In this document: positions 1 to 64,000 of the stretch, in pieces
Layout of the letters: each line of letters opens with the position of its first letter
How positions within the stretch are numbered: position 1 is the stretch's first letter
From: Methanothrix sp.
GTDB lineage: Archaea; Halobacteriota; Methanosarcinia; Methanotrichales; Methanotrichaceae
Reading direction: 5' to 3'
Length of the DNA: 64,000 bases
NCBI GenBank assembly: GCA_029907715.1
Contig: JARYLI010000002.1
Coordinates: 124,001-188,000 of the forward strand
Position numbers and translations under genes: made by a program
Notes under the pieces: generated by a model
Databases searched by the model: none
What the model saw: the letters and a program-made list of their open reading frames with translations, nothing else
What the model was told of the DNA's origin: nothing

Positions 1-240
1 TCTCCCCATAGTGGAGAGTTTGATTCAAATCGACCGCCTGTGGACTTGAGTCCTGATAGCAGTACTGAGGCAAGATAAGACTATTATAGTATTACGCATA
101 AGTTGATATAATATCACATGTCACATAAAATCATCTATGAAGTATGACATATCCAGTAGATTTTAAATGGATTTACATGAAGTGGCGCAAAGAACTATAA
201 GTCCAATTCTACAGATGTCGATCTTAACCGATGACGCATG
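1..240 (+). mobile_element. 189-bp-type element (family R2), left end cut by the window, carrying a nested R1
   Basis: Positions 15-240 match the right part of the complete element at 23925-24113. The only large difference is an extra 113 bases here, which is exactly the 111-bp R1 element plus a duplicated TA. The right end matches the other copy, with the terminal sequence CTTAACCGATGACGCATG finishing at 240. The left terminal repeat would lie about 60 bases outside the window. It sits 14 bases beyond the stop codon of the CoA-transferase gene, so the insertion falls just downstream of that convergent gene end. No protein is encoded. Confidence 0.85.
87..197 (+). mobile_element. 111-bp MITE-like element, family R1, copy 1
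   Basis: Three copies of exactly 111 bp occur in the window (also 23702-23812 and 42303-42413). This one interrupts an R2 element between duplicated TA dinucleotides (85-86 and 198-199). The uninterrupted R2 copy at 24061-24080 shows the empty site with a single TA. The ends are imperfect inverted repeats starting TAGT, and an internal hairpin is formed by ATGTCA (118-123) and TGACAT (145-150). No coding capacity is present. TA duplication is the hallmark of IS630/Tc1-mariner-type transposition, so mobilisation in trans by such an enzyme is inferred. Confidence 0.88.
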
Positions 241-254
241 AAAACGCTCCGAGT

Positions 255-2132
255 TCAGGCCCTGAACTTGAGCGTCATATAGTATATCCCACCGTCGTTG
301 ACCTTCTCCACCTCGAACCCCATCTTCTCGAAAAGCCTGAAAACGCGATTGTTCTCTGCCAGAACCTCTGCTGTGAACCCGAGAAGGCCGCTCTTCCTCG
401 CAAGCTGTGTCAGGTACGATAAAAGCTCGCCACCCACACCCTGGTTCTGGTAATCATCTCTGACAGCGAGCGCGATATCTGCGGTGTATTTATCTCTGTT
501 GACCTCATACTGGCCTATGCCGATCACCACGTCCCTCTCCTTTCCGGCGAGCGTGGCGAGTATCACCATTTTGTTTGTGTAGTCGATCATGGTGAGCTTC
601 TGTAGCAGATCTCTTGGGATCTCCCTTCTCATCGATATGAACCTCTGGTACCTGCTCTCCTCTGAGAGTGAATAGAAGAAGTCCTTCAGCAGTGGCTCAT
701 CGCTGATCCTCACAGGGCGCATCAGAATCTCCAGACCGGTTTTGGTGGTTCTGTGAACCTCGAGGTGCTCCGGATAGATTCCCTGCCAGTCCGGAAGAAC
801 GATCTGGTCCCTGTAGAGCATGTTCATCCGTTTCGCCTCTTCTATCAGCCACGCCCTGAACTTCGGATGCGCCACAGCTATCAGGGCCATCGCCCTCTCC
901 CGCAGGTTTCTGCCATGAAGGTAAGCTATGCCGTGCTCTGTCACCACGTATCTGATATCACCTCTTGTCAGCGTCACACCAGCGCAGCTCCTCAGACATG
1001 GCACAATTCTGGACACGCTCCCGTCCTTTGCTGTGGATGGGAGGGCGAGAATGGTTTTGCCGCCCGGAGCCATGGCCGCACCCCTCATGAAGTCTGCCTG
1101 GCCGCCTATTCCGCTGTACAGTGTTCCTCCAAGAGACTCAGCTGTGGCCTGGCCTGTCAGGTCGATCTCGAGCGCGCTGTTTATCGCGACCATGTTTCTC
1201 TGTTTTGCTATGATCAGGGGATTGTTTGTGTAATCGATCTGCCTGAACTCTATATCCGGGTTCCCGTCGAGATACCTGTACGTCTCTCTTCTGGCCATGC
1301 AGAAAGTGGCTACGGTCTTCCCGGTATCGAGGGTTTTCATGCTGTTGTCGACAGCGCCGCTCTTCATGAGCTCAACGATGCCATCTGTGAGGAGCTCTGT
1401 GTGAACCCCTAGATGCTTTTTGTCGCGGAGGTTCGAAAGAACAGCATTTGGTATGCTTCCGTAGCCGACCTGTATCGTGGACCCGTCCTCCACGATTCTC
1501 GCAACATACTTTCCTATCTGCTGCGCAAGCTCAGTCGGCACGCTCTCCACATACTCCAGGAGCGGCTCCTCATGGTATACAACGTAATCAACATCCTCTA
1601 TGTTGATGATGGTGTCCCCGTGTACATACGGCATCTGAGGATTGACCTGGACAGCAACGCTGGATGCGTTCTCGATCACAGCCTTTATTATGTCAACACT
1701 TATACCGAGGCTCATATCTCCGTTCTCGTCCGGCGGTGTGGTCTGTATGAGAGCCATATCGACATTTATCGTTCCATTTCTGAACAGCTCTGGAAGCGCT
1801 GATAAAAATATAGGGGTGTAGTCCGCGTCAGCGCGGTTGATCGGCTCGCGCGTGCTCTCCCCTATGAAGAATGAATCGAGGCGGAAGTTCAGCTTGAACT
1901 TCTCATCTGTGTATGGCGCGACACCCAGAGTCGAGACGTGGATGACCTCCGCGTCGAAGAACGCCGTGGGATACCTGCTTACGTAATCGATCAGAGAGCG
2001 CACAAGATGCTGCGGCTCTGCGCAGCCGGTGCCGATGAATATCCTGTCGCCGGGATGTATATTTCTGAATATGTTCCTCTCTGGAGCAAACCTATCCGGC
2101 CACCTGCTCCGCATCTCATCCAGCCCCATCAT
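255..2132 (-). CDS. acetyl-CoA hydrolase/CoA-transferase fused to a GNAT acetyltransferase
   Basis: The N-terminal two thirds match the family-1 CoA transferase/acetyl-CoA hydrolase fold (4-hydroxybutyrate or acetate CoA-transferase type), including a glycine-rich segment SGIGGQADFMRGA. The last ~165 residues form a GNAT N-acetyltransferase domain with the acetyl-CoA loop QNQGVGGELL. The frame is open up to 2216, but a TATA-like box at about 2184-2189 lies inside that extension. The ATG at 2132 (protein starting MMGLDEM, 625 residues) is therefore the better start. It is separated from the upstream P-type ATPase gene by ~300 bases and is probably transcribed alone. The transferase family moves CoA between acids such as acetate and acyl-CoAs; the GNAT target is unknown. 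The fusion architecture is known in databases, but its role in a methanogen is not established. Confidence 0.85.
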   Translation of the reverse strand: MMGLDEMRSRWPDRFAPERNIFRNIHPGDRIFIGTGCAEPQHLVRSLIDYVSRYPTAFFDAEVIHVSTLGVAPYTDEKFKLNFRLDSFFIGESTREPINRADADYTPIFLSALPELFRNGTINVDMALIQTTPPDENGDMSLGISVDIIKAVIENASSVAVQVNPQMPYVHGDTIINIEDVDYVVYHEEPLLEYVESVPTELAQQIGKYVARIVEDGSTIQVGYGSIPNAVLSNLRDKKHLGVHTELLTDGIVELMKSGAVDNSMKTLDTGKTVATFCMARRETYRYLDGNPDIEFRQIDYTNNPLIIAKQRNMVAINSALEIDLTGQATAESLGGTLYSGIGGQADFMRGAAMAPGGKTILALPSTAKDGSVSRIVPCLRSCAGVTLTRGDIRYVVTEHGIAYLHGRNLRERAMALIAVAHPKFRAWLIEEAKRMNMLYRDQIVLPDWQGIYPEHLEVHRTTKTGLEILMRPVRISDEPLLKDFFYSLSEESRYQRFISMRREIPRDLLQKLTMIDYTNKMVILATLAGKERDVVIGIGQYEVNRDKYTADIALAVRDDYQNQGVGGELLSYLTQLARKSGLLGFTAEVLAENNRVFRLFEKMGFEVEKVNDGGIYYMTLKFRA

Positions 2133-2437
2133 CGGAATGCCCCACTCTGCAAAGCCCAACAGCACAACCTGTCCTTTTAAAGTATATAATTCTGTCGTTG
2201 CTTGCAGAAAATGCACTGCAAAAAGAGAAAATGTAATGAAATATAATGATATTATGATTACGCTCCAGCTTCTGCGATCTGGCAGATCTGTTATGGTTTC
2301 AGAGAAGATCTCAAGCCAGTCCGATTGAGCTCAAAAGAGACCATCTTGGCTCTGCACAGTCCCTCTAAAAGTCATGGCTGATGACCTGTAGACCATCTCA
2401 AAAACAAACCGATTTGAGAGCCGATTTTGAGCTCGCT
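2133..2437. other. spacer between the ATPase and CoA-transferase genes
   Basis: About 305 bases hold the 3' flank of the P-type ATPase gene and the promoter region of the CoA-transferase gene. A minus-strand TATA-like element (TATATA at 2184-2189, followed by an A/T-rich TTTAAAAGG stretch) is the only signal recognised. No small gene with a good ribosome binding site was seen. Confidence 0.5.
2180..2192 (-). promoter_or_regulatory. TATA box of the CoA-transferase/GNAT gene
   Basis: On the minus strand the sequence reads ATTATATACTTTAAAAGG. A start of transcription ~25 bases downstream would fall near 2160, upstream of the ATG at 2132 and downstream of the longer open frame's first codon. This decides the translation start. 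Confidence 0.55.
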
Positions 2438-5140
2438 TCAGCCAACCGCGATCCTGCGGCGCACCATCTTGTACGCCTCCATTGTGATCAGTATTGTAAG
2501 AGCAAGCGCCAGAAGCCTGGCCCAGTGCTCTGGTGAGACGGGCCCGATATTCAGCACTCTGCTGAGCCAGGGACTGTACATGGCGATTATGTGGATCATC
2601 TGTGCTCCAAGAGTGCCAAAAAACAGAATGGGATTTCTCAACGGGCTCATGCTGAATGCGGAGCGCAGCTCAGATCTGCTGTTGAAGACCTGTATGTTTT
2701 CGAACAGCACCATGAGCAGCATGGTGCTGTTTCTCGCCTCATCCAGACTCGAGCCGGTGCTCAGCAGGTATCTGTAGAGCATGAATGCAATTCCACCCAT
2801 GACAATGGATGAGAGCAGTATCCGCTCGATCATTATCCTGTTGAATATTCCCTCTCTCTGAGGCCTTGGCGGTCTCCTCATCTCATCCCCCTCAGCCGGC
2901 TCCAAGGCGAGGCCTATGTGCTGTATGCCGTTTGTCACAAGGTTTAGCCAGAGGAGCTGAACGGCCAGCAGTGGGAGGGGCACTGCTGCGAAGAGGGCGA
3001 GAAAGAAGAGCACAATCTCCGCAGCCCCTGTGGATACCAGGAGGAATATGACCTTGCGCACGTTGCTGTATGCGACCCTGCCCTCCTCCACGCCTGCGAC
3101 GATCGATGCGAAGTTGTCGTCTGTTATGACAAGCTCTGCGCTCTCCTTTGCGATATCGGTCCCGCTCTTTCCCATGGCTACGCCAACGTGGGCGGCACGC
3201 ATGGCAGGCGCATCGTTTGCGCCATCGCCTGTTACAGCAACAGTATGCCCCAGGCGCATGAGAGACTGGATTATGTCCAGCTTCTGTCTGGGCTCAACCC
3301 TTGCAAAGACCCTCGCCCTCCGAACAAGCTCGTCAAAGGCATCATTTCCGATAAGTTCCGCCTTTTTGAGCTCAGGACCGGTTATCACCTCCTCCATGCT
3401 CCGGGCCATCCCGAGCTCACGGGCGATGGCCAGCGCGGTGATCGGGTGGTCCCCGGTGACCATCGCAACCTGTATGCCAGCCTTTCTGCATCTGGCCACC
3501 GCTGGCTTTGCTTCTGGCCTCAGGGGATCGATCATCCCGATAAGTCCAAGGAATGTGAGACCTCTGAGCCGCTTATCTGAGAATTCATCATCGCTTTCAA
3601 GCGGACCATCTGCCACCGCAAGAACCCTGTAGCCGTTGTTCGCCATCTCAGATGCGCATCTCTCGATCGCATCTCTGTCCAGCGGAGCCTCGCCATCGAT
3701 TGTGACCACCCTGTCGCACATATCCAGCAACGTCTCGGGAGCGCCCTTGACGAATGCAATAAGCCTCCCGTCCATCCTGTTCAGAGTGGCTGCGAACTTC
3801 CTCTCAGATGCAAATGGTATCTGTGCGACGAGGGGGTACTTCGGGGCGATGTCCGCCTGCCTGACACCCGCCTTGTGCGCCATGACGAGAAGTGCGACGT
3901 CGACGGTATCTCCGTGGTGGACCCAGCGACCATCGCGCATCCCGAAGAACGCCTCGTTGCAGAGAGCCGCTGCAGTAACAATTCTATTTATGAGAAACTC
4001 CTCATCCTCGGTGGGCTTTCCATGGGCTGTTCTGATCTCCCCCTCAGGAGATATGCCCTCCCCTGTCACCTCCATGTACCCATGGCCCGGTACCGCTATG
4101 AGCCGTGCCGTCAGCTCGTTCATCGTGAGTGTGCCGGTTTTGTCAGAGGCTATGAAGTCACAGGAGCCGAGGGTCTCCACGGCAATCATACGGCGCACGA
4201 TGACGTTACGCCTAGCCATGCGATTGACTGCTACCGCAAGCACCACTGTTAGCGCCACAGGCAGACCCTCGGGAATCGCGGAGACCGCAAGGGCCACAGA
4301 TTGAACGAAGACCTGCGCTGCATCCACACCCCTTCTGACCTCGATGGCGATTATCAGCATAACAGCGATCAGAACCGCCTTCGCTATATTGCCAGAGAAC
4401 ACCTCCATTCTTCTTGTCAAAGGCGGCTTCGCAGACTCCACATCTGTCAGGGATCCGGCCAGCCTTCCCAGCTCGGTATCTCTGCCGGTCGCCACCACCA
4501 CGCCTCTGCCACGCCCGCGGGTCACTATGGTTCCGGCGAAGGCCATGTTGATGCGATCGCCCAGGGATGCGTTCCATTTCAGCACGGCAGAGGCATCTTT
4601 TGATACAGGGGTTGATTCTCCTGTTAGAAGGGACTCGTCCACCTCGAGCGCGTGCGTTTCAAGCAGTCTGAGATCTGCGGGCACCTTCATGCCCTCCTCG
4701 ATGAGGACGATGTCTCCAGGCACGCAATCCTCTGCATCCACCTCGAAGCTCTCGCCCTCTCTGACAACACGTGCATACGTCCTGACCAGATCTCTGAGAG
4801 ACTCGATGTTCCGCTCGGCTGAATACTCCTGGGCTGTTCCGATGATCGCGTTGATCAGCAGCACGGCGAGGATGAATATGGCATCTGTCATTTTCTCGAG
4901 TATGAACGAGACCGCAGCGGCTGCCAGCAGCACATAGATCAGGGGGCTCAGAAACTGACGCAGAAAAAGCATCTGTATGCTCGGAGGCTTCGCTCTCGGG
5001 AGCGTGTTCCTGCCGAAGCGCACGAGTCGCTCAGTTGCCTCCTCCCGGCTGAGACCGGTTACAGAGGTGTTCAGCTCATGAAGTACCTCATCTACATTTC
5101 TGGAATGCGGCTGCAGCTCTGCTATCTGAATAACCCCCAC
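2438..5140 (-). CDS. cation-transporting P-type ATPase (P2, Ca2+-ATPase-like)
   Basis: A 900-residue P-type ATPase of usual P2 length. The actuator motif TGES is at residues 173-176, PEGLP of membrane helix 4 at 290-294, and the phosphorylation motif DKTGTLT at 333-339 (Asp333). KGAPE, MVTGDH and GDGANDAPA follow in order, with paired hydrophobic segments before and after them as expected. It pumps cations across the cell membrane using ATP. The start leads straight into a P2-type N-terminal domain. In helix 6 the motif reads NLVTNG where Ca2+ pumps of the SERCA/PMR1 group have NLVTDG, so the transported ion should not be assumed to be Ca2+. A hairpin (5179-5197) lies just upstream. It appears to be a single-gene unit. 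Confidence 0.92.
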   Translation of the reverse strand: MGVIQIAELQPHSRNVDEVLHELNTSVTGLSREEATERLVRFGRNTLPRAKPPSIQMLFLRQFLSPLIYVLLAAAAVSFILEKMTDAIFILAVLLINAIIGTAQEYSAERNIESLRDLVRTYARVVREGESFEVDAEDCVPGDIVLIEEGMKVPADLRLLETHALEVDESLLTGESTPVSKDASAVLKWNASLGDRINMAFAGTIVTRGRGRGVVVATGRDTELGRLAGSLTDVESAKPPLTRRMEVFSGNIAKAVLIAVMLIIAIEVRRGVDAAQVFVQSVALAVSAIPEGLPVALTVVLAVAVNRMARRNVIVRRMIAVETLGSCDFIASDKTGTLTMNELTARLIAVPGHGYMEVTGEGISPEGEIRTAHGKPTEDEEFLINRIVTAAALCNEAFFGMRDGRWVHHGDTVDVALLVMAHKAGVRQADIAPKYPLVAQIPFASERKFAATLNRMDGRLIAFVKGAPETLLDMCDRVVTIDGEAPLDRDAIERCASEMANNGYRVLAVADGPLESDDEFSDKRLRGLTFLGLIGMIDPLRPEAKPAVARCRKAGIQVAMVTGDHPITALAIARELGMARSMEEVITGPELKKAELIGNDAFDELVRRARVFARVEPRQKLDIIQSLMRLGHTVAVTGDGANDAPAMRAAHVGVAMGKSGTDIAKESAELVITDDNFASIVAGVEEGRVAYSNVRKVIFLLVSTGAAEIVLFFLALFAAVPLPLLAVQLLWLNLVTNGIQHIGLALEPAEGDEMRRPPRPQREGIFNRIMIERILLSSIVMGGIAFMLYRYLLSTGSSLDEARNSTMLLMVLFENIQVFNSRSELRSAFSMSPLRNPILFFGTLGAQMIHIIAMYSPWLSRVLNIGPVSPEHWARLLALALTILITMEAYKMVRRRIAVG

Positions 5141-5938
5141 GATGCATCATGCAGGAGATCAAATTGGCAAGGGAAAGACGCCGAAAATTAATCGGCGATC
5201 CTGTGTGACAAAAGTGCCCGCAGGATATCAATATTTTGATGATCTGCTGATATTTAACGATTGTTCGCGTTTGCTCAATATGTTGAGCGTGCTTGAGTTA
5301 CCGATCAAGTGAAGCTGCTATGGCAGAGTCGTTCATCCAGAGATCCGTCAAGAGGGCAATTTAGCTCAACGTATTGAGCATGTTCTCGGTTAAGGCTGTT
5401 TGATTCAAGAATAGATCAACAATTTTTATACAGGTGTCATCTTGAAATTATTCGCTGTTGCTATTGATGTTGATCTCATCAAGCAGCACAAATATGATAG
5501 CATCAAATTGTTAAATATTCATCGTATCATCTTGCACAGGAAACCTCCCGATGACCGGTGAGTCTCATGGAGTACGCAACCATTCAGCTGTTCGAGTTCG
5601 TTACTCAAATACCTCCTGAGGTTTACTTGCGACCCGGGCCCCATTCACGGCAGATGCTACCAAAAGATTAATACGTTAAAGATATCTGATGCTTGAGCAG
5701 TAGTCGACCGGCATGGTCCGCAACAGGGATGTCTTTTGGTGGAGAACGCATGCGGCACAATGGCGTTATCGCATTTGCGATCGCACTTGTTTGTTGATAT
5801 CTGACGTGTAGGACCCTGCTGATTTGCTGTCGAGGGAACCCCATAATGTACAGAGGAGGAGATACGCCCACGGGCGTGCTGGGCAGCGAGCCCAGGCAGA
5901 ACCCCAGCCATGTGCTGGAAAAGGAGGAAAAAAGGGGG
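5141..5938. other. long divergent spacer with an R3 element
   Basis: This 800-base A/T-rich region lies between the divergent ATPase and coiled-coil genes. It holds a small hairpin (CGCCGA / TCGGCG, 5179-5197) near the ATPase start and the 109-bp R3 element (5272-5380). The rest, 5381-5845, has no convincing gene; open frames there lack ribosome binding sites and protein-like composition. Confidence 0.5.
5272..5380. mobile_element. 109-bp inverted-repeat element, family R3, copy 1
   Basis: The ends are near-perfect 17-bp inverted repeats: TGCTCAATATGTTGAGC at 5272 and the complement of TGCTCAATACGTTGAGC ending at 5380, with 16 of 17 matching. A second, more diverged copy is at 48502-48618. 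The interior (for example GAAGC..GCTAT and TTCATCCAGA) is shared between copies. The flanks carry similar TGTTC-CG sequences that could be a worn target duplication. No coding capacity. A non-autonomous transposon or structured repeat is inferred. Confidence 0.7.
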
Positions 5939-6799
5939 ATGCTTGCAGAACTGGAAGAGAAGAAGGCCAAGCTCAAACAGGAGTCGCTTATCTTCAAGGA
6001 GAAGCGCAGCCAGCTGAATGCAGAGGCCAGCAGGTGGGCTGCGAAAAGGAACGAGCTGAACAAGGAGACCAAGGAGCTCATAGAGAAGGCACAGGAGCTC
6101 AAGAAGCTTCGCGACGAGTACAACACCAAGGTCGCGGAGTCGAAAAAGCTTCGCGATGAGCTCAACGAGAAGACGAACCAGATCTACGCGAAGATCGACG
6201 AGATCCGGAAGAAGTACAACCTCTCTGGGGACAGATCGATCCGCGAGCTTCGCAGGGAGATAGACCATCTGGAGTTCAGACAGCAGACCGAGGTGCTCAG
6301 CCCGGATAAGGAGAAGCAGCTCGTCGAGAGGATCGCGATGCTCCACAACGAGTTCAAGCTCCGCAAGGAGCAGCTCGAGAAGAACGAGGAGCTGAAGAAG
6401 CTGCTTGAGGAGGCGCAGGCGCTGCGCGAGCAGGCCTCAAAGCATCACGAGGACGTCACCAGGTATGCTGAGCTGGCCCAGGAGTATCACGACAAGATGA
6501 TTGCCACGTTCAAAGAGGCGGATCAGAAGAGGGCCGAGGCCGATGCTGCGCACCGCGAGTTCATAAAGGCTCAGGAGGCGGCGGATGAGCAGCACAGGGA
6601 GTTCATAAGGACACAGAGGGAGATCCGCGATTTTGATAAGATCATCATGGGCCTCAAGAAGAAGAGCCGCGATGCCAGAGAGGATCGCGCGAAGGAAGCC
6701 GCAAAGCGCGAGGCCGAGGAGATCCTGAATCAGTTCAAGAAAGGAGAGAAGCTGGATACGACAGCACTGCTGAGGCTCCAGCGCGCTGGCCTGGTATGA
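5939..6799 (+). CDS. archaeal coiled-coil protein, function unknown
   Basis: The product (286 residues from the chosen start) is almost entirely long charged heptad-like helix rich in Glu, Lys, Arg and Ala, with few aromatic residues and no signal peptide or membrane segment. It belongs to a family of archaeal coiled-coil proteins sometimes mislabelled phosphoserine phosphatase. The frame is open from 5846. A strong Shine-Dalgarno AAGGAGG (5921-5927) precedes the ATG at 5939, and the coiled coil begins there with MLAELEEKK, so this start is preferred. A structural or scaffold role is only a guess. A GC-rich hairpin follows the stop codon. Confidence 0.75.
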   Translation: MLAELEEKKAKLKQESLIFKEKRSQLNAEASRWAAKRNELNKETKELIEKAQELKKLRDEYNTKVAESKKLRDELNEKTNQIYAKIDEIRKKYNLSGDRSIRELRREIDHLEFRQQTEVLSPDKEKQLVERIAMLHNEFKLRKEQLEKNEELKKLLEEAQALREQASKHHEDVTRYAELAQEYHDKMIATFKEADQKRAEADAAHREFIKAQEAADEQHREFIRTQREIRDFDKIIMGLKKKSRDAREDRAKEAAKREAEEILNQFKKGEKLDTTALLRLQRAGLV

Positions 6800-6806
6800 G
6801 CCGCGA

Positions 6807-6823
6807 GGCGGGATCTGCCCGCC
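6807..6823 (+). terminator. hairpin after the coiled-coil gene
   Basis: GGCGGG (6807-6812) and CCCGCC (6818-6823) form a 6-bp GC stem with a 5-base loop, 8 bases past the stop codon. No long T-run follows, so its role as a terminator is inferred from position. Confidence 0.45.
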
Positions 6824-7252
6824 CCTCCATGTTAATATTGCGCATCTCAGCGAATATCTCGTGGCACATGTGGTTGAATCGTTGGATAGGCAGGCTGTGG
6901 CACTCGAACCAGCGTCAACCGACACCACATCTTTCTGTGAGACTGCTGGTCCGCCCGGATTACCGGGATGAGCCAATCTCCTTATTGTTCCGGGTTTTCG
7001 GTGGTCTGTGAAGGACTTTTTCCGTTATTCCCCTGCCGATGCGCCAAATCAACTGGCTGAGCCCATCGCGCACATCTCTCTTATGTATTCAGCAACTTGA
7101 AGTGCATGCAGGCCCGTTGCTGAATGCACTCATTCGCGCGCCAGGCCTTCGACGCAGTCGAAGATAAGTCGAAACGAGCGCATGACTGATGCCTCTTCAA
7201 GTCATCAGATGGATAAGAGCGATCTCCCCACAAAATCTCTCTGCATGCTGTT
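6824..7252. other. convergent spacer holding a structured repeat
   Basis: Apart from the hairpin at 6807-6823 and the structured repeat at 7076-7221, the region between the two convergent genes shows no gene. The segment 6850-7060 has no recognised RNA or protein signal. Confidence 0.45.
7076..7221 (+). repeat. structured dispersed repeat HR, copy A
   Basis: This is one of six copies in the window. From 5' to 3' it has CTCTTAT, a stem ATTCAGCAAC / GTTGCTGAAT, a hairpin CTTCGAC-GCA-GTCGAAG, a stem ATGACT / AGTCAT, and the closing ATAAGAG that pairs with the first bases. It lies between the 3' ends of two convergent genes. No open frame is conserved between copies, so a DNA or RNA structural role is inferred. 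Confidence 0.8.
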
Positions 7253-8062
7253 CTATATCGATGTGACCCTTTCCGCCATTTTCTTGTGGTGCATGAAGAG
7301 CCTTATCCCCCATTCTCTGGCCCCCGGCCCCGTGCATATCAGGTCTTGGCCGATATCATAGCCACCATTGAGCCGGAAGAGGCCGAGGGAGAGCGATGAG
7401 TCGATGACTGTAAATGCAGCTCTGACATCAGCATCCAGCCTGTACAGCTCGAAGTTCTCTTTTTTGAGAAGATTCTCAAGTATATCCCTGTAATCTCTCG
7501 CGACGATCTCCACGATAGGAGCTGTGAGAACAAGCTCCACGTGCGCCCCGTTCTTCACGGCAGTGTCTATCGCCGTCGGATACTCCGGGATTATGATGGG
7601 CGATACGCCATATATGCTCCTCGAAGAGATGAGCTGTGAGACAAATATCTGCTGCGTCCTGAGTATCGCAGCCGGATCTCCGCTGACTATTTCACCATCC
7701 CTCAGAAGGCCTATGTCCACAAGAAGATCATCGGGAATTGCGCTGATGTCATGTGTCATCCAGAAATCCTTGTAGTTCTCGAGCACGACCATCGCGCTCA
7801 GAAGCCTGCTCAGCATCAAAGCCTGAATGCGACCCAGGTTTGTGAGCCTGTATCCCCGGTGGGTCCTTACAACTATACCGCCCTCGATCATCTCCTTGAT
7901 CGCATGCAGTATCGTCGATGCCCTGGATCCCAGCGATCTCTCGAGATCCCCCGCGGTCAGCTCACCATCCCTGAGCGAGAGGAGGACCTTGGTTCGTATC
8001 GCAGATCTGGTAAAGCTCTTGAGCAGATCCTCTGCAAGATCGAAGTCGTCGCATACTGTCAT
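7253..8062 (-). CDS. HTH transcriptional regulator, FilR1/DUF1724-like
   Basis: Residues ~15-75 form a winged helix-turn-helix of the ArsR/MarR type (TAGDLERSLGSRASTILHAIKEMIEGGIV). The remaining ~190 residues match the methanogen-specific domain called DUF1724 or FilR1 C-terminal domain. In Methanosaeta harundinacea FilR1 is a regulator linked to the filI quorum-sensing system; this gene is a family member and not proven to be the orthologue. It carries no receiver domain and no membrane segment. It stands alone, convergent with the coiled-coil gene. Length 269 residues is typical for the family. Confidence 0.82.
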   Translation of the reverse strand: MTVCDDFDLAEDLLKSFTRSAIRTKVLLSLRDGELTAGDLERSLGSRASTILHAIKEMIEGGIVVRTHRGYRLTNLGRIQALMLSRLLSAMVVLENYKDFWMTHDISAIPDDLLVDIGLLRDGEIVSGDPAAILRTQQIFVSQLISSRSIYGVSPIIIPEYPTAIDTAVKNGAHVELVLTAPIVEIVARDYRDILENLLKKENFELYRLDADVRAAFTVIDSSLSLGLFRLNGGYDIGQDLICTGPGAREWGIRLFMHHKKMAERVTSI

Positions 8063-8125
8063 GCCTAACCCCTTAGAATATCTAGACAGGGTTTGGAATC
8101 AATGTATTAATATGTAGCCCGCATT

Positions 8126-9136
8126 TCAAAAGTCCGCGGGCTTCTCGCACACATGTATGTATCTCGTCAGGCTCCGGTGGACCCTGTCGCTGTGGCGCTC
8201 AACTATTCGAAACCCACTGGATCTCAGCAGATCCTCCGCAGGGCTGTCTGTGACGACCACGGCACGCCTTCCAGCTTTGAGAACCCTGTGCATCTCCTCG
8301 AAGCTCCTCGAGAGCATCTCATCTTTTGATCTCGCTTTTATCACCGCGGATCTTCCATATGGCGTATCGGTGACCACGGCATCAACTGAGGAATTTTTAA
8401 ATGGTAGAGACCTCGCATCTCCGAGTATCAGATCCGCCTCCAGCCCATCCAGGTTTGCCCTGGCACCCCTGTTCAGTTTCTCCTGCACATCCACGCCCGC
8501 GCCCCTGATGCCCACGAGGCAGGCCTCGACCAGAATCCCGGCGGTTCCGGAGAACGGATCCAGCAGCAGCTCTCCAGGTCTGACCATTGCTATGTTGACA
8601 AGAGCCCTCGCCATTCTCGGCATCAGAACTCCAGGATAGAAGAACGGCTTAAGATGGGGTCTGCGCCTCTCAAATCCACCCCTGTCAGGCCTTGCGATCT
8701 CGTATCCGAACACAACCTTGTTGCGGGATACGATCGCGCGAATATCCATCTCCGGATTCTCGAGATCTGCTCTGTAGCCCATTGCGTGGAGCACCCTTCC
8801 AGCCATGCGCTCGAGATCGTGGCTCTTGACCCCCTCTCCGAGACGGCTGGCCCTGACTCTGTAGCTCAGCCTTGGGAGATCAAGCGAGCGGAGCGCATGC
8901 TCGATGCCCTCAGGACTCGCATCGCATACCTTGAGGACCTCAAGGATCCTGTGGGTCATCGCAAGCCTGCGCTCCAGGATTCTGTGATCGAGACCATCAG
9001 CATCCACAAGCAGACAGCGCTCTGTTCCGGCCACCTCTCTGAAGGATGCAGCATGGATTCTGAGGAGCGAAAGCGCCTCGCTCCTCGGCACCGTCGGATG
9101 CTCTCCGGAGAGCTCGAATGCGTAGAGCTTTGACAT
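8126..9136 (-). CDS. trmG10: tRNA (guanine-10 N2)-methyltransferase, THUMP type
   Basis: A 336-residue protein with an N-terminal THUMP-like RNA-binding region (residues ~1-150) and a C-terminal Rossmann methyltransferase. The SAM-binding motif DPFSG is at 193-197 and the target-base motif DTPYG, a variant of the N/DPPY motif of N2-G methylases, at 257-261. This is the layout of archaeal Trm-G10 enzymes that methylate or dimethylate G10 of tRNA. Its start abuts the stop of the kinase gene, and the upstream gene of the same operon is ahcY, which removes the product S-adenosylhomocysteine. The assignment is firm at family level; mono- versus dimethylation cannot be read from the sequence. Confidence 0.88.
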   Translation of the reverse strand: MSKLYAFELSGEHPTVPRSEALSLLRIHAASFREVAGTERCLLVDADGLDHRILERRLAMTHRILEVLKVCDASPEGIEHALRSLDLPRLSYRVRASRLGEGVKSHDLERMAGRVLHAMGYRADLENPEMDIRAIVSRNKVVFGYEIARPDRGGFERRRPHLKPFFYPGVLMPRMARALVNIAMVRPGELLLDPFSGTAGILVEACLVGIRGAGVDVQEKLNRGARANLDGLEADLILGDARSLPFKNSSVDAVVTDTPYGRSAVIKARSKDEMLSRSFEEMHRVLKAGRRAVVVTDSPAEDLLRSSGFRIVERHSDRVHRSLTRYIHVCEKPADF

Positions 9137-10228
9137 CTATGTCAGATATTTGTTCACATTCCTGTAATCGAACGATTCGTCATCCAGAACGTTCTCCAGG
9201 AAGTTGAAGAGAGCTCTTCTGACATTATAGGAGAGCAGCGGGTACCAGGTGGGGCTGGCCACGACAACAGCTCTGAACGCGAAGAACGGCGCTATGACAT
9301 CGAGAACCTCCTCATCTCCGGTTCTCTCCAGGTACCTCTCGAAGAAGATCTCGAACAGATCCATGAGACCACCTGCCAGACGCATCTCCTTCTGAACCGA
9401 GTAAAATATGTAGTTCATCGACATCGCGCTCAGGTCGTCCGCGGCCTCGCCCCACTCACCCCTGCTCCTGTCAAGCACAGAGAAATCGCTGCCCTCCCTG
9501 AACATCACATTCCACGGATGGAAATCGCCGTGGACCTGGCAGAGCCTGTGGGTCATTGACCTCAGCTTCCATCGCCACTCCACACACCGCTTCTCGATCT
9601 CGCAGAGCTCGCCGCGCTCGAGGAACTCAGGCGCATCCGGATAATCATCAAGAATGCCCATGATACCCTCTCCATGGCCGATCGTGTCCCTGATCCTGCG
9701 CCTGTAGAGCGGCGGGCAGCTGTGCTTCACGCTGTGTATCTCAGCAAGATACTCCGCGAGCGCAGCAGCTCTCGCTCTGTCAAGCTCTGTAGCCCCGCTC
9801 TCCTTGACCCGCTCGAGATCGAAGAAGTACTCCCTCCCCTCGATCCTCTCCATCACAAGGAAGAACTCCTGTGCATCGCCGCAGGATCTTATATCCCCGG
9901 AGGGTGTGAAGTACCCGACATCTATCGATCTCACATGCTTTGGTAGCTTGTTGAATGCAGAATGCTGCCAGAGCATTACCTGTGCCCTGTCTGAGAAATG
10001 ATCGTGCCCAAAGCCGTGCTGCACCCGCATGGTCGAGAGAACAAGATACTCCTTCCTGCCATCGAGAAAATACTCGATCAGCAGCGGGCTGCCGTAACCA
10101 AAGCCCTTCACGTCCCCTGTGGTCGGGATGGTCTCACCCATCTTTCTTATGGATGTGAGCCTGGCACCATCCCCGAATATGCTCTTCAGGTATCTCTCAA
10201 TGCTATCCCTGCTTATGTCCATGTTCAC
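9137..10228 (-). CDS. aminoglycoside-phosphotransferase-fold small-molecule kinase
   Basis: A 363-residue protein of the APH/choline kinase superfamily. The catalytic loop HGDFHPWN is at residues 233-240. The following metal-binding segment reads [14 protein letters not shown] (252-265), where related kinases normally have a DFE/DWE-type motif. The substrate is unknown; the family phosphorylates hydroxyls of sugars, choline, aminoglycosides and similar compounds. It overlaps ahcY by the 4-bp ATGA and abuts trmG10, so it is the middle gene of a three-gene operon. That placement suggests a link with adenosine or methyl-group salvage but does not prove it. Confidence 0.75.
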
Positions 10229-11493
10229 GTCCCCATCTGCCAGCTGTGCAGGTACCTGTCCTGCTCTGGAGTCAGCCTCTCGATCTCTATCCCCATCGCC
10301 TTCAGCTTGAGCTCTGCCACCCTCCTGTCTATATCGACCGGGACGGGATAGACCTTTCTATCAAGCCTCCTGCCGTTCTCGACGATGTATCTCACCGAGA
10401 GTGCCTGATTTGCGAACGACATGTCCATGACCTCCGGAGGATGCCCATATGCAGCGGCCAGGTTGATCAGCCTGCCCTCGGCCAGCAGGTATATCCTGCG
10501 CCCATCGCTCATCACATACTCCTTTACATTGTGCTGGATCTCCTCAGTGGAGACTGCCATGCTCTCCAGTCCAGGGATATCTATCTCAACATTGAAGTGC
10601 CCGCTGTTTGCCAGTATTGCCTGATCTTTCATGAGCTCGAAGTGCTCCCTTCTTATCACATTTATGTCGCCTGTGAGCGTCACGAAGAGATCCCCCAGCG
10701 GCGCGGCGGATCGCATCGACATCACCCTGTATCCGTCCATTGCAGCCTCGAGCGCTTTTCTCGGCTCGGTCTCCACAACGATCACGTTCGCTCCCATGCC
10801 CTTAGCACGCATCGCAAACCCCCTTCCGCACCAGCCGTAGCCTGCGACGACCACAGTCTTTCCAGCGAAGAGAAAGTTCGTCGCGTTCATTATCCCGTGC
10901 ACCGTTGACTGCCCCGTGCCGTATCTGTTGTCGAACATCATCTTCGTCTCTGCGTCGTTCACAGCTATCACAGGATAGGCCAGAGCACCGTCATCGGCCA
11001 TTGCTCTGAGCCTCATCACCCCTGTTGTGGTCTCCTCACACCCTCCAAGGATATCGGGAAGAAGCTCGCGGTGGCTTTTGTGCACCACCGCTATGGTGTC
11101 TGCACCATCATCAAGCGTCACATTGGGGCGGAGCTCAAGGGCGCGCTCTATGCACTCATAGTACTCACTCTCGTTCTCGCCGCGGAATGCGTAAACGTGT
11201 ATGCCGCGGGCTGCGAGAGCAGCTGCAACATCATCCTGGGTGCTCAGCGGGTTCGATCCTGTGAGAGCGATCTCGGCGCCACCTGAGCGCAGCGTCTCTA
11301 TCAGGTTGGCGGTCTCCACTGTCACATGTAGACATGCGACTATCCTTATGCCCTCAAGGGGCCTCTCCCGCTCGAACTCCTCCTTTATGAGCTGGAGCAC
11401 CGGCATGTGCCTTCTCGCCCACTCGATCCTTCTCTCACCGGCATCCGCAAGCCCTGGATCCTTTACAATGCTCTTCTCCAATCTTTCACCCAT
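10225..11493 (-). CDS. ahcY: S-adenosylhomocysteine (or S-inosylhomocysteine) hydrolase
   Basis: A 422-residue homologue of S-adenosylhomocysteine hydrolase with the NAD-binding loop [10 protein letters not shown] in the C-terminal half and the conserved block [18 protein letters not shown]. It splits the by-product of SAM-dependent methylation into homocysteine and a nucleoside. In methanogens related enzymes such as MJ1388 were shown to prefer the deaminated substrate S-inosylhomocysteine. The DadD-like deaminase at 34629-35870 would supply that substrate, so the same route is plausible here. It is the first gene of the ahcY-kinase-trmG10 operon. Long branches of SAM-using enzymes elsewhere in the window (flpA, ksgA, trm1, arsM-like) would depend on it. 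Confidence 0.93.
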
Positions 11494-11721
11494 CTCCTGA
11501 AGGTGATCTGGCCTAAATGTTTTATCTATCGACTCCGGCCAATGCGCAGTATCTGCTTTCTCAGCTGGTTGGGTGGTGGAGTTCTGTAGCTGCAGTATCA
11601 GGAACCGGCGTCTCCAGATATCACATGCGCTGCTATCAGGCAGTGCGCACGCAGCATCTGCTGCGCTGCACGACTCTCATGCCAAGTGTTATATCACTGC
11701 AGCTTTCATCCGGGTATTATC

Positions 11722-12450
11722 ATGACGTTTGACATATTTCCCGCGGTGGACCTGCGCGGCGGAAGATGTGTCCAGCTCGTCCAGGGCGTGCCTGGCAGCG
11801 AGGTCGTCTCGCTGGACGATCCTCTGGGTCAGGCGGTCAGATGGGTGGAGATGGGCGCGGATCACCTGCACATCATAGATCTTGACGGCGCGATAGAGGG
11901 CGTCAGGCAGAACGCGCCTGTACTCAAAAGAATTGTAAAAGAGCTCGATGTTTTTGTGCAGGTCGGCGGTGGGATACGAAGCCGCTCAGATGTTGCAGAG
12001 GTCCTGGACACAGGTGTGGATCGCGTCATACTGGGCACGATGGCGCTCAGGGATCCTCCAGTCGTTATGCGTCTCTCGGATGAGTACGGCCCGGATCGAA
12101 TCATGGTGGCGCTGGATGTGAGGAATGGTCATGTCACATCAGAGGGCTGGCAGAAAACACTTGAGTTCAGTGCGGTTGAGCTCGGCACAGTCTTCGAGAG
12201 ATTCGGGGCGGGCTCGATACTCTTCACGAACATAGATACAGAGGGTCAGCAGCGCGGTGTGGATCCTGAACCTACAAGGGAGATGGTCGAGGCCGTGAGC
12301 ATACCGGTCATAGCAGCAGGGGGTGTCAGCTCTATCCAGGACCTGAAACTTCTGCGAGGTGCGGGCGCGGCGGGCGCTGTTATAGGAACCGCAATATACA
12401 CCGGCATGCTCGATCTGAGAGAAGCACTTGATTTTGCAAAAACGCTCTGA
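11722..12450 (+). CDS. hisA: phosphoribosylformimino-5-aminoimidazole carboxamide ribotide isomerase (HisA)
   Basis: A 242-residue TIM barrel with the HisA signature FPAVDLRGGRCVQLVQG at the start and the second half-barrel repeat VALDVRNGHV. It converts ProFAR to PRFAR in histidine synthesis. The frame is open from 11686, but a TATA-like GTTATATCAC at 11686-11695 and the family alignment both support the ATG at 11722. It precedes gatD by 9 bases, so the two genes are likely co-transcribed. HisF, the next enzyme of the pathway, is at 47443, and a HisA-like paralogue of unknown role is at 19203. Confidence 0.93.
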   Translation: MTFDIFPAVDLRGGRCVQLVQGVPGSEVVSLDDPLGQAVRWVEMGADHLHIIDLDGAIEGVRQNAPVLKRIVKELDVFVQVGGGIRSRSDVAEVLDTGVDRVILGTMALRDPPVVMRLSDEYGPDRIMVALDVRNGHVTSEGWQKTLEFSAVELGTVFERFGAGSILFTNIDTEGQQRGVDPEPTREMVEAVSIPVIAAGGVSSIQDLKLLRGAGAAGAVIGTAIYTGMLDLREALDFAKTL

Positions 12451-12459
12451 GGTGCGTCC

Positions 12460-13692
12460 ATGGAGCTGGGAGACAGAGTGGCTGTGATAAAGGGAGATAT
12501 GAGATACGAGGGGATACTGATGCCCTCGCGCAGCGATCATGTCGTCATAAAGCTCAGCAACGGCTACAACATCGGGCTCATTCCTGACAGGATGGAGGTT
12601 CTCGAAAAGGCGCAGAAGCAGGAGAAGCTGCCTGAGCAGATACGGATGCGCGGGGATCTGCCCCTGGTCTCGATTATTTCAACGGGCGGCACAATAGCCA
12701 GCAAGGTCGATTACAGGACCGGAGCTGTGACGAGCCAGTTCTCTGCTGAGGAGATAATCTCCGCAATACCGGAGCTTGGGGAGATCGCACGGTACCGTGC
12801 AAGGGTTCTCTACACGATACTCAGCGAGAACATGCGCGCGGAGTACTGGATCGCGCTCGCAAGGGCCGTCGCCGAGGAGATAAGGAACGGCGCGGCTGGA
12901 GTTGTGATAACACATGGCACGGATACCATGACGTACACCGCAGCTGCACTATCATTCATGCTCAGAACGCCTGTGCCTGTGGTGCTTGTCGGCTCGCAGA
13001 GGAGCTCGGACAGGCCAAGCAGCGATGCGGCGATGAACGCGATCTGCGCCTCAACTGTCGCGGTGAGCGATATCGCAGAGGTCTGCGTCGTCATGCACGG
13101 GAGCACCAGCGATGATTACTGTTTAATCCACAGGGGCACCAGGGTCCGGAAGATGCACACCTCCAGGAGGGATGCATTCCAGTCAGTCAACCACCCGCCG
13201 ATCGGCAGGGTCGATTACTCAACAAGAAGGATAGAGACATTCTCAGATTACAGAAAGCGTGGTGAGTGTGAACTCCAGGTGCTCGACAGGCTCGAGCCCA
13301 GATGCGCCCTGATAAAGTACTTCCCAGGCGCTGATCCGGGGATGTTTGATCACCTCATAGAGTCAGGATATAGGGGTATCGTCATCGAGGGCACAGGGCT
13401 GGGGCATGTCGCATCGGACTGGATACCCTCAATCAAAAAAGCCACAGAAAATGGCATACCCGTGGTTGTTGCGTCCCAGTGCCTCAGGGGGAGGATATGC
13501 GACAGGGTCTACGACACAGGCAGGGACATGCTGGCTGCAGGCGCAATTGAGGCGGAGGACATGCTCCCTGAGGTGGCGCTGGTCAAGCTCATGTGGGTCC
13601 TCGCGAACACCTCTGGCATTGATGAGGCTGGGGAGATGATGTCAAGGCCCCTGGCAGGGGAGATATCCGGATCCACGCCGATGGGCGTGTGA
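12460..13692 (+). CDS. gatD: glutamyl-tRNA(Gln) amidotransferase subunit D
   Basis: A 410-residue protein with an N-terminal ~75-residue Tudor-like domain followed by an asparaginase-type amidase domain. The amidase catalytic motifs are [21 protein letters not shown] and the [11 protein letters not shown] segment. GatD releases ammonia from glutamine for GatE, which amidates misacylated Glu-tRNA(Gln) in archaea. The N-terminal domain distinguishes it from plain asparaginases. The gatE partner is not in this window. It follows hisA by 9 bases and ends at a strong bidirectional hairpin. Confidence 0.94.
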
Positions 13693-13776
13693 TCACAATC
13701 GGATTGCAGGCAACAGACAGAAGCGACACAGGTATCCAGCTCTCCTCTCGCGTTGCTCTGACCCCATGCTTCAAAT

Positions 13777-13798
13777 GGGCAGCACGGGCGTGCTGCCC
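13777..13798. terminator. bidirectional terminator-like hairpin between gatD and the cfbB-like gene
   Basis: A perfect 9-bp stem GGGCAGCAC / GTGCTGCCC with a 4-base loop lies between two convergent genes. Position and symmetry suggest shared transcript ends. Confidence 0.65.
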
Positions 13799-13816
13799 CT
13801 TGATTCTCATCCTCTC

Positions 13817-15142
13817 TCATCTTCTCCTGTAAGCCTTGCAGCTCTCCATGAACCTCTCCACAGGGAATGAGGCGAAGTGCGCGTGAAGGTATCCGCCGAG
13901 GGTCATGTTCTCTACCAGGCCGTCCATGCCGTTTGCAATTCCCTGGCCGCGCCTGAGCCTGTATGCGAGCTTTGCATCCCTGTCGCACTCCATTCTCGAA
14001 TAATGGAACTCGTGCCCCCTTATCACGCTGCCCTCTGGAGCCACCGGATTATATCTGACGACGTCCGCCTCAACATAGCCCAGGGCTTGGAGGCGTCCGG
14101 TCATCACCGTCGAGGCTGGCAGGACCCCGGCCATTCTGTAGCTCCTCTCATCAAGAACGAGATGCTCTCCGAGATACATGAGCCCTCCACACTCTCCGTA
14201 GATCGGCATGCCATCAGATGCAGCCGCTCTGATCTGCTGGATGCACCTCCCGGACTCGAGCGACGCCGCATGGAGCTCGGGATACCCTCCGCCTATGTAG
14301 ATGCCATCAGCATCAGGAAGTGCGTCCCGAATGGGGCTGAACGGTATTATTTCTGCCCCGGCGTACCTCAGCCGGTCGATGTTGTCCTGGTAGTAGAAGC
14401 AGAAGGCCTCATCGAGGGCGATCGCGATGCGCACACCGCTTTCTTCTCTCTCTCCGATCTCCGGCTCCGGCACAGCGATCGGGAGCGTGCATGCATCGAG
14501 CAGCTCATCCAGTAGGACGTTCTCCTCAACGAGATCTGCAAGCGCATTCACATCATGATCGATCTCGAAACCCATTGCCAGACCGAGGTGCCTGCTAGGA
14601 AGCGATATGCTCTTCCTCCTTGGAAGCGCTCCGAATATCCTGAAATTTATGGATTCTCTGAGCGCTTTCAGATGGCGCTCGCTGCCGACCTGGTTCAGTA
14701 TGACCCCGGCGATATTCACAGCAGGATCAAAGGAACGGAAGCCGTGTATCAGGGCAGCTGCAGATCTGGACATGCCATGGACGTTCACCACAAGCACTGC
14801 TGGTATGCCGAGAACCTTTGCCACATGTGCAGTGCTGGCTTCGTCGGTACCACCGATCCCATCGTGGAGCCCCATGACCCCCTCGACCACCGCCACATCC
14901 GCACCTCGTATCGCAGAGAGGAACGATCGCCTCACGCCATCTGTGCCCATCATGAAGGTATCCAGGTTGCGGGAGTGCCGGCCGCATATCGCCGTGTGAT
15001 GCGTCGGGTCTATGAAATCAGGCCCGACCTTGAAGGGCTGCACGATCAGTCCTCTTCTCCTCAGAGCGGCCATCAGGCCCAGCGTGACAGTTGTTTTACC
15101 AACCCCGCTGTGTGTCCCTGCGATTATAAATGCCGGCATCAT
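13817..15142 (-). CDS. cfbB: cobyrinate / Ni-sirohydrochlorin a,c-diamide synthase (CbiA/CfbB family)
   Basis: A 441-residue amidotransferase. The N-terminal P-loop domain has GTHSGVGKTT near its start and the PFKVGPDFIDP block. The C-terminal class-I-like glutaminase domain has YGECGGLMYLG with the nucleophilic Cys. The family amidates the a and c side chains of either cobyrinate (CbiA) or Ni-sirohydrochlorin (CfbB, coenzyme F430 pathway), and sequence alone does not separate them easily. It is divergent from nikR, a nickel regulator, which favours the F430 role. The frame is open to 15229, but the family starts at the MMPAFIIAGTHSG segment, so 15142 is chosen; a GTG six bases upstream is possible. 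Confidence 0.82.
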   Translation of the reverse strand: MMPAFIIAGTHSGVGKTTVTLGLMAALRRRGLIVQPFKVGPDFIDPTHHTAICGRHSRNLDTFMMGTDGVRRSFLSAIRGADVAVVEGVMGLHDGIGGTDEASTAHVAKVLGIPAVLVVNVHGMSRSAAALIHGFRSFDPAVNIAGVILNQVGSERHLKALRESINFRIFGALPRRKSISLPSRHLGLAMGFEIDHDVNALADLVEENVLLDELLDACTLPIAVPEPEIGEREESGVRIAIALDEAFCFYYQDNIDRLRYAGAEIIPFSPIRDALPDADGIYIGGGYPELHAASLESGRCIQQIRAAASDGMPIYGECGGLMYLGEHLVLDERSYRMAGVLPASTVMTGRLQALGYVEADVVRYNPVAPEGSVIRGHEFHYSRMECDRDAKLAYRLRRGQGIANGMDGLVENMTLGGYLHAHFASFPVERFMESCKAYRRR

Positions 15143-15368
15143 GATCACATCTCTGGATTCATCGGATGAAAAAACCTCCTGCCATGGGGTTTTGAGCATG
15201 AACAGCCGAAGGAGGTGCTCAGTCGACATCCTCCAGGGAGCATGAGTCAGCAGATGTGAATATACGATCCAGCACTGAATTGTGGACGGAAGGGCAGGGT
15301 TTGTGCATCACCTGAAGTTTGCGTCACTGCGCCAGAGTGACACTTACTGAAAAAAGCTTAAATCAAAA

Positions 15369-15403
15369 ATAGTAAGATTTTACTCCAATAGCTTTATTAC
15401 TAT
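15369..15403. promoter_or_regulatory. putative NikR operator/promoter region
   Basis: ATAGTAA (15369-15375) and TTACTAT (15397-15403) form a perfect 7-bp inverted repeat around an A/T-rich centre. The first half also forms AGTAA-GATT-TTACT. The TATA-like TTACTATATC overlaps the right arm, ~30 bases before the nikR start. Ribbon-helix-helix regulators bind spaced inverted repeats, so autoregulation by NikR is inferred; the archaeal NikR site is not known to me well enough to match it. Confidence 0.4.
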
Positions 15404-15432
15404 ATCTGACCGAAATAAATGGTGGTGGTTTA

Positions 15433-15855
15433 ATGGAACAGGAACTCATGAGAATTGGTGTCTCTCTTCCGGAGAAGCTGCTGAGCCGCTTCGATGAGAT
15501 AATCACCCAGAGGGGATACTCCTCGAGGTCAGAGGGGATCAGGGACGCGATAAGGAACTACATTATTCACTATGAGTGGATGAGCGATGTCGAGGGCGAG
15601 AGGGTGGGCGTGATAACCATAGTCTACTCCCACCATCAGCGCGGCCTGGTGGACAACCTGACGGATATACAGCATGAGTTTGGAAACATCATAAACTCAA
15701 CACTCCACGTCCACCTGGACAAGGACAACTGCCTTGAGGTGGTGATCCTCCGTGGCGAGGGGAAGGATGTGAGAAGGGCGGCGGAGAGGATGATGGCGCT
15801 GAAGGGCGTCAAGCATGTGAAGCTCACCACAACCTCTGTGGGCGCGGAGCTATGA
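15433..15855 (+). CDS. nikR: nickel-responsive transcriptional regulator NikR
   Basis: A 140-residue protein with an N-terminal ribbon-helix-helix ([17 protein letters not shown], with [11 protein letters not shown] as the second helix) and a C-terminal ACT-like nickel-sensing domain. The high-affinity nickel ligands are visible: a His in YSHHQRG, the H-x-H of TLHVHLD and the Cys of NCLEV. NikR represses nickel uptake genes when nickel is abundant, and methanogens need nickel for F430, CO dehydrogenase and hydrogenases. It overlaps flpA by ATGA and is divergent from the cfbB-like gene. Confidence 0.94.
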
Positions 15856-16490
15856 GGGAGATACTCCCCGGCCTTTACATTCTCAGGAAGGATCGACTGG
15901 CAACCCGCTCGCCATCTCCGGAGTCCCTCTACGGCGAGCATATCGTTGACGGCCTTAGAGTCTGGGATCCGCGGAGATCGAAGCTGGCCTCCCTTCTTTT
16001 GAGGCATCCATGCCTGGAGGGGGTGGTGCCATCCGGAAAGGTGCTGTATCTCGGCGCTGCGAACGGCGCCACAGTCAGCTACCTCAGCGATATTCTCACA
16101 GATGGACTGATCTACGCGGTCGAGATATCTCCGAGGGCGATGAGGGATCTGCTGCTTCTGGCGGAGAGGCGGGGGAACATAATACCTGTACTCGGTGATG
16201 CAGCGCGCCCTGAGACTTACCGCAGGATGGTCGAGCCCGTGGATCTCATATACCAGGATGTGGCGCAGCGGAACCAGGCAGAGATCGCATCGAGAAACGC
16301 AGCGATATACCTGAAGCCAGACGGGCTCATGGTGGTCATGATAAAGGCGATGTCCATCGACTCAACTGCGAGGGCCGCTGATATATTCGATGAGGAGGTA
16401 AAGCGCCTCAGGGGTGTGGAGGTCCTGAGAAGGGTGGACCTGCGACACCACAGGGATCACATCGCAGTCATCGCGAGAAAGCTCAGATGA
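15852..16490 (+). CDS. flpA: fibrillarin-like rRNA/tRNA 2'-O-methyltransferase
   Basis: A 212-residue fibrillarin. The SAM-binding motif is [19 protein letters not shown], and the conserved [16 protein letters not shown] segment follows. It is the catalytic subunit of archaeal C/D box RNPs, which methylate ribose 2'-hydroxyls of rRNA and tRNA guided by small RNAs. The usual neighbour, nop5, is absent; instead the gene overlaps nikR by 4 bp. The two functions are not obviously related, so this is probably chance operon packing. Its 3' end overlaps the convergent signal peptidase gene by 8 bp. Confidence 0.95.
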
Positions 16491-17238
16491 CGCCTCGGAT
16501 CCAGTCCACGATCATCTCAGGTATTAGTCTGATATAGCCCACATACGGTATCCTGTATCTCGCGACGCCTATAACCCACTCCTTCCGCACAGGTGTCAGA
16601 TAGCTTATCCCATCTGTCACATACGATGTGTTGCCCTGGCTGTAAATGACGAGGCCAGTCTCCCTGTCCACGAGGATTCCATCAGCCGTCTCCCTGAACC
16701 GCTCTGGGTGCTCTCTGATGTATGAGTAGTTCGGCACCCCCAGTATCCTTCCTGCCATCTGGTCGATGACCTCGTTGTGATCGCCCTTCGTTATGTACCC
16801 CGCGAATGGCGCTGGTGGACCGCCCTCCCACATGGGCTCGCCCTTCTCCACCCACCTCATCGCCCTGTGTATTATGGGCGTGGCCTTATCGCCACCGCTC
16901 CCGATACCCAGGATGCCAGGAATGATATCCAGCACCCCCAGCTTCTTCTTGCCATACGGGCGATAGAGTATGACATCCCCCGGATTGTTGAACGATCTGT
17001 ACCCCTTCGCCTCACCCTCCTCCCATGTGATCACATCAGTTCTGGATATGCCCTGCACGATGATGATATCCCCGATGTTCATGTTCGGAACCATGCTTCC
17101 GGACTCCACTGCGACCATCGGGGTCCAGAGGCCGAGGAGCGCCTGGGAGACCAGGGAGACGCCGCCGACCACGACGACAACAAATATGATGTCCCGGACA
17201 AAGGACGGAAGACCTGCCAGCGTATTCGATAGCTTCAT
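16483..17238 (-). CDS. signal peptidase I (S26B type)
   Basis: A 251-residue membrane protease with one N-terminal membrane helix (FVRDIIFVVVVVGGVSLVSQALL). The catalytic serine is in VAVESGSMVPNMNIGD. The ER/archaeal-type His is in ITKGDHNEVID, replacing the Lys of bacterial enzymes. A second hydrophobic stretch is at the C-terminus. It removes signal peptides from secreted proteins, several of which are encoded in this window. The open frame runs to 17376, but the upstream part would overlap the divergent DP1 gene and carries no family sequence, so the ATG at 17238 (MKLSNTLAG) is used. Confidence 0.9.
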   Translation of the reverse strand: MKLSNTLAGLPSFVRDIIFVVVVVGGVSLVSQALLGLWTPMVAVESGSMVPNMNIGDIIIVQGISRTDVITWEEGEAKGYRSFNNPGDVILYRPYGKKKLGVLDIIPGILGIGSGGDKATPIIHRAMRWVEKGEPMWEGGPPAPFAGYITKGDHNEVIDQMAGRILGVPNYSYIREHPERFRETADGILVDRETGLVIYSQGNTSYVTDGISYLTPVRKEWVIGVARYRIPYVGYIRLIPEMIVDWIRGVI

Positions 17239-17253
17239 CGGGAGATTTATCTG

Positions 17254-18732
17254 GTGGAGGGTGTTATACGGCTTTCGATGCTTGAGATCGTCCAGATGTT
17301 CGCTGAGAGGGGATACCAGCTCACACCTGAGGCCCTCGAGATACTCTTGAAAAAAGACACAGGATCTATCGACCATCTGATAGGCAGTCTAGACGCCAGC
17401 ACCGTAGTGGTCAGCGCTGAGCATGTGCTCTCACTCCTGGATGAGGCGAGCGGCAAGGCAGCTGGGAATGCAAAATCAGAAAAGGTTGAGGAATCTTCAG
17501 CGTCGAGCTGTGCGCCCGCGCAGAGGGGCCCCGGCGTCGAGGTCGAGGTGCTGAGGGAGATCACAGGAAGATCGACCTGTCTGGGGAACTACTCCGACTT
17601 TGTGAAGTACTTCCGGGATAGATACGCGAAGATCCACGATCTTCTGAGCAAGCGTATGAGTTCCCGCCCCATCGAAAGCCTGGGCACGCAGACCGCGGGG
17701 CGCGAGGTCTCTGTTATCGGCATGATAATGGACATAAGAAGCACCTCTCGAGCCAGAGTCGTGGAGCTCGAGGATCCCACAGGCATGGTGACAGTGCTCT
17801 TCGCCAGGGAATCACCTGCATACGAGGACTCAATGCTTCTCGTCACGGACGAGGTCGTGGGCATCACCGGAACATCAGATGGAAAAGGAAGGATATTCGC
17901 GAAGTCGATCGTCTGGCCTGATCTCCAGGCTCAGCCCCAGCCACTGTCAGCAGCATCCGGCGGAGCTCTCTTTCTATCAGACCTCCATGTGGGGAGCAGG
18001 AAGTTTCTGAGGGAGACCTGGAATCGCTTCGTCTCCTGGATATCCGGGGAGGATCCGACCGGGCTGAGCTCGAATGTTGGCTGTATCGTGATCGCCGGAG
18101 ACATCGTCGATGGGATTGGGGTATACCCGGGGCAGGAGGATGAGCTCGAGATAAAGGACATCTACGAGCAGTACCAGCTGGCCGCGGATCTGATCTCAGA
18201 GATCCCCTCCGGGATAAAGATCGTGATATCCCCCGGGAACCACGATATCGTGAGGCAGGCCGAGCCGCAGCCAGCGCTGCCGAAGGAGATACAGTCGCTT
18301 TTTTCCGGCAACGTGATGTTCGTCGGGAACCCATCCTGGATAACGATCTCCTCCCGGACGGTGCTGATCTACCATGGGAGATCGATTGACGACTTCGTGC
18401 TCAAGGTTCCGGGTCTCTCATACAGAGAGCCCGAGCTCGCGATGGTTGAGATGCTCCGGCGGAGGCATCTCTGCCCGATATACGGAAACAGGGTCTCTGT
18501 CGCTCCAGAGGTCGAGGACCATTACGTGATAGACAGGCCGCCTGCGATACTCCACTGCGGGCACGTGCATGTTGTGGGAATAACGAGGTACAAGGGTGTG
18601 ACGGTGATCAACAGTGGCACGTGGCAGGGACAGACAGAGTTCCAGAAGAAGATGAACATACAGCCCACTCCAGGGATAGTGCCGCACGTCGACCTATCGA
18701 CGATGAAGGTCAGGAAGCTGAGGTTCACATGA
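17254..18732 (+). CDS. dp1: DNA polymerase D small subunit DP1 (exonuclease)
   Basis: A 492-residue DP1. It has an N-terminal helical region, a linker rich in Ser/Ala/Glu (~residues 65-95), an OB-fold nucleic-acid-binding domain (GREVSVIGMIMDI) and a C-terminal calcineurin-like phosphoesterase. The metal ligands of the phosphoesterase are intact: SDLHVGS, GDIVDG, SPGNHD and CGHVHVVG. It is the 3'-5' exonuclease subunit of the replicative family-D polymerase; the large subunit DP2 is not in this window. The start is a GTG at 17254; an ATG at 17278 (MLEIVQMF) is a credible alternative. It is divergent from the signal peptidase gene, with only 15 bases between. Confidence 0.94.
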   Translation: MEGVIRLSMLEIVQMFAERGYQLTPEALEILLKKDTGSIDHLIGSLDASTVVVSAEHVLSLLDEASGKAAGNAKSEKVEESSASSCAPAQRGPGVEVEVLREITGRSTCLGNYSDFVKYFRDRYAKIHDLLSKRMSSRPIESLGTQTAGREVSVIGMIMDIRSTSRARVVELEDPTGMVTVLFARESPAYEDSMLLVTDEVVGITGTSDGKGRIFAKSIVWPDLQAQPQPLSAASGGALFLSDLHVGSRKFLRETWNRFVSWISGEDPTGLSSNVGCIVIAGDIVDGIGVYPGQEDELEIKDIYEQYQLAADLISEIPSGIKIVISPGNHDIVRQAEPQPALPKEIQSLFSGNVMFVGNPSWITISSRTVLIYHGRSIDDFVLKVPGLSYREPELAMVEMLRRRHLCPIYGNRVSVAPEVEDHYVIDRPPAILHCGHVHVVGITRYKGVTVINSGTWQGQTEFQKKMNIQPTPGIVPHVDLSTMKVRKLRFT

Positions 18733-18846
18733 GGAGCCTCTGCCCGTTTTGGCAGGGCAGGAAAGGATGCGCTGGTAGACGGATCTGTGCGGCAGAAGGC
18801 ACTCATGACCAAGGCTCGCCCATGTGGATGCTCCTGTCATATTTTT

Positions 18847-18944
18847 GAGAATTCCTGTTAACCTCCTGTTCGGGATCTCTGAATGCTGCTGCATGCGTTT
18901 ATCAGAGAAGCTTTATACCAAAAGGCCGGATTTTAGGAATCATC
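18847..18944. mobile_element. 98-bp inverted-repeat element with R4-type ends
   Basis: The left end GAGAATTCCTGTTAACC closely matches the ends of the R4 elements at 27295 and 36245. The right end, read in reverse, is GATGATTCCTAAAATCC. It is flanked by TTTT on both sides (18843-18846 and 18945-18948), a 4-bp A/T duplication like the other R4 copies. The interior differs from theirs, so this is a related but distinct member, supported mainly by its ends. Confidence 0.5.
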
Positions 18945-18952
18945 TTTTGTAC

Positions 18953-19096
18953 CGCTCTTTATTCAGCAATCTGGAGGTCATAAGGGAGGTTGCTGAATGC
19001 ACTCATCACCTTGCCATCGACTGCGTCGAAGATAAGTCGAAACGAGCGCACAGCATGACTTCTGCCTCTTCGGGCAATTATCAGATGATAAGAGCG
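18953..19096 (+). repeat. structured dispersed repeat HR, copy B
   Basis: It has the same order of parts as copy A: CGCTCTT, the stem ATTCAGCAA / GTTGCTGAAT, the TCGACTGCGTCGA hairpin followed by AGATAAGTCGAAACGAG, then CCTCTTCGGG and ATAAGAGCG. It lies between the convergent dp1 and HisA-like genes and directly follows the element at 18847-18944. Confidence 0.8.
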
Positions 19097-19202
19097 TTTT
19101 GTACAAACCACCTGCAAACAACCAGCTCGCAGGTGGGAGGAAGGATGGGCCGGCAGAGGAGGCGGGTGGGAGGAGCATCGTGTTCCAGCCGTACCGTGGA
19201 GA

Positions 19203-19886
19203 TCACCGGCGCATCATCTCGATGGGTATCGCCCCGGAGTGCACAGCGGTCGCAACGAGCACCCCCTGAACGCCGATCTCTTCGAGAGCATGAATATCGC
19301 TCAGGTCCCGGATACCTCCGCCAGCCAGAACAGGATGATCGCTCGAGGATACGGCGCGGCTCAGGAACTCGATGTCTGTACCCGCTGAGGTCCCGACCCT
19401 GTCCAGCTCAAGAATTATGATGCCAAGAACGTCGAGATCGTTGATCTCCTTTATGAGCTCCAGTGGATCCAGATCACCGCTCTGCGATATGACCCTTCTG
19501 TGCTTCATGTCCACACTCACAACTATCTCGCGGAGATCTGATGCATCTGAGATCAGATCCAGCGATGCGGTCTCAGTCCCCAGTACAGGTGCTGCAGATT
19601 CTGGAAGCAGATCAAGTTCGGAGATGCTGGAGATGCCGATGTCTGCCATGGTGGCGGATCTCGAAGATATGCTCTCGATTATATTGAGATTATCTCCGCT
19701 GCCGGAGAGCCTGTTCAGATCCGCGATGTAAACCTCCTTCGGGGCGATGGCGTCCAAGATCTCAACTGGATCCGATGTCGATACCACCCTGCTGAATGTA
19801 TTTATGGGCTGATATAGAGACCTCTCCCCGCGTACCGCATGGACCACCTCACCGTTAAATATGTCCATCACGAAGATCCAACGCAT
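19203..19886 (-). CDS. HisA/HisF-family TIM-barrel protein of unknown function
   Basis: A 227-residue single-domain barrel that starts like HisA (IFVMDIFNGEVVHAVRG) and keeps the phosphate-binding end LAGGGIRDLSDI. It is too diverged from the true HisA at 11722 and HisF at 47443 to share their reactions. Archaeal proteins of this HisA/HisF-related group have no firm biochemical role known to me. It is divergent from mfnB, with only ~26 bases between the start codons, so the two promoters must overlap. That suggests, without proving it, a role near methanofuran or purine/pterin metabolism. The open frame extends to 19934, but family starts align with the ATG at 19886. Confidence 0.78.
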   Translation of the reverse strand: MRWIFVMDIFNGEVVHAVRGERSLYQPINTFSRVVSTSDPVEILDAIAPKEVYIADLNRLSGSGDNLNIIESISSRSATMADIGISSISELDLLPESAAPVLGTETASLDLISDASDLREIVVSVDMKHRRVISQSGDLDPLELIKEINDLDVLGIIILELDRVGTSAGTDIEFLSRAVSSSDHPVLAGGGIRDLSDIHALEEIGVQGVLVATAVHSGAIPIEMMRR

Positions 19887-19912
19887 CCTTATCCTCTCGG
19901 GAACTGATGAAT

Positions 19913-20620
19913 ATGAGGCTGTTGGTAAGTCCAATCAATCTGGAAGAGGCGATGGCTGCCCTGGAAGGCGGCGCAGACATAATCGATGTCAAGAATCCAA
20001 GGGAGGGCTCACTCGGGGCGAACTTTCCTTGGGCGATCAGGTCTGTGGTGGAGCTGGTCGCAGGGAGGGCGCCTGTCAGCGCCACAATAGGGGATCTCCC
20101 GTTCAAGCCGGGAACCGCGAGCCTAGCCGCTCTGGGCGCGGCAGTATCAGGCGCCGATTACATCAAGGCAGGCCTGCTGGGCGTGAGGGAGCCTGAGGAG
20201 GCGATCGAGCTTCTGAGGCCGATCGTGAGGTCCGTAAGGGATTTCGATTCGCGAAGGAAGATCGTCGCAGCAGCGTACTCAGATTTCAGGAGGGCGGGCT
20301 CGCTGCCTCCGCTGGCTCTTCCGGAGGTGGCTGCTGAATGCGGAGCTGATGTTGTCATGGTTGATACCGCCGTAAAGGATGGGAGATCCACGCTGGAGTT
20401 CATGACTGTGGATGAGCTGAAGCGGTTTGTCGAATCAGCCCACGATCTGGGGCTCGAGGCTGCTCTGGCCGGAAGCCTCGGGATGAAAGAGCTCGGGGCG
20501 ATCAGATCCATATCCCCTGACATACTCGGGGTGAGGGGGGCTGTCTGCGGCGGCGACAGGAACAGCAGGATACGCGCGGAGCTCGTGGTAGCGCTGAAGA
20601 GTTCTATAGAGCGCATCTGA
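19913..20620 (+). CDS. mfnB: (5-formylfuran-3-yl)methyl phosphate synthase
   Basis: A 235-residue TIM barrel of the MfnB family. It makes the furan ring precursor of methanofuran from two molecules of glyceraldehyde 3-phosphate. With the ATG at 19913 as start, Lys27 (IIDVKNPREGS), Lys85 (DYIKAGLLG), Asp151 and Lys155 (VDTAVKDG) fall at the numbers reported for the catalytic residues of the Methanocaldococcus enzyme. This supports both the function and the choice of this ATG over the one 6 bases upstream. It is divergent from the HisA-like gene. Confidence 0.93.
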   Translation: MRLLVSPINLEEAMAALEGGADIIDVKNPREGSLGANFPWAIRSVVELVAGRAPVSATIGDLPFKPGTASLAALGAAVSGADYIKAGLLGVREPEEAIELLRPIVRSVRDFDSRRKIVAAAYSDFRRAGSLPPLALPEVAAECGADVVMVDTAVKDGRSTLEFMTVDELKRFVESAHDLGLEAALAGSLGMKELGAIRSISPDILGVRGAVCGGDRNSRIRAELVVALKSSIERI

Positions 20621-20986
20621 GGGTATGCATGCGAGAATTACAGAAGCTATATGGTGTCCCCGGCGCATGGGATTGCACATGAAAAGAAGGCCCATGTGGC
20701 GGAATCATCGGAGAAGCGAGCCCTGGCAACCTCATCCAGATGCAATCGACTTTGCCTTTCGCTCCTTTGTATTCAGCAACTTGAAAGATATGCGGACCAG
20801 TTGCTGAATGCTCTCATTCGCTTGCCATGCCATCGACTGCGTCGAAGATAAGTCGAAACGAGGCATAGCATAACTGGCGCCTCTTGGGCAAGTTATCAGA
20901 TGGATAAGAGCGTTGCCTCTTTTCTGTGAGGTTATCGATCCGCCGAATCAGGGGGTTAGCAGAAAAGAAAAAGAAACGTCAGGGGA
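20621..20986. other. convergent spacer with HR copy C
   Basis: Between the 3' ends of mfnB and the secreted-protein gene lies one HR repeat (20760-20912). The other ~210 bases show no gene or recognised signal. Confidence 0.45.
20760..20912 (+). repeat. structured dispersed repeat HR, copy C
   Basis: The longest copy (153 bp). CGCTCCTTTGTATTCAGCAAC opens it. The GTTGCTGAAT partner is altered to AGTTGCTGAAT. The hairpin TCGACTGCGTCGA and AGATAAGTCGAAACGAG are nearly identical to copies A and B, and GGATAAGAGCG closes it. It lies between convergent genes. Confidence 0.8.
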
Positions 20987-21532
20987 TCAGCTCAGCGTCC
21001 TGGGCACGTCCTTCTTGCCCTGTATCTTCCCCGACGGCATGGATCCTGCGGGCGAGTAAGCGTCGAAGTATCCTGCAGCAGACCTGCCTCCGCCTCCGAT
21101 CTGGTTAAACCTTGCGCTGTAGAACTCCACGTTTGGATACGTCACGATGTTCAGAGTGAGCATGTTATCAACAATCGCGCCATTTGCAGTGGCGATCGCA
21201 TTCGAGCCCCTGACAGTGCCAGCACCGAAGACCACAGTGCCGATCTGGGCAAGGTTCAGGTTGACAGTGCCGACCATCTTCTCATCCAGAGTCCTGAGCT
21301 CGAACGACCAGTTCCCCCTGAGATCGATGCTTGTGTACGCTGTTGCGCTGCCGGTGGCGCCGCCAGTCTTCGCCAGGTACTCAGCCGTATGCTCTGGGCT
21401 CACTATGTTCATCCATCCGAGCCCCTCGCCCAGTGAATCATTATACTGCGTTGGTGTCGATTCGTACCTCTGCGCACCAGCATCCATCGCCATGAGGGCG
21501 ATGATCAGAATAACAGCATAACAAAACCTCAT
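20987..21532 (-). CDS. small secreted protein, unknown function
   Basis: A 181-residue protein with a clear signal peptide (MRFCYAVILIIALMAMDAGA) and a mature part rich in Gly, Ser, Thr and Asn that looks like beta-strand repeats (GSATAYTSIDLRGNWSFELRT, IGTVVFGAGTVRGSN). No cysteine occurs after the signal region and no known domain is recognised. Its start overlaps the stop of the radical SAM gene by ATGA, so it ends a three-gene operon with a radical SAM protein and a polyprenyl synthase. It may be a cell-envelope protein. Confidence 0.72.
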   Translation of the reverse strand: MRFCYAVILIIALMAMDAGAQRYESTPTQYNDSLGEGLGWMNIVSPEHTAEYLAKTGGATGSATAYTSIDLRGNWSFELRTLDEKMVGTVNLNLAQIGTVVFGAGTVRGSNAIATANGAIVDNMLTLNIVTYPNVEFYSARFNQIGGGGRSAAGYFDAYSPAGSMPSGKIQGKKDVPRTLS

Positions 21533-22668
21533 TTCAGATCCTCCTTTTCAAAGTGAAAACTTCTGAAAGTACCATCCTTCATCTGGCATGAGCAGCGATG
21601 TCTGAACCAGCTGTATCTGCTCATCCTACTCCAGATCTTCTTAAGAGAGCTATCTATGACATTGCCGAAGCTGATCGGCATGTATGCGCATGGCATGACA
21701 TCGCCGGATGGATCAACATGCATCCATCGCCTTCCCGCGAAGCATCCGAACATCTCCGGGGATAAAAGGTACGGCAGGGCTGTCACCCTCGGCCCCTCTG
21801 GACTCATGTTCTTCCTCATGTGAAACTCGGCCAGACGGTCGATATCGCTGGAGGAGAGGACCTCGTCAGCGTGATCCCTCCACCGCCCCACTGCCACTAT
21901 CTCGTACAGCGAGAGTTCGTTTGCTCCGAGATCACATGCCAGGGAGTATGCGTCCTCGAGCTGGTCTATATTGTATGGTGAGACCACCATGAAGAGATCC
22001 ACCAGAAGTCCGGCGCTCAGAGCGTTCTGGACTCCGGAGATGGCATCTCTGAACGCCCCTTTTCTTCCCCGGAAACGATCGTGCTGCTCCTCCACGGGGC
22101 TGTCTATGCTCACCCTGACAGCGTAAAGGCCGCTTCTCTTGAGCTCCATCGCAAGACCCTCACTCAGAGCATATCCGCTGGTGAAGCAGGTTGCAATCGC
22201 CCTGTCGTCGACGCCTGCGACCAGCTCCGGCAGATCCTGCCTCAGCATCGGCTCTCCGCCGTCGAAGGTGACGAGATACGTTCCGAGATCCAGGGACTCG
22301 GAGATGACCCTTTTAACAACATCCCCCTCCAGAACATCCCCGCTTCGCGAGGGGGCTGAGCAGTGGATGCAGCTGTTAGGGCAGCCACGGAAGACCGAGA
22401 TTGAGAGCTGATCCGGGACCCTTCTGTGCATGAGATGTATCAGCTGAGCGGATATCATCCTGTCGAATGCTCTGCTGGGCACTGGCGGGATCCATGTGGA
22501 GAAGATCAGCCTGTCACCGGAGCTGATCGGCTTCTCGTTCTCGAATATCCTGTTGATCTTTTTAACGACCGGCTTCGCAACTGGGGCGAGAGCACCAGTC
22601 GCATTGAGCCTGATGCCATCATCCAGATCTACGGTTAATTTCAGAAGAGGGGATTCGGTAAGCTGCAT
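21529..22668 (-). CDS. radical SAM protein with C-terminal Cys cluster
   Basis: A 379-residue radical SAM enzyme. The 4Fe-4S/SAM motif is CPNSCIHC (Cx3Cx2C), followed by TFDGGEPMLRQDL. The C-terminal part has further cysteines (FGCFAGRRWMHVDPSGDVMPCAYMP and a late CSC) arranged like a SPASM or twitch domain that binds an extra cluster. The substrate is unknown. It overlaps the polyprenyl synthase gene by 28 bp and the secreted-protein gene by 4 bp. That coupling suggests a job on an isoprenoid or on the small exported protein. Confidence 0.82.
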   Translation of the reverse strand: MQLTESPLLKLTVDLDDGIRLNATGALAPVAKPVVKKINRIFENEKPISSGDRLIFSTWIPPVPSRAFDRMISAQLIHLMHRRVPDQLSISVFRGCPNSCIHCSAPSRSGDVLEGDVVKRVISESLDLGTYLVTFDGGEPMLRQDLPELVAGVDDRAIATCFTSGYALSEGLAMELKRSGLYAVRVSIDSPVEEQHDRFRGRKGAFRDAISGVQNALSAGLLVDLFMVVSPYNIDQLEDAYSLACDLGANELSLYEIVAVGRWRDHADEVLSSSDIDRLAEFHMRKNMSPEGPRVTALPYLLSPEMFGCFAGRRWMHVDPSGDVMPCAYMPISFGNVIDSSLKKIWSRMSRYSWFRHRCSCQMKDGTFRSFHFEKEDLK

Positions 22669-23567
22669 CTCTTCACCATGCTCTCTGTCATGCTCTCCAG
22701 TATCGTGAGAAGCCGCTCCTTCATCTCCGGATCGCCACCTGCGCTGCGCAGTGATGCTCTGGCATTGCCTGTATGCTCTCTCACCGCATCAACACACATC
22801 CTCAGGGTCTCCTCTGGTCCGGAGCGCAGGCCGTGGATCCTGGGCAGGGTCATCGACTTCTTCGTGGACCTCTTTCCCTGATCGATACCGATGAGTTCCT
22901 CGAGATCATCCACTATCTGGTAGGCAAGCCCGAGCTCGAGGCCGTACCTCTCGTACAGGATCTGGTCCTCACGATCCGCGCCTGCAATCATGCAACCGAG
23001 CCTGGCAGATGCCGCGAAAAGGGATGCTGTTTTCTTTGTTATGCACTGGTAGTACTCATGCGGAGATGCTATCCTCGATAGATCTATGATCTCTCCCTCT
23101 GCCATATCCATGCACGCCTTTGAGAAGAGCCTGATTGCGGGCTCGCCGTACGAGGAGATCAGTCCTATCGACATCGATATCAGATAGTCACCACAGAGCA
23201 GCGAGGCCTCCATGCCGAATTTCCTGAGCGCGCTTGGGGCTCCACGCCTCTCCACCCCGCAGTCGAGGATGTCGTCATGTATCAGGGATGCCGCGTGTGC
23301 GAGCTCCACCGCCAGCGCAGCATCGAGCGCATCTCGTGGATCGCATCCGAATGCCTCTGATGAGAAAAGAAGTATCAGGGGGCGAACCCTCTTGCCAGGA
23401 GACATGAGCACGTACTCGATCACCTCGCCAACGTGCAGCCCGCGGGACTCATGCACCAGCGACCTCAGGCCGTCCTCGATGAGCCCGTGCTCTTCCCAGT
23501 TCGCAAACATCCAGGCACTCTCTGCGGGGAGGATATTTAGCTTTTGCGTGAATCGTCCTCTGACCAA
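22641..23567 (-). CDS. polyprenyl diphosphate synthase
   Basis: A 308-residue trans-prenyltransferase with both Asp-rich motifs, DDILD (first) and DDLEE (second, a DDxxE variant), and the conserved GKRVRP segment near the N-terminus. It adds isopentenyl diphosphate units to an allylic primer. The residues just before the first motif are small (AASLIHDD, with Ala at the fifth position before it). In this family that position sets chain length, and small residues there generally allow products longer than C20. The product could be the C20 chain of lipids or a longer chain such as that of methanophenazine; sequence alone does not decide. It is the first gene of an operon with a radical SAM protein. 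Confidence 0.88.
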   Translation of the reverse strand: MVRGRFTQKLNILPAESAWMFANWEEHGLIEDGLRSLVHESRGLHVGEVIEYVLMSPGKRVRPLILLFSSEAFGCDPRDALDAALAVELAHAASLIHDDILDCGVERRGAPSALRKFGMEASLLCGDYLISMSIGLISSYGEPAIRLFSKACMDMAEGEIIDLSRIASPHEYYQCITKKTASLFAASARLGCMIAGADREDQILYERYGLELGLAYQIVDDLEELIGIDQGKRSTKKSMTLPRIHGLRSGPEETLRMCVDAVREHTGNARASLRSAGGDPEMKERLLTILESMTESMVKRCSLPNPLF

Positions 23568-23701
23568 TCAAGCCGCCGCATCTATATAAAAATCAGAGAA
23601 ATGTTTGTTGCTGAAATGCATGTAGTTCTCGTTCACATGCCATGATGCCGGAGTGTTTGTGATCTGGATGCTCCAGAGGCCGCTAGAAACAGCGTGCCCA
23701 T

Positions 23702-23812
23702 TAGTATTCCGCATAAGTTGATATGATATCGCATGTCACATAAAATCATCTATGAAGTACGACATATCCAGTAGCTTTTAAACAGATTTACATGAAGTGA
23801 TGCAAAGGACTA
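23702..23812 (+). mobile_element. 111-bp MITE-like element, family R1, copy 2
   Basis: This copy has the same length and ~90% of the sequence of copy 1, beginning TAGTATTCCGCATAAG and ending GCAAAGGACTA. A TA follows the right end, but the left flank reads AT, so one side of the duplication has changed. It lies 112 bases upstream of the R2 element. Confidence 0.88.
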
Positions 23813-23869
23813 TAATCCGGTATGGCTGGCAGTCTGTCCATCAGGAGTATGTGAGGATCCACAAATGGT

Positions 23870-24190
23870 CGCTCTCATGTGTTTGCAACATATGGATCGC
23901 GCAATTTGGTTGCTGAACGCACTTCATTGGTCATCGGTTAAGGATTTTCTGTAAATATATTGACCATGAAATTTGACAAATTGTGATCACGCCAGATTGG
24001 AGAGTCTGATTCAAATCGACCACCTGTGGACTTGAGTCCTGATAGCAGTACTGATGCGGGATAAGACTATTAAGTCCAATTCTACACATGTCGATCTTAA
24101 CCGATGACGCATGGAACGCACTTATTCATTCACCAAGAATGCACAGGAGGACCGGTGCTTCTACGGGAAAGTTATCATATGGATAAAGCG
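23870..24190 (+). repeat. structured dispersed repeat HR, copy E, interrupted by an R2 element
   Basis: The left part (CGCTCTCAT...GGTTGCTGAACGCACTT, 23870-23924) and the right part (ATTCATTC...GTTATCATATGGATAAAGCG, ending at 24190) join into a normal but diverged HR repeat once the 189-bp insert and one 10-bp duplication are removed. This leaves about 122 bp. It is the only copy not between convergent genes. Confidence 0.72.
23925..24113 (+). mobile_element. complete 189-bp non-autonomous element, family R2
   Basis: The terminal inverted repeats are 18 bp: CATTGGTCATCGGTTAAG at the left and the complement of CATGCGTCATCGGTTAAG at the right, with 16 of 18 matching. The flanking 10-bp direct repeat GAACGCACTT (23915-23924 and 24114-24123) is a target duplication inside HR copy E. 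No protein is encoded. A second copy forms the start of the window. A 10-bp duplication is compatible with some IS4-group transposases, which is a tentative match only. Confidence 0.88.
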
Positions 24191-24210
24191 CGCAAATGGT
24201 TACTATATGC

Positions 24211-24684
24211 TCAGTTCAACCTCCAGATTGTGTAGTTGAGGAATGCTGCAAAGCTCACCCACAGGATATAGGGTACAAGAAGAACGCCAGCCTTTCGTGA
24301 TATCTCGAAGAATGCTCTCATCGTTACTATTATCGATAGCCAGAGTGCAGCTATGACCACAAGCGCATATAATGGTGACCGCAGGCCGAAGAATGCTCCG
24401 GACCACATGATGTTCAGAAGAAGCTGAAGGCAGAAGGGTATAAGGGCGCCTTTCAGTCTTTCTGCTGCTGGCTTCGAGTCCAGTATCAGGAACAGCGATA
24501 TGCCCATAAGCGTGTAGAGCACCACCCAGACCACGCCTATGAACCATCCGGGCGGGGTGTAGGACGGCTTGACAAGTGTCGGATACCATGTGGTGACTGA
24601 TATATCCGTGAAGTACGATCCGACGACACCCGCTAGCTGGCAGATTGTTATGCACAGAACGAGCAAGACGATTCTATCTCTCAT
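24211..24684 (-). CDS. tspO: TspO/MBR family membrane protein
   Basis: A 157-residue protein with five hydrophobic helices and the family hallmarks PSYTPPGWFIGVVWVVLYTLMGIS and LLLNIMWSGAFFGL. The Trp/Pro/Asn pattern between helices 1 and 4 is typical. TspO proteins bind porphyrins and other hydrophobic ligands and act as sensors or scavengers in bacteria; the archaeal role is not known. The gene stands alone in its orientation group, with a repeat island beyond its 3' end. Confidence 0.92.
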   Translation of the reverse strand: MRDRIVLLVLCITICQLAGVVGSYFTDISVTTWYPTLVKPSYTPPGWFIGVVWVVLYTLMGISLFLILDSKPAAERLKGALIPFCLQLLLNIMWSGAFFGLRSPLYALVVIAALWLSIIVTMRAFFEISRKAGVLLVPYILWVSFAAFLNYTIWRLN

Positions 24685-24836
24685 GAAGCCACCAATTTAT
24701 CTTAAATCATTTGGCTTGGATTGGCCGACGTATATCGCCGTTGCTGGAGTGTGCACGTCATGCACGTACACGATCTGAATGGCGCACAATATACACGTCA
24801 GCAACACCCGCACCAGATCTGACGAATGGTCTGGAT

Positions 24837-25202
24837 TCAATCCTCCTCAAGCCTGCACAGCTGGCAGCTGTGATGCCACTTGGGCTCAACCTGTACCTTA
24901 ACGGGGTTGCTCATGCTGTGCACACCGGCTTTCACATCCTGAATGATCCTGCGCACCTCGTCCTTGTTGCGTGATGCGATCCTTCCTACCTCTGTGCCCA
25001 CAATGCCATGATGCCCCTCTGTCCTCTCGATCCTCACCACAGAATACTCCTGAGCCTCCTCACTGTCACCATCTCCGAGATACAGGAGATCGTCGTGGTA
25101 GAATCCGTAGCAAAGGGGCCATGTGTGCTCTGTCATCGCCTTCACAAGCTCATCCTCGCTCTCCAGCTCCATGTAGGAGAATATGCGGTCTGGGTGTTTC
25201 AT
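24837..25202 (-). CDS. conserved hypothetical protein with C-terminal HHxCxxC
   Basis: A 121-residue acidic soluble protein not assigned to a known family. It ends in WHHSCQLCRLEED, a possible metal site of two His and two Cys. The start at 25202 gives an ATGA overlap with the stop of the upstream gene; a start 15 bases further upstream is possible but lies inside that gene. It is probably co-translated with the 255-residue protein upstream. No membrane segment or signal peptide is visible. Confidence 0.65.
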   Translation of the reverse strand: MKHPDRIFSYMELESEDELVKAMTEHTWPLCYGFYHDDLLYLGDGDSEEAQEYSVVRIERTEGHHGIVGTEVGRIASRNKDEVRRIIQDVKAGVHSMSNPVKVQVEPKWHHSCQLCRLEED

Positions 25203-25966
25203 CTTATGAACCTCCACCTTGATCTGACCATCGATGCGAGCTTTGGGTTCTTGAAACCCATGTATATCTCAGGATCTGTCGTGAACCCTATGAATGGATC
25301 GACAGAGCCCTCCTCCATATTGGCCACCCATATCTGCACTCCCTTCTCATCGAGAAGGCCCGCATGCTCCTGGTAGAACGCCATGAACGGCTCTAGGCTC
25401 TCCTCATGAGGCACAATTGCGGCCATGCTGTCGTAAAGCTCGGAGGCGAGGATGCACTCCTCCACATCGAGCATGCCGATTCTTGGATAAATGAGAACCT
25501 CCAGCCGATCCTCCCCCTTCATGAAAGACAGCCTGCCTGAACCTCTGCGGGATAGCGAGTACCCGGCCCGACCGAGGAAGTCTGCTGTCAGGTCCTCCAG
25601 GTTGGAGCGAACGAGCTCCAGCAGCTCATCCCTTGATCTTTTAAATGTCTCGTATGCCCTCTCGAAGTCCGGCCGGTCGTACTTCCCGGATAGCGGGAAG
25701 TGAAATATCCTTCCGTGGATCACTATGAAGCTGTCCAGCTTCGGTGTGTCTTGAAATACCGGATGCCCGCTCATTATGCTGGAGAATATCCCAGGCGCCG
25801 GTCTTTCCCCAACCATTCTCCTCAGAATATCCATCTCAGCATCGCTCAGGCGCGCCTCGCGAACCGCCTGGTAGATCCGGTGAAGGAGCTCGCATCTCGC
25901 GATGATTCCCCTCTCTTTCAGGAGGCTGTTTATCCTCTCCCCTATAAGCCCTATCTTGTCTGTCAT
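25199..25966 (-). CDS. conserved hypothetical archaeal protein
   Basis: A 255-residue soluble protein with no recognised domain. Residues ~1-60 are helical (LIGERINSLLKERGIIARCELLHRIYQAVREA). The C-terminal half is mixed alpha/beta and ends RSRWRFIR. It is coupled by ATGA to the small protein downstream, and the mptA operon lies 76 bases upstream on the same strand, so read-through from mptA is possible. No function is proposed. Confidence 0.6.
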   Translation of the reverse strand: MTDKIGLIGERINSLLKERGIIARCELLHRIYQAVREARLSDAEMDILRRMVGERPAPGIFSSIMSGHPVFQDTPKLDSFIVIHGRIFHFPLSGKYDRPDFERAYETFKRSRDELLELVRSNLEDLTADFLGRAGYSLSRRGSGRLSFMKGEDRLEVLIYPRIGMLDVEECILASELYDSMAAIVPHEESLEPFMAFYQEHAGLLDEKGVQIWVANMEEGSVDPFIGFTTDPEIYMGFKNPKLASMVRSRWRFIR

Positions 25967-26042
25967 GATCTCATGAAGGCTCCTTTATCGATTTCTTCCC
26001 TTTTGCGCATGTGACCTGCTGGATACCCTGCAGGAGGGCGGA

Positions 26043-27017
26043 TTATGCTGTATCCGAGATGCCACCGCCGGTCTGGATTTCCTGCATCGCAGCGAGCTCC
26101 GCCCTCAGCTCTCCCATCTTCGCCACTCTCTCTGCGAATGCATTGTGCCTGTGTATGCTCTCCTCGTTTATCTGCTTCAGCGTGACGACCGCATCATCTG
26201 GAAGTTCTACGAAGGTTGCGACGACCCTCTGTGCCATCTCCCTGACGCAGTCCTCCACAAACATCGGGTTCATGTGCGCTCTTGATACGACAAGAGCCTC
26301 ATCAGGGCGCTTCAGCAGGCCGTAGACCTTCGAGGACATCGACTCCTCTATGATTCTTATTATGCGATCTATGGAGACACATTTTCTGTCGCTGACCTCT
26401 ATCGATATGCTCCCGCGGCCCCGCTGGTTATGCGTGGCCACCGGCACCCTCTCAAGAAAGCCCTCGATCGCATCCACATTCAGCCCCAGGTTGAGGAGAT
26501 CCCGGCGCATCTGCTCCCTCACTATCTCCTGGGCGCAGGGGCATGCTGTTGTTCCGATGACCTCAGCGCCGACGAGCTTTTTGATGTGTGGATTGGGGCT
26601 GGTCGTGGCCCTCGCCTCCGCGAAGATGTCAACCACCTCCTGGCAGTTCACCTTCGTGGCAGGGGTCTGTCTCTTCACTATGTACTCGCTCTTCATCTTC
26701 ACCTCAGCCCTCGTCGCATACTCATGCCGCTCGAGGAGACGGAGAGCGATCTTGCCGCAGAGCTCCTCTATCTCATAAACCGGCCTCGAGATCTCCTCCT
26801 CGAGAACCTCGTCGATGGCCTCGGTGTTCCTCGATAGGTTCGCACCCTTCCTGCTTGATGGCAGATCCACAAATACCTCGAAGTTCGATATGAGAACAAT
26901 CGGCCTCTCGCCGCTCCTTTCGACCTTCACGAGCTTCTTCACTCCAGTCACCCCAACCCTTGTGAGGGTGATCGGGTACGCGGGGTGACAGGCCTGGACA
27001 TCCGGCAATCTCTCCAA
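26043..27017 (-). CDS. mptA: GTP cyclohydrolase MptA (archaeal, Fe-dependent)
   Basis: A 324-residue protein of the FolE2/MptA family with the conserved cysteine motif TTACPCAQ (residues 156-163). It opens the purine ring of GTP to give 7,8-dihydroneopterin 2',3'-cyclic phosphate, the first step to tetrahydromethanopterin. Length and motif fit the Methanocaldococcus enzyme. It is preceded by a 67-residue protein 11 bases upstream and probably transcribed from a promoter before that gene (TATA-like AAATATCTTT near 27265-27275). Confidence 0.93.
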
Positions 27018-27028
27018 CTCACTCCACC

Positions 27029-27232
27029 CTACTCATCATCCAGGCCGAGCTCATCCATCAGCAGCAGTAGCCTGTCGACCTCCTCAAGAAGCTCATCGAG
27101 CATCTCCGAGATCCGGCAGTCCCTTTCGTTTATGCCATCAAGAATGGACTCAAGCTCGGCCCGAACACTCTCATCATAGCCTGTGAGCATCAGCTCACGA
27201 AGCTGCCTCTCGATATAGTCTGGATCATGCAT
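27029..27232 (-). CDS. small acidic helical protein upstream of mptA
   Basis: A 67-residue protein from the ATG at 27232 ([16 protein letters not shown]). It is rich in Glu, Asp and Leu with a Leu-rich coiled stretch [19 protein letters not shown]. The open frame runs to 27343, but the extra part derives from the R4 element and the promoter. It is likely co-transcribed with mptA and may be a protein-interaction or regulatory partner, although no family is recognised. Confidence 0.6.
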
Positions 27233-27294
27233 GTGGCTGTCCTCACAGTAAAACCTGTGCCAAAGATATTTGAGCCTTTTCTGATGGGTTAAAT

Positions 27295-27393
27295 GAGAAT
27301 TCCTAAGAACCAGCTTTTTTGATATAAAACAGCATCTATACAATTACTTATCGACATGGGCGAATCGTGAAAAGGGGGTTAATAGGAATACTC
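27295..27393. mobile_element. 99-bp MITE-like element, family R4, copy 1
   Basis: The ends are 17-bp inverted repeats, GAGAATTCCTAAGAACC and the complement of GAGTATTCCTATTAACC (14 of 17). It is flanked by AAAT on both sides, a likely 4-bp target duplication. It is nearly identical to 36245-36347 apart from a shorter T-run. It lies between the divergent... mptA-operon and HDAC-family gene ends, 62 bases upstream of the small protein's start codon. Confidence 0.85.
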
Positions 27394-27429
27394 AAATGAA
27401 TGCCCCAAGATCGCAGGCTCTGCATTCGA

Positions 27430-28188
27430 TCAATCAAATCCAGAAACGAAGCTCCTGATGCAGTATCTCAGATCCTGATGGTAACCTCCCTCGAGGAGAG
27501 CGAACCTGCGCCCATCGCACCTCTCCTCAGATGCGTCTCTTATGAGGGAACCGATCTTCCTGTAGTCATCCATATCGAGCATGCCGCCCCAGTCAAGGCG
27601 GTACGTGTCGAATCCAGCTGATACGCATATGATGTCGTACTCATGGGATTCGAGCGCATTCTCCACCTGCTCGATGTATCCGATGCTATCGAGCTTCAGG
27701 TAATCGAAGTTAACGTCCATGGCGCCGATGTTGACGACGCTCACATCCGGATCCCATCGAAATACGCTCACAGTGCCGTCGCCGAAATGCAGGTCGATGT
27801 CCAGTATCAGAACCTTATGGACATGCTGCCTGATGGCCCTCACAGCTATGGCCATGTTGTTGAAGAAGCACATGCCCCATGAATGGTCAGAGGATGCATG
27901 ATGCCCTGGCGGGCGGATCAGCCCGAAGGCCGGCTCTCTCAGGGAAATCCTCGCGGTTGCAACAGCACCACCTGCTGCAAGAGCCGCGGCCTCGTAGAGG
28001 CCTCTCATCGCGACTCGCTCGATATGCCCCGCGGTATGTACCGCAGCGATCTCCTCGCGGCTCGCCGGAGCTGGCTCGAAAAACTCGTACCCTGAGAGTT
28101 CCTGAGCTGCGAGCCTGACCCTGTCAGGATTCTCAACCGGATTTGTGGGGTACCGTTCCTCAAAGCCCCTGCTGTATACAACGATCAT
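27430..28188 (-). CDS. histone deacetylase/acetoin utilisation family deacetylase (small paralogue)
   Basis: A 252-residue metal-dependent deacetylase fold, shorter than usual (most are 300-370). The key residues are present: His-His at 96-97 (RPPGHHAS), Asp132 and His134 (DIDLHFGDG), Asp194 (SAGFD) and a Tyr in LEGGYHQD. The family removes acyl groups from lysines, polyamines or small molecules; the substrate here is unknown. It is one of two family members in the window (the other at 42773). It stands alone on the minus strand, with an R4 element beyond its 3' end. Confidence 0.88.
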   Translation of the reverse strand: MIVVYSRGFEERYPTNPVENPDRVRLAAQELSGYEFFEPAPASREEIAAVHTAGHIERVAMRGLYEAAALAAGGAVATARISLREPAFGLIRPPGHHASSDHSWGMCFFNNMAIAVRAIRQHVHKVLILDIDLHFGDGTVSVFRWDPDVSVVNIGAMDVNFDYLKLDSIGYIEQVENALESHEYDIICVSAGFDTYRLDWGGMLDMDDYRKIGSLIRDASEERCDGRRFALLEGGYHQDLRYCIRSFVSGFD

Positions 28189-28339
28189 CTAATCTTCCGT
28201 CTCTGTCAGCCGGGTGCTCACACCACTGGGATCAACAGCATACTCCACATAGGAACGCCGGTGAATGCCGGTTGCTGAAAGTCCGCGATGCTGATCCAGG
28301 ACACAGGCTGTATGCTCTTGAAAACATCTGGATTCTCGC

Positions 28340-28960
28340 TCAGGCGCAGGGGAGCGTCAGCGGTGGATTCTCACCGACCTCTATCTCCTCACGTATATTG
28401 ACCTCGCCTATGTAGAGGCCGCCCATGAGCATGTTTGTTGTCCTGTCTGTTTTGTTGACGAACCTCGCCCCTATCCTGGCAGTGCCGTGGAGATATGAGT
28501 TGATCTGGTAGAGCGAGACATTCTCGCTCTGATATATGGTGGTGTCCTTGACGAGATCCCTTATGGAGGAGTAGCTCTCTGAGACCACGCTGCCGATATC
28601 GTAGTTCTTTGCGCAGAGCGCGTTCTTCAGATCGCTCTCAGATGGTCCCTCTGAGTACGGATGGTACTCGAAGTAACCCCATTCGTTGAAGTACATCTCG
28701 CTCTCGTCAGATGTGTTGCTGCTCCAGAAGTCGATCGTCTGCCTTCTTGAGACAGTACCGCTCCCCCGAGTCCCAACAACCAGCTTCTGCCCCTTGAACC
28801 CGTAGTCAGTCTCGTATATCTTTGTCTCGTCCATATAGCCGTTGACAAACAGATACGAGTGCTGGGTCAGGGTGCGGTTGCCTCCACCGGATGCGGGGCC
28901 CACACTGAGGCATATCAGGACCAGCATGAGCACTGAAACCACGGCAGTGAGACGCTTCAT
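28340..28960 (-). CDS. secreted protein of unknown function
   Basis: A 206-residue protein with a signal peptide (MKRLTAVVSVLMLVLICLSVGPASG). It has a hydrophilic mature part rich in Tyr, Ser, Asn and Thr and containing several N-glycosylation-type sequons (NRT, NTS, NVS, NKT). Two cysteines occur in the mature part (NALCAKN and LPCA at the very end). The ATG at 28960 follows a good ribosome site (AGAGGT); the upstream open frame lacks protein-like sequence. No domain is recognised. It is divergent from the thioredoxin-like/DsbD pair, which may be a functional link. Confidence 0.7.
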   Translation of the reverse strand: MKRLTAVVSVLMLVLICLSVGPASGGGNRTLTQHSYLFVNGYMDETKIYETDYGFKGQKLVVGTRGSGTVSRRQTIDFWSSNTSDESEMYFNEWGYFEYHPYSEGPSESDLKNALCAKNYDIGSVVSESYSSIRDLVKDTTIYQSENVSLYQINSYLHGTARIGARFVNKTDRTTNMLMGGLYIGEVNIREEIEVGENPPLTLPCA

Positions 28961-29133
28961 GACAGAAACCTCTTTCAGATCTCGTTGGAGTGACATGCGA
29001 TCCACAGCATCTCCTCGATCTGAAGGAATAGATACTTTGCGGTCCGCTTCATATCCATATATGTTGAACCGAAATTGATTTATGTGGACTCGCCAAAGCA
29101 GTGCTGGTGCGGAGAGGCCGCACTGGGGGTCAT

Positions 29134-29649
29134 ATGTTGAAGCCATACAGCTTGATGGCGGTTCTGCTGATGCTCTCGCTCTCAGCGATGGGGGCAGAGC
29201 ATTCTGTCGGCACTGGAAAGGACGACTGGTGGATATCGTATCCTGATGATAATACAAATGCAGGCGGCTCCGTGAATCATCCAGCGTGGGTTCTGAATGC
29301 GCTGAAAGAGGGGCCGGTTCTGATCTTCGTCCATCTGAACTGTGATTACTGTGCACCACAGAAGGAGGCGGTTGATAAGGTGATGCAGGATTACTCCGGA
29401 GATGTGACGCTCTTTGATCTGGCCGGAGATTCTGATGTGCGGGCTGCTGATGCCATTGTCTACGATCCGGATGGCGGAAAGGCCCTTGTGCCGCTCACAG
29501 TGGTGGTCACCCTCGTGAATGATGATGGCGATGTGAGGGTTGGATGGCACAGCTCTGAGGATATCACCGGGGAGGACTGGATCAGATCTTACCTGGACGA
29601 CGCTATCGCTCTGTACGATGAGAACAGAGACGGCTGGGCTGGAGCTTGA
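29134..29649 (+). CDS. exported thioredoxin-fold protein with CDYC motif
   Basis: A 171-residue protein with a signal peptide (MLKPYSLMAVLLMLSLSAMGA) and a thioredoxin-like domain. The redox motif C-D-Y-C follows the strand PVLIFVHLN. A later segment, VPLTVVVTLV, supplies the cis-Pro region expected opposite the active site. The ATG at 29134 is preceded by GGGGGT. Its stop overlaps the start of the DsbD-like gene (TGATG), so the two are translated together. It probably carries reducing equivalents outside the membrane; the partner proteins are unknown. Confidence 0.8.
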   Translation: MLKPYSLMAVLLMLSLSAMGAEHSVGTGKDDWWISYPDDNTNAGGSVNHPAWVLNALKEGPVLIFVHLNCDYCAPQKEAVDKVMQDYSGDVTLFDLAGDSDVRAADAIVYDPDGGKALVPLTVVVTLVNDDGDVRVGWHSSEDITGEDWIRSYLDDAIALYDENRDGWAGA

Positions 29650-30902
29650 TGCGTTCGATCCTTCATTTTTTGGCGGTCCTGCTGATCTGCTCTCCATCTG
29701 TTGCGTGGGCTGCATCGGGGAGCACAGAGGGGCCATCTATTCTCTACATCACAAACATAGAGAGCCCGATATGCAGGGAGTGCGAGGAGGTCCTCTCCGC
29801 ACAGACCGCTGAGATCGCAAGGCTCGCGGCAGAGCACCCTGATGCTGATATCAAAACGATAAACATACGGAAGAATCCATACTCAGCGAACGGCAGCTCT
29901 CTCGCCCTCTCATGGTGGGGGGTGAATGTGACATGGCCCTGGACAGAGGACTTCCAGCCGTATCCTGCCGCGGGACGGTACAGGGACTACTGGTCCTCTG
30001 GCACGGGCTTCTCGAACCCGACGATAATAATATTGAATTCCGATGGTGATGTGGTCAGGGTCTATCGCGTGTACCAGATAGGGAGGGGGCTGATCGACGG
30101 CATCCAGAGCTCCGAGAAGCTCTACGCTGATCTGATGAACGCTGATGAAAACAGCCCGGGCTGGCTTTCTGCCTCAAGCGCGGGGACCTCTGCCCTCGGC
30201 ATGTTCGCGCTCGGGATAATGACATCGCTCTCTCCATGCTCTGTGGCTCTTCTTGCAGCTCTCTTCTCCTACATAGTATCGAGAAGGAGGCGTGATGAGG
30301 GTGCAGATGATTACAGAGAGGGCCTCGCAATAGGGCTGTCGTTCACAATCGGCATGGCAGCGGTGTTTTTTGTGATCGGTCTCTTCGTATCCCAGCTCGG
30401 CATCTTCATGCGCAGCTCCAGGTTCTTCGATCTCGCTGCTGGCATGCTGCTGATCATTCTTGGGGTGAACAGCATCACCCCTCTGGGCGAGTTTGTGGGC
30501 TCGATCTTCAGATTCAGGAGATCTGGAAAGAGCTACCTCGAGCGCGTGATCAACGTGTCCTTAAAGATATTCGAGCGGTCTTCGACCCTTGGCGCGTTCT
30601 TCCTCGGAGCATTCTTCTCTCTTGGCTGGGCTCCATGCGCGATATCGCTTGTGTTTCCAGTGATAATCTGGCTCGTCTCACAGGACGTCTCGCCACTGGG
30701 TGGGGGTGTAATGCTCTTTGTATTCGGACTCGGACACGGGGTGCCTGTGATACCGATGGCAGCGCTCTCGCGGTCTGCTGCGGCCAGGATAGCAGACAGA
30801 TACATATCAGCAGGCAGCTACATCACAAAGATCTTCGGGATTCTTGTTGTGCTCCTCGGAGTGCTGTTCGCAGCAAGATACTTCGGCTATGCGCTGTGGT
30901 GA
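29649..30902 (+). CDS. DsbD/CcdA-type transmembrane thiol-electron transporter with thioredoxin-like N-domain
   Basis: A 417-residue protein. It has a signal peptide (to about residue 22), an extracytoplasmic thioredoxin-like domain with CRECEE, then from ~180 a membrane domain of six to eight helices. The membrane domain has the two buried cysteines typical of CcdA/DsbD, in TSLSPCSVALL and LGWAPCAISLVFP. Such proteins pass electrons from cytoplasmic thioredoxin across the membrane to external thiol proteins, for example during cytochrome c maturation. Paired here with an exported CxxC protein, it looks like a complete relay. The fusion of a thioredoxin domain to the N-terminus resembles bacterial DsbD but lacks its C-terminal domain. 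Confidence 0.85.
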   Translation: MRSILHFLAVLLICSPSVAWAASGSTEGPSILYITNIESPICRECEEVLSAQTAEIARLAAEHPDADIKTINIRKNPYSANGSSLALSWWGVNVTWPWTEDFQPYPAAGRYRDYWSSGTGFSNPTIIILNSDGDVVRVYRVYQIGRGLIDGIQSSEKLYADLMNADENSPGWLSASSAGTSALGMFALGIMTSLSPCSVALLAALFSYIVSRRRRDEGADDYREGLAIGLSFTIGMAAVFFVIGLFVSQLGIFMRSSRFFDLAAGMLLIILGVNSITPLGEFVGSIFRFRRSGKSYLERVINVSLKIFERSSTLGAFFLGAFFSLGWAPCAISLVFPVIIWLVSQDVSPLGGGVMLFVFGLGHGVPVIPMAALSRSAAARIADRYISAGSYITKIFGILVVLLGVLFAARYFGYALW

Positions 30903-30942
30903 TATTGCTGCATCCTGGAAAGAAACCCATGTGTTAAAATTG

Positions 30943-31026
30943 CGCCCGCATGGCAGGGAAACGTGAATGCACCCTCCCATTTTGCCTCAAATCTCCGGAT
31001 CGTTATCCGTGGCATCCCTGCGGGCG
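30943..31026. terminator. inverted repeat between the DsbD-like and ksgA genes
   Basis: CGCCCGCA (30943-30950) and TGCGGGCG (31019-31026) form a perfect 8-bp inverted repeat separated by 68 bases between two convergent genes. CAGGGA/TCCCTG can pair as an alternative. It may be a transcript-end structure, judged on position only. Confidence 0.35.
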
Positions 31027-31059
31027 ATCATGTAACGCGCTCAGTGCAGACATCCCGGA

Positions 31060-31812
31060 TTACCGCAGCGAGCTTCTCGACTGATGCTCCGAGACCGCCC
31101 TGGCGATCCGGATGAACTCATCGACACCCAGATCCTCAGGTCTCGCATCGAGGATCGCGGGATCGAGATCAAGCATCACATCCTCTGCGATACCTATTGA
31201 CGCCAGCGCGTTCTTGACCTTCTTTCTTCTCTTGGTGAAGAGATCCCTGCTTATCGAGGAGAACATGGATTCGTCAACCGGCTCCCTGTCGGCCCGCGGC
31301 CGGAGCCTCACAACAGATGAGCTGACATGCGGCATGGGCCGGAATGCTGATCTGGGCACGGTCTCAAGGATCTCGACATTAGCGTAGTATGAGACATTCA
31401 CGCTCAGCCTGCCGTAGTCCCTGGAGCCGGGAGAGGCGAGCATCCTGTCCACAAACTCCCTCTGGTACATCAGCACCATGAGATCGAAGGGGCTTCTGAG
31501 CAGCCTCAGCGTTATCTTTGTCGAGATCTGATAAGGAAGGTTCGATACGACCTTGTTGTACTCAGGCAGATCCACGCGGAGCGCATCGCCCTGGATCACC
31601 TCAACGTTTGGGAACCTCTCCTCCACATAGCGGGCAAGATCAGGATCAGCCTCTATTGCGTAAACCCTGCCCGCCCTGGCGGCCAGGAACTCTGTCAGGC
31701 TTCCCCTGCCGGGGCCTATCTCCAGCACCCTGTCGGATGGTGAGATCTCAGCGTAACCGGCTATCCTCTCCGCGATCCCTCTGTCCACCAGAAAATGCTG
31801 TCCTGCCTTCAT
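31060..31812 (-). CDS. ksgA: small-subunit rRNA adenine dimethyltransferase KsgA/Dim1
   Basis: A 250-residue methyltransferase with GQHFLVD at the N-terminus, SAM motif LEIGPGRGSLTEFL and the catalytic NLPYQIS (N-L-P-Y). It dimethylates two adjacent adenines in the 3' hairpin of 16S rRNA. It lies last in the pus10-L21e-rpo4-DUF655-ksgA cluster, a gene order common in Euryarchaeota, and is separated from the DUF655 gene by ~40 bases. Confidence 0.95.
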   Translation of the reverse strand: MKAGQHFLVDRGIAERIAGYAEISPSDRVLEIGPGRGSLTEFLAARAGRVYAIEADPDLARYVEERFPNVEVIQGDALRVDLPEYNKVVSNLPYQISTKITLRLLRSPFDLMVLMYQREFVDRMLASPGSRDYGRLSVNVSYYANVEILETVPRSAFRPMPHVSSSVVRLRPRADREPVDESMFSSISRDLFTKRRKKVKNALASIGIAEDVMLDLDPAILDARPEDLGVDEFIRIARAVSEHQSRSSLR

Positions 31813-31851
31813 CCCGCCTCCCGTGTGAGCAGTCTATGCCTCGCCTGTATT

Positions 31852-32457
31852 TCACGGCCTTCTGCGGGCCTCGACAGGCTTTTGTTCCTTCGGCTCAGCT
31901 GTGAACACCCTGTACTTGATCCGGTCGTCCATGAGCTCCTCCTCAATGCGCTTCGCGATGAGCTTCTCAGGGTTGTGCAGACCCTTCACCCTCTCAGAAA
32001 GGTCCTTGAAGCTCCTGAAAGGGCCTTTCTTACGCTCGTTTAGTATTGCCCACATCAGCTTCTTCCCTATGCCCGGGAGCAGCTCGAGACCGTGCATTCT
32101 TGTTGTGATCGGTCCAGCCTCGTTGAAGTACCTGATGAACCTCTCCTCGTTATCTAGCACTATCTTCTGTATCTCATACCCCAGCTCGAGCTTGGCGCTG
32201 TTTGTGAGATCGCTGTAGCTGATCCTCCTGTTCACACGCTCGATGACGTCGCGTGCTGTCAGGTTCACGCGCTGCCCGACCGTCGGGACGACCCCCTCCT
32301 TTGGGGTCATCTCCATCAGAACGAAATTTCCCTCGCCCACTGCCTGAACAAGCGGACGCTTCTGGTAGCTTGTTATGGCCTCCGATACGTGCCCGTAGGG
32401 GAGGTAGTCGAGTATCCGGGCTACTGTTTCCCTCTTTGGAGGCCTGACATCGGGCAA
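31852..32457 (-). CDS. DUF655 family nucleic-acid-binding protein
   Basis: A 201-residue archaeal protein of the DUF655 family. An OB-like N-terminal part (VARILDYLPYGH) is followed by a helix-hairpin-helix in LELLPGIGKKLMWAILNERKKGPFRSF. The basic C-terminus ends with VEARRRP. The genomic position between rpo4 and ksgA is conserved in archaea and suggests a role in ribosome biogenesis or transcription-linked RNA handling, but none is proven. Confidence 0.88.
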   Translation of the reverse strand: MPDVRPPKRETVARILDYLPYGHVSEAITSYQKRPLVQAVGEGNFVLMEMTPKEGVVPTVGQRVNLTARDVIERVNRRISYSDLTNSAKLELGYEIQKIVLDNEERFIRYFNEAGPITTRMHGLELLPGIGKKLMWAILNERKKGPFRSFKDLSERVKGLHNPEKLIAKRIEEELMDDRIKYRVFTAEPKEQKPVEARRRP

Positions 32458-32464
32458 GAGAGAC

Positions 32465-32812
32465 TTACCCCCTGCGCACCATATCGAGAATCGCGTCCAG
32501 CTCTTCCTCTGTCAGCGAGAACTTCTCCTTAGCGTAGATCGCCCTGAGCTCGTCCCTGGTCACAGGCCTGAGGTCCGCTATCTTCACAGCTATCTCGGGG
32601 GTAACCTTCTCAAGAGCCAGGAGAGCTTCCACGAGCCGCCTGCTCTCCTCAGGCGTGCCGTGGGAGAACAGCTCTGCATGGCGCATGGCCCGCCTGAGCT
32701 CGTATCCGAGCTCCTCGGGCTCGCCCGCCCTTCTCTCCCTTATCTCATTGAGAAGCGCATTCACCTCTGCTATCGTGAGCAGTTCCTCTTTCAGAACGTT
32801 CTTTACTATCAT
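32465..32812 (-). CDS. rpo4: DNA-directed RNA polymerase subunit Rpo4 (RpoF)
   Basis: A 115-residue Rpb4-like protein (LLTIAEVNALLNEIRERRAGEPEELGYELRRAMRHAELFS). With Rpo7 it forms the stalk of the archaeal RNA polymerase, which binds the emerging transcript and helps initiation. It lies 3 bases after L21e and 7 bases before the DUF655 gene. Length and neighbours are as usual. Confidence 0.93.
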   Translation of the reverse strand: MIVKNVLKEELLTIAEVNALLNEIRERRAGEPEELGYELRRAMRHAELFSHGTPEESRRLVEALLALEKVTPEIAVKIADLRPVTRDELRAIYAKEKFSLTEEELDAILDMVRRG

Positions 32813-32815
32813 CTT

Positions 32816-33106
32816 CTACTTCTGAGCAGCAAGGTGCTCGGGTAAGGCTATAACGATCTTCTTTGCGTTCTGATCCGGGACCTCCAGCACGTAAGCTCTC
32901 CCTCTCCTGCCCACCACAGTTCCGGTCCTGCCATGAAACTTCGGGTGCGGCACTCCTTTGTGTATGCTGGGATCTATTATTATGTGAACCTTCTCACCAA
33001 CGGCGAAATCCTGTATCGCCCTGACCACAGGAGAGATCCCCCTCTCCCTGACGCTCTTCTTGAGCTTGTCCCTGGTGTTCTTACGAAATCCGTGTGACTT
33101 GGGCAT
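32816..33106 (-). CDS. rpl21e: large-subunit ribosomal protein L21e
   Basis: A 96-residue basic protein with the typical start [18 protein letters not shown] and [19 protein letters not shown]. The start at 33106 is used because the family begins with MPKS; the frame stays open 12 bases further. Its first codons overlap the 3' end of pus10 by 26 bp, indicating coupled expression. Confidence 0.95.
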
Positions 33107-34436
33107 CGGACACTCCACCTACATCTATTACATCCAGCTCCACGACCCTGGCGTCTGACCCTAGAAGCTCCGCAAGGCTGGGCCTCGTCCTGCCACCGTC
33201 CCCTGATATCAGCTCCTTAACGTAGAGGCCGCTGTCGCAGCGGACGGTTATTTTTGCCATCTGGCCGTTCAGCTCTTCCAGCCCGGCGCTGTACACCGCC
33301 CTCCTGCGGACCTTATCCGCCCTTCTGTGAGAGACGCGAGTTGGCGTACGCTGTTCTACAAAACCTACCAATTTGGACAGGGCGGATTTAAGCTTTTCTT
33401 CATCCACATGCGCGGAGATCTCCACAACGGCCTCATAGGTCTTCTCGAACCTCTCGTTCTTGACGGTCTCGACCATGGACTTATCGACGAAAATGAGATC
33501 GCTGACCTCGACCTTGCCGCTGCACCGTCTGTTTATCTCGTCTCTGAGCGCGTTCAGATCCAGGTCTCTTTTGCGTGGGCGCACGACCTCGACCACAAAT
33601 GGCCTGCCGCTGCCGAGCATCCTGGCATCAATATCCTCTCTTCCAGCTCCATGAAACACAGTGTCCTCAGCATCTGCGGCCTCCACAACCGGCCCTCTTA
33701 TGAGCTCATCCACAGACTCCTGGTACATTCGCCCTGTGTTGCCGCACCTCTCACAGCCCTTCCCGCCGCAGACCCTGCAGGGCCATCTCGTCTGCGGAAA
33801 TCCGCGCTGTAGTTTCCTGTAACGTCCGTATATGTAAAGCGGCTGGATCTGGATCTCTATGTGCCCGTCTGAGAGGTGAATATGGACGACAACCTCAGGA
33901 TTGCTGAGATCGGGCTGCTTCCCGCTCTTCAATGCTATGAGCTTCCCAACCTCGCGGTTGATCTCCGACTTCATGGGCTCTGCGTGTTTTGAACAGCCAT
34001 CAGCGAGCAGAAGCTCCTCATTCTCAGCAAGAATGCCGCTCATGAACGTGCCGACCAGAAACCGGCTGCACTCTATTCCGCTGAGAGCCTCCACAGCTCT
34101 GTCTGCGAGCTCCTCCAGGCGCTCTGGATGCATCTGCCCCAGGCAGACCCAGCATGTCTCATCCACACCCTCGACCCCGAGCCTGAGCCTTGCCTGCCTG
34201 CAGGACGGGGCGAGCGCGCGCAGCACCTCCGCCTCCTCAGAATCGCAGAGGTCTGCGCTCATCGCCATGACAGTTTTTATCGAGCGCCCGCGCTCGCTGT
34301 TTGTCATGCCTGTACCCAGCATGGCGAACTGCCTGCCGAAGCAGCTGTCGCATATCGGTCCGAGCCGGAGGATCCTCATGGCGGTCGAGATGATCTCAGA
34401 TGCAATGCAGATATCATTTTGATTTTCAGAGGGCAT
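33081..34436 (-). CDS. pus10: tRNA pseudouridine synthase Pus10
   Basis: A 451-residue Pus10. It has an N-terminal zinc-binding module (CDSCFGRQ and CWVCLGQ), a THUMP-like central region and the C-terminal pseudouridylase domain, whose conserved segment [20 protein letters not shown] contains the catalytic Asp. A second Cys pair ([16 protein letters not shown]) is inserted before it. In archaea it makes pseudouridine 54 and 55 of tRNA. It heads the cluster with L21e, rpo4, DUF655 and ksgA, just downstream of the tRNA-Ser gene. Confidence 0.93.
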
Positions 34437-34469
34437 AACACCATCTTTTGATTGGAGAAGTTCTGTAAA

Positions 34470-34573
34470 CGCTGAGGGTGAGATTCGAACTCACGCGGTG
34501 CGATGCACCACTGGTTAGCCTGTTCCTTACGGAACCTCAAGACCAGCGCCGTAGGCCACTTGGCTACCTCAGC
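34470..34573 (-). tRNA. tRNA-Ser (TGA) with a 19-base intron
   Basis: A class II tRNA on the minus strand. It has acceptor GCTGAGG / CCTCAGC, a long variable arm GGTGC-ATC-GCACC, T-arm GTGAG-TTCGAAT-CTCAC, and discriminator G as in archaeal serine tRNAs. The anticodon stem is CTGGT / ACCAG. Removing 34517-34535 (19 bases after position 37) leaves the loop CTTGAGA with anticodon TGA. The junctions form a canonical bulge-helix-bulge: central helix CTTG/CAGG, bulges AG^G and CT^A, intron stem TTCC/GGAA. CCA is not encoded. Confidence 0.93.
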
Positions 34574-34628
34574 CCATCACATTTTCCGGGCAAGAGGGTA
34601 TTAATATCTACCGCTTATACATCCGTCC

Positions 34629-35870
34629 ATGCTAATCCGCAGTGCATCCCTCATTCGAAACGGGTCTCTGCTGAAGAACATCGACATTCTCATCGATGGG
34701 AACCGCATCTCCGAGGTTGGAAGGGATTTGAGGCCGAATGATGATGAAGTCATAGATGCGAGAAACATGCTCGCAGTTCCGGGCCTGGTGAACAGCCACA
34801 CGCATCTGGCCATGACGCTTCTAAGGGGCTATGCCGATGACATGGAGCTCATCCCCTGGCTCCGTGATAAGATCTGGCCGCTGGAGGCGAGGCTCAGGCC
34901 ATCTGATATCCGCGCAGGGGTCAGGCTGGGCTGTCTGGAGCTGATAAGGTTCGGTGTGACGTGCTACAATGACATGTACTACTTCATGGATGAGACGGCT
35001 GCTGTCACCAGGGAGATGGGGATCAGGGGTGTGCTCTCAGGTGTGCTCTTCGATATGCGGCCGGAGCTCATCAATGATGTCGAGCCATTCATAAAAAAAT
35101 GGAGAGATGACGATCTCATAAAGCCGGCTGTGGGCCCGCATGCTGTCTACACATGTTCAGAGGAGACGCTTCTCAGGGCAAAGGATATCGCGGAGAGGTA
35201 TGATGTCAAGATCCACATCCACCTCTCAGAGACCAGGGATGAGGTCGATACATTTGTGAACCAGCGGCACATGAGCCCTGTGGAGTATCTTGAAAACCTT
35301 GGGTTTCTCAGCGAGAGAGTGGTGGCAGCGCACTGCGTGTGGCTGACGCCGAGGGACATCAGGATCCTTGCGGAGAGGCATGTGAACGTCGCCCACTGCC
35401 CGATAAGCAATCTCAAGCTCGCATCAGGCATCGCTCCGGTCGCGACCCTCATGGAGCAGGGGGTGAACGTCTGCCTGGGAACGGATGGAGCTTCGAGCAA
35501 CAACAACCTGGACATCTTCGAGGAGATGAAGGTTGCAGCCGTGGTCCAGAAGTGCTCTGTCGGGCGTTCAGCGATACTTCCGGCTGATGCTGTCTGGCGG
35601 ATGGCCACAGAGAATGCATACAAGGCATTCTCCCTTGATATGGGTATAAGGAGAGGGGCCCTCGCGGATCTCGCCCTAATCAACATGAGAAGACCATGGT
35701 TCACACCCGAGACATCGATGATCTCACATCTGGTCTACAGCATGCCTGGCGAGGCGAGCTACACGATATGCAACGGAAGGGTGCTCATGAGGGATGGCGT
35801 GATCGAGGGAGAGGATAAGATACTGGAGGAGGCGCAGCGCTGCTACGAGAGGCTGATCTCAGAGGAATAG
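34629..35870 (+). CDS. dadD: amidohydrolase: 5'-deoxyadenosine / S-adenosylhomocysteine deaminase (DadD/MtaD type)
   Basis: A 413-residue amidohydrolase with metal motif HTHLAM, HIHLSETRDE, AHCVWL and CLGTDGASSNNN. The family deaminates adenosine-type nucleosides (5'-deoxyadenosine, methylthioadenosine, S-adenosylhomocysteine) to inosines. In methanogens DadD recycles 5'-deoxyadenosine from radical SAM enzymes and also makes S-inosylhomocysteine. This fits with the radical SAM gene and ahcY in the window. It appears monocistronic, with a ~740-base repeat-bearing spacer after it. Confidence 0.88.
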   Translation: MLIRSASLIRNGSLLKNIDILIDGNRISEVGRDLRPNDDEVIDARNMLAVPGLVNSHTHLAMTLLRGYADDMELIPWLRDKIWPLEARLRPSDIRAGVRLGCLELIRFGVTCYNDMYYFMDETAAVTREMGIRGVLSGVLFDMRPELINDVEPFIKKWRDDDLIKPAVGPHAVYTCSEETLLRAKDIAERYDVKIHIHLSETRDEVDTFVNQRHMSPVEYLENLGFLSERVVAAHCVWLTPRDIRILAERHVNVAHCPISNLKLASGIAPVATLMEQGVNVCLGTDGASSNNNLDIFEEMKVAAVVQKCSVGRSAILPADAVWRMATENAYKAFSLDMGIRRGALADLALINMRRPWFTPETSMISHLVYSMPGEASYTICNGRVLMRDGVIEGEDKILEEAQRCYERLISEE

Positions 35871-35898
35871 GTGCGTTTTCACAACCTTGGGTAGCGGA

Positions 35899-35920
35899 AC
35901 TCCGGTCTTCAGGCCGGAGT
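35899..35920. other. orphan hairpin resembling an IS200/IS605 end
   Basis: ACTCCGG-TCTTCAGG-CCGGAGT forms a 7-bp stem, 29 bases past the dadD stop codon. Its right side CTTCAGGCCGGAGT is identical to the hairpin at 48458-48487. Such hairpins end IS200/IS605 elements in prokaryotes, but no tnpA or tnpB is nearby. It could also be a simple terminator. Confidence 0.4.
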
Positions 35921-36024
35921 GGTTGAGACCAGCAATGCAGCCGCCAGGCAGGCAGATCAGTGGTTTGAGATCACGGCCAGGATTGCAATGCCAGGCCGCA
36001 ACGCAGAGCACCATTAGCTGTCAT

Positions 36025-36143
36025 CGCTCTCATCCATCTGATGACTTGAAGAGGCACCGGTCATGCTATGCGTTCTGGCGCGCGAATGAGTGCATTCAGC
36101 AACCGGCCTCCATGTCCTTCAAGTTGTTGAATACATAAGAGCG
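36025..36143 (-). repeat. structured dispersed repeat HR, copy D (short form)
   Basis: On the minus strand it runs from CGCTCTTATGTATTCAACAAC to GATGAGAGCG. It lacks about 28 bases that contain the TCGAC/GTCGA hairpin present in copies A-C, although both flanks of the gap are conserved. It lies between convergent genes. Confidence 0.78.
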
Positions 36144-36244
36144 ACTGTTTTTGTGGGAATACCATCAGTGTGCCCATCGATGCTCCCTGGAAATGCGTGC
36201 TTCCTGCAATGGAGGTGTCCGAATAACGAAGTGTGCTCATAATA

Positions 36245-36347
36245 GAGAATTCCTAAGAACCAGTTTTTTTTTTTGATATAAAACAGCATCTATACAATTA
36301 CTTAGCGACATGGGCAAATCGTGAAAAGGGGGTTAATAGGAATACTC
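36245..36347. mobile_element. 103-bp MITE-like element, family R4, copy 2
   Basis: It differs from copy 1 mainly by four extra T in the T-run and a few substitutions. The flanks are AATA on both sides, consistent with a 4-bp A/T-rich target duplication. It has the same 17-bp ends as copy 1. Confidence 0.85.
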
Positions 36348-36607
36348 AATAATAGCATCCACAAGCCTCGAATATCTGGCTCAGAACTCTTATTCGGACA
36401 GGTCACTGCAATAAAGTTAAAATAAACGAATGCTCAGACCATCCACTGCCGGATATCCGGCCTGTGGTGGGATCGGATGATATGATGCAAGGACCACAGC
36501 GGACGTGACATAAAATAAAAGGATGCTTCACGCGTTCGCGCCATGACCTTGCTGATCGATCCCTGCCCAGCGGGGACGTCCCTATGACACGCCCAGTCTT
36601 GATATCT

Positions 36608-37267
36608 TCATCTTGAAATCTTCTTGTGGCAGAACCACCAGTCGTAGCAGTCGTACATCTTGAGCCGCTCCTTTGCGCTCTTCTCATCTGTTGGCGGCGG
36701 TATTATGACCTCATCGCCTATGAGCTCGTTGTTCGGCCAGTTCGCCGGCGTTGCCACCTTGTTCTTATCCACAACCTGCAGAGCCTCCACGACCCTGAGG
36801 ATCTCGTCTATGTTCCTGCCGACCTCCTGGGGATAGTAGAGTATCAGTCTTATTGTTCCGCTCGGGTCAACTATGAACACAGCCCTCACAGTGTTTGATC
36901 CCTTCTCCGGATGGATCATGCCGAGCAGATCCGCAACCTCTCCTGTGTCCGCTATGATCGGGAACTTTATCTCAACCCCCATCTTCTCCCGGATCCACTC
37001 GGTCCACTTCATGTGGGCGAAGACCTGATCGACTGAGAGGCCTATGAGCTCGCAGTTGAGCTTCTTGAACTCCTCCCTCCGCTTCTGGAACGCTATGAAC
37101 TCAGTGGTGCATACGGGCGTAAAGTCTGCAGGATGGCTGAAGAGAACAAACCACCTGCCTGCGAGATCATCCGGCAGAGTCATCTGACCATGCGTGGTCC
37201 TCACCACCATTCTTGGAAGCCTGTCCCCCAGGAGAGGCATCCCCAAATCAACCTCAGTTGTGCACAT
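36608..37267 (-). CDS. peroxiredoxin (archaeal Prx6-like, with C-terminal cysteines)
   Basis: A ~219-residue peroxiredoxin. The peroxidatic Cys is in [13 protein letters not shown]. The long C-terminal extension ends with YDCYDWWFC, whose two cysteines can act as resolving residues, as in archaeal decameric peroxiredoxins. It reduces peroxides and matters in an oxygen-sensitive methanogen. The frame is open to 37306. The ATG at 37267 has a GGGGGAT ribosome site, while the ATG at 37240 (MPLLGDRLP) matches the usual family start and also has a GAGGT site; either is possible. No redox partner gene adjoins. Confidence 0.92.
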
Positions 37268-37658
37268 ACAAGATCCCCCATCCCAAACTTCTGGACTGCT
37301 GCTCACGCCGCCACAGTTGCAGCCTCGTGGCGCATGATGTGTGCTGCTTCTGCCACCATCGACAGTTACGCTGTGCAGAACACTGTTTTCGATTCAAAAC
37401 AGCCAGCGACCCTGAGGTCCTGGCAGCCAGAGGCACTGCAATATTGCGATTGCTTGTGCAGTTTTGAGTCACCTTCACCCATGAGCACGCCGGTAATTCC
37501 CACGGCTGTGTGAATGGCCACAGGTTGCAGCTGCAATCTGATCTTTTATTCAGTAATCTGCTATAAACCTTGTGAGCCGTTTCAGCATGTTCCAGCTGTG
37601 GTCAGGCGTTCTGATGCCCGGTCAGAAAATGTGAGATCATGATCTCGCAAATACGGCT
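37268..37658. other. spacer upstream of the peroxiredoxin gene
   Basis: About 390 bases separate the peroxiredoxin start from the ferredoxin 3' end on the same strand. No repeat of the families above, no RNA gene and no credible small gene was seen here. Confidence 0.4.
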
Positions 37659-37662
37659 CTAT

Positions 37663-37962
37663 TTAGGTTTCAGCTTTCCCTCCTCTTCGAGCTGCCTCTT
37701 CACCTTCGCCCAGATGTGCTCCCGCTTGTAGATCTCCCTGACACCCTTTATATCCGGGAACCGCCTCTCCCATGCAGAGATTGGCGCAGGTATTGCAGCC
37801 AACAATGCATCGATTTGGCCTTGCAACCACAGGCCCATCCTCTGTCCAGTCGTAGACGTTCATGCCGCAGTTCATGCATATCCCGCACTTCACGCACTTT
37901 TCGCGATCTATTGTGGGATGCCATGTTATCTTCTCCCTCGGATAGCCAACCAGCCATGCCAT
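37663..37962 (-). CDS. small two-cluster ferredoxin with an apparent C-terminal frameshift
   Basis: Residues 1-68 form a ferredoxin with two Cys clusters (CVKCGICMNC and CIVGCNTCANLC). After CMGEA the reading frame continues as an unlikely Gly-rich tail to a stop at 37663. In another frame the DNA encodes FPDIKGVREIYKREHIWAKV followed by a Lys/Glu-rich end KLKPK, with a stop at 37659. This looks like the natural end of the protein. The change would be one extra or two missing bases near 37759-37763. It may be a sequencing error, a recent mutation or recoding. Both clusters lie before the lesion. It carries electrons in the cytoplasm; the partner is unknown. Confidence 0.75.
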   Translation of the reverse strand: MAWLVGYPREKITWHPTIDREKCVKCGICMNCGMNVYDWTEDGPVVARPNRCIVGCNTCANLCMGEAVPGYKGCQGDLQAGAHLGEGEEAARRGGKAET

Positions 37963-38254
37963 GCTTTCACCAAATTCGCATCAATATTTTTAGATTTAAA
38001 GATTTCGAGAAGCAAAGAGCATTAATTTTTACAAATAAAATTTTTCATTTGCAAAGACATGCTCTTTTAAAAAACAGCTTGTCCAATAACCGATCACATG
38101 GGGCTTGGATAACATTGTTAATGATAACAGTGTGAATTTATACGTTATATAATTTCAGAATTGCAAAGATTTAAATCGAAAAAGATTGATTCATAAAATT
38201 GTGGCTGCAAGCCACACATGGCAGCAATTCTGGTGCTGTCTGGAGGGATGTGAT

Positions 38255-39157
38255 ATGAATGGAAGATTCTGGCAGGTATACAGGCCAGTGATCGTACTTC
38301 TGATTGTCATAATGGCTCTTGCGATATGGTCATACCTTTCCGGAGGGGACCGGCTGAGCGGCGTGCCGCTGCTGACTCCTCTGAGAGGCTTATTGCTGAT
38401 CGTGGTCGGCCTGGCAGCCGGTTTCCTCGGCGGATTGATCGGAACAGGCGGATGCAGCATCATGCTCCCGGTGATACACTTCTGGATGGGCTATCCAGCA
38501 CCCATCGCGATCGGCACGACGATCTTTGCGGTTATCTTCACTGCCACCTCCGGAGGGTACGGACACCTCATCCGGAAAAATCTGGATAAAAGAGCAACTC
38601 TATGGCTTGCCGGCGGCGGCATTCTTGGCGTGATCTTCGGCTCATGGCTCTTCACCATTCTTGTCGAGCACATAGATCTCCTGCAGCTGATTCTGGGTCT
38701 GGCGTTTCTGCTGCCCGCGATCAGGATGATCTACGAGGGCATCGGTCGCTCAAAGCCGAAGCAGGAGGGCAATACAATCCCAGGCGGAAGCGGCGGCTTC
38801 GCGGTCTTCGGATTTGCGATTGGCGTTCTGACCGGAATAGTGGGACTTGGCGGTGGATATGCACTCGTTCCGGGGCTGATCTACCTCTTCGGCGCACCTG
38901 TCTACATCACCATGGGAACATCTCTGGCAGTCATGATACCGATGGCAGTTGTTGCAGGCGGCATAAAGCTCGCCCAAGGGTTTGTCGCGCTGACCACGGC
39001 ACTCATCCTCGCAGCCGGAACAATCGTGGGCGCACAGATCGGAGCCGCTGTGATAAAGAGGTTCAGGCCCAATACGCTCAAGCTGATATTCGGCATATAC
39101 TTCCTGTACGTATCGCTGAAGTTCATAGCAGCGTACTTCGGAATAGCGATATGGTAA
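38255..39157 (+). CDS. TauE/SafE family membrane anion exporter
   Basis: A 300-residue membrane protein from the ATG at 38255, which has a strong GGAGG site 8 bases upstream. It has about eight helices in two related halves, each opening with a Gly-rich motif (AAGFLGGLIGTGGCSIMLPV and AIGVLTGIVGLGGGYALVPG), the family signature. TauE/SafE proteins export sulfite, sulfoacetate or related sulfonates. In a methanogen, export of a sulfur or coenzyme-M-related anion is possible but unproven. It is convergent with the ribosomal stalk cluster and ends at a shared hairpin. Confidence 0.88.
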   Translation: MNGRFWQVYRPVIVLLIVIMALAIWSYLSGGDRLSGVPLLTPLRGLLLIVVGLAAGFLGGLIGTGGCSIMLPVIHFWMGYPAPIAIGTTIFAVIFTATSGGYGHLIRKNLDKRATLWLAGGGILGVIFGSWLFTILVEHIDLLQLILGLAFLLPAIRMIYEGIGRSKPKQEGNTIPGGSGGFAVFGFAIGVLTGIVGLGGGYALVPGLIYLFGAPVYITMGTSLAVMIPMAVVAGGIKLAQGFVALTTALILAAGTIVGAQIGAAVIKRFRPNTLKLIFGIYFLYVSLKFIAAYFGIAIW

Positions 39158-39185
39158 GAGACGTTGAAAAACTGAAAAAGAGCAG

Positions 39186-39204
39186 TCCGCCCTGTGCGGG
39201 CGGA
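39186..39204. terminator. bidirectional terminator-like hairpin
   Basis: TCCGCCC-TGTGC-GGGCGGA is a perfect 7-bp stem between the convergent exporter and P1 genes. Confidence 0.6.
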
Positions 39205-39211
39205 TTCCGGA

Positions 39212-39529
39212 TTAACCGAAGAGCGCGCCGAGACCCTCGATGCCGCTCTCCTCGGCCTCTTCCTTCTTCTCCTCTTCCTCTGCCTTGGCTGCAGGCTTCT
39301 TGGCCTCGGTCTCTGCGGCAGCTGCAGCCGGGGCCGCAGCCGCTACCGGCATGGCGGTCGCCTGGGAGAGTATCTTGTCGATATCAACGCCCTCAAGCGC
39401 TGAGACCAGAGCCTTGATCCTGACCTCATCAGGCGCCACACCAGCTGCCTCTAGGACCTTCTTTATGCCATCATCGCTTACTTCCTTACCTGAACTATGT
39501 AGTAACAGTGCTGCATATATGTATTCCAT
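39212..39529 (-). CDS. rpl12: ribosomal protein P1 (L12 stalk protein)
   Basis: A 105-residue acidic stalk protein with the archaeal start [17 protein letters not shown], an Ala-rich hinge and the C-terminal GLGALFG end shared with P0. The ATG at 39529 is used because it fits the family; three residues more are open. Dimers of P1 bind P0 and recruit elongation factors. It is last in the Spt5-L11-L1-P0-P1 cluster. Confidence 0.95.
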
Positions 39530-39544
39530 TAAACTCACCTTTCT

Positions 39545-40510
39545 CTAACCAAACAGAGAACCCAGCCCCGCGGCTGCGTCCTCCTCTTCCTTCTTCTCCT
39601 CTACCTCTTCAACAACCTCTTCGACCTGCTTCTGCTCCGGCGCGCTCTTGCCTGCGGACATCAGACCTGCAATCGCCTGAGCATTGGCATGTGCCTTCAT
39701 TATGACAAGATCCATCATGCCGGGTACGGGAATACCGCGCTCGGCCACCAGATACCTCGCCCTGGATGCTGCACGCTGAACGATCGGAGCCACGGTCTGG
39801 GGCGTCACATAGGCCACCTCGACTGCGAAGGCAAGCGCCTTTCCAGCAGCCTCAGATATATCCCTCAGAACTGCCTCCGTATCCACCGCCAGATCCTCTG
39901 CGGCGAAAACCAGCCTGTCGCTGTAAGCAGCCCGGAGCTCCAGTCCCACGAGCTTCGGATAGATCTCCATGAGCTGGAGGACTTCTGCCACCTTGGGAGT
40001 TATCACATCGCCCTTCCTCGCGAGCACAACCCTCTGGTTTATCACGACCTTGCCACCTTTTATGGCGGCCGGTATTCCAGCGCTCTGGAGCTTTCCGACC
40101 ATCGGTCCCGGTGAGAATGATGTCTCGCCGCTCTCGACCACTATATCCATGGGCGCGACAGCACCGGCCTTTATGGGCATCGGTCGCTTCTCTGCGTCCA
40201 GCATCTTCTTGAGCGCAAACGGATTCGCATCGGAGAATATCAGGGCGGTCTGGTCCTCGATGTAATCCGCAAGCGGCCTGATGGACTCATCAGAATTCAG
40301 TATGGCCCTCCGGGCAATGTTGTTGTTGACAACCCTCACCTCAGAGAGAGGCCTCAGGATACTTCGAATCCTCTGAAACTCACTTGCCGGAAGCTCGCGT
40401 ATACCCGCAACGCCTACAACGCGACTGCTCCTTATGCGCTCTACCAGCTCGTCAACCTCTTTCACCTTCCATTCAGGCACGCGAGCGACATGGCGAACAT
40501 CTGCTGACAT
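39545..40510 (-). CDS. rpl10: ribosomal protein P0 (L10)
   Basis: A 321-residue P0 with the rRNA-binding N-terminal domain (VARVPEWKVKEVDELVERI), helical spine segments that bind P1 dimers and the acidic end AAGLGSLFG. It abuts L1 without a gap and lies 15 bases before P1, so the stalk genes are co-transcribed. Confidence 0.95.
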   Translation of the reverse strand: MSADVRHVARVPEWKVKEVDELVERIRSSRVVGVAGIRELPASEFQRIRSILRPLSEVRVVNNNIARRAILNSDESIRPLADYIEDQTALIFSDANPFALKKMLDAEKRPMPIKAGAVAPMDIVVESGETSFSPGPMVGKLQSAGIPAAIKGGKVVINQRVVLARKGDVITPKVAEVLQLMEIYPKLVGLELRAAYSDRLVFAAEDLAVDTEAVLRDISEAAGKALAFAVEVAYVTPQTVAPIVQRAASRARYLVAERGIPVPGMMDLVIMKAHANAQAIAGLMSAGKSAPEQKQVEEVVEEVEEKKEEEDAAAGLGSLFG

Positions 40511-41149
40511 CTAGATCACCCTCACCGCCGGACCCATCGTGGTCTTTACATATACTGACTTCAGGTTGTGACGACCATCCTTCAGGGTCTGCTCCAGCTT
40601 TGTGATTACAGACTCTATGTTCTCTGCAAGCTGCCTGGCGTCCATGTCTCTCCTGCCCACGGCTATGTGGAATGTCGGCCTGTCTCTGGATCTTATCCTG
40701 ACGATGTTCTTGAGCCTCGTGACCATCTGGGCGACATCTGCATTGGGCGGAAGTGGCGTGGGCATCTTTCCTCTCTTGCCGAGAATGGGTCCGAGGGTCT
40801 TGCCGATGACCGGCATGAACTGCGTCTCGGCTATGAAGAAATCGTATTCATCTGCCAGCTTTCTCGCGTTCTTCCTGTTCTCCCCCAGCAGCTTCAGCTC
40901 CTCCGGAGGTATCACGTAGTCGGCGCCAGCGCCCTTCGCCTTGAGCGCAGTATCGCCAGCTGCGAAAACCGCGATTCTGTTTGGCCTTCCACGCCCGTGC
41001 GGTAGTATAACTTCAGTATCGATCCTGTTGCCGGGCTGTGTCAGATCTATGTTATGGAGATTTATGGCAAGATCGACGCTCTCCTTGAATCCCCTGGGCG
41101 GGGCCTCAGAGATCGCCTTTTTGACTGCCTCTTCAATATTCTCTTTCAT
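40511..41149 (-). CDS. rpl1: ribosomal protein L1
   Basis: A 212-residue L1 with the family block MPTPLPPNADV and conserved RNRIAVFAAGD / ADYVIPPEELKLL segments. It binds the L1 stalk of 23S rRNA. In some methanogens L1 represses its own mRNA, but I could not identify such a site with confidence here. It is preceded by 55 bases after L11. Confidence 0.95.
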   Translation of the reverse strand: MKENIEEAVKKAISEAPPRGFKESVDLAINLHNIDLTQPGNRIDTEVILPHGRGRPNRIAVFAAGDTALKAKGAGADYVIPPEELKLLGENRKNARKLADEYDFFIAETQFMPVIGKTLGPILGKRGKMPTPLPPNADVAQMVTRLKNIVRIRSRDRPTFHIAVGRRDMDARQLAENIESVITKLEQTLKDGRHNLKSVYVKTTMGPAVRVI

Positions 41150-41204
41150 TCAGATCATCCGTAGTCCACGACTTTTGGTCTTCTACGGCTCCAAAGATCG
41201 CAAT

Positions 41205-41684
41205 CTAGGACTTCGCCTCAAAGAGGTGGTCGTAACTGCCAGACGCGAGCGCCTGCTGCACTTCTTTTGAGGTCATGCCATCTATCTTTACCCCCAAAGA
41301 GCCACAGGTTCCCACGATCTCTCTGACCGCGCTCTTCAGGTTCTTCGAGAGAAGGTTCCTTCTCTTTATCTCTGCGATCTTTATCACCTGATCCATCGAT
41401 ATGTTACCAGCAAAGCTCTTCTTGTCACCGCTGCCCTTCTCGATCCCGGCCTCCTTCAGTATGAGCGCCGAGGTTGGAGGCGTGCCGACCTCTATCTCGA
41501 ACTCGGTCCTGCTCTTCACCTTTATCTTCACAGGAACCTGCATGCCGTTCAGATCTTTGGTCAGCTCGTTTATCTTGGCGACAACAGCTGCTACATTGAC
41601 ACCGAGAGGTCCAAGCGCCGGGCCAAGGGGTGGTCCAGCAGTTGCCTTGCCACCTGATACCAGCGCCTCGACGACATTAGCCAA
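41205..41684 (-). CDS. rpl11: ribosomal protein L11
   Basis: A 159-residue archaeal L11 with the proline-rich motif GPPLGPALGPLGVNV and the C-terminal rRNA-binding domain (REIVGTCGSLGVKIDG). It binds the GTPase-associated centre of 23S rRNA. It follows Spt5 by 6 bases. Confidence 0.95.
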   Translation of the reverse strand: MANVVEALVSGGKATAGPPLGPALGPLGVNVAAVVAKINELTKDLNGMQVPVKIKVKSRTEFEIEVGTPPTSALILKEAGIEKGSGDKKSFAGNISMDQVIKIAEIKRRNLLSKNLKSAVREIVGTCGSLGVKIDGMTSKEVQQALASGSYDHLFEAKS

Positions 41685-41690
41685 TATTGT

Positions 41691-42152
41691 TCACCTCTGA
41701 GCCTCTTCTTTGCTAAGGACTCTCACGTGATCTCCTCTGACCGTTATGGGTATGGGCACCATGGCCTCGAAGAGCTCCACGGTTATCTCCTCTTTGGCCG
41801 AGTCGACCCGCTTCACCCTGGCCATCTCGCCCTTGAACGGCCCGGAGATCAGCTCCACAATGGCGCCCTCGCTTATGCCAACGACCGCAGGCTTTGGCGT
41901 CAGGAAGTGCTCTATCTCTGCGAAGCTGGATGCGCCTTTTATAACAGAGCGCGCATGTGGAACCCCCTGGATAGCCTGCTCCACTATCTCTGGGGCCGAA
42001 GCCTCCACCAATACGTAGCCCTTCAGCACATCAGGAACGAGTATTGCCCGTATGTCCAGCTTATCCTTCCTCGCTATCTGGGCGACCAGATTCGCAACGG
42101 CTCGCTCCTGATTTGCTGTTGTCTTGACTACGTATATGCTGGTCTCGGACAT
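41691..42152 (-). CDS. spt5: transcription elongation factor Spt5 (NusG)
   Basis: A 153-residue protein with an NGN domain ([20 protein letters not shown]) and a C-terminal KOW domain ([22 protein letters not shown]). It holds the RNA polymerase clamp closed with Spt4. The frame is open to 42236, but a TATA box at 42174-42184 places the transcript start almost at the ATG at 42152. The usual upstream secE gene is not present. Confidence 0.94.
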
Positions 42153-42173
42153 CCTCAGTCTAGAGGATAAACC

Positions 42174-42184
42174 ATATATAAAAA
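42174..42184 (-). promoter_or_regulatory. TATA box of the spt5-L11-L1-P0-P1 operon
   Basis: TTTTATATATGG on the minus strand lies ~25 bases upstream of the spt5 ATG. The spacing predicts a leaderless or nearly leaderless transcript. Confidence 0.65.
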
Positions 42185-42302
42185 GGTTTGTGACTGCTTG
42201 CTGGGTCGAATAATTGAGACCTATAAGGCCAATCACTATCGATTTCTACTACAATTGGAATTTGTATGAATTGTGTCTCTGCTATCAGATTCTCAAACAT
42301 TA

Positions 42303-42413
42303 CAGTCCTTTGCGTCACTTCATGTAAAAGCATTTAAAATCTACTGGATATGTCATACTTCACAGATGATTTTATGTAACATGTAATATTATATCAATTT
42401 ATGCAAAATATTA
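42303..42413 (-). mobile_element. 111-bp MITE-like element, family R1, copy 3
   Basis: An inverted copy with the same exact length. TA flanks both ends (42301-42302 and 42414-42415), consistent with the duplication. It lies in the ~425-base divergent spacer between spt5 and the zinc-ribbon gene, a region otherwise without genes. Confidence 0.88.
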
Positions 42414-42578
42414 TAATCAACACTGCATGACTGCTTTGAGCACTCCCGAGGGTCCAGATTCAGCAGATCCGGGGCTTCATGAGCCCAGATCGTATCTCCA
42501 GTATGCGCATAGCTTATATCCCATAGGATCTTCGCATACCTCAAAATCTGTTTGGATCCCAGGCGTAAGGAGGTCGCA

Positions 42579-42776
42579 GAGTTGGAGGAAGACCAGAGCG
42601 TGCTCGACCAGTTCGTCCCGTTCTGCCCAAAATGCGGGAACGAGTGCCTGCCCAAGGAGCTGAGAAGGGCTCTCGATGCCCATAGCTGGAAGAAGATAAT
42701 CGTTGAAACTATATACTACTGCCCCAGATGTGATAACTACTGGAGTGAAGGTCTGGTGGAAAAGGGCTATAAATGA
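42579..42776 (+). CDS. small zinc-ribbon protein
   Basis: A 65-residue protein with two CxxC pairs (CPKCGNEC and CPRCDNYW) forming a zinc ribbon, with KIIVETIYYCPRC between strands. An earlier TTG at 42552 is possible, but the TTG at 42579 has an excellent ribosome site AAGGAGGT (42564-42571) at normal distance. The stop overlaps the next start by ATGA, so it is coupled to the HDAC-family enzyme and may be its partner or a nucleic-acid-binding adaptor. Confidence 0.7.
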   Translation, partial: ELEEDQSVLDQFVPFCPKCGNECLPKELRRALDAHSWKKIIVETIYYCPRCDNYWSEGLVEKGYK

Positions 42777-43885
42777 TCTATCTATACTATACAGATATGT
42801 TCATGGGCTACAGCTTCGGCCCTGAACACCCGCTGCAGCCAGCGCGGATCATGCTCACCTACAGGATGATCGAGGAGTATGGGTTCTTTCTCGGATACGA
42901 TACAGAAGTTCAGGAGCCATACTACGCGAGCGAGAGCGACCTCCTCATGGTCCACGATCCAGGGTACATCCAGGCGGTGAAGGATGAGCGACCGGATCCA
43001 GCGCTTGGCCTGGATGAGCCAGATACCCCGATTTTCCCGGGCATCTACGATGCCAGCGCGCTGATCGCCGGAGCCAGCATCGAGGCCGCGAAGCGTGTTG
43101 CATCAGAGCCCTGTGTGGCGTTCAACCTCGCCGGCGGTCTCCATCACGCGTTTCCGGCCAGAGCAGCAGGATTCTGCGTTTTCAACGATTGCGCTCTCGG
43201 AATTCGCACACTGAGGAAGCGCTTTGACAGGGTTCTCTACATAGATATCGATGCTCATCACGGCGATGGTGTGCAGTACATCTTCTATGAGGATCCATCA
43301 GTACTGACTATATCCATCCACGAGTCTGGAAAGTACCTCTTTCCCGGAACTGGATTCGTGGACGAGATCGGCAGCGGCGATGGGTATGGGTACTCCGCGA
43401 ACATACCGATGCCGCTGAATGCGGATGATGAATGCTACAGGTACGCCTTCGAGTCTGTCATCCCCGCGCTGTTCAGATGGTTCAAACCTGATGCTGTCGT
43501 CGCGCAGCTCGGCGTCGATACGCATTATGCAGATCCCCTTGCGAGCCTCGATCTGACGCTTGAAGGCTACGGCTATCTCGTTCGGAGGATAAAGGAGCTC
43601 ACAGATGAGTATGCGGCCGGCAGGATGCTCGCCCTGGGCGGAGGCGGCTACAACCTGGAGGTCGTGCCGCTTGCATGGACGCTGGCATTCCAGATCCTGA
43701 GGGGAAAGGAGATGCCGGAGGAGCTCCCGAAGTGGTGGGTTGATGCGATAATGAGAATGATCGGGCGGCCCCCCCTCTCTCTTCCAGATCGGCCCAGGGA
43801 GAAGAGAGATGTCCCAAGGGAGCTGATCGAGACAGTGGCGAACCTGAAGAGAAGGCTGACGATCATACACGGCGATATATTCTGA
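42773..43885 (+). CDS. histone deacetylase/AcuC family deacetylase
   Basis: A 370-residue class-II-like deacetylase with a complete active site: His-His in AGGLHHAFP, Asp-x-His in IDIDAHHGDGVQ, Asp in QLGVDTH and Tyr in GGGGYN. Length matches bacterial AcuC, which deacetylates and thereby activates acetyl-CoA synthetase. Acetyl-CoA synthetase is the entry enzyme of acetate use in Methanothrix, so that substrate is attractive but unproven. It is coupled to the zinc ribbon by ATGA and followed after 15 bases by trm1. Confidence 0.9.
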   Translation: MIYLYYTDMFMGYSFGPEHPLQPARIMLTYRMIEEYGFFLGYDTEVQEPYYASESDLLMVHDPGYIQAVKDERPDPALGLDEPDTPIFPGIYDASALIAGASIEAAKRVASEPCVAFNLAGGLHHAFPARAAGFCVFNDCALGIRTLRKRFDRVLYIDIDAHHGDGVQYIFYEDPSVLTISIHESGKYLFPGTGFVDEIGSGDGYGYSANIPMPLNADDECYRYAFESVIPALFRWFKPDAVVAQLGVDTHYADPLASLDLTLEGYGYLVRRIKELTDEYAAGRMLALGGGGYNLEVVPLAWTLAFQILRGKEMPEELPKWWVDAIMRMIGRPPLSLPDRPREKRDVPRELIETVANLKRRLTIIHGDIF

Positions 43886-43900
43886 GCGTGAGGCCTGTTG

Positions 43901-44956
43901 ATGATTGCAGTGGAGGGCCCGGTCAGGGTGAACACAGACGGGGTCTTCTACAATCCCAGAATGAGGACGAACCGGGATATCTGCGTCGCGATGGCCTCAG
44001 AACTTGGAATAAAGGAGTACCTGGATGCGTTCTCTGCCAGCGGCATACGTGGCATCAGGGTGAGAAAGGAGGCCGGCGTCGGGCGTGTCGTGATGAACGA
44101 TATCAGCCCTTCAGCATGCCAGCGTGTCAGGGAGAACCTTGCCCTGAATGATATCTCAGACTGTGAGGTGACCTGCGAGAGCGCCAGTGCTCTCATGAGC
44201 AGGAGACGGTTCGAGGCGATCGATCTCGATCCGTTCGGCTCCCCAGCGCAGTTCCTAGCCCCTGCTGCATCCTCCGCAAGATCGTATCTCTTCATAACGG
44301 CCACGGATACCGCTCCACTCTGCGGGGCGCATCTCCGGAGCGGCATTAGAAAATATCTTGCTGTCCCTCTGAATACCGAGTACCACAGGGAGATGGGCGT
44401 GCGGATCCTGATGGGAGCTGTGATACGGGAGATGGCGAGGGCTGACAGGCGGGGAATACCCCTGCTCTCGTATGCCACGGAGCACTATGTTCGCCTGCAT
44501 CTGCGAATAAAAAAAGGTGCACTTGAGGCCGATGAGGCCCTCGAGTCCATGGGATATGTCGAGCACTGCTTCAGCTGTGGAGGCTGGAGTTTGAGGATGG
44601 GCATGGGCTGCAGATCCTCAGGCACGTGCAGCTTCTGTGGGGGAAGGACCTGCACTGCAGGTCCTCTCTGGCTCGGCCCGCTTCACGATAAAGATCTCCT
44701 CAGAGCAGCTCTCAAAAGACTTGATCCTGAGAGCAGGGCCCACAGATTAGTATTACTATGCTCTGAGGAGGTTGACGTACCGTTCTACTATGATCATCAT
44801 AAGATATGCAGGAGGCTGAGAATCACACCATCGAAGGTCGAGTCCGTCATATCCGATCTGCGGGAGCATGGCTACAGGGCTTCCAGGACGCACTTCACGG
44901 GAGTCGGTATAAAGACCGATGCTCCTTTGAGGGATCTGGTTTCTCTGCTGGCATGA
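43901..44956 (+). CDS. trm1: tRNA (guanine-26 N2)-dimethyltransferase
   Basis: A 351-residue Trm1 with the start segment VNTDGVFYNPRMRTNRDICV, SAM site SGIRGIRVRKE and catalytic DLDPFGSP. A C-terminal domain contains cysteines (CFSCG, CSFCGGRTCTAG) that bind zinc. It dimethylates G26 at the D-stem/anticodon-stem junction of many tRNAs. A TTG three bases upstream is an alternative start. Confidence 0.94.
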   Translation: MIAVEGPVRVNTDGVFYNPRMRTNRDICVAMASELGIKEYLDAFSASGIRGIRVRKEAGVGRVVMNDISPSACQRVRENLALNDISDCEVTCESASALMSRRRFEAIDLDPFGSPAQFLAPAASSARSYLFITATDTAPLCGAHLRSGIRKYLAVPLNTEYHREMGVRILMGAVIREMARADRRGIPLLSYATEHYVRLHLRIKKGALEADEALESMGYVEHCFSCGGWSLRMGMGCRSSGTCSFCGGRTCTAGPLWLGPLHDKDLLRAALKRLDPESRAHRLVLLCSEEVDVPFYYDHHKICRRLRITPSKVESVISDLREHGYRASRTHFTGVGIKTDAPLRDLVSLLA

Positions 44957-45104
44957 TGGGATGTTTGAGAATACAGCATCAGATCTTTCCTGGCAATCGA
45001 CCAGATCCAATCCGTAAACCACGAAATCTGGCAGGAAGATCTTCAGCCCATAATTGAGAACCTAAAAGTTAATAAGGAAGAAGGTATATGATAATGATAA
45101 CTGT

Positions 45105-45198
45105 AATGCTTCGAGAGCATTGCAGGCAGATGTACATGTGGCACGAGGTCGCGTTTAATTACCCCCTTCATTGCTACTCCCTTTCGCATCTCGTGCCA
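45105..45198 (+). promoter_or_regulatory. structured leader of the DUF3147-like gene
   Basis: Downstream of a TATA-like GGTATATGAT (45084-45093) lie two hairpins before the ATG at 45222. One is AATGCT-TCGAG-AGCATT (45105-45121). The other is the 9-bp inverted repeat TGGCACGAG / CTCGTGCCA (45139-45147 and 45190-45198) enclosing 42 bases. They may be a regulatory RNA leader; no known riboswitch class is recognised. Confidence 0.4.
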
Positions 45199-45221
45199 TC
45201 CCTTCTTCTTACAGAGGTTAT

Positions 45222-45551
45222 ATGCGTCTGCTGATCTACTTCGTGCTTGGTGGGGTCATAACAGCGCTCGTTGTTCATCTTGGCAGCTCAGGTCGCGGGA
45301 CGCTTTCAGCGTTTATCGCCACGTTTCCCGTGCTCACGGCCCTCACATTCATACTGATATCCATGGAGGGAAGCAGTGCTGATCTCTGTGAGTATGCGAG
45401 AGGCCTTCTGCTTTTCACGCCCGCGTGGATCGCCTATGTGCTGACGGTGATGATCGCCTTTGAACGCATCGGCGTCTGGCTATCAATAGCCCTGGGCATG
45501 GTGGTATACGCGGTTGCGTCGTGGATTCTGAGAGCCATCGTTCTGCGCTAA
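45222..45551 (+). CDS. DUF3147-like small membrane protein
   Basis: A 109-residue protein of four hydrophobic helices (MRLLIYFVLGGVITALVVHLG first) with a conserved acidic segment between helices 2 and 3 (EGSSADLCEYARG). It resembles the GlpM/DUF3147 family of inner-membrane proteins, whose function is unclear. The ATG at 45222 has an AGAGGT site, and an upstream extension to 45171 is unlikely. It has an unusually structured leader. Confidence 0.72.
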   Translation: MRLLIYFVLGGVITALVVHLGSSGRGTLSAFIATFPVLTALTFILISMEGSSADLCEYARGLLLFTPAWIAYVLTVMIAFERIGVWLSIALGMVVYAVASWILRAIVLR

Positions 45552-45669
45552 TATTTATACTATTATTATATTTTGTTACTATTATCTTTTCGTCACCCTA
45601 CTATCATCATTAATACCAACTTTCTTTCTCAGAAAAGAATAAATATCATGTATATGCAGCCTCTAGCCC

Positions 45670-46329
45670 ATGAGGGTTGCTCTTGTCGGTGGTACCGGGG
45701 ATATCGGTAATGGTTTTGCCGTTCGCTGGGCCCCCCATTATGAGGTGATCATCGGGTCCAGAAAGGTGGAGCGTGCCCAGGAGAGCGCAGCTGAGCTCAG
45801 AAGGTACATGATATCACTGGGTATCGATACGGTGATGCATGGAACTGATAACGCAAACGCCATCAGGGACTCGGACGTCGTCGTTCTCTGTGTTCCTCCA
45901 GAGAGCCTGAGCATGGTGACATCTGACCTGAGAGACTGCTACTCAGACCAGATCGTGATATCGCCTGTCGTCCCCATGGCCCGCACGAACCACTTCGAGT
46001 ACAGGCCGCCTCCAGAGGGATGTGCAGCGTTTCTTGTAAAGAGATCCCTGCCGGAGAGCGTGAGGGTGGTCTCTGCGTTTCACACGATACCTGCGAGTTC
46101 TCTCATGGATGCGGAGAAGATCCTCAGGTTCGATGTGCCGATATGCGGTGACGATAAGGATGCAAAGGATGTTGTGGCCGAGATGTGCAGAAAGATTCGC
46201 GATCTAAGGCCGCTTGATGCCGGCCCCCTGAGCGTATCGCATCAGGTCGAGGGGCTGACGCCGCTTCTGCTGAACATCGCGCGCCTGAACAAAATGCGCC
46301 GCGTCGGCGTACAGTTCGTCCAGGAGTAG
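45670..46329 (+). CDS. fno: F420H2:NADP oxidoreductase
   Basis: A 219-residue protein with the NADP-binding start MRVALVGGTGDIGNGFAVRWA and RKVERAQ for the 2'-phosphate. It also has the conserved QVEGLTPLLLNI end typical of F420-dependent NADP reductases. It moves hydride between F420H2 and NADP+, linking methanogenesis to biosynthesis. cofD of F420 synthesis is at 53664. No ribosome site is evident; the A/T-rich region upstream (TATA-like ATAAATATCATG) suggests a short-leader transcript. Confidence 0.92.
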   Translation: MRVALVGGTGDIGNGFAVRWAPHYEVIIGSRKVERAQESAAELRRYMISLGIDTVMHGTDNANAIRDSDVVVLCVPPESLSMVTSDLRDCYSDQIVISPVVPMARTNHFEYRPPPEGCAAFLVKRSLPESVRVVSAFHTIPASSLMDAEKILRFDVPICGDDKDAKDVVAEMCRKIRDLRPLDAGPLSVSHQVEGLTPLLLNIARLNKMRRVGVQFVQE

Positions 46330-46427
46330 TAAAAGCAGCAGGCGCATCCGCGGGTTTCAGCTCGGCCACAGGATTCTTGGCGATCTCCATCCATCTACGC
46401 AAGGTGGCGGCGCCTCCTGTGATCTCT

Positions 46428-47216
46428 TCAGGCTGGTTTTCTTGCGGATATCCTCAAGCTGCACACAGAGCTGGAGAGATCGGCTTTGTCGATGCTCGCG
46501 GGCAGGCACTCAGCCGGGAATGGCGACTCTCCGAGGATCGATACGTCCTCAAATCCAGCGGATCGTATCGCATCGATGTACTCCTCCACACTCACCGCGC
46601 CTGCCAGGCATCCTATGTAGGCTTCCCTGGATCTTCTCACCGACTCTGGAATCTCTCCTTTCAGGAGGACATCTGATACGATCATTCTTCCTCCCGGCTT
46701 CAGTACCCTGAAGGCCTCCCTGAAGGCCCTGCGCTTATCCGGAACAAGGTTTATGACGCAGTTGGATATGACGACATCGACGTAGCTGTCAGCAACCGGC
46801 AGGTTCTCCAGCTCTCCCTGCCTGAAGTCCACGTTTTTGTATCCTCCCTGTCGCGCGTTTTCCCTTGCCCGTTCCACCATCTCGCTGGTCATGTCCACCC
46901 CTATGACCATCCCCTCGGGACCAACGGCTCTCGCCGCCAGGAAGCAGTCGAAGCCAGCGCCGGATCCCATATCGAGCACGTATTCGCCCCTCTTCAGGGA
47001 CGCTATGGCCAGAGGGTTCCCGCAGCCGAGGCCCAGGTTCGATTCCGGCGGCGCAGAGAGCATATCCTCATCTGTATATCCGATTCTCCTGCTTATCTCG
47101 GCTGCAGATCCTGTTCCGCAGCATGAGCCAGAGCAGCATGATGCCTGCTTCGCGATACGGGAGTATTCATCCCTCACAGCCCTCTTGATCTCTATTTCTC
47201 CGAGCATGTCAACCAT
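46428..47216 (-). CDS. arsM: ArsM-like SAM-dependent methyltransferase
   Basis: A 262-residue methyltransferase close to arsenite methyltransferases. It has a Cys-rich N-terminal segment (ASCCSGSCCGTG), SAM motif VLDMGSGAGFDCFLAA, then the conserved Cys of SNCVINL and of YIGCLAGA that bind As(III) in ArsM. It may detoxify arsenite by methylation, although related archaeal proteins could act on other substrates. The frame extends to 47357; the ATG at 47216 (MVDMLGEIEIKRAVRDEY) fits the family. It is divergent from hisF. Confidence 0.85.
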   Translation of the reverse strand: MVDMLGEIEIKRAVRDEYSRIAKQASCCSGSCCGTGSAAEISRRIGYTDEDMLSAPPESNLGLGCGNPLAIASLKRGEYVLDMGSGAGFDCFLAARAVGPEGMVIGVDMTSEMVERARENARQGGYKNVDFRQGELENLPVADSYVDVVISNCVINLVPDKRRAFREAFRVLKPGGRMIVSDVLLKGEIPESVRRSREAYIGCLAGAVSVEEYIDAIRSAGFEDVSILGESPFPAECLPASIDKADLSSSVCSLRISARKPA

Positions 47217-47442
47217 CTTCAGCACCACTTTTGGAGCGTGCACATAACCACGGAAAGTGGCAATACATTCCGTTGAAGGTATTGGGATATAAGCACACTG
47301 TGTCTCAGAATGGCATGCATCTGTCGAGCCCTTTGAGACCGGCTCTACATGCATCATCCTCAGGTATCATGGGATGTCATCTCCCCGGATGGAAATCCTG
47401 GCCAGCAAGGCTTTTATCTCCAGTTATCCGCTTCTAACAGCC

Positions 47443-48261
47443 ATGAGAGATTATGCCATGATCGTCCCATGCCTCGATGTCAAGGTCGTGGATGGGGTTC
47501 CCTCGGTTGTCAAGGGCGTGAAGTTCGTGGACCTGAAGCGCCAGGGCGACCCGGTTGATTTCGCACGCCGCTACCAGGAGCAGGGCGCTGATGAGCTTGT
47601 TTTTCTGGACATCACCGCATCCCATGAGGGGAGAAGGACAATGGTGGATGTCGCCAGGAGGGTTGCGGATGCTGTTGACATCCCCTTCACTGTGGGAGGC
47701 GGGATCAGCAGCATTCAGGGCATAAAGGAGATACTCGATGCTGGCGCGGATAGGGTTGGGATCAACACAGCCGCGGTCAGGGATCCGGATCTGGTCAGGA
47801 GCGCAGCCCGGGCATTCGGTCAGGAGAGGATCACGGTCGCAGTTGACGCCAGGCGGAACACTGAGATCCCACCAGGAGTGAACGTCTACGAGCTGGAGGA
47901 CGGCAGCCGCGCATGGTTCGAGGTTGTGATCTACGGAGGGAGGGAGCCAACCGGCATTGATGCCATAGAGTGGTGCAGGAGGGTGGAGAGGCTTGGAGCC
48001 GGCGAGATACTCCCCACCAGCATGGACCGGGACGGCACGAACATCGGCTACGATCTGCCGCTCACGAAGGCGATATGTGATGCGGTTGACATTCCGGTCA
48101 CAGCCAGTGGTGGAGCCTCCACGCCCCAGCACATACTTGAGGCATTCACTGTAGGAGGCGCAGACAAGGCTCTCGCAGCAGGCATGTTCCACCGCGGAGA
48201 GTACACAGTCGGGCAGGTCAAGGAGTATCTGAGAGCGAATGGACTACGTGTAAGGTTATGA
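47443..48261 (+). CDS. hisF: imidazole glycerol phosphate synthase cyclase subunit HisF
   Basis: A 272-residue TIM barrel with the HisF start [22 protein letters not shown], the catalytic first Asp in CLDVK and the second in SMDRDGT. It makes IGP and AICAR from PRFAR with ammonia from HisH, which is not in the window. The ATG at 47443 is placed ~25 bases after a TATA-like TTTTATCT (47411-47418); an ATG at 47458 is also possible. Confidence 0.93.
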
Positions 48262-48270
48262 ATGCAAATC

Positions 48271-48376
48271 TGTCGTCCATTTGATGACCGGCACGAAAAT
48301 GCACCCCTCCCATGCGCTCCTGGAGATCGAATCGCTGCTTCTCCATATCCCCCACGTTGCCAGCCACATAAGAGCG
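48271..48376 (-). repeat. diverged HR repeat, copy F
   Basis: Only the ends are recognisable: on the minus strand CGCTCTTATGTGGCTGGCAAC at one end and GTCATCAAATGGACGA at the other, about 106 bp apart. They correspond to the start and end of copies A-D. It again lies between convergent genes. Identification rests on these two short blocks. Confidence 0.45.
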
Positions 48377-48457
48377 CATCGAAATATGCTGGTCGTGGGA
48401 TCGAGCATCTGACTAAGGCGCCAGAAATAACAGGAGTTATTGAGGAGAGGTCGTGGC

Positions 48458-48487
48458 GCATACTCCTGCCTTCAGGCCGGAGTATGC
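48458..48487. other. orphan hairpin resembling an IS200/IS605 end
   Basis: GCATACTCC / GGAGTATGC is a perfect 9-bp stem around TGCCTTCAGGCC. It shares CTTCAGGCCGGAGT with the hairpin at 35899-35920. It lies 15 bases before R3 copy 2. No transposase gene is nearby. Confidence 0.45.
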
Positions 48488-48501
48488 CACAAAAACGTAT
48501 T

Positions 48502-48618
48502 TGCTCGATATCGTTCGTGAGCGCACTTGAGATACTGATCAAGCGAAGCCGCTATAATCAGGCATAGTTGTTCATCCAGAAATCTGCCAAGAGGGCAATT
48601 TACCTCAACTATTGAGCA
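48502..48618. mobile_element. 117-bp element, family R3, copy 2
   Basis: It aligns with copy 1 over most of its length, including GATCAAGCGAAGC, GTTCATCCAGA and CAAGAGGGCAATTTA. The terminal repeats are more worn (TGCTCGATA at the left, TATTGAGCA at the right). Confidence 0.7.
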
Positions 48619-48752
48619 TCTTCGCAAAAACTCCATCATCATCTTGAAAATCGTCCCCGAAAAATATTCAAAAGTATATGACCATCAGCAAAAAAACAGA
48701 GGCTGCGTGGTTCACAGAACCAGCAAACTCCTTGTACAAAAGCTGAAGGTTT

Positions 48753-48977
48753 TCAGACCTTGTGGCCAATCGCGAAGCGGCGCATCACACGGTCGATCTG
48801 TATCCTTACCTGATCCCCAACCTGGGTATCCGGGACAAAGATAACGAAGCCTTCAACCCTTGCGATACCGTCCCCTTCACGGGCGATATCCTCGATCTTC
48901 ACGCTGTACTCGCTGCCAACAGCCACCGGGGCAGAAGGAGCAGAGCCACGAGAAAATCCTTCCTCACTTCTAAACAA
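48753..48977 (-). CDS. small TRAM-domain RNA-binding protein
   Basis: A 74-residue protein whose residues ~20-74 form a TRAM beta-barrel (EYSVKIEDIAREGDGIARVEGFVIFVPDTQVGDQVRIQI). Single-domain TRAM proteins of methanogens act as RNA chaperones, some cold-induced. The start codon is TTG with a GGTGA ribosome site 8-9 bases upstream; the first ~19 residues are flexible. It is monocistronic. Confidence 0.9.
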   Translation of the reverse strand: MFRSEEGFSRGSAPSAPVAVGSEYSVKIEDIAREGDGIARVEGFVIFVPDTQVGDQVRIQIDRVMRRFAIGHKV

Positions 48978-49100
48978 TTCTTCACCGTCCTTAGCGAAAA
49001 ACTACACAGAGTTTTTGCGCATTCATAACTCTGAAATACTGGTATTAAAACCTTTTGCCCGCATGCTGCGATCTGGATGTCATAATCTCTTAAGAATAAG

Positions 49101-49198
49101 TGCCGGGGGCGGGATTCGAGCCCGCGACTTCCAGATGACCCAGGCGCCTGTGGCTTACCCTATGAGTCTGGCGCCCTAACCAGCTAGGCCACCCCGGC
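49101..49198 (-). tRNA. elongator tRNA-Met (CAT) with a 24-base intron
   Basis: On the minus strand it has acceptor GCCGGGG / CCCCGGC with discriminator A, T-arm GCGGG-CTCGAAT-CCCGC and anticodon stem CCAGA / TCTGG. Removing 49137-49160 (24 bases after position 37) leaves the loop CTCATAA with anticodon CAT. The junction forms a bulge-helix-bulge with central helix CTCA/TGGG and bulges TA^G and TC^A. CCA is not encoded. Introns in elongator tRNA-Met are common in archaea. Confidence 0.93.
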
Positions 49199-49414
49199 CC
49201 GGAGAGAGCCCTCGTCGAGATCTTACATAAGGTTTGTGCTCAAAGATTGACGTAAAAGGATCTCAGCACACGATCTCAGGTATCTGACAGCCTGCGGGAT
49301 GGCTGGGAGACTCTGCAGATATCAGTGGCACCGCATGGCTGGTCGCCGGGTTCTCAGCGGTTCGGGCAGATCTCCTGGGATAATTATTTCTCGATCGACT
49401 CAGAGCATCACTTG

Positions 49415-50653
49415 ATGGAGCTTAGCATCTCTGGATCTGTCAGCGATACCCTCTCAGGAAGGACAGTGGCTCTGGGCGTCACAGGGAGCATCGCGGCCGT
49501 GAGGGCTGTCGATCTGGTGCGCGACCTGATCAGACGCGGCGCGGATGTGCACTGTGTGATGTCAGAGGCGGCGCAGAGGATACTGCATCCGCAGGCGCTT
49601 GAATACGCCAGTGGCAACCCGGTCATCACGGAGATAACCGGCCGCGTCGAGCATGTGGAGCTTTGCGGGATTGAGGGGCGCGCGGATATGCTTCTGATAG
49701 CCCCTGCCACAGCGAACACGATAGGAAAGATCGCATGCGGCATAGACGATACGCCGGTCACGACCTTCGCGACCACCGCGATAGGAAGCGGAAAGCCGGT
49801 AGCTGTTGTGCCTGCGATGCACGAGGCCATGTACCGTCACCCTGCAGTTGTCGAAAATCTGAACAGGCTGAGATCAATGGGAGTCGTGTGCATAGATCCC
49901 AGGATCGAGGAGTCGAAGGCGAAGATCGCGGAAAATGCGAGGATCGTCGCCGAGGTCGAGCGGATTCTGGGGCCGGGAGATCTCAGATCTAGGCGCATTC
50001 TCGTGACTAGCGGTGCAACTGCTGAGAGCATCGATCCGATCAGGATAATAACAAACCGCGCCTCAGGAAGGACCGGCGTGGAGATAGCGCGTGAGGCATA
50101 CAGGCGCGGCGCGGAGGTGACTGTGGTTCACAGGGCCAGGCTGGGGCTGCCCTTTAAGGAGGTACACGTCGAGAGCGCTCAGGATATGCTCGACGCTGTT
50201 ATGAAAGAGCTCTCCACAGGGTACGACGCCCTTATAGGCGCAGCAGCCGTCGGGGACTTCACCGTGGATGCGGAGCAGAGAAAGATCAAATCAAATGATG
50301 AGATCGTCCTGAGGCTCAGGCCTGCCCCGAAGATACTGAGATCTGTACGCTCAGCGCATCCGGATCTCACGATCATAGGGTTCAAGGCCGAGACGTTCGT
50401 GAGCGATGAGGATCTGATCAGAAGCGCCCGCGAATCCATGGATGCATCGCGCCTGAATCTCGTGATCGCAAACGATGTGGGTGCAGGCGGGATGGGAACC
50501 GACGATAACAGGGTTCTGATTGTAAGAGAGGATGGCTCTCATGCAGAGGTCTCAGGGAAGAAGAGCATAATAGCGAGAAGTGTGATCGATGAGCTTGTGA
50601 GGATCATGAATGAGAGAGATCGTGGATGGAGGGAAGCGCGAAAACCGCAGTGA
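49415..50653 (+). CDS. coaBC: bifunctional phosphopantothenoylcysteine decarboxylase/synthetase
   Basis: A 412-residue CoaBC. The N-terminal flavin-dependent decarboxylase (VALGVTGSIAAVRAVDLVRDLIRRG, with the active-site region VVPAMHEAMYRHPAV) is followed from ~190 by the synthetase (RILVTSGATAESIDPIRIITNRASG). It converts 4'-phosphopantothenate and Cys to 4'-phosphopantetheine. It is the first gene of a CoA operon; the next gene overlaps by 44 bp. The frame extends to 49325, but 49415 is the family start. Confidence 0.93.
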   Translation: MELSISGSVSDTLSGRTVALGVTGSIAAVRAVDLVRDLIRRGADVHCVMSEAAQRILHPQALEYASGNPVITEITGRVEHVELCGIEGRADMLLIAPATANTIGKIACGIDDTPVTTFATTAIGSGKPVAVVPAMHEAMYRHPAVVENLNRLRSMGVVCIDPRIEESKAKIAENARIVAEVERILGPGDLRSRRILVTSGATAESIDPIRIITNRASGRTGVEIAREAYRRGAEVTVVHRARLGLPFKEVHVESAQDMLDAVMKELSTGYDALIGAAAVGDFTVDAEQRKIKSNDEIVLRLRPAPKILRSVRSAHPDLTIIGFKAETFVSDEDLIRSARESMDASRLNLVIANDVGAGGMGTDDNRVLIVREDGSHAEVSGKKSIIARSVIDELVRIMNERDRGWREARKPQ

Positions 50654-51524
50654 GCGAGATCACCAGGAGAATGTCGCTGACTCGGCGAGGGCCACGGTCC
50701 CAGGGCATGTGACCGGATTCTTCGCAGCAAGGCGCGAGGATGATCCTCTTGCGTCCGGCTCCATAGGCTGCGGGTTCACCCTCGGGCTCCTCGCAAGGAC
50801 CACTGTCAGCGCAGCAGATTCAACCCAGATAATCATCAACGGGCATCCATCTGATGCGCCAGTGAGCAGACACGTTGTTGAATCGCTGGCCCCGTCGCCT
50901 GTCAGGGTCGAGACAGAGCTGGATATGATCATGGGCGCTGGATTCGGGGCGAGCGGCGCGGGAGCACTGGGCTGTGCATACGCGCTGAACCAGCTCTTCG
51001 AGCTGGGGCTGACGTCAAACCAGGTCGCCTCGGTCGCGCATCGCGCTGAGGTCCTGAGCGGCACAGGCCTCGGGGATGTCATAGCGCAGAACACCGGGGG
51101 TCTCGTCATCCGCATAGCGCATGGCGCTCCGGGCCGGGGCGTGGTCGACAGGATTCCGGTTCCGGGAACAAAGGTCTACGCGGTTGTGAGGGGGCCGATC
51201 CCAACCAGGGAGGTGCTCATGGATGCGAGCGTGATGAAACGGATCAACGATGCTGGTGAGAGGGCTGTGAAAGAGATCCTCCGCAGGCCGACTCTTGGGG
51301 AGTTCATGCGTCTTTCGAGGGGATTCACATGTGAGATAGAGCTGGCGAGCTCATGGGCGCTGGATGCCATGGAGGCAGTTGAATCTGCAGGTGGAATGGC
51401 GAGCATGATAATGCTTGGCGACTCTGTTTTCGCAGTGGGGGGAGAGGAGTGCAGGGAGGCGCTTCAGCATTTCGGAGATGTGATCGAGACAGAGATCGTT
51501 CATAGGGGGCCTCTGCTTGACTGA
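50610..51524 (+). CDS. pantoate kinase (GHMP family)
   Basis: A 304-residue GHMP kinase with the archaeal PoK start ATVPGHVTGFFAAR and the nucleotide loop MGAGFGASGAGALGCAYALN. It phosphorylates pantoate, the first step of the archaeal two-enzyme replacement of PanC/PanK. The first ~26 residues overlap coaBC and have no clear family match, but no later start codon precedes the conserved region. The last codons overlap the phosphopantothenate synthetase gene. Confidence 0.92.
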   Translation: MREIVDGGKRENRSERDHQENVADSARATVPGHVTGFFAARREDDPLASGSIGCGFTLGLLARTTVSAADSTQIIINGHPSDAPVSRHVVESLAPSPVRVETELDMIMGAGFGASGAGALGCAYALNQLFELGLTSNQVASVAHRAEVLSGTGLGDVIAQNTGGLVIRIAHGAPGRGVVDRIPVPGTKVYAVVRGPIPTREVLMDASVMKRINDAGERAVKEILRRPTLGEFMRLSRGFTCEIELASSWALDAMEAVESAGGMASMIMLGDSVFAVGGEECREALQHFGDVIETEIVHRGPLLD

Positions 51525-52308
51525 GATACCGAAATCGCATCCCAGATACACATCACTCATGACGCGCGAGAGGATAGCTGAGGGCGTGAGGAATGGGATA
51601 ACAAGCGTCCAGGGTCTGATTGCACAGGGCAGGGGCGAGGCGTTCGATTACATCCTCGGCGAGAGGACGATGATCTCCGCGGATCGGGCAACACTCGCAG
51701 CAGCGGCAGCTCTTCTGATCGCGAAGAGGCCGGCGATCAGCGTGAATGGGAATGTCGCAGCTCTTGTCCCGGGAGAGATGGTGGAGCTTGCATCTCTCCT
51801 GAATGCACCCCTCGAGGTGAACCTCTTTCACAGGAGTGAGGAGAGGGTGAGGAGGATCGCAGATCTCCTCAGATCGCACGGCGCGCGCCTGGTGCTCGGA
51901 GAGAATCCCGACTGCAGGATACCGGGACTGGAGCACAGCCGCGCGCTGGCAACGAGAGGCGGCATATACGATGCGGATGCTGTGCTGATACCCCTTGAGG
52001 ACGGTGACAGGTGCGAGGCGCTTGTGGGGATGGGGAAGACTGTGATAGCTGTGGACCTCAACCCCCTCTCGAGGACATCGATGAGGGCCAGCATCACGAT
52101 CGTGGATAACATAACAAGAGCTGTGCCGAATCTTACAAGAAAGATAAGCTCGCTCTCGGGCTCCACCACAGAGTATCTCCAGGCTGTGCTGATGGATTAC
52201 AGCAACAGGGACACATTGAGGGATGCTCTGCTCGAGATGCGGGAGTATATCACTGCAAGAATGAATGAGCTGGATGGTGCACAGGGATCAGCCGGCAAGC
52301 GGATCTGA
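51517..52308 (+). CDS. 4-phosphopantoate-beta-alanine ligase (phosphopantothenate synthetase)
   Basis: A 263-residue archaeal phosphopantothenate synthetase (formerly DUF137), recognised by HPRYTSLMTRERIAEGV and VNLFHRSEERV. It joins 4-phosphopantoate and beta-alanine with ATP. The start is a TTG at 51517 with AGGGGG seven bases upstream, overlapping the kinase stop. It completes a coaBC-kinase-synthetase operon that leads from pantoate to phosphopantetheine. Confidence 0.93.
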   Translation: MTEIPKSHPRYTSLMTRERIAEGVRNGITSVQGLIAQGRGEAFDYILGERTMISADRATLAAAAALLIAKRPAISVNGNVAALVPGEMVELASLLNAPLEVNLFHRSEERVRRIADLLRSHGARLVLGENPDCRIPGLEHSRALATRGGIYDADAVLIPLEDGDRCEALVGMGKTVIAVDLNPLSRTSMRASITIVDNITRAVPNLTRKISSLSGSTTEYLQAVLMDYSNRDTLRDALLEMREYITARMNELDGAQGSAGKRI

Positions 52309-52501
52309 GAGAGTCCACGAGCAGGTCACGCTCTCGATGAGTGAATATGCTGTCAGAAATCTGCGTGCACCGGCACAAGGATGATCTCGCAGGGTCGCAT
52401 GCCTCTGAACTCAGTGATGCGATTACGCGGCCCCAAAAGGTCGCTGCTGTATCCCTGGACGCCCGCAAACAATATCTCTGAGATCATCTTGAGATCACAT
52501 C

Positions 52502-52693
52502 ATGGATAGAAAGCAGCTGGAGATAATAACAAGCACCGGCATGGTTCTGGCGCTGATAGCCATGTTGCTTGCGATACAGCTTGTGCTCCCTGAGAATCTC
52601 AGGCCAACCGGTTTCGTCGGGGCCATGGCTCTTTACATAATTCTGATGTCGCTCATCGGACTCCGGCTTGCCGGTGCATGCCAGCAGATCTAA
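52502..52693 (+). CDS. small two-helix membrane protein
   Basis: A 63-residue protein with two hydrophobic helices (residues ~10-30 and ~38-56) joined by PENLRPTGF. No family is recognised. It lies 36 bases before sepF on the same strand and could belong to that operon, which would suggest a membrane-linked role in division. Confidence 0.6.
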   Translation: MDRKQLEIITSTGMVLALIAMLLAIQLVLPENLRPTGFVGAMALYIILMSLIGLRLAGACQQI

Positions 52694-52729
52694 ATATAAT
52701 AATAATCATCACATCCTTGAGGGTTTGAG

Positions 52730-53089
52730 ATGGTGAAGTTCCTTGAAAGACTGATGGGCAGGCCTGCCACAGATGAGTATGTGGAGGTGGACCTGGGCCA
52801 GTTCGAGGATGAGCCTGAGAGGCCCAGGGCGTATCTCAGAGTGGCCGAGCTCACGTCTCTCGATGTGCTGCCGGAGATAAAGCAGGAGATACGATCCCGC
52901 AATATACTGCTGGTTGATATAGCGCCCATGAAGAGGGACAAGGCATCTCTGGACAGGGCGATAGGCGAGCTGAGGAAGATCGTCGAGGATATGGCTGGAG
53001 ATATAGCCGGAGTTGGCGACGACCTGGTCGTCGTAGTTCCGAGTGGCATAAGGATCGACAGGGAGAAGGTTGTGGGAGGAAGAGATTGA
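52730..53089 (+). CDS. sepF: archaeal cell division protein SepF
   Basis: A 119-residue SepF with the N-terminal membrane-targeting helix MVKFLERLMG, an acidic linker and the SepF core (YLRVAELTSLDVLPEIKQEI ... DIAPMKRDKASLDRAI). SepF anchors FtsZ to the membrane in FtsZ-based archaea. It overlaps the ZPR1-like gene by 4 bp. Confidence 0.93.
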   Translation: MVKFLERLMGRPATDEYVEVDLGQFEDEPERPRAYLRVAELTSLDVLPEIKQEIRSRNILLVDIAPMKRDKASLDRAIGELRKIVEDMAGDIAGVGDDLVVVVPSGIRIDREKVVGGRD

Positions 53090-53661
53090 AGCTCAAGACG
53101 AAGGCTAGCTGCCCTATGTGCGGGGCGACGATGGAGTTCAACTGGGAGACGACAGAGCTGCCATACTTCGGGGATGCTCTGATCATCGCAGGTGTATGCG
53201 AGTGCGGCTTCAGGCACAGCGATACGATGCTCCTGAGCCAGCGCGAGCCGTACAGGCACACTCTTGTTGTTCGGGAGCTCGATGACCTGAACGCCAGGGT
53301 TCTCAGATCCTCCAGCGGCACGATCCACATACCTGAGATCGGCGTGGACATCGAGCCAGGATATGCATCTGAGGCTTACATAACAAATATCGAGGGGGTT
53401 CTCGTCAGGGTGAAGGGCATAGTCGAGTTCGCAACGAACGCGGCAAGACAGGCCAGGGATATGGAGAGGACCGCAAAGGGCGAGGAGATCCTCTCGAAGA
53501 TAGAGATGGCGCTAAGGGGCGAGTTCAGCCTCACGGTGATCCTTGAGGATCCGTTCGGAAACAGCGCAATAATATCGGATCACGTTGTGGCAACACCTCT
53601 GTCCATAGAGGAGGCCAGCACTCTGAAGACGGGCATGATAGTTCTCGATCTCTCCGAGTGA
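53086..53661 (+). CDS. ZPR1-related zinc finger protein
   Basis: A 191-residue archaeal ZPR1 with a zinc finger CPMCGATMEFNW...CECGFRHSD and the C-terminal LEDPFGNSAI motif. Eukaryotic ZPR1 acts in the biogenesis of elongation factor 1A; the archaeal role is open. The start is TTG, overlapping the sepF stop, and cofD follows at once. Confidence 0.9.
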   Translation: MKLKTKASCPMCGATMEFNWETTELPYFGDALIIAGVCECGFRHSDTMLLSQREPYRHTLVVRELDDLNARVLRSSSGTIHIPEIGVDIEPGYASEAYITNIEGVLVRVKGIVEFATNAARQARDMERTAKGEEILSKIEMALRGEFSLTVILEDPFGNSAIISDHVVATPLSIEEASTLKTGMIVLDLSE

Positions 53662-53663
53662 GC

Positions 53664-54551
53664 ATGCTGATACTCAGTGGCGGTACCGGCACACCAAAGC
53701 TGCTTCGCGGCCTTGCAAGGGTCCTGGATCCTGAGGAGATCACGGTCGTTGTCAACACAGCCGAGGACCTCTGGGTCTCCGGAAACCTGGTCTCCCCCGA
53801 CCTGGATACTGTCATCTACACGCTCGCGGGTTTGATCGATGAAGAGAGATGGTGGGGCATCAGGGGGGACAGCTTCATCACGCATACCCGTCTGAGAGAA
53901 CTGGGTGTGAGGGAGAGGCTCGCAATAGGCGATGCCGACAGGGCATTTCATATCCTCAGATCCGATGTCATTCGCAGAGGGGGCACGCTCAGCGATGCCA
54001 CTGAGGTGATGAGAGAAGCGTTGGGGATCAGGTCAGGGGTATTCCCGATGAGTGATGACAGTGTATCCACAATCATAAAAACACCACTGGGCGAGATGCA
54101 CTTTCAGGAGTTCTGGGTAGAGAGGCGGGGGGAGCCTGAGGTCCTGGGCGTTCGCTTTGATGGCATCGATGGTGCGAGACCAAGCAGTGGATTCCTCGAG
54201 GCCCTCAGAAAAGAGGAGACTGTCATAATCGGACCCAGCAACCCGGTGACAAGCATCGGCCCGATCCTCTCGCTGAAGGGCGTGAGGGATGCGGTCAGGG
54301 AGAAGACGACAGTGGCGGTGAGCCCCCTCAATGGCGACAGGCCTTTCAGCGGGCCTGCGGCCAGGTTCATGAGGGCTGTGGGGGTTGAGCCAGACGATGA
54401 GGGTGTCATCTCGATTCTGGGAGAGGTGGATCACTTCATGGTATCGAGGAGCAGCAGCTATCCAGGAAGATGCATACGCACTGACATACGCATCGATAGC
54501 ATGGAGGACAGCATAAGGCTCGCGAAGGAGATAGTGAGGCTCGCAGGATGA
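53664..54551 (+). CDS. cofD: 2-phospho-L-lactate transferase
   Basis: A 295-residue CofD with MLILSGGTGTPKLLRGL at the start, VVNTAEDLWVSGNLVSPDLDTV and the GDSFITHTRLRELG block. It joins the phospholactyl (or phosphoenolpyruvyl) moiety to Fo in coenzyme F420 synthesis. A GTG six bases upstream overlaps the ZPR1 stop and is an alternative start. It belongs to the sepF-ZPR1-cofD run. Confidence 0.95.
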   Translation: MLILSGGTGTPKLLRGLARVLDPEEITVVVNTAEDLWVSGNLVSPDLDTVIYTLAGLIDEERWWGIRGDSFITHTRLRELGVRERLAIGDADRAFHILRSDVIRRGGTLSDATEVMREALGIRSGVFPMSDDSVSTIIKTPLGEMHFQEFWVERRGEPEVLGVRFDGIDGARPSSGFLEALRKEETVIIGPSNPVTSIGPILSLKGVRDAVREKTTVAVSPLNGDRPFSGPAARFMRAVGVEPDDEGVISILGEVDHFMVSRSSSYPGRCIRTDIRIDSMEDSIRLAKEIVRLAG

Positions 54552-54684
54552 GTGCGTCATTCCATCTCAGAGGTTCATGTCGGTCTCAGCACATGTCCGT
54601 GCGCGAAACAAATCTTTCGGGAGCAACCGCAGGTCTGCGAATGGTGAGGACCTGCAGGGATCCCTCGCATGAGAAGGAGAGCAC

Positions 54685-55623
54685 ATGTTCATAGGCGTCG
54701 ACCACGGGACGAGAGCGATAAGGTTTGCGAACCATCATGGTGAAGGCATCGCAATACCCAGATCCGAGGCCGGATCCCTCAGGCCGGAGGAGATACTGAA
54801 AAGGATTGAGGATCATTTTCGCGGATCTTTCGATCTCGTGGCTCTCTGCTACTCGATGGGCGACGGCATAACGCGCATAACCAGAATACAGGATGCTGAG
54901 AACAGGGGGCTCGCAAGGCTCAGCGGCGCTGGGATCGAGGTGGGTGGCGGGAGCAGGGTGTACGAGGCGATGGCGATCTCCGGCTGGCCGGTGGTCCTGC
55001 TCCCGGGCATACACAGGGGCTCCAAAATAGACGCCAGGATGAAGGTCTTTTCACATGGAGCAAGCCCTGAGAAGGTCGGTCTCGGGTACTATGTGGTGCG
55101 CAGGGGTGTGGAGAATGCTGTGATAGCGGACGCGAGCTCCAACACCGTCACGATCGGCATAAACGATGGGAGGATCGCCGGCGCGATAGATGCACCGATA
55201 TTCGCCCCAGGGCTGCTTCAGGGGCCGCTGGATGTCGATGCGATAAGAGCTGTTGATGATGGGATGATGACAGCGAATGAGGCATTCTCGCATGGCGGCA
55301 TCCTAAGAAAAATGAATCTACCGGAGTGTAACGATCTCGCGCTGGAGACCCTGGCGCTCTTCGCAGCTATGGAGATGAGCGCGATGTCTGTTCTTCTCAG
55401 AGACCTCGGCGCTGTATCCCCGGATATGTTTCTTGCAGGAGACCCTGCCGCGCGCATCGCCGGGCGTGTCTCTGAGCTTCTGGGCATCGATGTCATCCCT
55501 CTGCCATCACTTGCTTCGGCCACTGGCTGCGCCTGGATCGCAGAGGATATATCCTCAGGGATGAGATCCATAATGGGGATAGATGTCGATGAACGTGTTT
55601 TCAGACACCATGAGATACGATGA
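54685..55623 (+). CDS. methanogenesis marker protein 12 (ASKHA fold)
   Basis: A 312-residue protein restricted to methanogens. It starts MFIGVDHGTRAIRFA like acetate/sugar kinases and has SGAGIEVGGGSRVYEA and GDPAARIAGRV. The fold suggests an ATP-binding kinase or acyltransferase, but no substrate is known. It lies 133 bases after cofD and overlaps a small gene by 41 bp. Confidence 0.9.
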   Translation: MFIGVDHGTRAIRFANHHGEGIAIPRSEAGSLRPEEILKRIEDHFRGSFDLVALCYSMGDGITRITRIQDAENRGLARLSGAGIEVGGGSRVYEAMAISGWPVVLLPGIHRGSKIDARMKVFSHGASPEKVGLGYYVVRRGVENAVIADASSNTVTIGINDGRIAGAIDAPIFAPGLLQGPLDVDAIRAVDDGMMTANEAFSHGGILRKMNLPECNDLALETLALFAAMEMSAMSVLLRDLGAVSPDMFLAGDPAARIAGRVSELLGIDVIPLPSLASATGCAWIAEDISSGMRSIMGIDVDERVFRHHEIR

Positions 55624-55852
55624 GTGGCATGAGGTCCTTAAAGAGCTCGAGGATATGGCAAGGTCCTCTGAGAGCAGCGTGACGGCGCACTCCCTGCTGC
55701 ACAGGGTGGAAGCGCTTGCAGAACGTGAGGACGTGCCGCCTGAGCTTGAGGGCAGGCTGGACATGCTTCTGATGGAGCTGACCGAGGCCGCAAGGGATGC
55801 ATGCACAAACACGAAGTGCCCGCATTACGGAAAAAGATGCAGGATGCGGTAA
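55583..55852 (+). CDS. small hypothetical protein with C-terminal cysteines
   Basis: An 89-residue helical protein (WHEVLKELEDMARSSE...) ending CTNTKCPHYGKRCRMR, three cysteines that may bind metal. It overlaps the marker 12 gene by 41 bp and is probably co-translated with it. No function is known. Confidence 0.7.
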   Translation: MSMNVFSDTMRYDEWHEVLKELEDMARSSESSVTAHSLLHRVEALAEREDVPPELEGRLDMLLMELTEAARDACTNTKCPHYGKRCRMR

Positions 55853-55970
55853 CCGGGCCGTACGGCGTTCATCCCCACCGCTGAAGATGGCGGGCCCAAG
55901 GTTTGCTTTTCCATGTATCCTGTAAATACAGACGCGGGCTGAAAATCCCGCGGGATTTGAGTTACAGGGT

Positions 55971-56078
55971 CTACCTGACACCTGACCGGCTGTCGGACCA
56001 CTTGTTCGATATCCATGGCAGCGCAACGACCAGGACTCCGAATATCACCACAACAAGCACATGATCCATGATGCTCAT
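55971..56078 (-). CDS. 35-residue single-helix membrane protein
   Basis: A very short gene: MSIMDHVLVVVIFGVLVVAL opens it and the basic/polar tail ends in SRSGVR. One helix spans residues ~6-22. Despite its size it has a perfect 8-base ribosome site GGAGGTGA five bases before the ATG, and a TATA-like GGTTTAAGTT near 56125-56135. The strength of the site argues for real translation. It could be a small subunit of a membrane complex, like KdpF-type peptides; the partner is unknown. A stem CGCGGG / CCCGCG (near 55933-55952) follows its stop. Confidence 0.65.
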   Translation of the reverse strand: MSIMDHVLVVVIFGVLVVALPWISNKWSDSRSGVR

Positions 56079-56306
56079 CGATGTCACCTCCCGAGAGACA
56101 GAGCTGTACACCCTGCGATCCACTAGAACTTAAACCTTTTGACATGATTGACAACTTCTTCAGAGATTGTTTAGCATAGCAAAGACGATCTATCATTATT
56201 AATAATGATTTTGATAACCATCCGCTGGACAGCCTGCTGGCTCACATCCTCTGGCGGGATGTTCTGCGGGCTCTGCACAAGGGGGATTTCAGCGATCAGA
56301 CAGCCC

Positions 56307-58697
56307 TCAATCGACCCTTGCCACATCCGATATCTCGTCCCCTGGCTTTACGTCCATGATCTTCACGCCCTGTGTTGCCCTTCCCTGCACCCTCACATCA
56401 GATGCGGCTATTCTGATCATAACACCCTCCTTTGTGGTCACCAGGAGACCGTCGTCGTCGGACACAGTTATCGCGGCCACCACATCCCCTCTTCGCGCAT
56501 CTATGTTCTTGACCCCCTTGCCGCCGCGCCTCTGGAGCGGATACTCTCTCAGGTCCGTCCTCTTTCCGTATCCCTGAGTGGTTATGGTGAAGAGCGTCTC
56601 TCCCTCTTTTACCACATCCATGGAGATCAGCTCATCCCCCTCGGAGAGGTTAATCGCCTTCACCCCCATCGATCCCCTCCCGCTCGCTCGCACATCTCTC
56701 TCGTGGAACCTTATCGCCTTTCCCTTCTTTGTGGCGACGATCAGCTCCCTCGAGCCGTCTGTGAGCCTGGCGGCCACAAGAGAGTCGCCGCGGAGGTTGA
56801 CTGCCTTGATCCCGCCCCTTCTTGGATTGCTGAACGCCCTTATTGGGGTCTTCACGATGCTGCCCATGCGCGTAGCGAGCACGATGTAACCCTCGGTGCT
56901 GAAGCTCTCAACGGGTATCGCCTCGGTGATCCTCTCGTTCTCCTCCAGCTGCAGCAGGCTCGCTATCGATCTGCCTCTGGATACCTTGGATGCCATGGGT
57001 ATCTCATAGACCCTGAGCCAGTGCGCCTTACCCCTGTCTGTGAAGATCAGAAGGTAATCCAGCGTCGATGCTGTGAATATGTCTGTGACGAAATCCTCGC
57101 TCTTAGTCTCGGCCCCGATGCTGCCCTTTCCCCCTCTCCTCTGCATTCTGTACACAGATAGAGGCTGGCGTTTGATGTAGCCGTTGTTTGTTATTATCAC
57201 CGCTACCTCTTCCTCCTGGATGAGATCCTCGGGCCTCACGGACTCCACAGACTCCACTATCTCGGTCCTTCTGTCATCGCCGTAGCTCTCAGCGAGCTCT
57301 CTCAGTTCATTCTTGATGATATCGAGTACCTCAGCCCTGCTTGCGAGTATTCCCTTCAATTTTGCGATTGTTGCCTCCAGCTCTCTGGCCTCTGATGCGA
57401 TCTTCTCCTGCTCAAGGCCTGTGAGCCTCTGCAGCCTCATATCCAGAATTGCCCTTGCCTGCTCCTCGCTGAGCCCGAACCGCTCCATGAGCAGATCCCT
57501 GGCCTCTGAAGGGGAGGGCGAGCCCCTGATCAGTGCTATGACATCATCTATGTTCCTGAGGGCTATCAGAATTCCCGCGAGTATGTGCGCTCTTTTCTCC
57601 GCCTGGTCGAGCTCGAAGCGGGTCCTTCTCTCGATCACCTCAGCCCTGTAGTTGATGTAGTGCTCCAGGGTCTCCTTCAGCGTCAGGGTCCTGGGCTGGC
57701 CGTCGACGAGGACGAGGTTGATTATGCCGTATGTTGTCTCGAGCTGTGTGTGCTTGTGAAGCTGATTGAGCACGACCTGGGGATTCGCGCCATGCTTCAG
57801 CTCCACGACCAGCCTTATCCCCTCCCGATCAGACTCATCCCTGATCTCCGAGATCCCATCCACCCTTCCCGTCTTGACGAGCTCCGCAATGTCCTCCACG
57901 ACCTTGGCCTTGTTGACCTGATATGGGAGCTCTGTGAATACTATCCTGGAGCCCCTTCGCCCCTCCTCTATCTCGGATCTGGCTCTGATCGTTATCGTGC
58001 CTCTTCCTGTGGCATAAGCGCTCTCTATGCCGCTTTTTCCCACTATGTATCCTCCGGTGGGAAAATCCGGGCCCCGGATGAAGTTCATAAGATCTGCCAC
58101 AGAGGCATCGGGGTTCTCGATCAGATGGATCAGCGCATATACAACCTCCCGGAGGTTGTGGGGCGGTATGTTCGTCGCCATTCCAACAGCGATTCCTGTG
58201 GATCCGTTGACGAGCAGGTTGGGAAGCCGGGATGGCAGCACCGTCGGCTCCTTCATAGAGCCATCGTAGTTGGGCACGAAATCCACGGTGTCCTTCTCGA
58301 TATCCGCGAGCATCTCGCCCGCGATTCTCGAGAGCCGGACCTCTGTGTATCTCATCGCAGCAGGCGGATCTCCGTCGACTGAGCCGAAGTTTCCCTGGCC
58401 ATCGATCAGGGTGTAGCGCATCGAGAAGTCCTGGGCCATCCTGACCATGGTGTCGTAGATCGCTGCGTCTCCATGCGGGTGGTACTTACCCATGACATCG
58501 CCGACGATGCGGGCGGACTTCTTGTAGGGCTGGTCGAATGTCACGCCCTGCTCGTACATGGCGTAGAGGATGCGTCTGTGTACAGGCTTCAGGCCATCCC
58601 TGACATCGGGAAGCGCCCGCCCGACGATCACGCTCATCGCGTAATCTATGTAGGAGGATTTCATCTCCTCTGTTACATCGACGTCTATCTCTGCCAT
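56307..58697 (-). CDS. gyrA: DNA gyrase subunit A
   Basis: A 796-residue GyrA with the winged-helix domain, catalytic Tyr117 ([11 protein letters not shown]) and the C-terminal beta-pinwheel. The gyrase-specific GyrA box QRRGGKG is present in [14 protein letters not shown], so this is gyrase and not topoisomerase IV. It introduces negative supercoils together with GyrB, 4 bases upstream. Bacterial-type gyrase in Euryarchaeota is an old transfer. Confidence 0.96.
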
Positions 58698-58701
58698 TCG
58701 A

Positions 58702-60624
<1,923 letters not shown>

Positions 60625-60704
60625 CTATGGGCTTCTACAATAAGTATCTAATCCCGGACGGGAGTAGCTTGCCTGGTAGGTACCGCTCATGAAAACAGCC
60701 ATCT

Positions 60705-61103
60705 CTAAGGGGCATCGGCTTCAGGAGCGAACTTTGTTCCGTAGTAGATTATGCCCCTCTCCCCCTCCTTTCCGAGTATCCTGAAAACAGGCCTGACCCG
60801 CATGCCTATTTTCATGCTCTCAGGCGAGCAAACGACCTGTCCTGTGAGCTTGGGTCCCTCGTCAAGCTGGATAATCGCGAGGTTGTACGGAGTGAGCCTC
60901 TCGAAGTCCTCTGTCGCGCTGTATATTGTCGTGTATGTGATCACAGTGCCGGTCCCCCTGAACCTGTAATCCTCCATCTGGCCCGTCCTCCTGCAGTTAG
61001 GGCAGAGGGTCCTTGGGGGGAAGTAGTACTCACCGCAGCTCTTGCAGTGCGTTCCTATCAGGTTGTACCTCTGGGGTATGCACCTCCAGAACCTCGGAGC
61101 ATT
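60705..61103 (-). CDS. DUF35 zinc-ribbon/OB-fold protein of the thiolase-HMG-CoA synthase complex, start codon unclear
   Basis: The protein begins in the DNA as PRFWRCIPQRYNLIGTHCKS, with zinc-ribbon cysteines in HCKSCGEYYFPPRTLCPNC, and continues into an OB fold (~130 residues). In archaea such a DUF35 protein bridges acetoacetyl-CoA thiolase and HMG-CoA synthase. No ATG, GTG or TTG lies in frame before PRFWR; the nearest ATG (61100-61102) is one base out of frame. The first in-frame ATG (60977) would remove the zinc ribbon. A one-base deletion or a non-standard start is implied. The thiolase stop is at 61117. Confidence 0.72.
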   Translation of the reverse strand, partial: NAPRFWRCIPQRYNLIGTHCKSCGEYYFPPRTLCPNCRRTGQMEDYRFRGTGTVITYTTIYSATEDFERLTPYNLAIIQLDEGPKLTGQVVCSPESMKIGMRVRPVFRILGKEGERGIIYYGTKFAPEADAP

Positions 61104-61116
61104 TGTCGTCGTGGTA

Positions 61117-62280
61117 TCACCTCGAGAGTATGTGAACCAGTGCGGTTCCTCCGGAGCCGCCGACGTTGTGCGTCAGGCCGACCTCAGCATCATCCACCTG
61201 ACGCCTGCCAGCCTCGCCTCTCAGCTGGAGCACGATCTCGTACGCCTGCTTTATGCCCGTGGCGCCCACAGGATGGCCGCATGCCTTCAACCCGCCGGAT
61301 GTGTTGACTGCAATATCCCCTCCAATGGAGGTTCTCCCCTCCTCTGTTGCCTTCCCCCCTTCTCCCTTCGGGAAGAAACCGAGATCCTCGATGGCCAGGA
61401 TCTCTCCTATGGTGAAGCAGTCGTGGACCTCTGCCACATTGATGTCCTGAGGGTTTAACCGCGCCTGAGCGAATGCCTTCTTCGCTGCGTAGACCGTCGC
61501 GTCCAGCGTTGTTATGTCTCTCCGGTCGTGGAGCGCGAGGCTGTCGCTCGCCTGCGCGCTTGCCAGGATCCTGATGGGCGTGTCGCAGTATCTGGATGCG
61601 ATATCTGAGGGCGCGAGAACAACCGCAGCCGCTCCGTCAGTTATCGGCGAGCAGTCCAGGACCCTGAGAGGATCGGCGACCAGCGGGGAGTTTATGACAT
61701 CGTCCACTTTTATCTCCGTATGGTACTGAGCAATCGGATTCATGTGGCCGTGGTGGTGGTTCTTCACAGCCACCTGCGCGAGCTGCTCTCTCGTCGTGCC
61801 GTATATTCGCATGTGAAGCCTTGCGATCATCGCATAAAGCGCCGGAAATGTCGCGCCGAAGAAGCACTCCCACTCCCTGTCTGCAGCTGCTGCAAGAGCA
61901 TCCGCAGCTATGCCACTTGATACATCGGTCATCTTCTCAACGCCGGCTGCTATGACTATGTCCGCATAGCCGCTGGCGACCGCCAGGAACGCCTCGCGGA
62001 GTGCAAGGCCGCCGGATGCGCATGCCGCCTCGACCCTGGTCGATGGTATGTGCAGCCGCGAGAGGCCTGCATAGTCCGCTATCAGAGCGCCTATGTGCTC
62101 CTGCTCCACGAACCTGCCGCCGCTCATGTTTCCAACGTAGAGAGCGTCTATGGCCTCGCCTGTGACACCAGCGTCCTCTATCGCGGCTATGCCTGTTTCC
62201 ACGACCAGATCGCGCAGTGAGCTGTCCCAGCGCTCACCGAACCGCGTGCAACCGACCCCGATGATTGATACAGCCCTCAT
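61117..62280 (-). CDS. acetyl-CoA C-acetyltransferase (archaeal thiolase)
   Basis: A 387-residue thiolase of the archaeal SCP-x-like type. The nucleophilic Cys is in [14 protein letters not shown], and the conserved HDCFTIGEI and [14 protein letters not shown] (second His/Cys) follow. It condenses two acetyl-CoA to acetoacetyl-CoA, which is passed to HMG-CoA synthase for mevalonate and membrane lipids. Start and stop overlap by ATGA with HMG-CoA synthase. Confidence 0.94.
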
Positions 62281-63329
62281 AGTCTGAGCTTCCCCTTGTG
62301 CTTCGCGTATCTCGCGTAGTCGATGTACTCCGCTATTGCTATGTAATCCCTCACGCTCGGGGCTCGATCCCTGATATCGTTTATCCTCTCAGTGACCCTG
62401 ATGCTGAATGCATCGCTCCCCGCGCCGGATCCGAAGCTGGTGACGAATATGCTCTCACCTGGTTTCGCCTGGTCGAGTGTCGCTGCCAGGCCGATCAGCG
62501 TCGAGCCGGAGTAGGTGTTTCCTATGAGCGGCACCACAAGCCCTGGAGCGATCTGCTCCTTTGTGAATCCGAGCTTTGCCGCGACCCTTACCGGGAACTT
62601 TCCGTTGGGCTGGTGGAAGACAGCATAATCGTAATCCTCCGGTCTTCTCCCCAGCATCTCCATGAGCCCCCTGGCGGCAGAGGTCACGTGCTTGAAGTAT
62701 GCCGGCTCCCCTGTAAACCTCCCGCCGTGCTCTGGATACGGCATGCCCTCCCTGCGCCAGAAATCCGGGGTATCGGTGGTGAATGAGTATGTGCCCTCTA
62801 TCTCCGCGATGAGATCCCCGGCACCCACAACATATGCTGCCCCACCCGCAGCTGCAGTGTACTCCAGAGCATCACCCGGGGCGCCCTGGCTCACGTCTGC
62901 GCCTATGGCCAGCCCCAGGTCGATCATGCCTGACCTGACCAGACCCAGGCATGCCTGGATGGCCGCGGTGCCTGCCTTGCAGGCGAACTCCATATCAGCA
63001 ACGGTATGAGAATGAGAGCATCCGATCGCCTCGCCGACGATGGTGCCGGTCGGCTTCACAGCATATGGGTGGCTTTCGGAGCCTGTGTAGATGGCGCCTA
63101 TCCTGCGTGGATCGATATTCGCCCTGGATACCGCATTTCTGGCGGCCTCAACAGCGATGGTGGCGGTATCTTCGTCCAGGTCGGGAACCGCCTTCTCGTA
63201 GACGTTGAGTCCCCGCGCGACATCCTCCACCTCTCCCCAGACCCTGGCAATCTCATCGACCTTTATCCTGTACCTCGGAATGTAAACACCGTAGCTGACT
63301 ATACCGACGCCCAAGTGATCCCCTCTCAT
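62277..63329 (-). CDS. hydroxymethylglutaryl-CoA synthase
   Basis: A 350-residue archaeal HMG-CoA synthase with catalytic Glu in the [14 protein letters not shown] region, Cys in [11 protein letters not shown] and His in FHQPNGKFP. It adds acetyl-CoA to acetoacetyl-CoA. It is coupled by ATGA to both the regulator upstream and the thiolase downstream. Confidence 0.95.
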
Positions 63330-64000
63330 ATCCTGCTCAGGCTGCTGGATAGCTCCTCTGGCGATAGCAGCGTGGTAAGAAGGGGTATGTTCTCCACCCT
63401 TGCGATCTTCACAGCTACCGGATCCACGCGCTCAGCCTCTATGCCCTGGAGTATGACCGCGCCTGGTTTCAGGTTTGACACCCGTATCGCGACCAGCGGC
63501 GATCTCCCCCTTGTGACACCTGTGAATATAAGCGCTCTGGCAGTGCTTCGGCCGTAGATCTTGTAGAACTGCTCGGGCAGAAGCTCCAGTATCGCCTTTA
63601 TGCTATCGATTATCGTGTAGCCGTTGATCTGCACATCCGTGCTCCCGCATATAAGCGTCGCATCTATCTCTGCCATGAACTCCGCAAGCGTGACCGGCCT
63701 GGCATACTCGCAGACAGAGCATATCGCGCTCAGTCCGACCATGTCGCCGAACATGCTCTCGTATGCGCGCAGCACATTGCATCCTCTCAGCTCATCAATC
63801 TTGAGAAGCGCATCGATGATCTTGCTGACTATCAGTATGCCTGGTGATCGTCGTCTTCCGCTCTCGTAATCGCTTATCACGCTCGGTGATATGCCCAGGT
63901 AGTTCGAGAGCTCTGTCTGGCTTATCCCGAAGTTCCGGCGCCACTTTCTGAGGGTCTCGCCAGGGTTCTGGGAAAGCGTGATCTCGCCGGCGATCTTCTC
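63326..64000 (-). CDS. XRE-type HTH transcriptional regulator (5' end cut by the window)
   Basis: The open frame runs off the window edge. The visible 225 residues contain a Cro/XRE helix-turn-helix ([39 protein letters not shown]). After it comes a long domain with [12 protein letters not shown] and ITDV-like [20 protein letters not shown], matching archaeal regulators next to HMG-CoA synthase genes. It overlaps the HMG-CoA synthase start by ATGA and probably controls the operon. Confidence 0.85.

Follow-up and report, generated by a model that had tools for sequence, protein, structure and literature searches.

One MITE lies inside another at the start of the window (the whole 64,000-nucleotide stretch of Methanothrix DNA analysed here, G000:C2:124001-188000, where G000 denotes the organism's own genome, a 2,006,954-bp (2.0 Mb) assembly in 55 contigs). 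The inner element, R1, is a MITE of the archaeal IS630 type – a new element of a kind already known – and the outer one, R2, is a MITE unrelated to R1. We consider it highly probable that R1 is moved by an IS630 transposase, that R2 jumped to this locus and R1 then entered an R2, most likely here, and that the R2 site that R1 occupies has been used repeatedly. The features on which this account draws are collected in Table 1.

The nested arrangement is apparent from the comparison of two R2 copies of the window, one occupied by R1 and one empty. When the sequence on the two sides of the insert (15-86 and 200-240) is joined, it yields 113 bases, of which 107 are identical to 24001-24113; in BLAST searches against the same segment the two sides gave 91% identity over 81 bp (E 4e-28) and 96% over 48 bp (E 3e-16), a match across the insert that is far beyond chance. 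The surplus of the occupied copy is likewise 113 bases, that is, the 111 bp of R1 plus one TA: R1 is bordered by TA on both sides, while the empty copy has a single TA within 24067-24080 (CTATTAAGTCCAAT). The sequence-only reading had described precisely this relationship, an insert of 113 bases made of R1 and a duplicated TA, with the single TA of the empty target retained in the 24061-24080 region, and its coordinates are correct. The range that it gave for R2 was too short, as the left end of this copy lies 61 bases before the start of the window.

Table 1. Coordinates of R1, R2 and their target duplications, in window positions
Feature	Position	Strand	Remarks
R1, MITE, 111 bp, TAGTATTACG...CAAAGAACTA, without ORF, IS630-type terminus TA/TAGT	87..197	+	43 same-ended copies in own genome; left end matches exact end of IS630 elements, best in locus
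TA target duplication of R1, left	85..86	.	
TA target duplication of R1, right	198..199	.	
R2 MITE split by R1	1..240	+	Left end 61 bases before window; R2 plus R1 = G000:C2:123940-124240
10-bp R2 target duplication AAAACGCTCC, right copy	241..250	.	Left copy directly before R2 left end, outside window; single in congener G005 (AAAACGCTCT)
R2 copy without R1, 189 bp, CATTGGTCATCGGTTAAG...CTTAACCGATGACGCATG	23925..24113	+	Empty TTAA site inside 24067-24080
Empty R2 copy, left 10-bp target duplication GAACGCACTT	23915..23924	.	
Empty R2 copy, right 10-bp target duplication GAACGCACTT	24114..24123	.	
Second R1 copy of window	23702..23812	+	91%; TA retained on the right, lost on the left (CAT)
Third R1 copy of window	42303..42413	-	90%; within other repeat family

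R1 is a multicopy element with fixed ends. Copy counts were obtained by sequence searches of the genome and of fetched stretches; there are 43 R1 matches in the own genome, a few of them partial. We compared 43 essentially complete copies together with their flanks: nearly all are 110-112 bp long and end in TAGTAT...GACTA or close variants, and 35 of the 43 have TA at both sides. The earlier proposal that R1 is a discrete unit inserting at TA thus holds, and copies with other ends, which might have spoken against it, are rare in this set. Target choice shows a strong bias towards TTAA, which is found at 17 of the 35 clean targets whereas 2.8% of all TA sites of the window are of this type (binomial p 1e-17). 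Uninterrupted relatives spanning the insertion site were found for 18 R1 copies, and empty R1 sites are also present in congeners. R1 accordingly has the attributes of a MITE: it is short (111 bp), multicopy (about 43 copies) and lacks coding capacity, it has target-site duplications and empty sites, and its terminal inverted repeats (TAGT...ACTA, with further imperfect pairing) are present, if short and weak. Repeat-like sequence flanks 23 of the 43 copies; since the comparison set is enriched for repeats, this figure is no test of a preference of R1 for other elements. Among the 60 genomes searched, R1 is present in five, all of them Methanothrix (the own genome, G001, G002, G004 and G005), with none in the congener G003, and the R1 core had no exact match in the viral contigs searched.

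A high copy number and an apparently intergenic location, with none of the 28 copies tested lying within an ORF of at least 120 aa, could also be expected if R1 were not a transposon but a conserved repeat with a regulatory role or a conserved functional RNA. We consider such an identity very unlikely: an Rfam search of the window matched nothing but a tRNA (49101-49198), R1 folds no better than its shuffled versions (z -0.43), which also led us to reject a hairpin reading of R1, and an RNA or regulatory repeat does not account for TA duplications, empty orthologous sites and insertion into other repeats.

The link to IS630 comes from the ends of R1. The congener G004 (taken to be Methanothrix sp. 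SKW87 because locus L152 is identical) carries an intact, TA-flanked IS630 element of 1110 bp with an open transposase frame, assigned to IS630 by NCBIfam (E 1.3e-56) and to DDE_3 by Pfam; the ends of this element are TAGTCTTACGCTAAACTTAA and TAGTTATCCGCATAACTCTG. Aligned with its left end, the left 45 bp of R1 score 41.5, while 500 shuffles gave a mean of 11.8 and a maximum of 28.5. When the R1 left end was scanned over whole loci, in five of the six IS630 loci from Methanothrix the best match coincided exactly with the IS end, with up to 18 of 22 bases matching (a single end was available in L164, L153, L096, L109 and L110). The right end of R1 matches IS630 ends weakly, so that it is by the left end that R1 agrees with autonomous IS630 elements; TATAGT termini also occur in IS630 relatives of many other organisms. 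G004 combines a high R1 copy number (about 40 matches) with its intact IS630, yet R2 was not found there.

In the own genome, a draft assembly of 55 contigs, we found no matching IS630 transposase in intact form, and an intact copy may be hidden by the draft state of the assembly. What the genome does contain is a C-terminal relic, at G000:C6, of the IS that is intact in G004 (65% identity at the protein level across 111 residues), together with a more distant IS630 at G000:C7 that is split into two frames; we rejected the latter as the partner of R1, as its ends do not match. Pattern searches of the own genome for R1 ends on a larger element gave additional hits, for the most part isolated matches or R1 copies that have diverged, and none that pointed to an autonomous element. 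An IS630-derived MITE usually has an intact partner transposase in its own genome, but such partners can be lost, and archaeal MITEs often share just the ends with their partner, generally fewer than 20 bases (PMC3852290). The IS630 transposase of ISY100 acts by cut and paste almost only at TA, with duplication of the TA (PMC2170065). We infer that R1, a non-autonomous 111-bp MITE, would be moved in trans, by cut and paste, by an IS630 (Tc1/mariner-type) transposase, and would insert at TA with a strong preference for TTAA, duplicating the TA.

R2 is 189 bp long, has inverted ends CATTGGTCATCGGTTAAG / CATGCGTCATCGGTTAAG and generates 10-bp target duplications: the copy split by R1 is flanked on both sides by AAAACGCTCC and the empty copy of the window by GAACGCACTT. 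We collected 46 R2 copies or parts of copies in the own genome; G005 yielded a handful and G002 a single copy. Neither an R2 transposase nor a larger element bounded by R2 ends was found; paired R2 terminal repeats lie about 165-300 bp apart, with one pair at about 540 bp that belongs to a copy with three inserts.

How did the two elements come together at the window locus? The orthologous spacer lacks both R2 and R1 in all five congeners, and in G005, the closest of these, AAAACGCTCT is present once at the orthologous site where, in the own genome, AAAACGCTCC flanks R2 on either side. R2 has therefore jumped to this locus, and R1 into R2. An R1 insert shared by the R2 copies of all strains would have contradicted this order; three R2 copies of G005 and one of G002 instead continue through the R1 site without R1. 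The sequence-only reading went further, holding it proven that the movement of R1 postdates the arrival of this R2 copy. While the entry of R1 into an R2 whose empty form persists is well founded, the timing is likely rather than proven, because two other R2 copies, in L003 (G000:C3:58570; the right part of R2 is missing) and L024 (G000:C24:10078), likewise have R1, inserted at this very TA and facing the same way.

Such a pattern could arise if R1 had entered some R2 once and the R2 transposase had then moved the composite of the two to a number of loci, this one among them, with no R1 movement taking place here. For the pair formed by the window copy and L003 a shared origin is indeed compatible with the R1 tree (p 0.99) and borderline in the R2 tree (p 0.083). 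For all three copies, however, a single origin is rejected both for the R1s (R1 tree, p-AU 1e-4) and for the R2 backbones (R2 tree, p-AU 0.025), the groups used in these tests having been picked by shared site and not by the trees. As both trees reject a single origin, this TA of R2 was hit at least twice. Furthermore, L035, the R2 copy most closely related to the occupied one of the window, has no R1, which makes insertion of R1 in place the simplest reading and leaves transport of a ready-made composite to the window improbable. The opposite course of events, in which the ancestral R2 held R1 and precise excision, one TA included, produced the empty copies, draws on the fact that IS630-type elements do excise (PMC2170065), but it is hardly credible here: 30 of the 38 near-complete R2 copies of the own genome have no insert, the R2 copies of G005 and G002 are likewise free of R1 at the site, and the R1s of the three occupied copies belong to different subfamilies. 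It is therefore likely that R2 was already at this locus when R1 inserted into it. In the sequence of events that we favour, R2 would have jumped, in this lineage, into the spacer that adjoins the gene at 255-2216, R1 would then have inserted at the TATTAAG site of an R2, most likely at the window locus itself, and the TATTAAG site of R2 would have been used more than once independently.

Recurrence at a site is seen beyond R2. A second repeat carries R1 at one and the same site twice (L015 and L028), and the two R1s do not group together (p-AU 5e-6). At the G002 site orthologous to L011, R1 occupies the same TA and points the other way. At the G005 site orthologous to L002, R1 lies about 6 bp away, also in the opposite orientation, so that the own genome and G005 each provide the empty site for the other's R1 (both according to the alignment as read). 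In the R2 consensus there are no more than 13 TA dinucleotides and three TTAA, so that target bias alone should lead to some recurrence. A bolder proposal is that R1 insertion is close to site-specific, with the same TTAA of particular repeats and spacers being picked repeatedly by the transposase; other MITEs would then serve as standing landing pads, and the nests would result from repeated targeting and not from chance. We put this forward as a speculation that is rather less probable than its negation.

Several other nests were observed along the way. The R2 copy of L024 (G000:C24:8578-11688, locus positions 1223-1786) contains three inserts: a repeat at about position 70 of R2, R1 at the TTAA site, and, directly adjoining R1, a third element, R3, with an 8-bp duplication. 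R3 is about 124 bp long, has the ends CGCTCTTAT and produces an 8-bp duplication; it occupies the same AAGTCCAA in several R2 copies, in one orientation or the other (L058, L074, L075, L077, L078 and L024), which suggests that AAGTCCAA of R2 is a hot target for R3. In L070 (G000:C2:96500-98500) an R1 copy is split by a repeat of some 122 bp that resembles R3 and seems to be flanked by an 8-bp duplication. Finally, L096 (G000:C6), at 1773-3039, holds a Mutator/IS256-type transposase gene that is broken into two ORFs, separated by repeat-like sequence.

R1 has counterparts in several known systems. Plant Stowaway-type MITEs are non-autonomous, target TA and have a Tc1/mariner-type mobiliser, and R1 is alike in these respects, while it differs in its archaeal host and in its short and imperfect terminal repeats. 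As compared to IS630/Tc1-mariner insertion sequences, studied in vitro with ISY100 (PMC2170065), R1 shares the TA target and the TA duplication, and a related transposase with similar ends exists in a congener, although R1 has no transposase of its own. An 89-bp IS630 MITE linked to ISMma9 is present in 5 copies in Methanosarcina mazei (PMC3852290). Like it, R1 is short, multicopy and without an ORF, and sharing only the ends with the partner IS is typical of archaeal MITEs; unlike it, R1 is 111 bp long, has about 43 copies, shows a recognisable TA duplication and resides in Methanothrix, the comparison of the two resting on these descriptive features. R1 and R2 document MITE activity in Methanothrix cleanly, sites with and without an element being available both within one genome and between species. 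Because independent insertions can strike the same base, a shared insertion site is unsafe evidence of common descent for such elements.

Follow-up and report, generated by a model that had tools for sequence, protein, structure and literature searches.

A 111-bp TA-duplicating repeat family of Methanothrix with ends like those of an IS630 transposon group in its relatives

Three related repeats of exactly 111 bp lie scattered through a 64,000-nt stretch of Methanothrix sp. DNA (the window: positions 124,001 to 188,000 of contig JARYLI010000002.1). They raise the question of what kind of element this is, and of what enzyme could have moved it, 111 bp being too short to encode a transposase. 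An earlier note, made from the letters of the window, had proposed a MITE (a short element without a transposase gene) that duplicates TA on insertion and is served by an IS630/Tc1-mariner-type enzyme acting in trans. This is still the best reading: R1-like ends are found on a group of IS630 transposase genes in related genomes, and the step in trans is one that we infer.

The repeat unit and its TA target

The repeat, called R1 here, has the ends TAGTATTCCGCATAAGTT...AAGTGACGCAAAGGACTA. The positions and lengths first reported for its three copies agree with those found here, as does the presence of TA on both sides of two of them:

87-197, plus strand: R1 copy 1, 111 bp; TA duplications at 85-86 and 198-199
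23702-23812, plus strand: R1 copy 2, 111 bp; left neighbour AT (TA lost), right TA at 23813-23814
42303-42413, minus strand (inverted): R1 copy 3, 111 bp; TA at 42414-42415 and 42301-42302

A 32-base core of R1 occurs three times in the window, against no occurrence in 100 dinucleotide shuffles. The relatedness of the two ends, also proposed earlier, is real: they form an imperfect terminal inverted repeat, beginning TAGT and matching at 16 of the first 30 positions.

The earlier note had asked how many copies the genome holds. In the genome to which the window belongs (G000; 2.0 Mb in 55 contigs), R1 has 43 BLAST matches; 40 copies were taken as full length, 38 of them having the standard length. 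Searching with each end separately brought in copies that are interrupted, truncated or degenerate, so that alongside some 40 full-length copies the genome has about 10 others, counted by hand. Mean pairwise identity among the 38 standard-length copies is 90% (82-100%). Three copies (at loci L009, L010, and L011) are identical over all 111 bp but have differing flanks; because identical copies sit at unrelated sites, their sequences suggest fairly recent movement. At two loci, L031 (G000:C13:43419-43605) and L039 (G000:C18:28439-28632), the first 82 bp of R1 are fused directly to a complete second R1, a composite that has perhaps moved as a unit.

TA is present on both sides of 34 of the 40 full-length copies. 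The left TA is preceded by T in 26 of the 40, and the right TA is followed by A in 30, so that the target leans towards TTAA. Many copies are inserted within other repeats. R1 flanks were joined with a single TA between them and aligned to copies of the flanking sequence that lack R1, with the following results:

Window 24010-24116, plus strand: empty site for copy 1; 107 columns, no gaps, 94% identity, single TA at 24071-24072; paralogous
L091: empty site for copy 1; 98% identity, no gaps
Window 23925-24030, plus strand: empty site for L009 (R1 at G000:C4:127934); 106 columns, no gaps, 86% identity; paralogous
L127: empty site for L009; 92% identity, no gaps
Stretch of genome G005: empty site for L032; aligned with one gap

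The R1-free counterparts are mostly paralogous empty sites. Because the joined flanks with a single TA match them, R1 is a unit of 111 bp that moved with duplication of TA. The copies are thus not embedded in any longer conserved sequence, the finding that the earlier note had named as counting against a MITE: the empty sites delimit the 111 bp. The stretch at 23925-24116 is itself a portion of a longer multi-copy repeat, and a frequent landing place for R1.

Two other features of the window may be recorded here:

7198 (minus), 20889 (minus), and 36025 (plus): another small repeat family, beginning CGCTCTTATCCATCTGATAACTTG, found also at G000:C2:97328-97572
49100-49198, minus strand: 99-nt tRNA-Pro, called with anticodon AGG by ARAGORN; Rfam also places a tRNA there

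The length of the tRNA-Pro gene, 99 nt, suggests that it holds an intron, and the anticodon call may therefore be wrong.

Two IS630 groups and the ends of R1

The left end of R1 was scanned across 50 genomes of the family, and near-matches were found at contig ends in two of them, G037 and G010. In G037 the R1-like ends border an IS630-type transposase gene; in G010, 3′ ends of transposase genes lie at the same contig ends as the R1-like ends. The IS630 group with such ends is called IS630-B here. A copy in G002, a genome of the same genus, is bounded by TA followed by TAGTCTTACGCTAAACTT on one side and by TTATGCGGATAACTA followed by TA on the other, with an open frame of 351 aa between; the predicted protein is an IS630 family transposase (NCBIfam NF033545, 192 bits; Pfam DDE_3, PF13358).

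Of 30 positions, the left end of R1 shares 20-24 with the ends of IS630-B. It scores 20.7 bits with a profile of nine IS630-B ends. The profile is not fully independent, since R1-like sequence had led to several of the loci that supplied its ends; the ends of G002, G012, and G017 came through a transposase search. By this profile, the four best of all 117 TAGT sites in the window are the two ends of copy 1 and the two ends of copy 2. The right end matches less well in this species (5.7 bits, shuffle p 0.001) than in the G004 and G002 versions of R1 (15.6 and 11.9 bits, respectively). When the same 50 genomes were searched with full-length R1, the only matches outside the genus were the IS630-B termini in G037.

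In G000 the search found IS630-B only as a 3′ fragment (C6:112865-113101), the end of which reads TATAGTTATCCGCATAACTG; no intact copy was found in the 55 contigs, and one might yet lie in an assembly gap. No unexplained R1-like end was found at any G000 contig end. A 121-aa ORF near the fragment has no Pfam match, but the DDE_3 profile did match the fragment in the genome search. Next to the fragment (L043, 1773-3039, on G000:C6) is another transposase gene, IS256-like by eye and interrupted by a CGCTCTTATC-type small repeat. Elsewhere in the genus, matches to IS630-B are no more than partial in G001, G004, and G005 and absent from G003, which has about 20 matches to R1.

A second group, IS630-A, is the multi-copy IS630 of G000, with many copies at contig ends; its ends read TAGTGCTC..., and TAGTGCTCCATAACA and TAGTGCTCAGTAACA. 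Being present in many copies in the same genome, and sharing with R1 the TAGT start and a target containing TA, it is an obvious candidate for the element that moved R1 or from which R1 was derived, and two G000 contig ends do join IS630-A to R1 sequence. Beyond TAGT, however, its ends are unlike those of R1: they agree with it at 13-14 positions out of 30, as do many other TATAGT sites, which puts the agreement at chance level, and they score below -6 bits with the IS630-B end profile. Other IS630-A copies keep their own ends and have unrelated flanks, so the joined contig ends represent IS630-A inserted into one R1 copy. A role for IS630-A in moving or giving rise to R1 is for these reasons very unlikely, and the reading first suggested by the joined contig ends, R1 as an internal-deletion derivative of IS630-A, was rejected on the same grounds. 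The IS630-type transposase with matching ends that the earlier note proposed to look for in this genome is accordingly not the abundant one; IS630-B has such ends, with its 3′ fragment as the only trace found in G000.

The two joined ends (L131, G000:C14:1-150, and L028, G000:C12:1-120) resemble the two halves of one event. The IS630-A transposase is encoded in two frames that meet where a run of A gives way to G, at G000:C7:65612-66726 (L042), in L136 (G002), and in L123 (G005): the run is A8G in L042 and L136 and longer in L123, and from its sequence looks like a putative programmed -1 frameshift site. There is also an internally deleted IS630-A (L125, G000:C13:32884-33290), in which some 110 bp lie between the parts encoding residues 1-61 and 313-349 of the transposase; this intervening stretch resembles repeats elsewhere in G000.

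Interior, position, and distribution of R1

The internal hairpin ascribed to R1 in the earlier note did not hold up. The predicted folds of single copies are no more stable than those of shuffles (z -0.75, 0.76, and 0.47), and an alignment of 29 copies, drawn from five genomes of the genus, has no compensatory change, its consensus structure consisting of 4 pairs at -0.19 kcal/mol. R1 also mostly avoids genes: of 27 R1 junctions tested, 2 fall in ORFs 150 aa or longer, as do 277 of 400 random TA sites in the window (the test is mechanical, and both counts include spurious ORFs).

A second possibility is that R1 serves the host, as regulatory DNA or RNA under selection, with transposition secondary. 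Its mostly extragenic position would suit such a role, as would the conservation of its length and interior between species (91% mean column identity over the 29 copies). Avoidance of genes is, however, expected anyway from selection against disruption, and likeness between copies from descent from a few source copies; with no conserved structure, covariation, or Rfam match at R1, a host function seems highly improbable.

R1 is present in five of the six genomes of the genus examined, G001 being without it. It was not found outside the genus in the 50 family genomes nor, beyond the family, in one exact-pattern scan of genome contigs; no description of it was found in the open-access literature, which is weak evidence of absence. 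At one site in two species, L008 (G000 C7:10727; 1501-1617) and L067 (G005 C1:705267; 1501-1615), R1 lies at the same TA, within nearly identical flanks, in opposite orientations, the two copies being alike at 99 of 111 bases. In L003 and in L086 of G003, the R1 copies are a few bases apart, again in opposite orientations. That insertion sites are reused between species is a rather doubtful reading of these alignments, of which there are just two. If reuse were general, either certain TA sites would be strongly preferred or one R1 would replace another in place.

Mobilisation and comparison with known elements

R1 is thus very probably a non-autonomous element of the IS630 family, mobilised in trans by the IS630-B transposase. 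This transposase would recognise the imperfect terminal repeats of R1, roughly 26-30 bp long, at both ends, excise the whole element, and integrate it at a TA, which is duplicated in the process. The cut-and-paste mode is suggested by the biochemistry of ISY100, a member of the IS630/Tc1/mariner group that moves in this way into TA, duplicating it, and for which 30 bp of each end suffice (PMC2170065); by this analogy R1 would need only its ends and the enzyme. IS630-B would have driven the amplification of R1 and then decayed in this lineage. The likeness between R1 and IS630-B is confined to the ends, so R1 could have arisen either by internal deletion of an IS630-B copy or by some other joining of IS630-B ends.

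That R1 was instead carried by another, unseen family of TA-duplicating transposons, its likeness to IS630-B being convergence or cross-mobilisation, is hardly credible, for while no intact IS630-B was found in G000, an assembly in many contigs, and the R1 right end is a weak IS630-B match in this species, all left-end matches in G000 are R1 copies or fragments, and the matching ends found in other genera lie at IS630 transposase genes.

Several loci considered as parents of R1 proved to be R1 itself. The longer R1-like locus L143 of G004 is an R1 interrupted by a gene resembling IS200/IS605 TnpB (by eye), and those in G003 and at G000:C2:97328 are R1 copies interrupted by other small repeats, in the latter case (L160) by a copy related to the CGCTCTTATCCATCTGATAACTTG repeat. 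Of the single-end matches, that at C3:120352 is a truncated R1 and that at C1:242827 a degenerate one.

RUP of Streptococcus pneumoniae, attributed to IS630-Spn1, is similar in many respects: about 107 bp long, with some 100 intergenic copies, a TA target, and IS630-like ends, and often located within other mobile elements (PMC2229807). Its sequence is unrelated, its host is a bacterium, and its partner IS is in the same genome, whereas the intact partner of R1 is found only in relatives. An IS630 MITE of Methanosarcina mazei (partner ISMma9) also has a methanogen host and resembles its IS only at the ends (PMC3852290, Table 4); by its description, on which the comparison is based, it is 89 bp long and has 5 copies, a tenth of the R1 copy number. 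Reports from archaea include MITEs whose likeness to their IS is limited to the ends, and also MITE-like repeats with no remaining partner (PMC3852290).

ISY100 and its mini-transposons also insert at TA with duplication of TA (PMC2170065), but ISY100 is autonomous and was studied in vitro, while R1 has no transposase. ERIC and Correia/NEMIS are small repeats with terminal repeats and TA at their termini, as in R1, but long stem-loop transcripts have been described for them (PMC2229807).

R1 has the properties of an IS630-derived MITE: it is a gene-less repeat of fixed length, with TA duplication, IS630-like ends, and a DDE partner. It does not have both ends in common with IS630-A, nor a conserved stem-loop of the ERIC/Correia type. 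An intact partner in the same genome, which is usual and not required (cf. PMC3852290), was also not found. R1 is therefore a well-supported, ordinary case of a known kind of MITE, with a right end that resembles IS630-B more weakly.

Bacteria commonly have such elements, and methanogens were already known to have them. What R1 adds is a well-delimited archaeal IS630 MITE with exact empty sites, an identifiable enzyme group, and a partner with an open frame in a genome of the same genus, which makes mobilisation in trans directly testable; in one species, it is also a MITE family that seems to have outlived its transposon.
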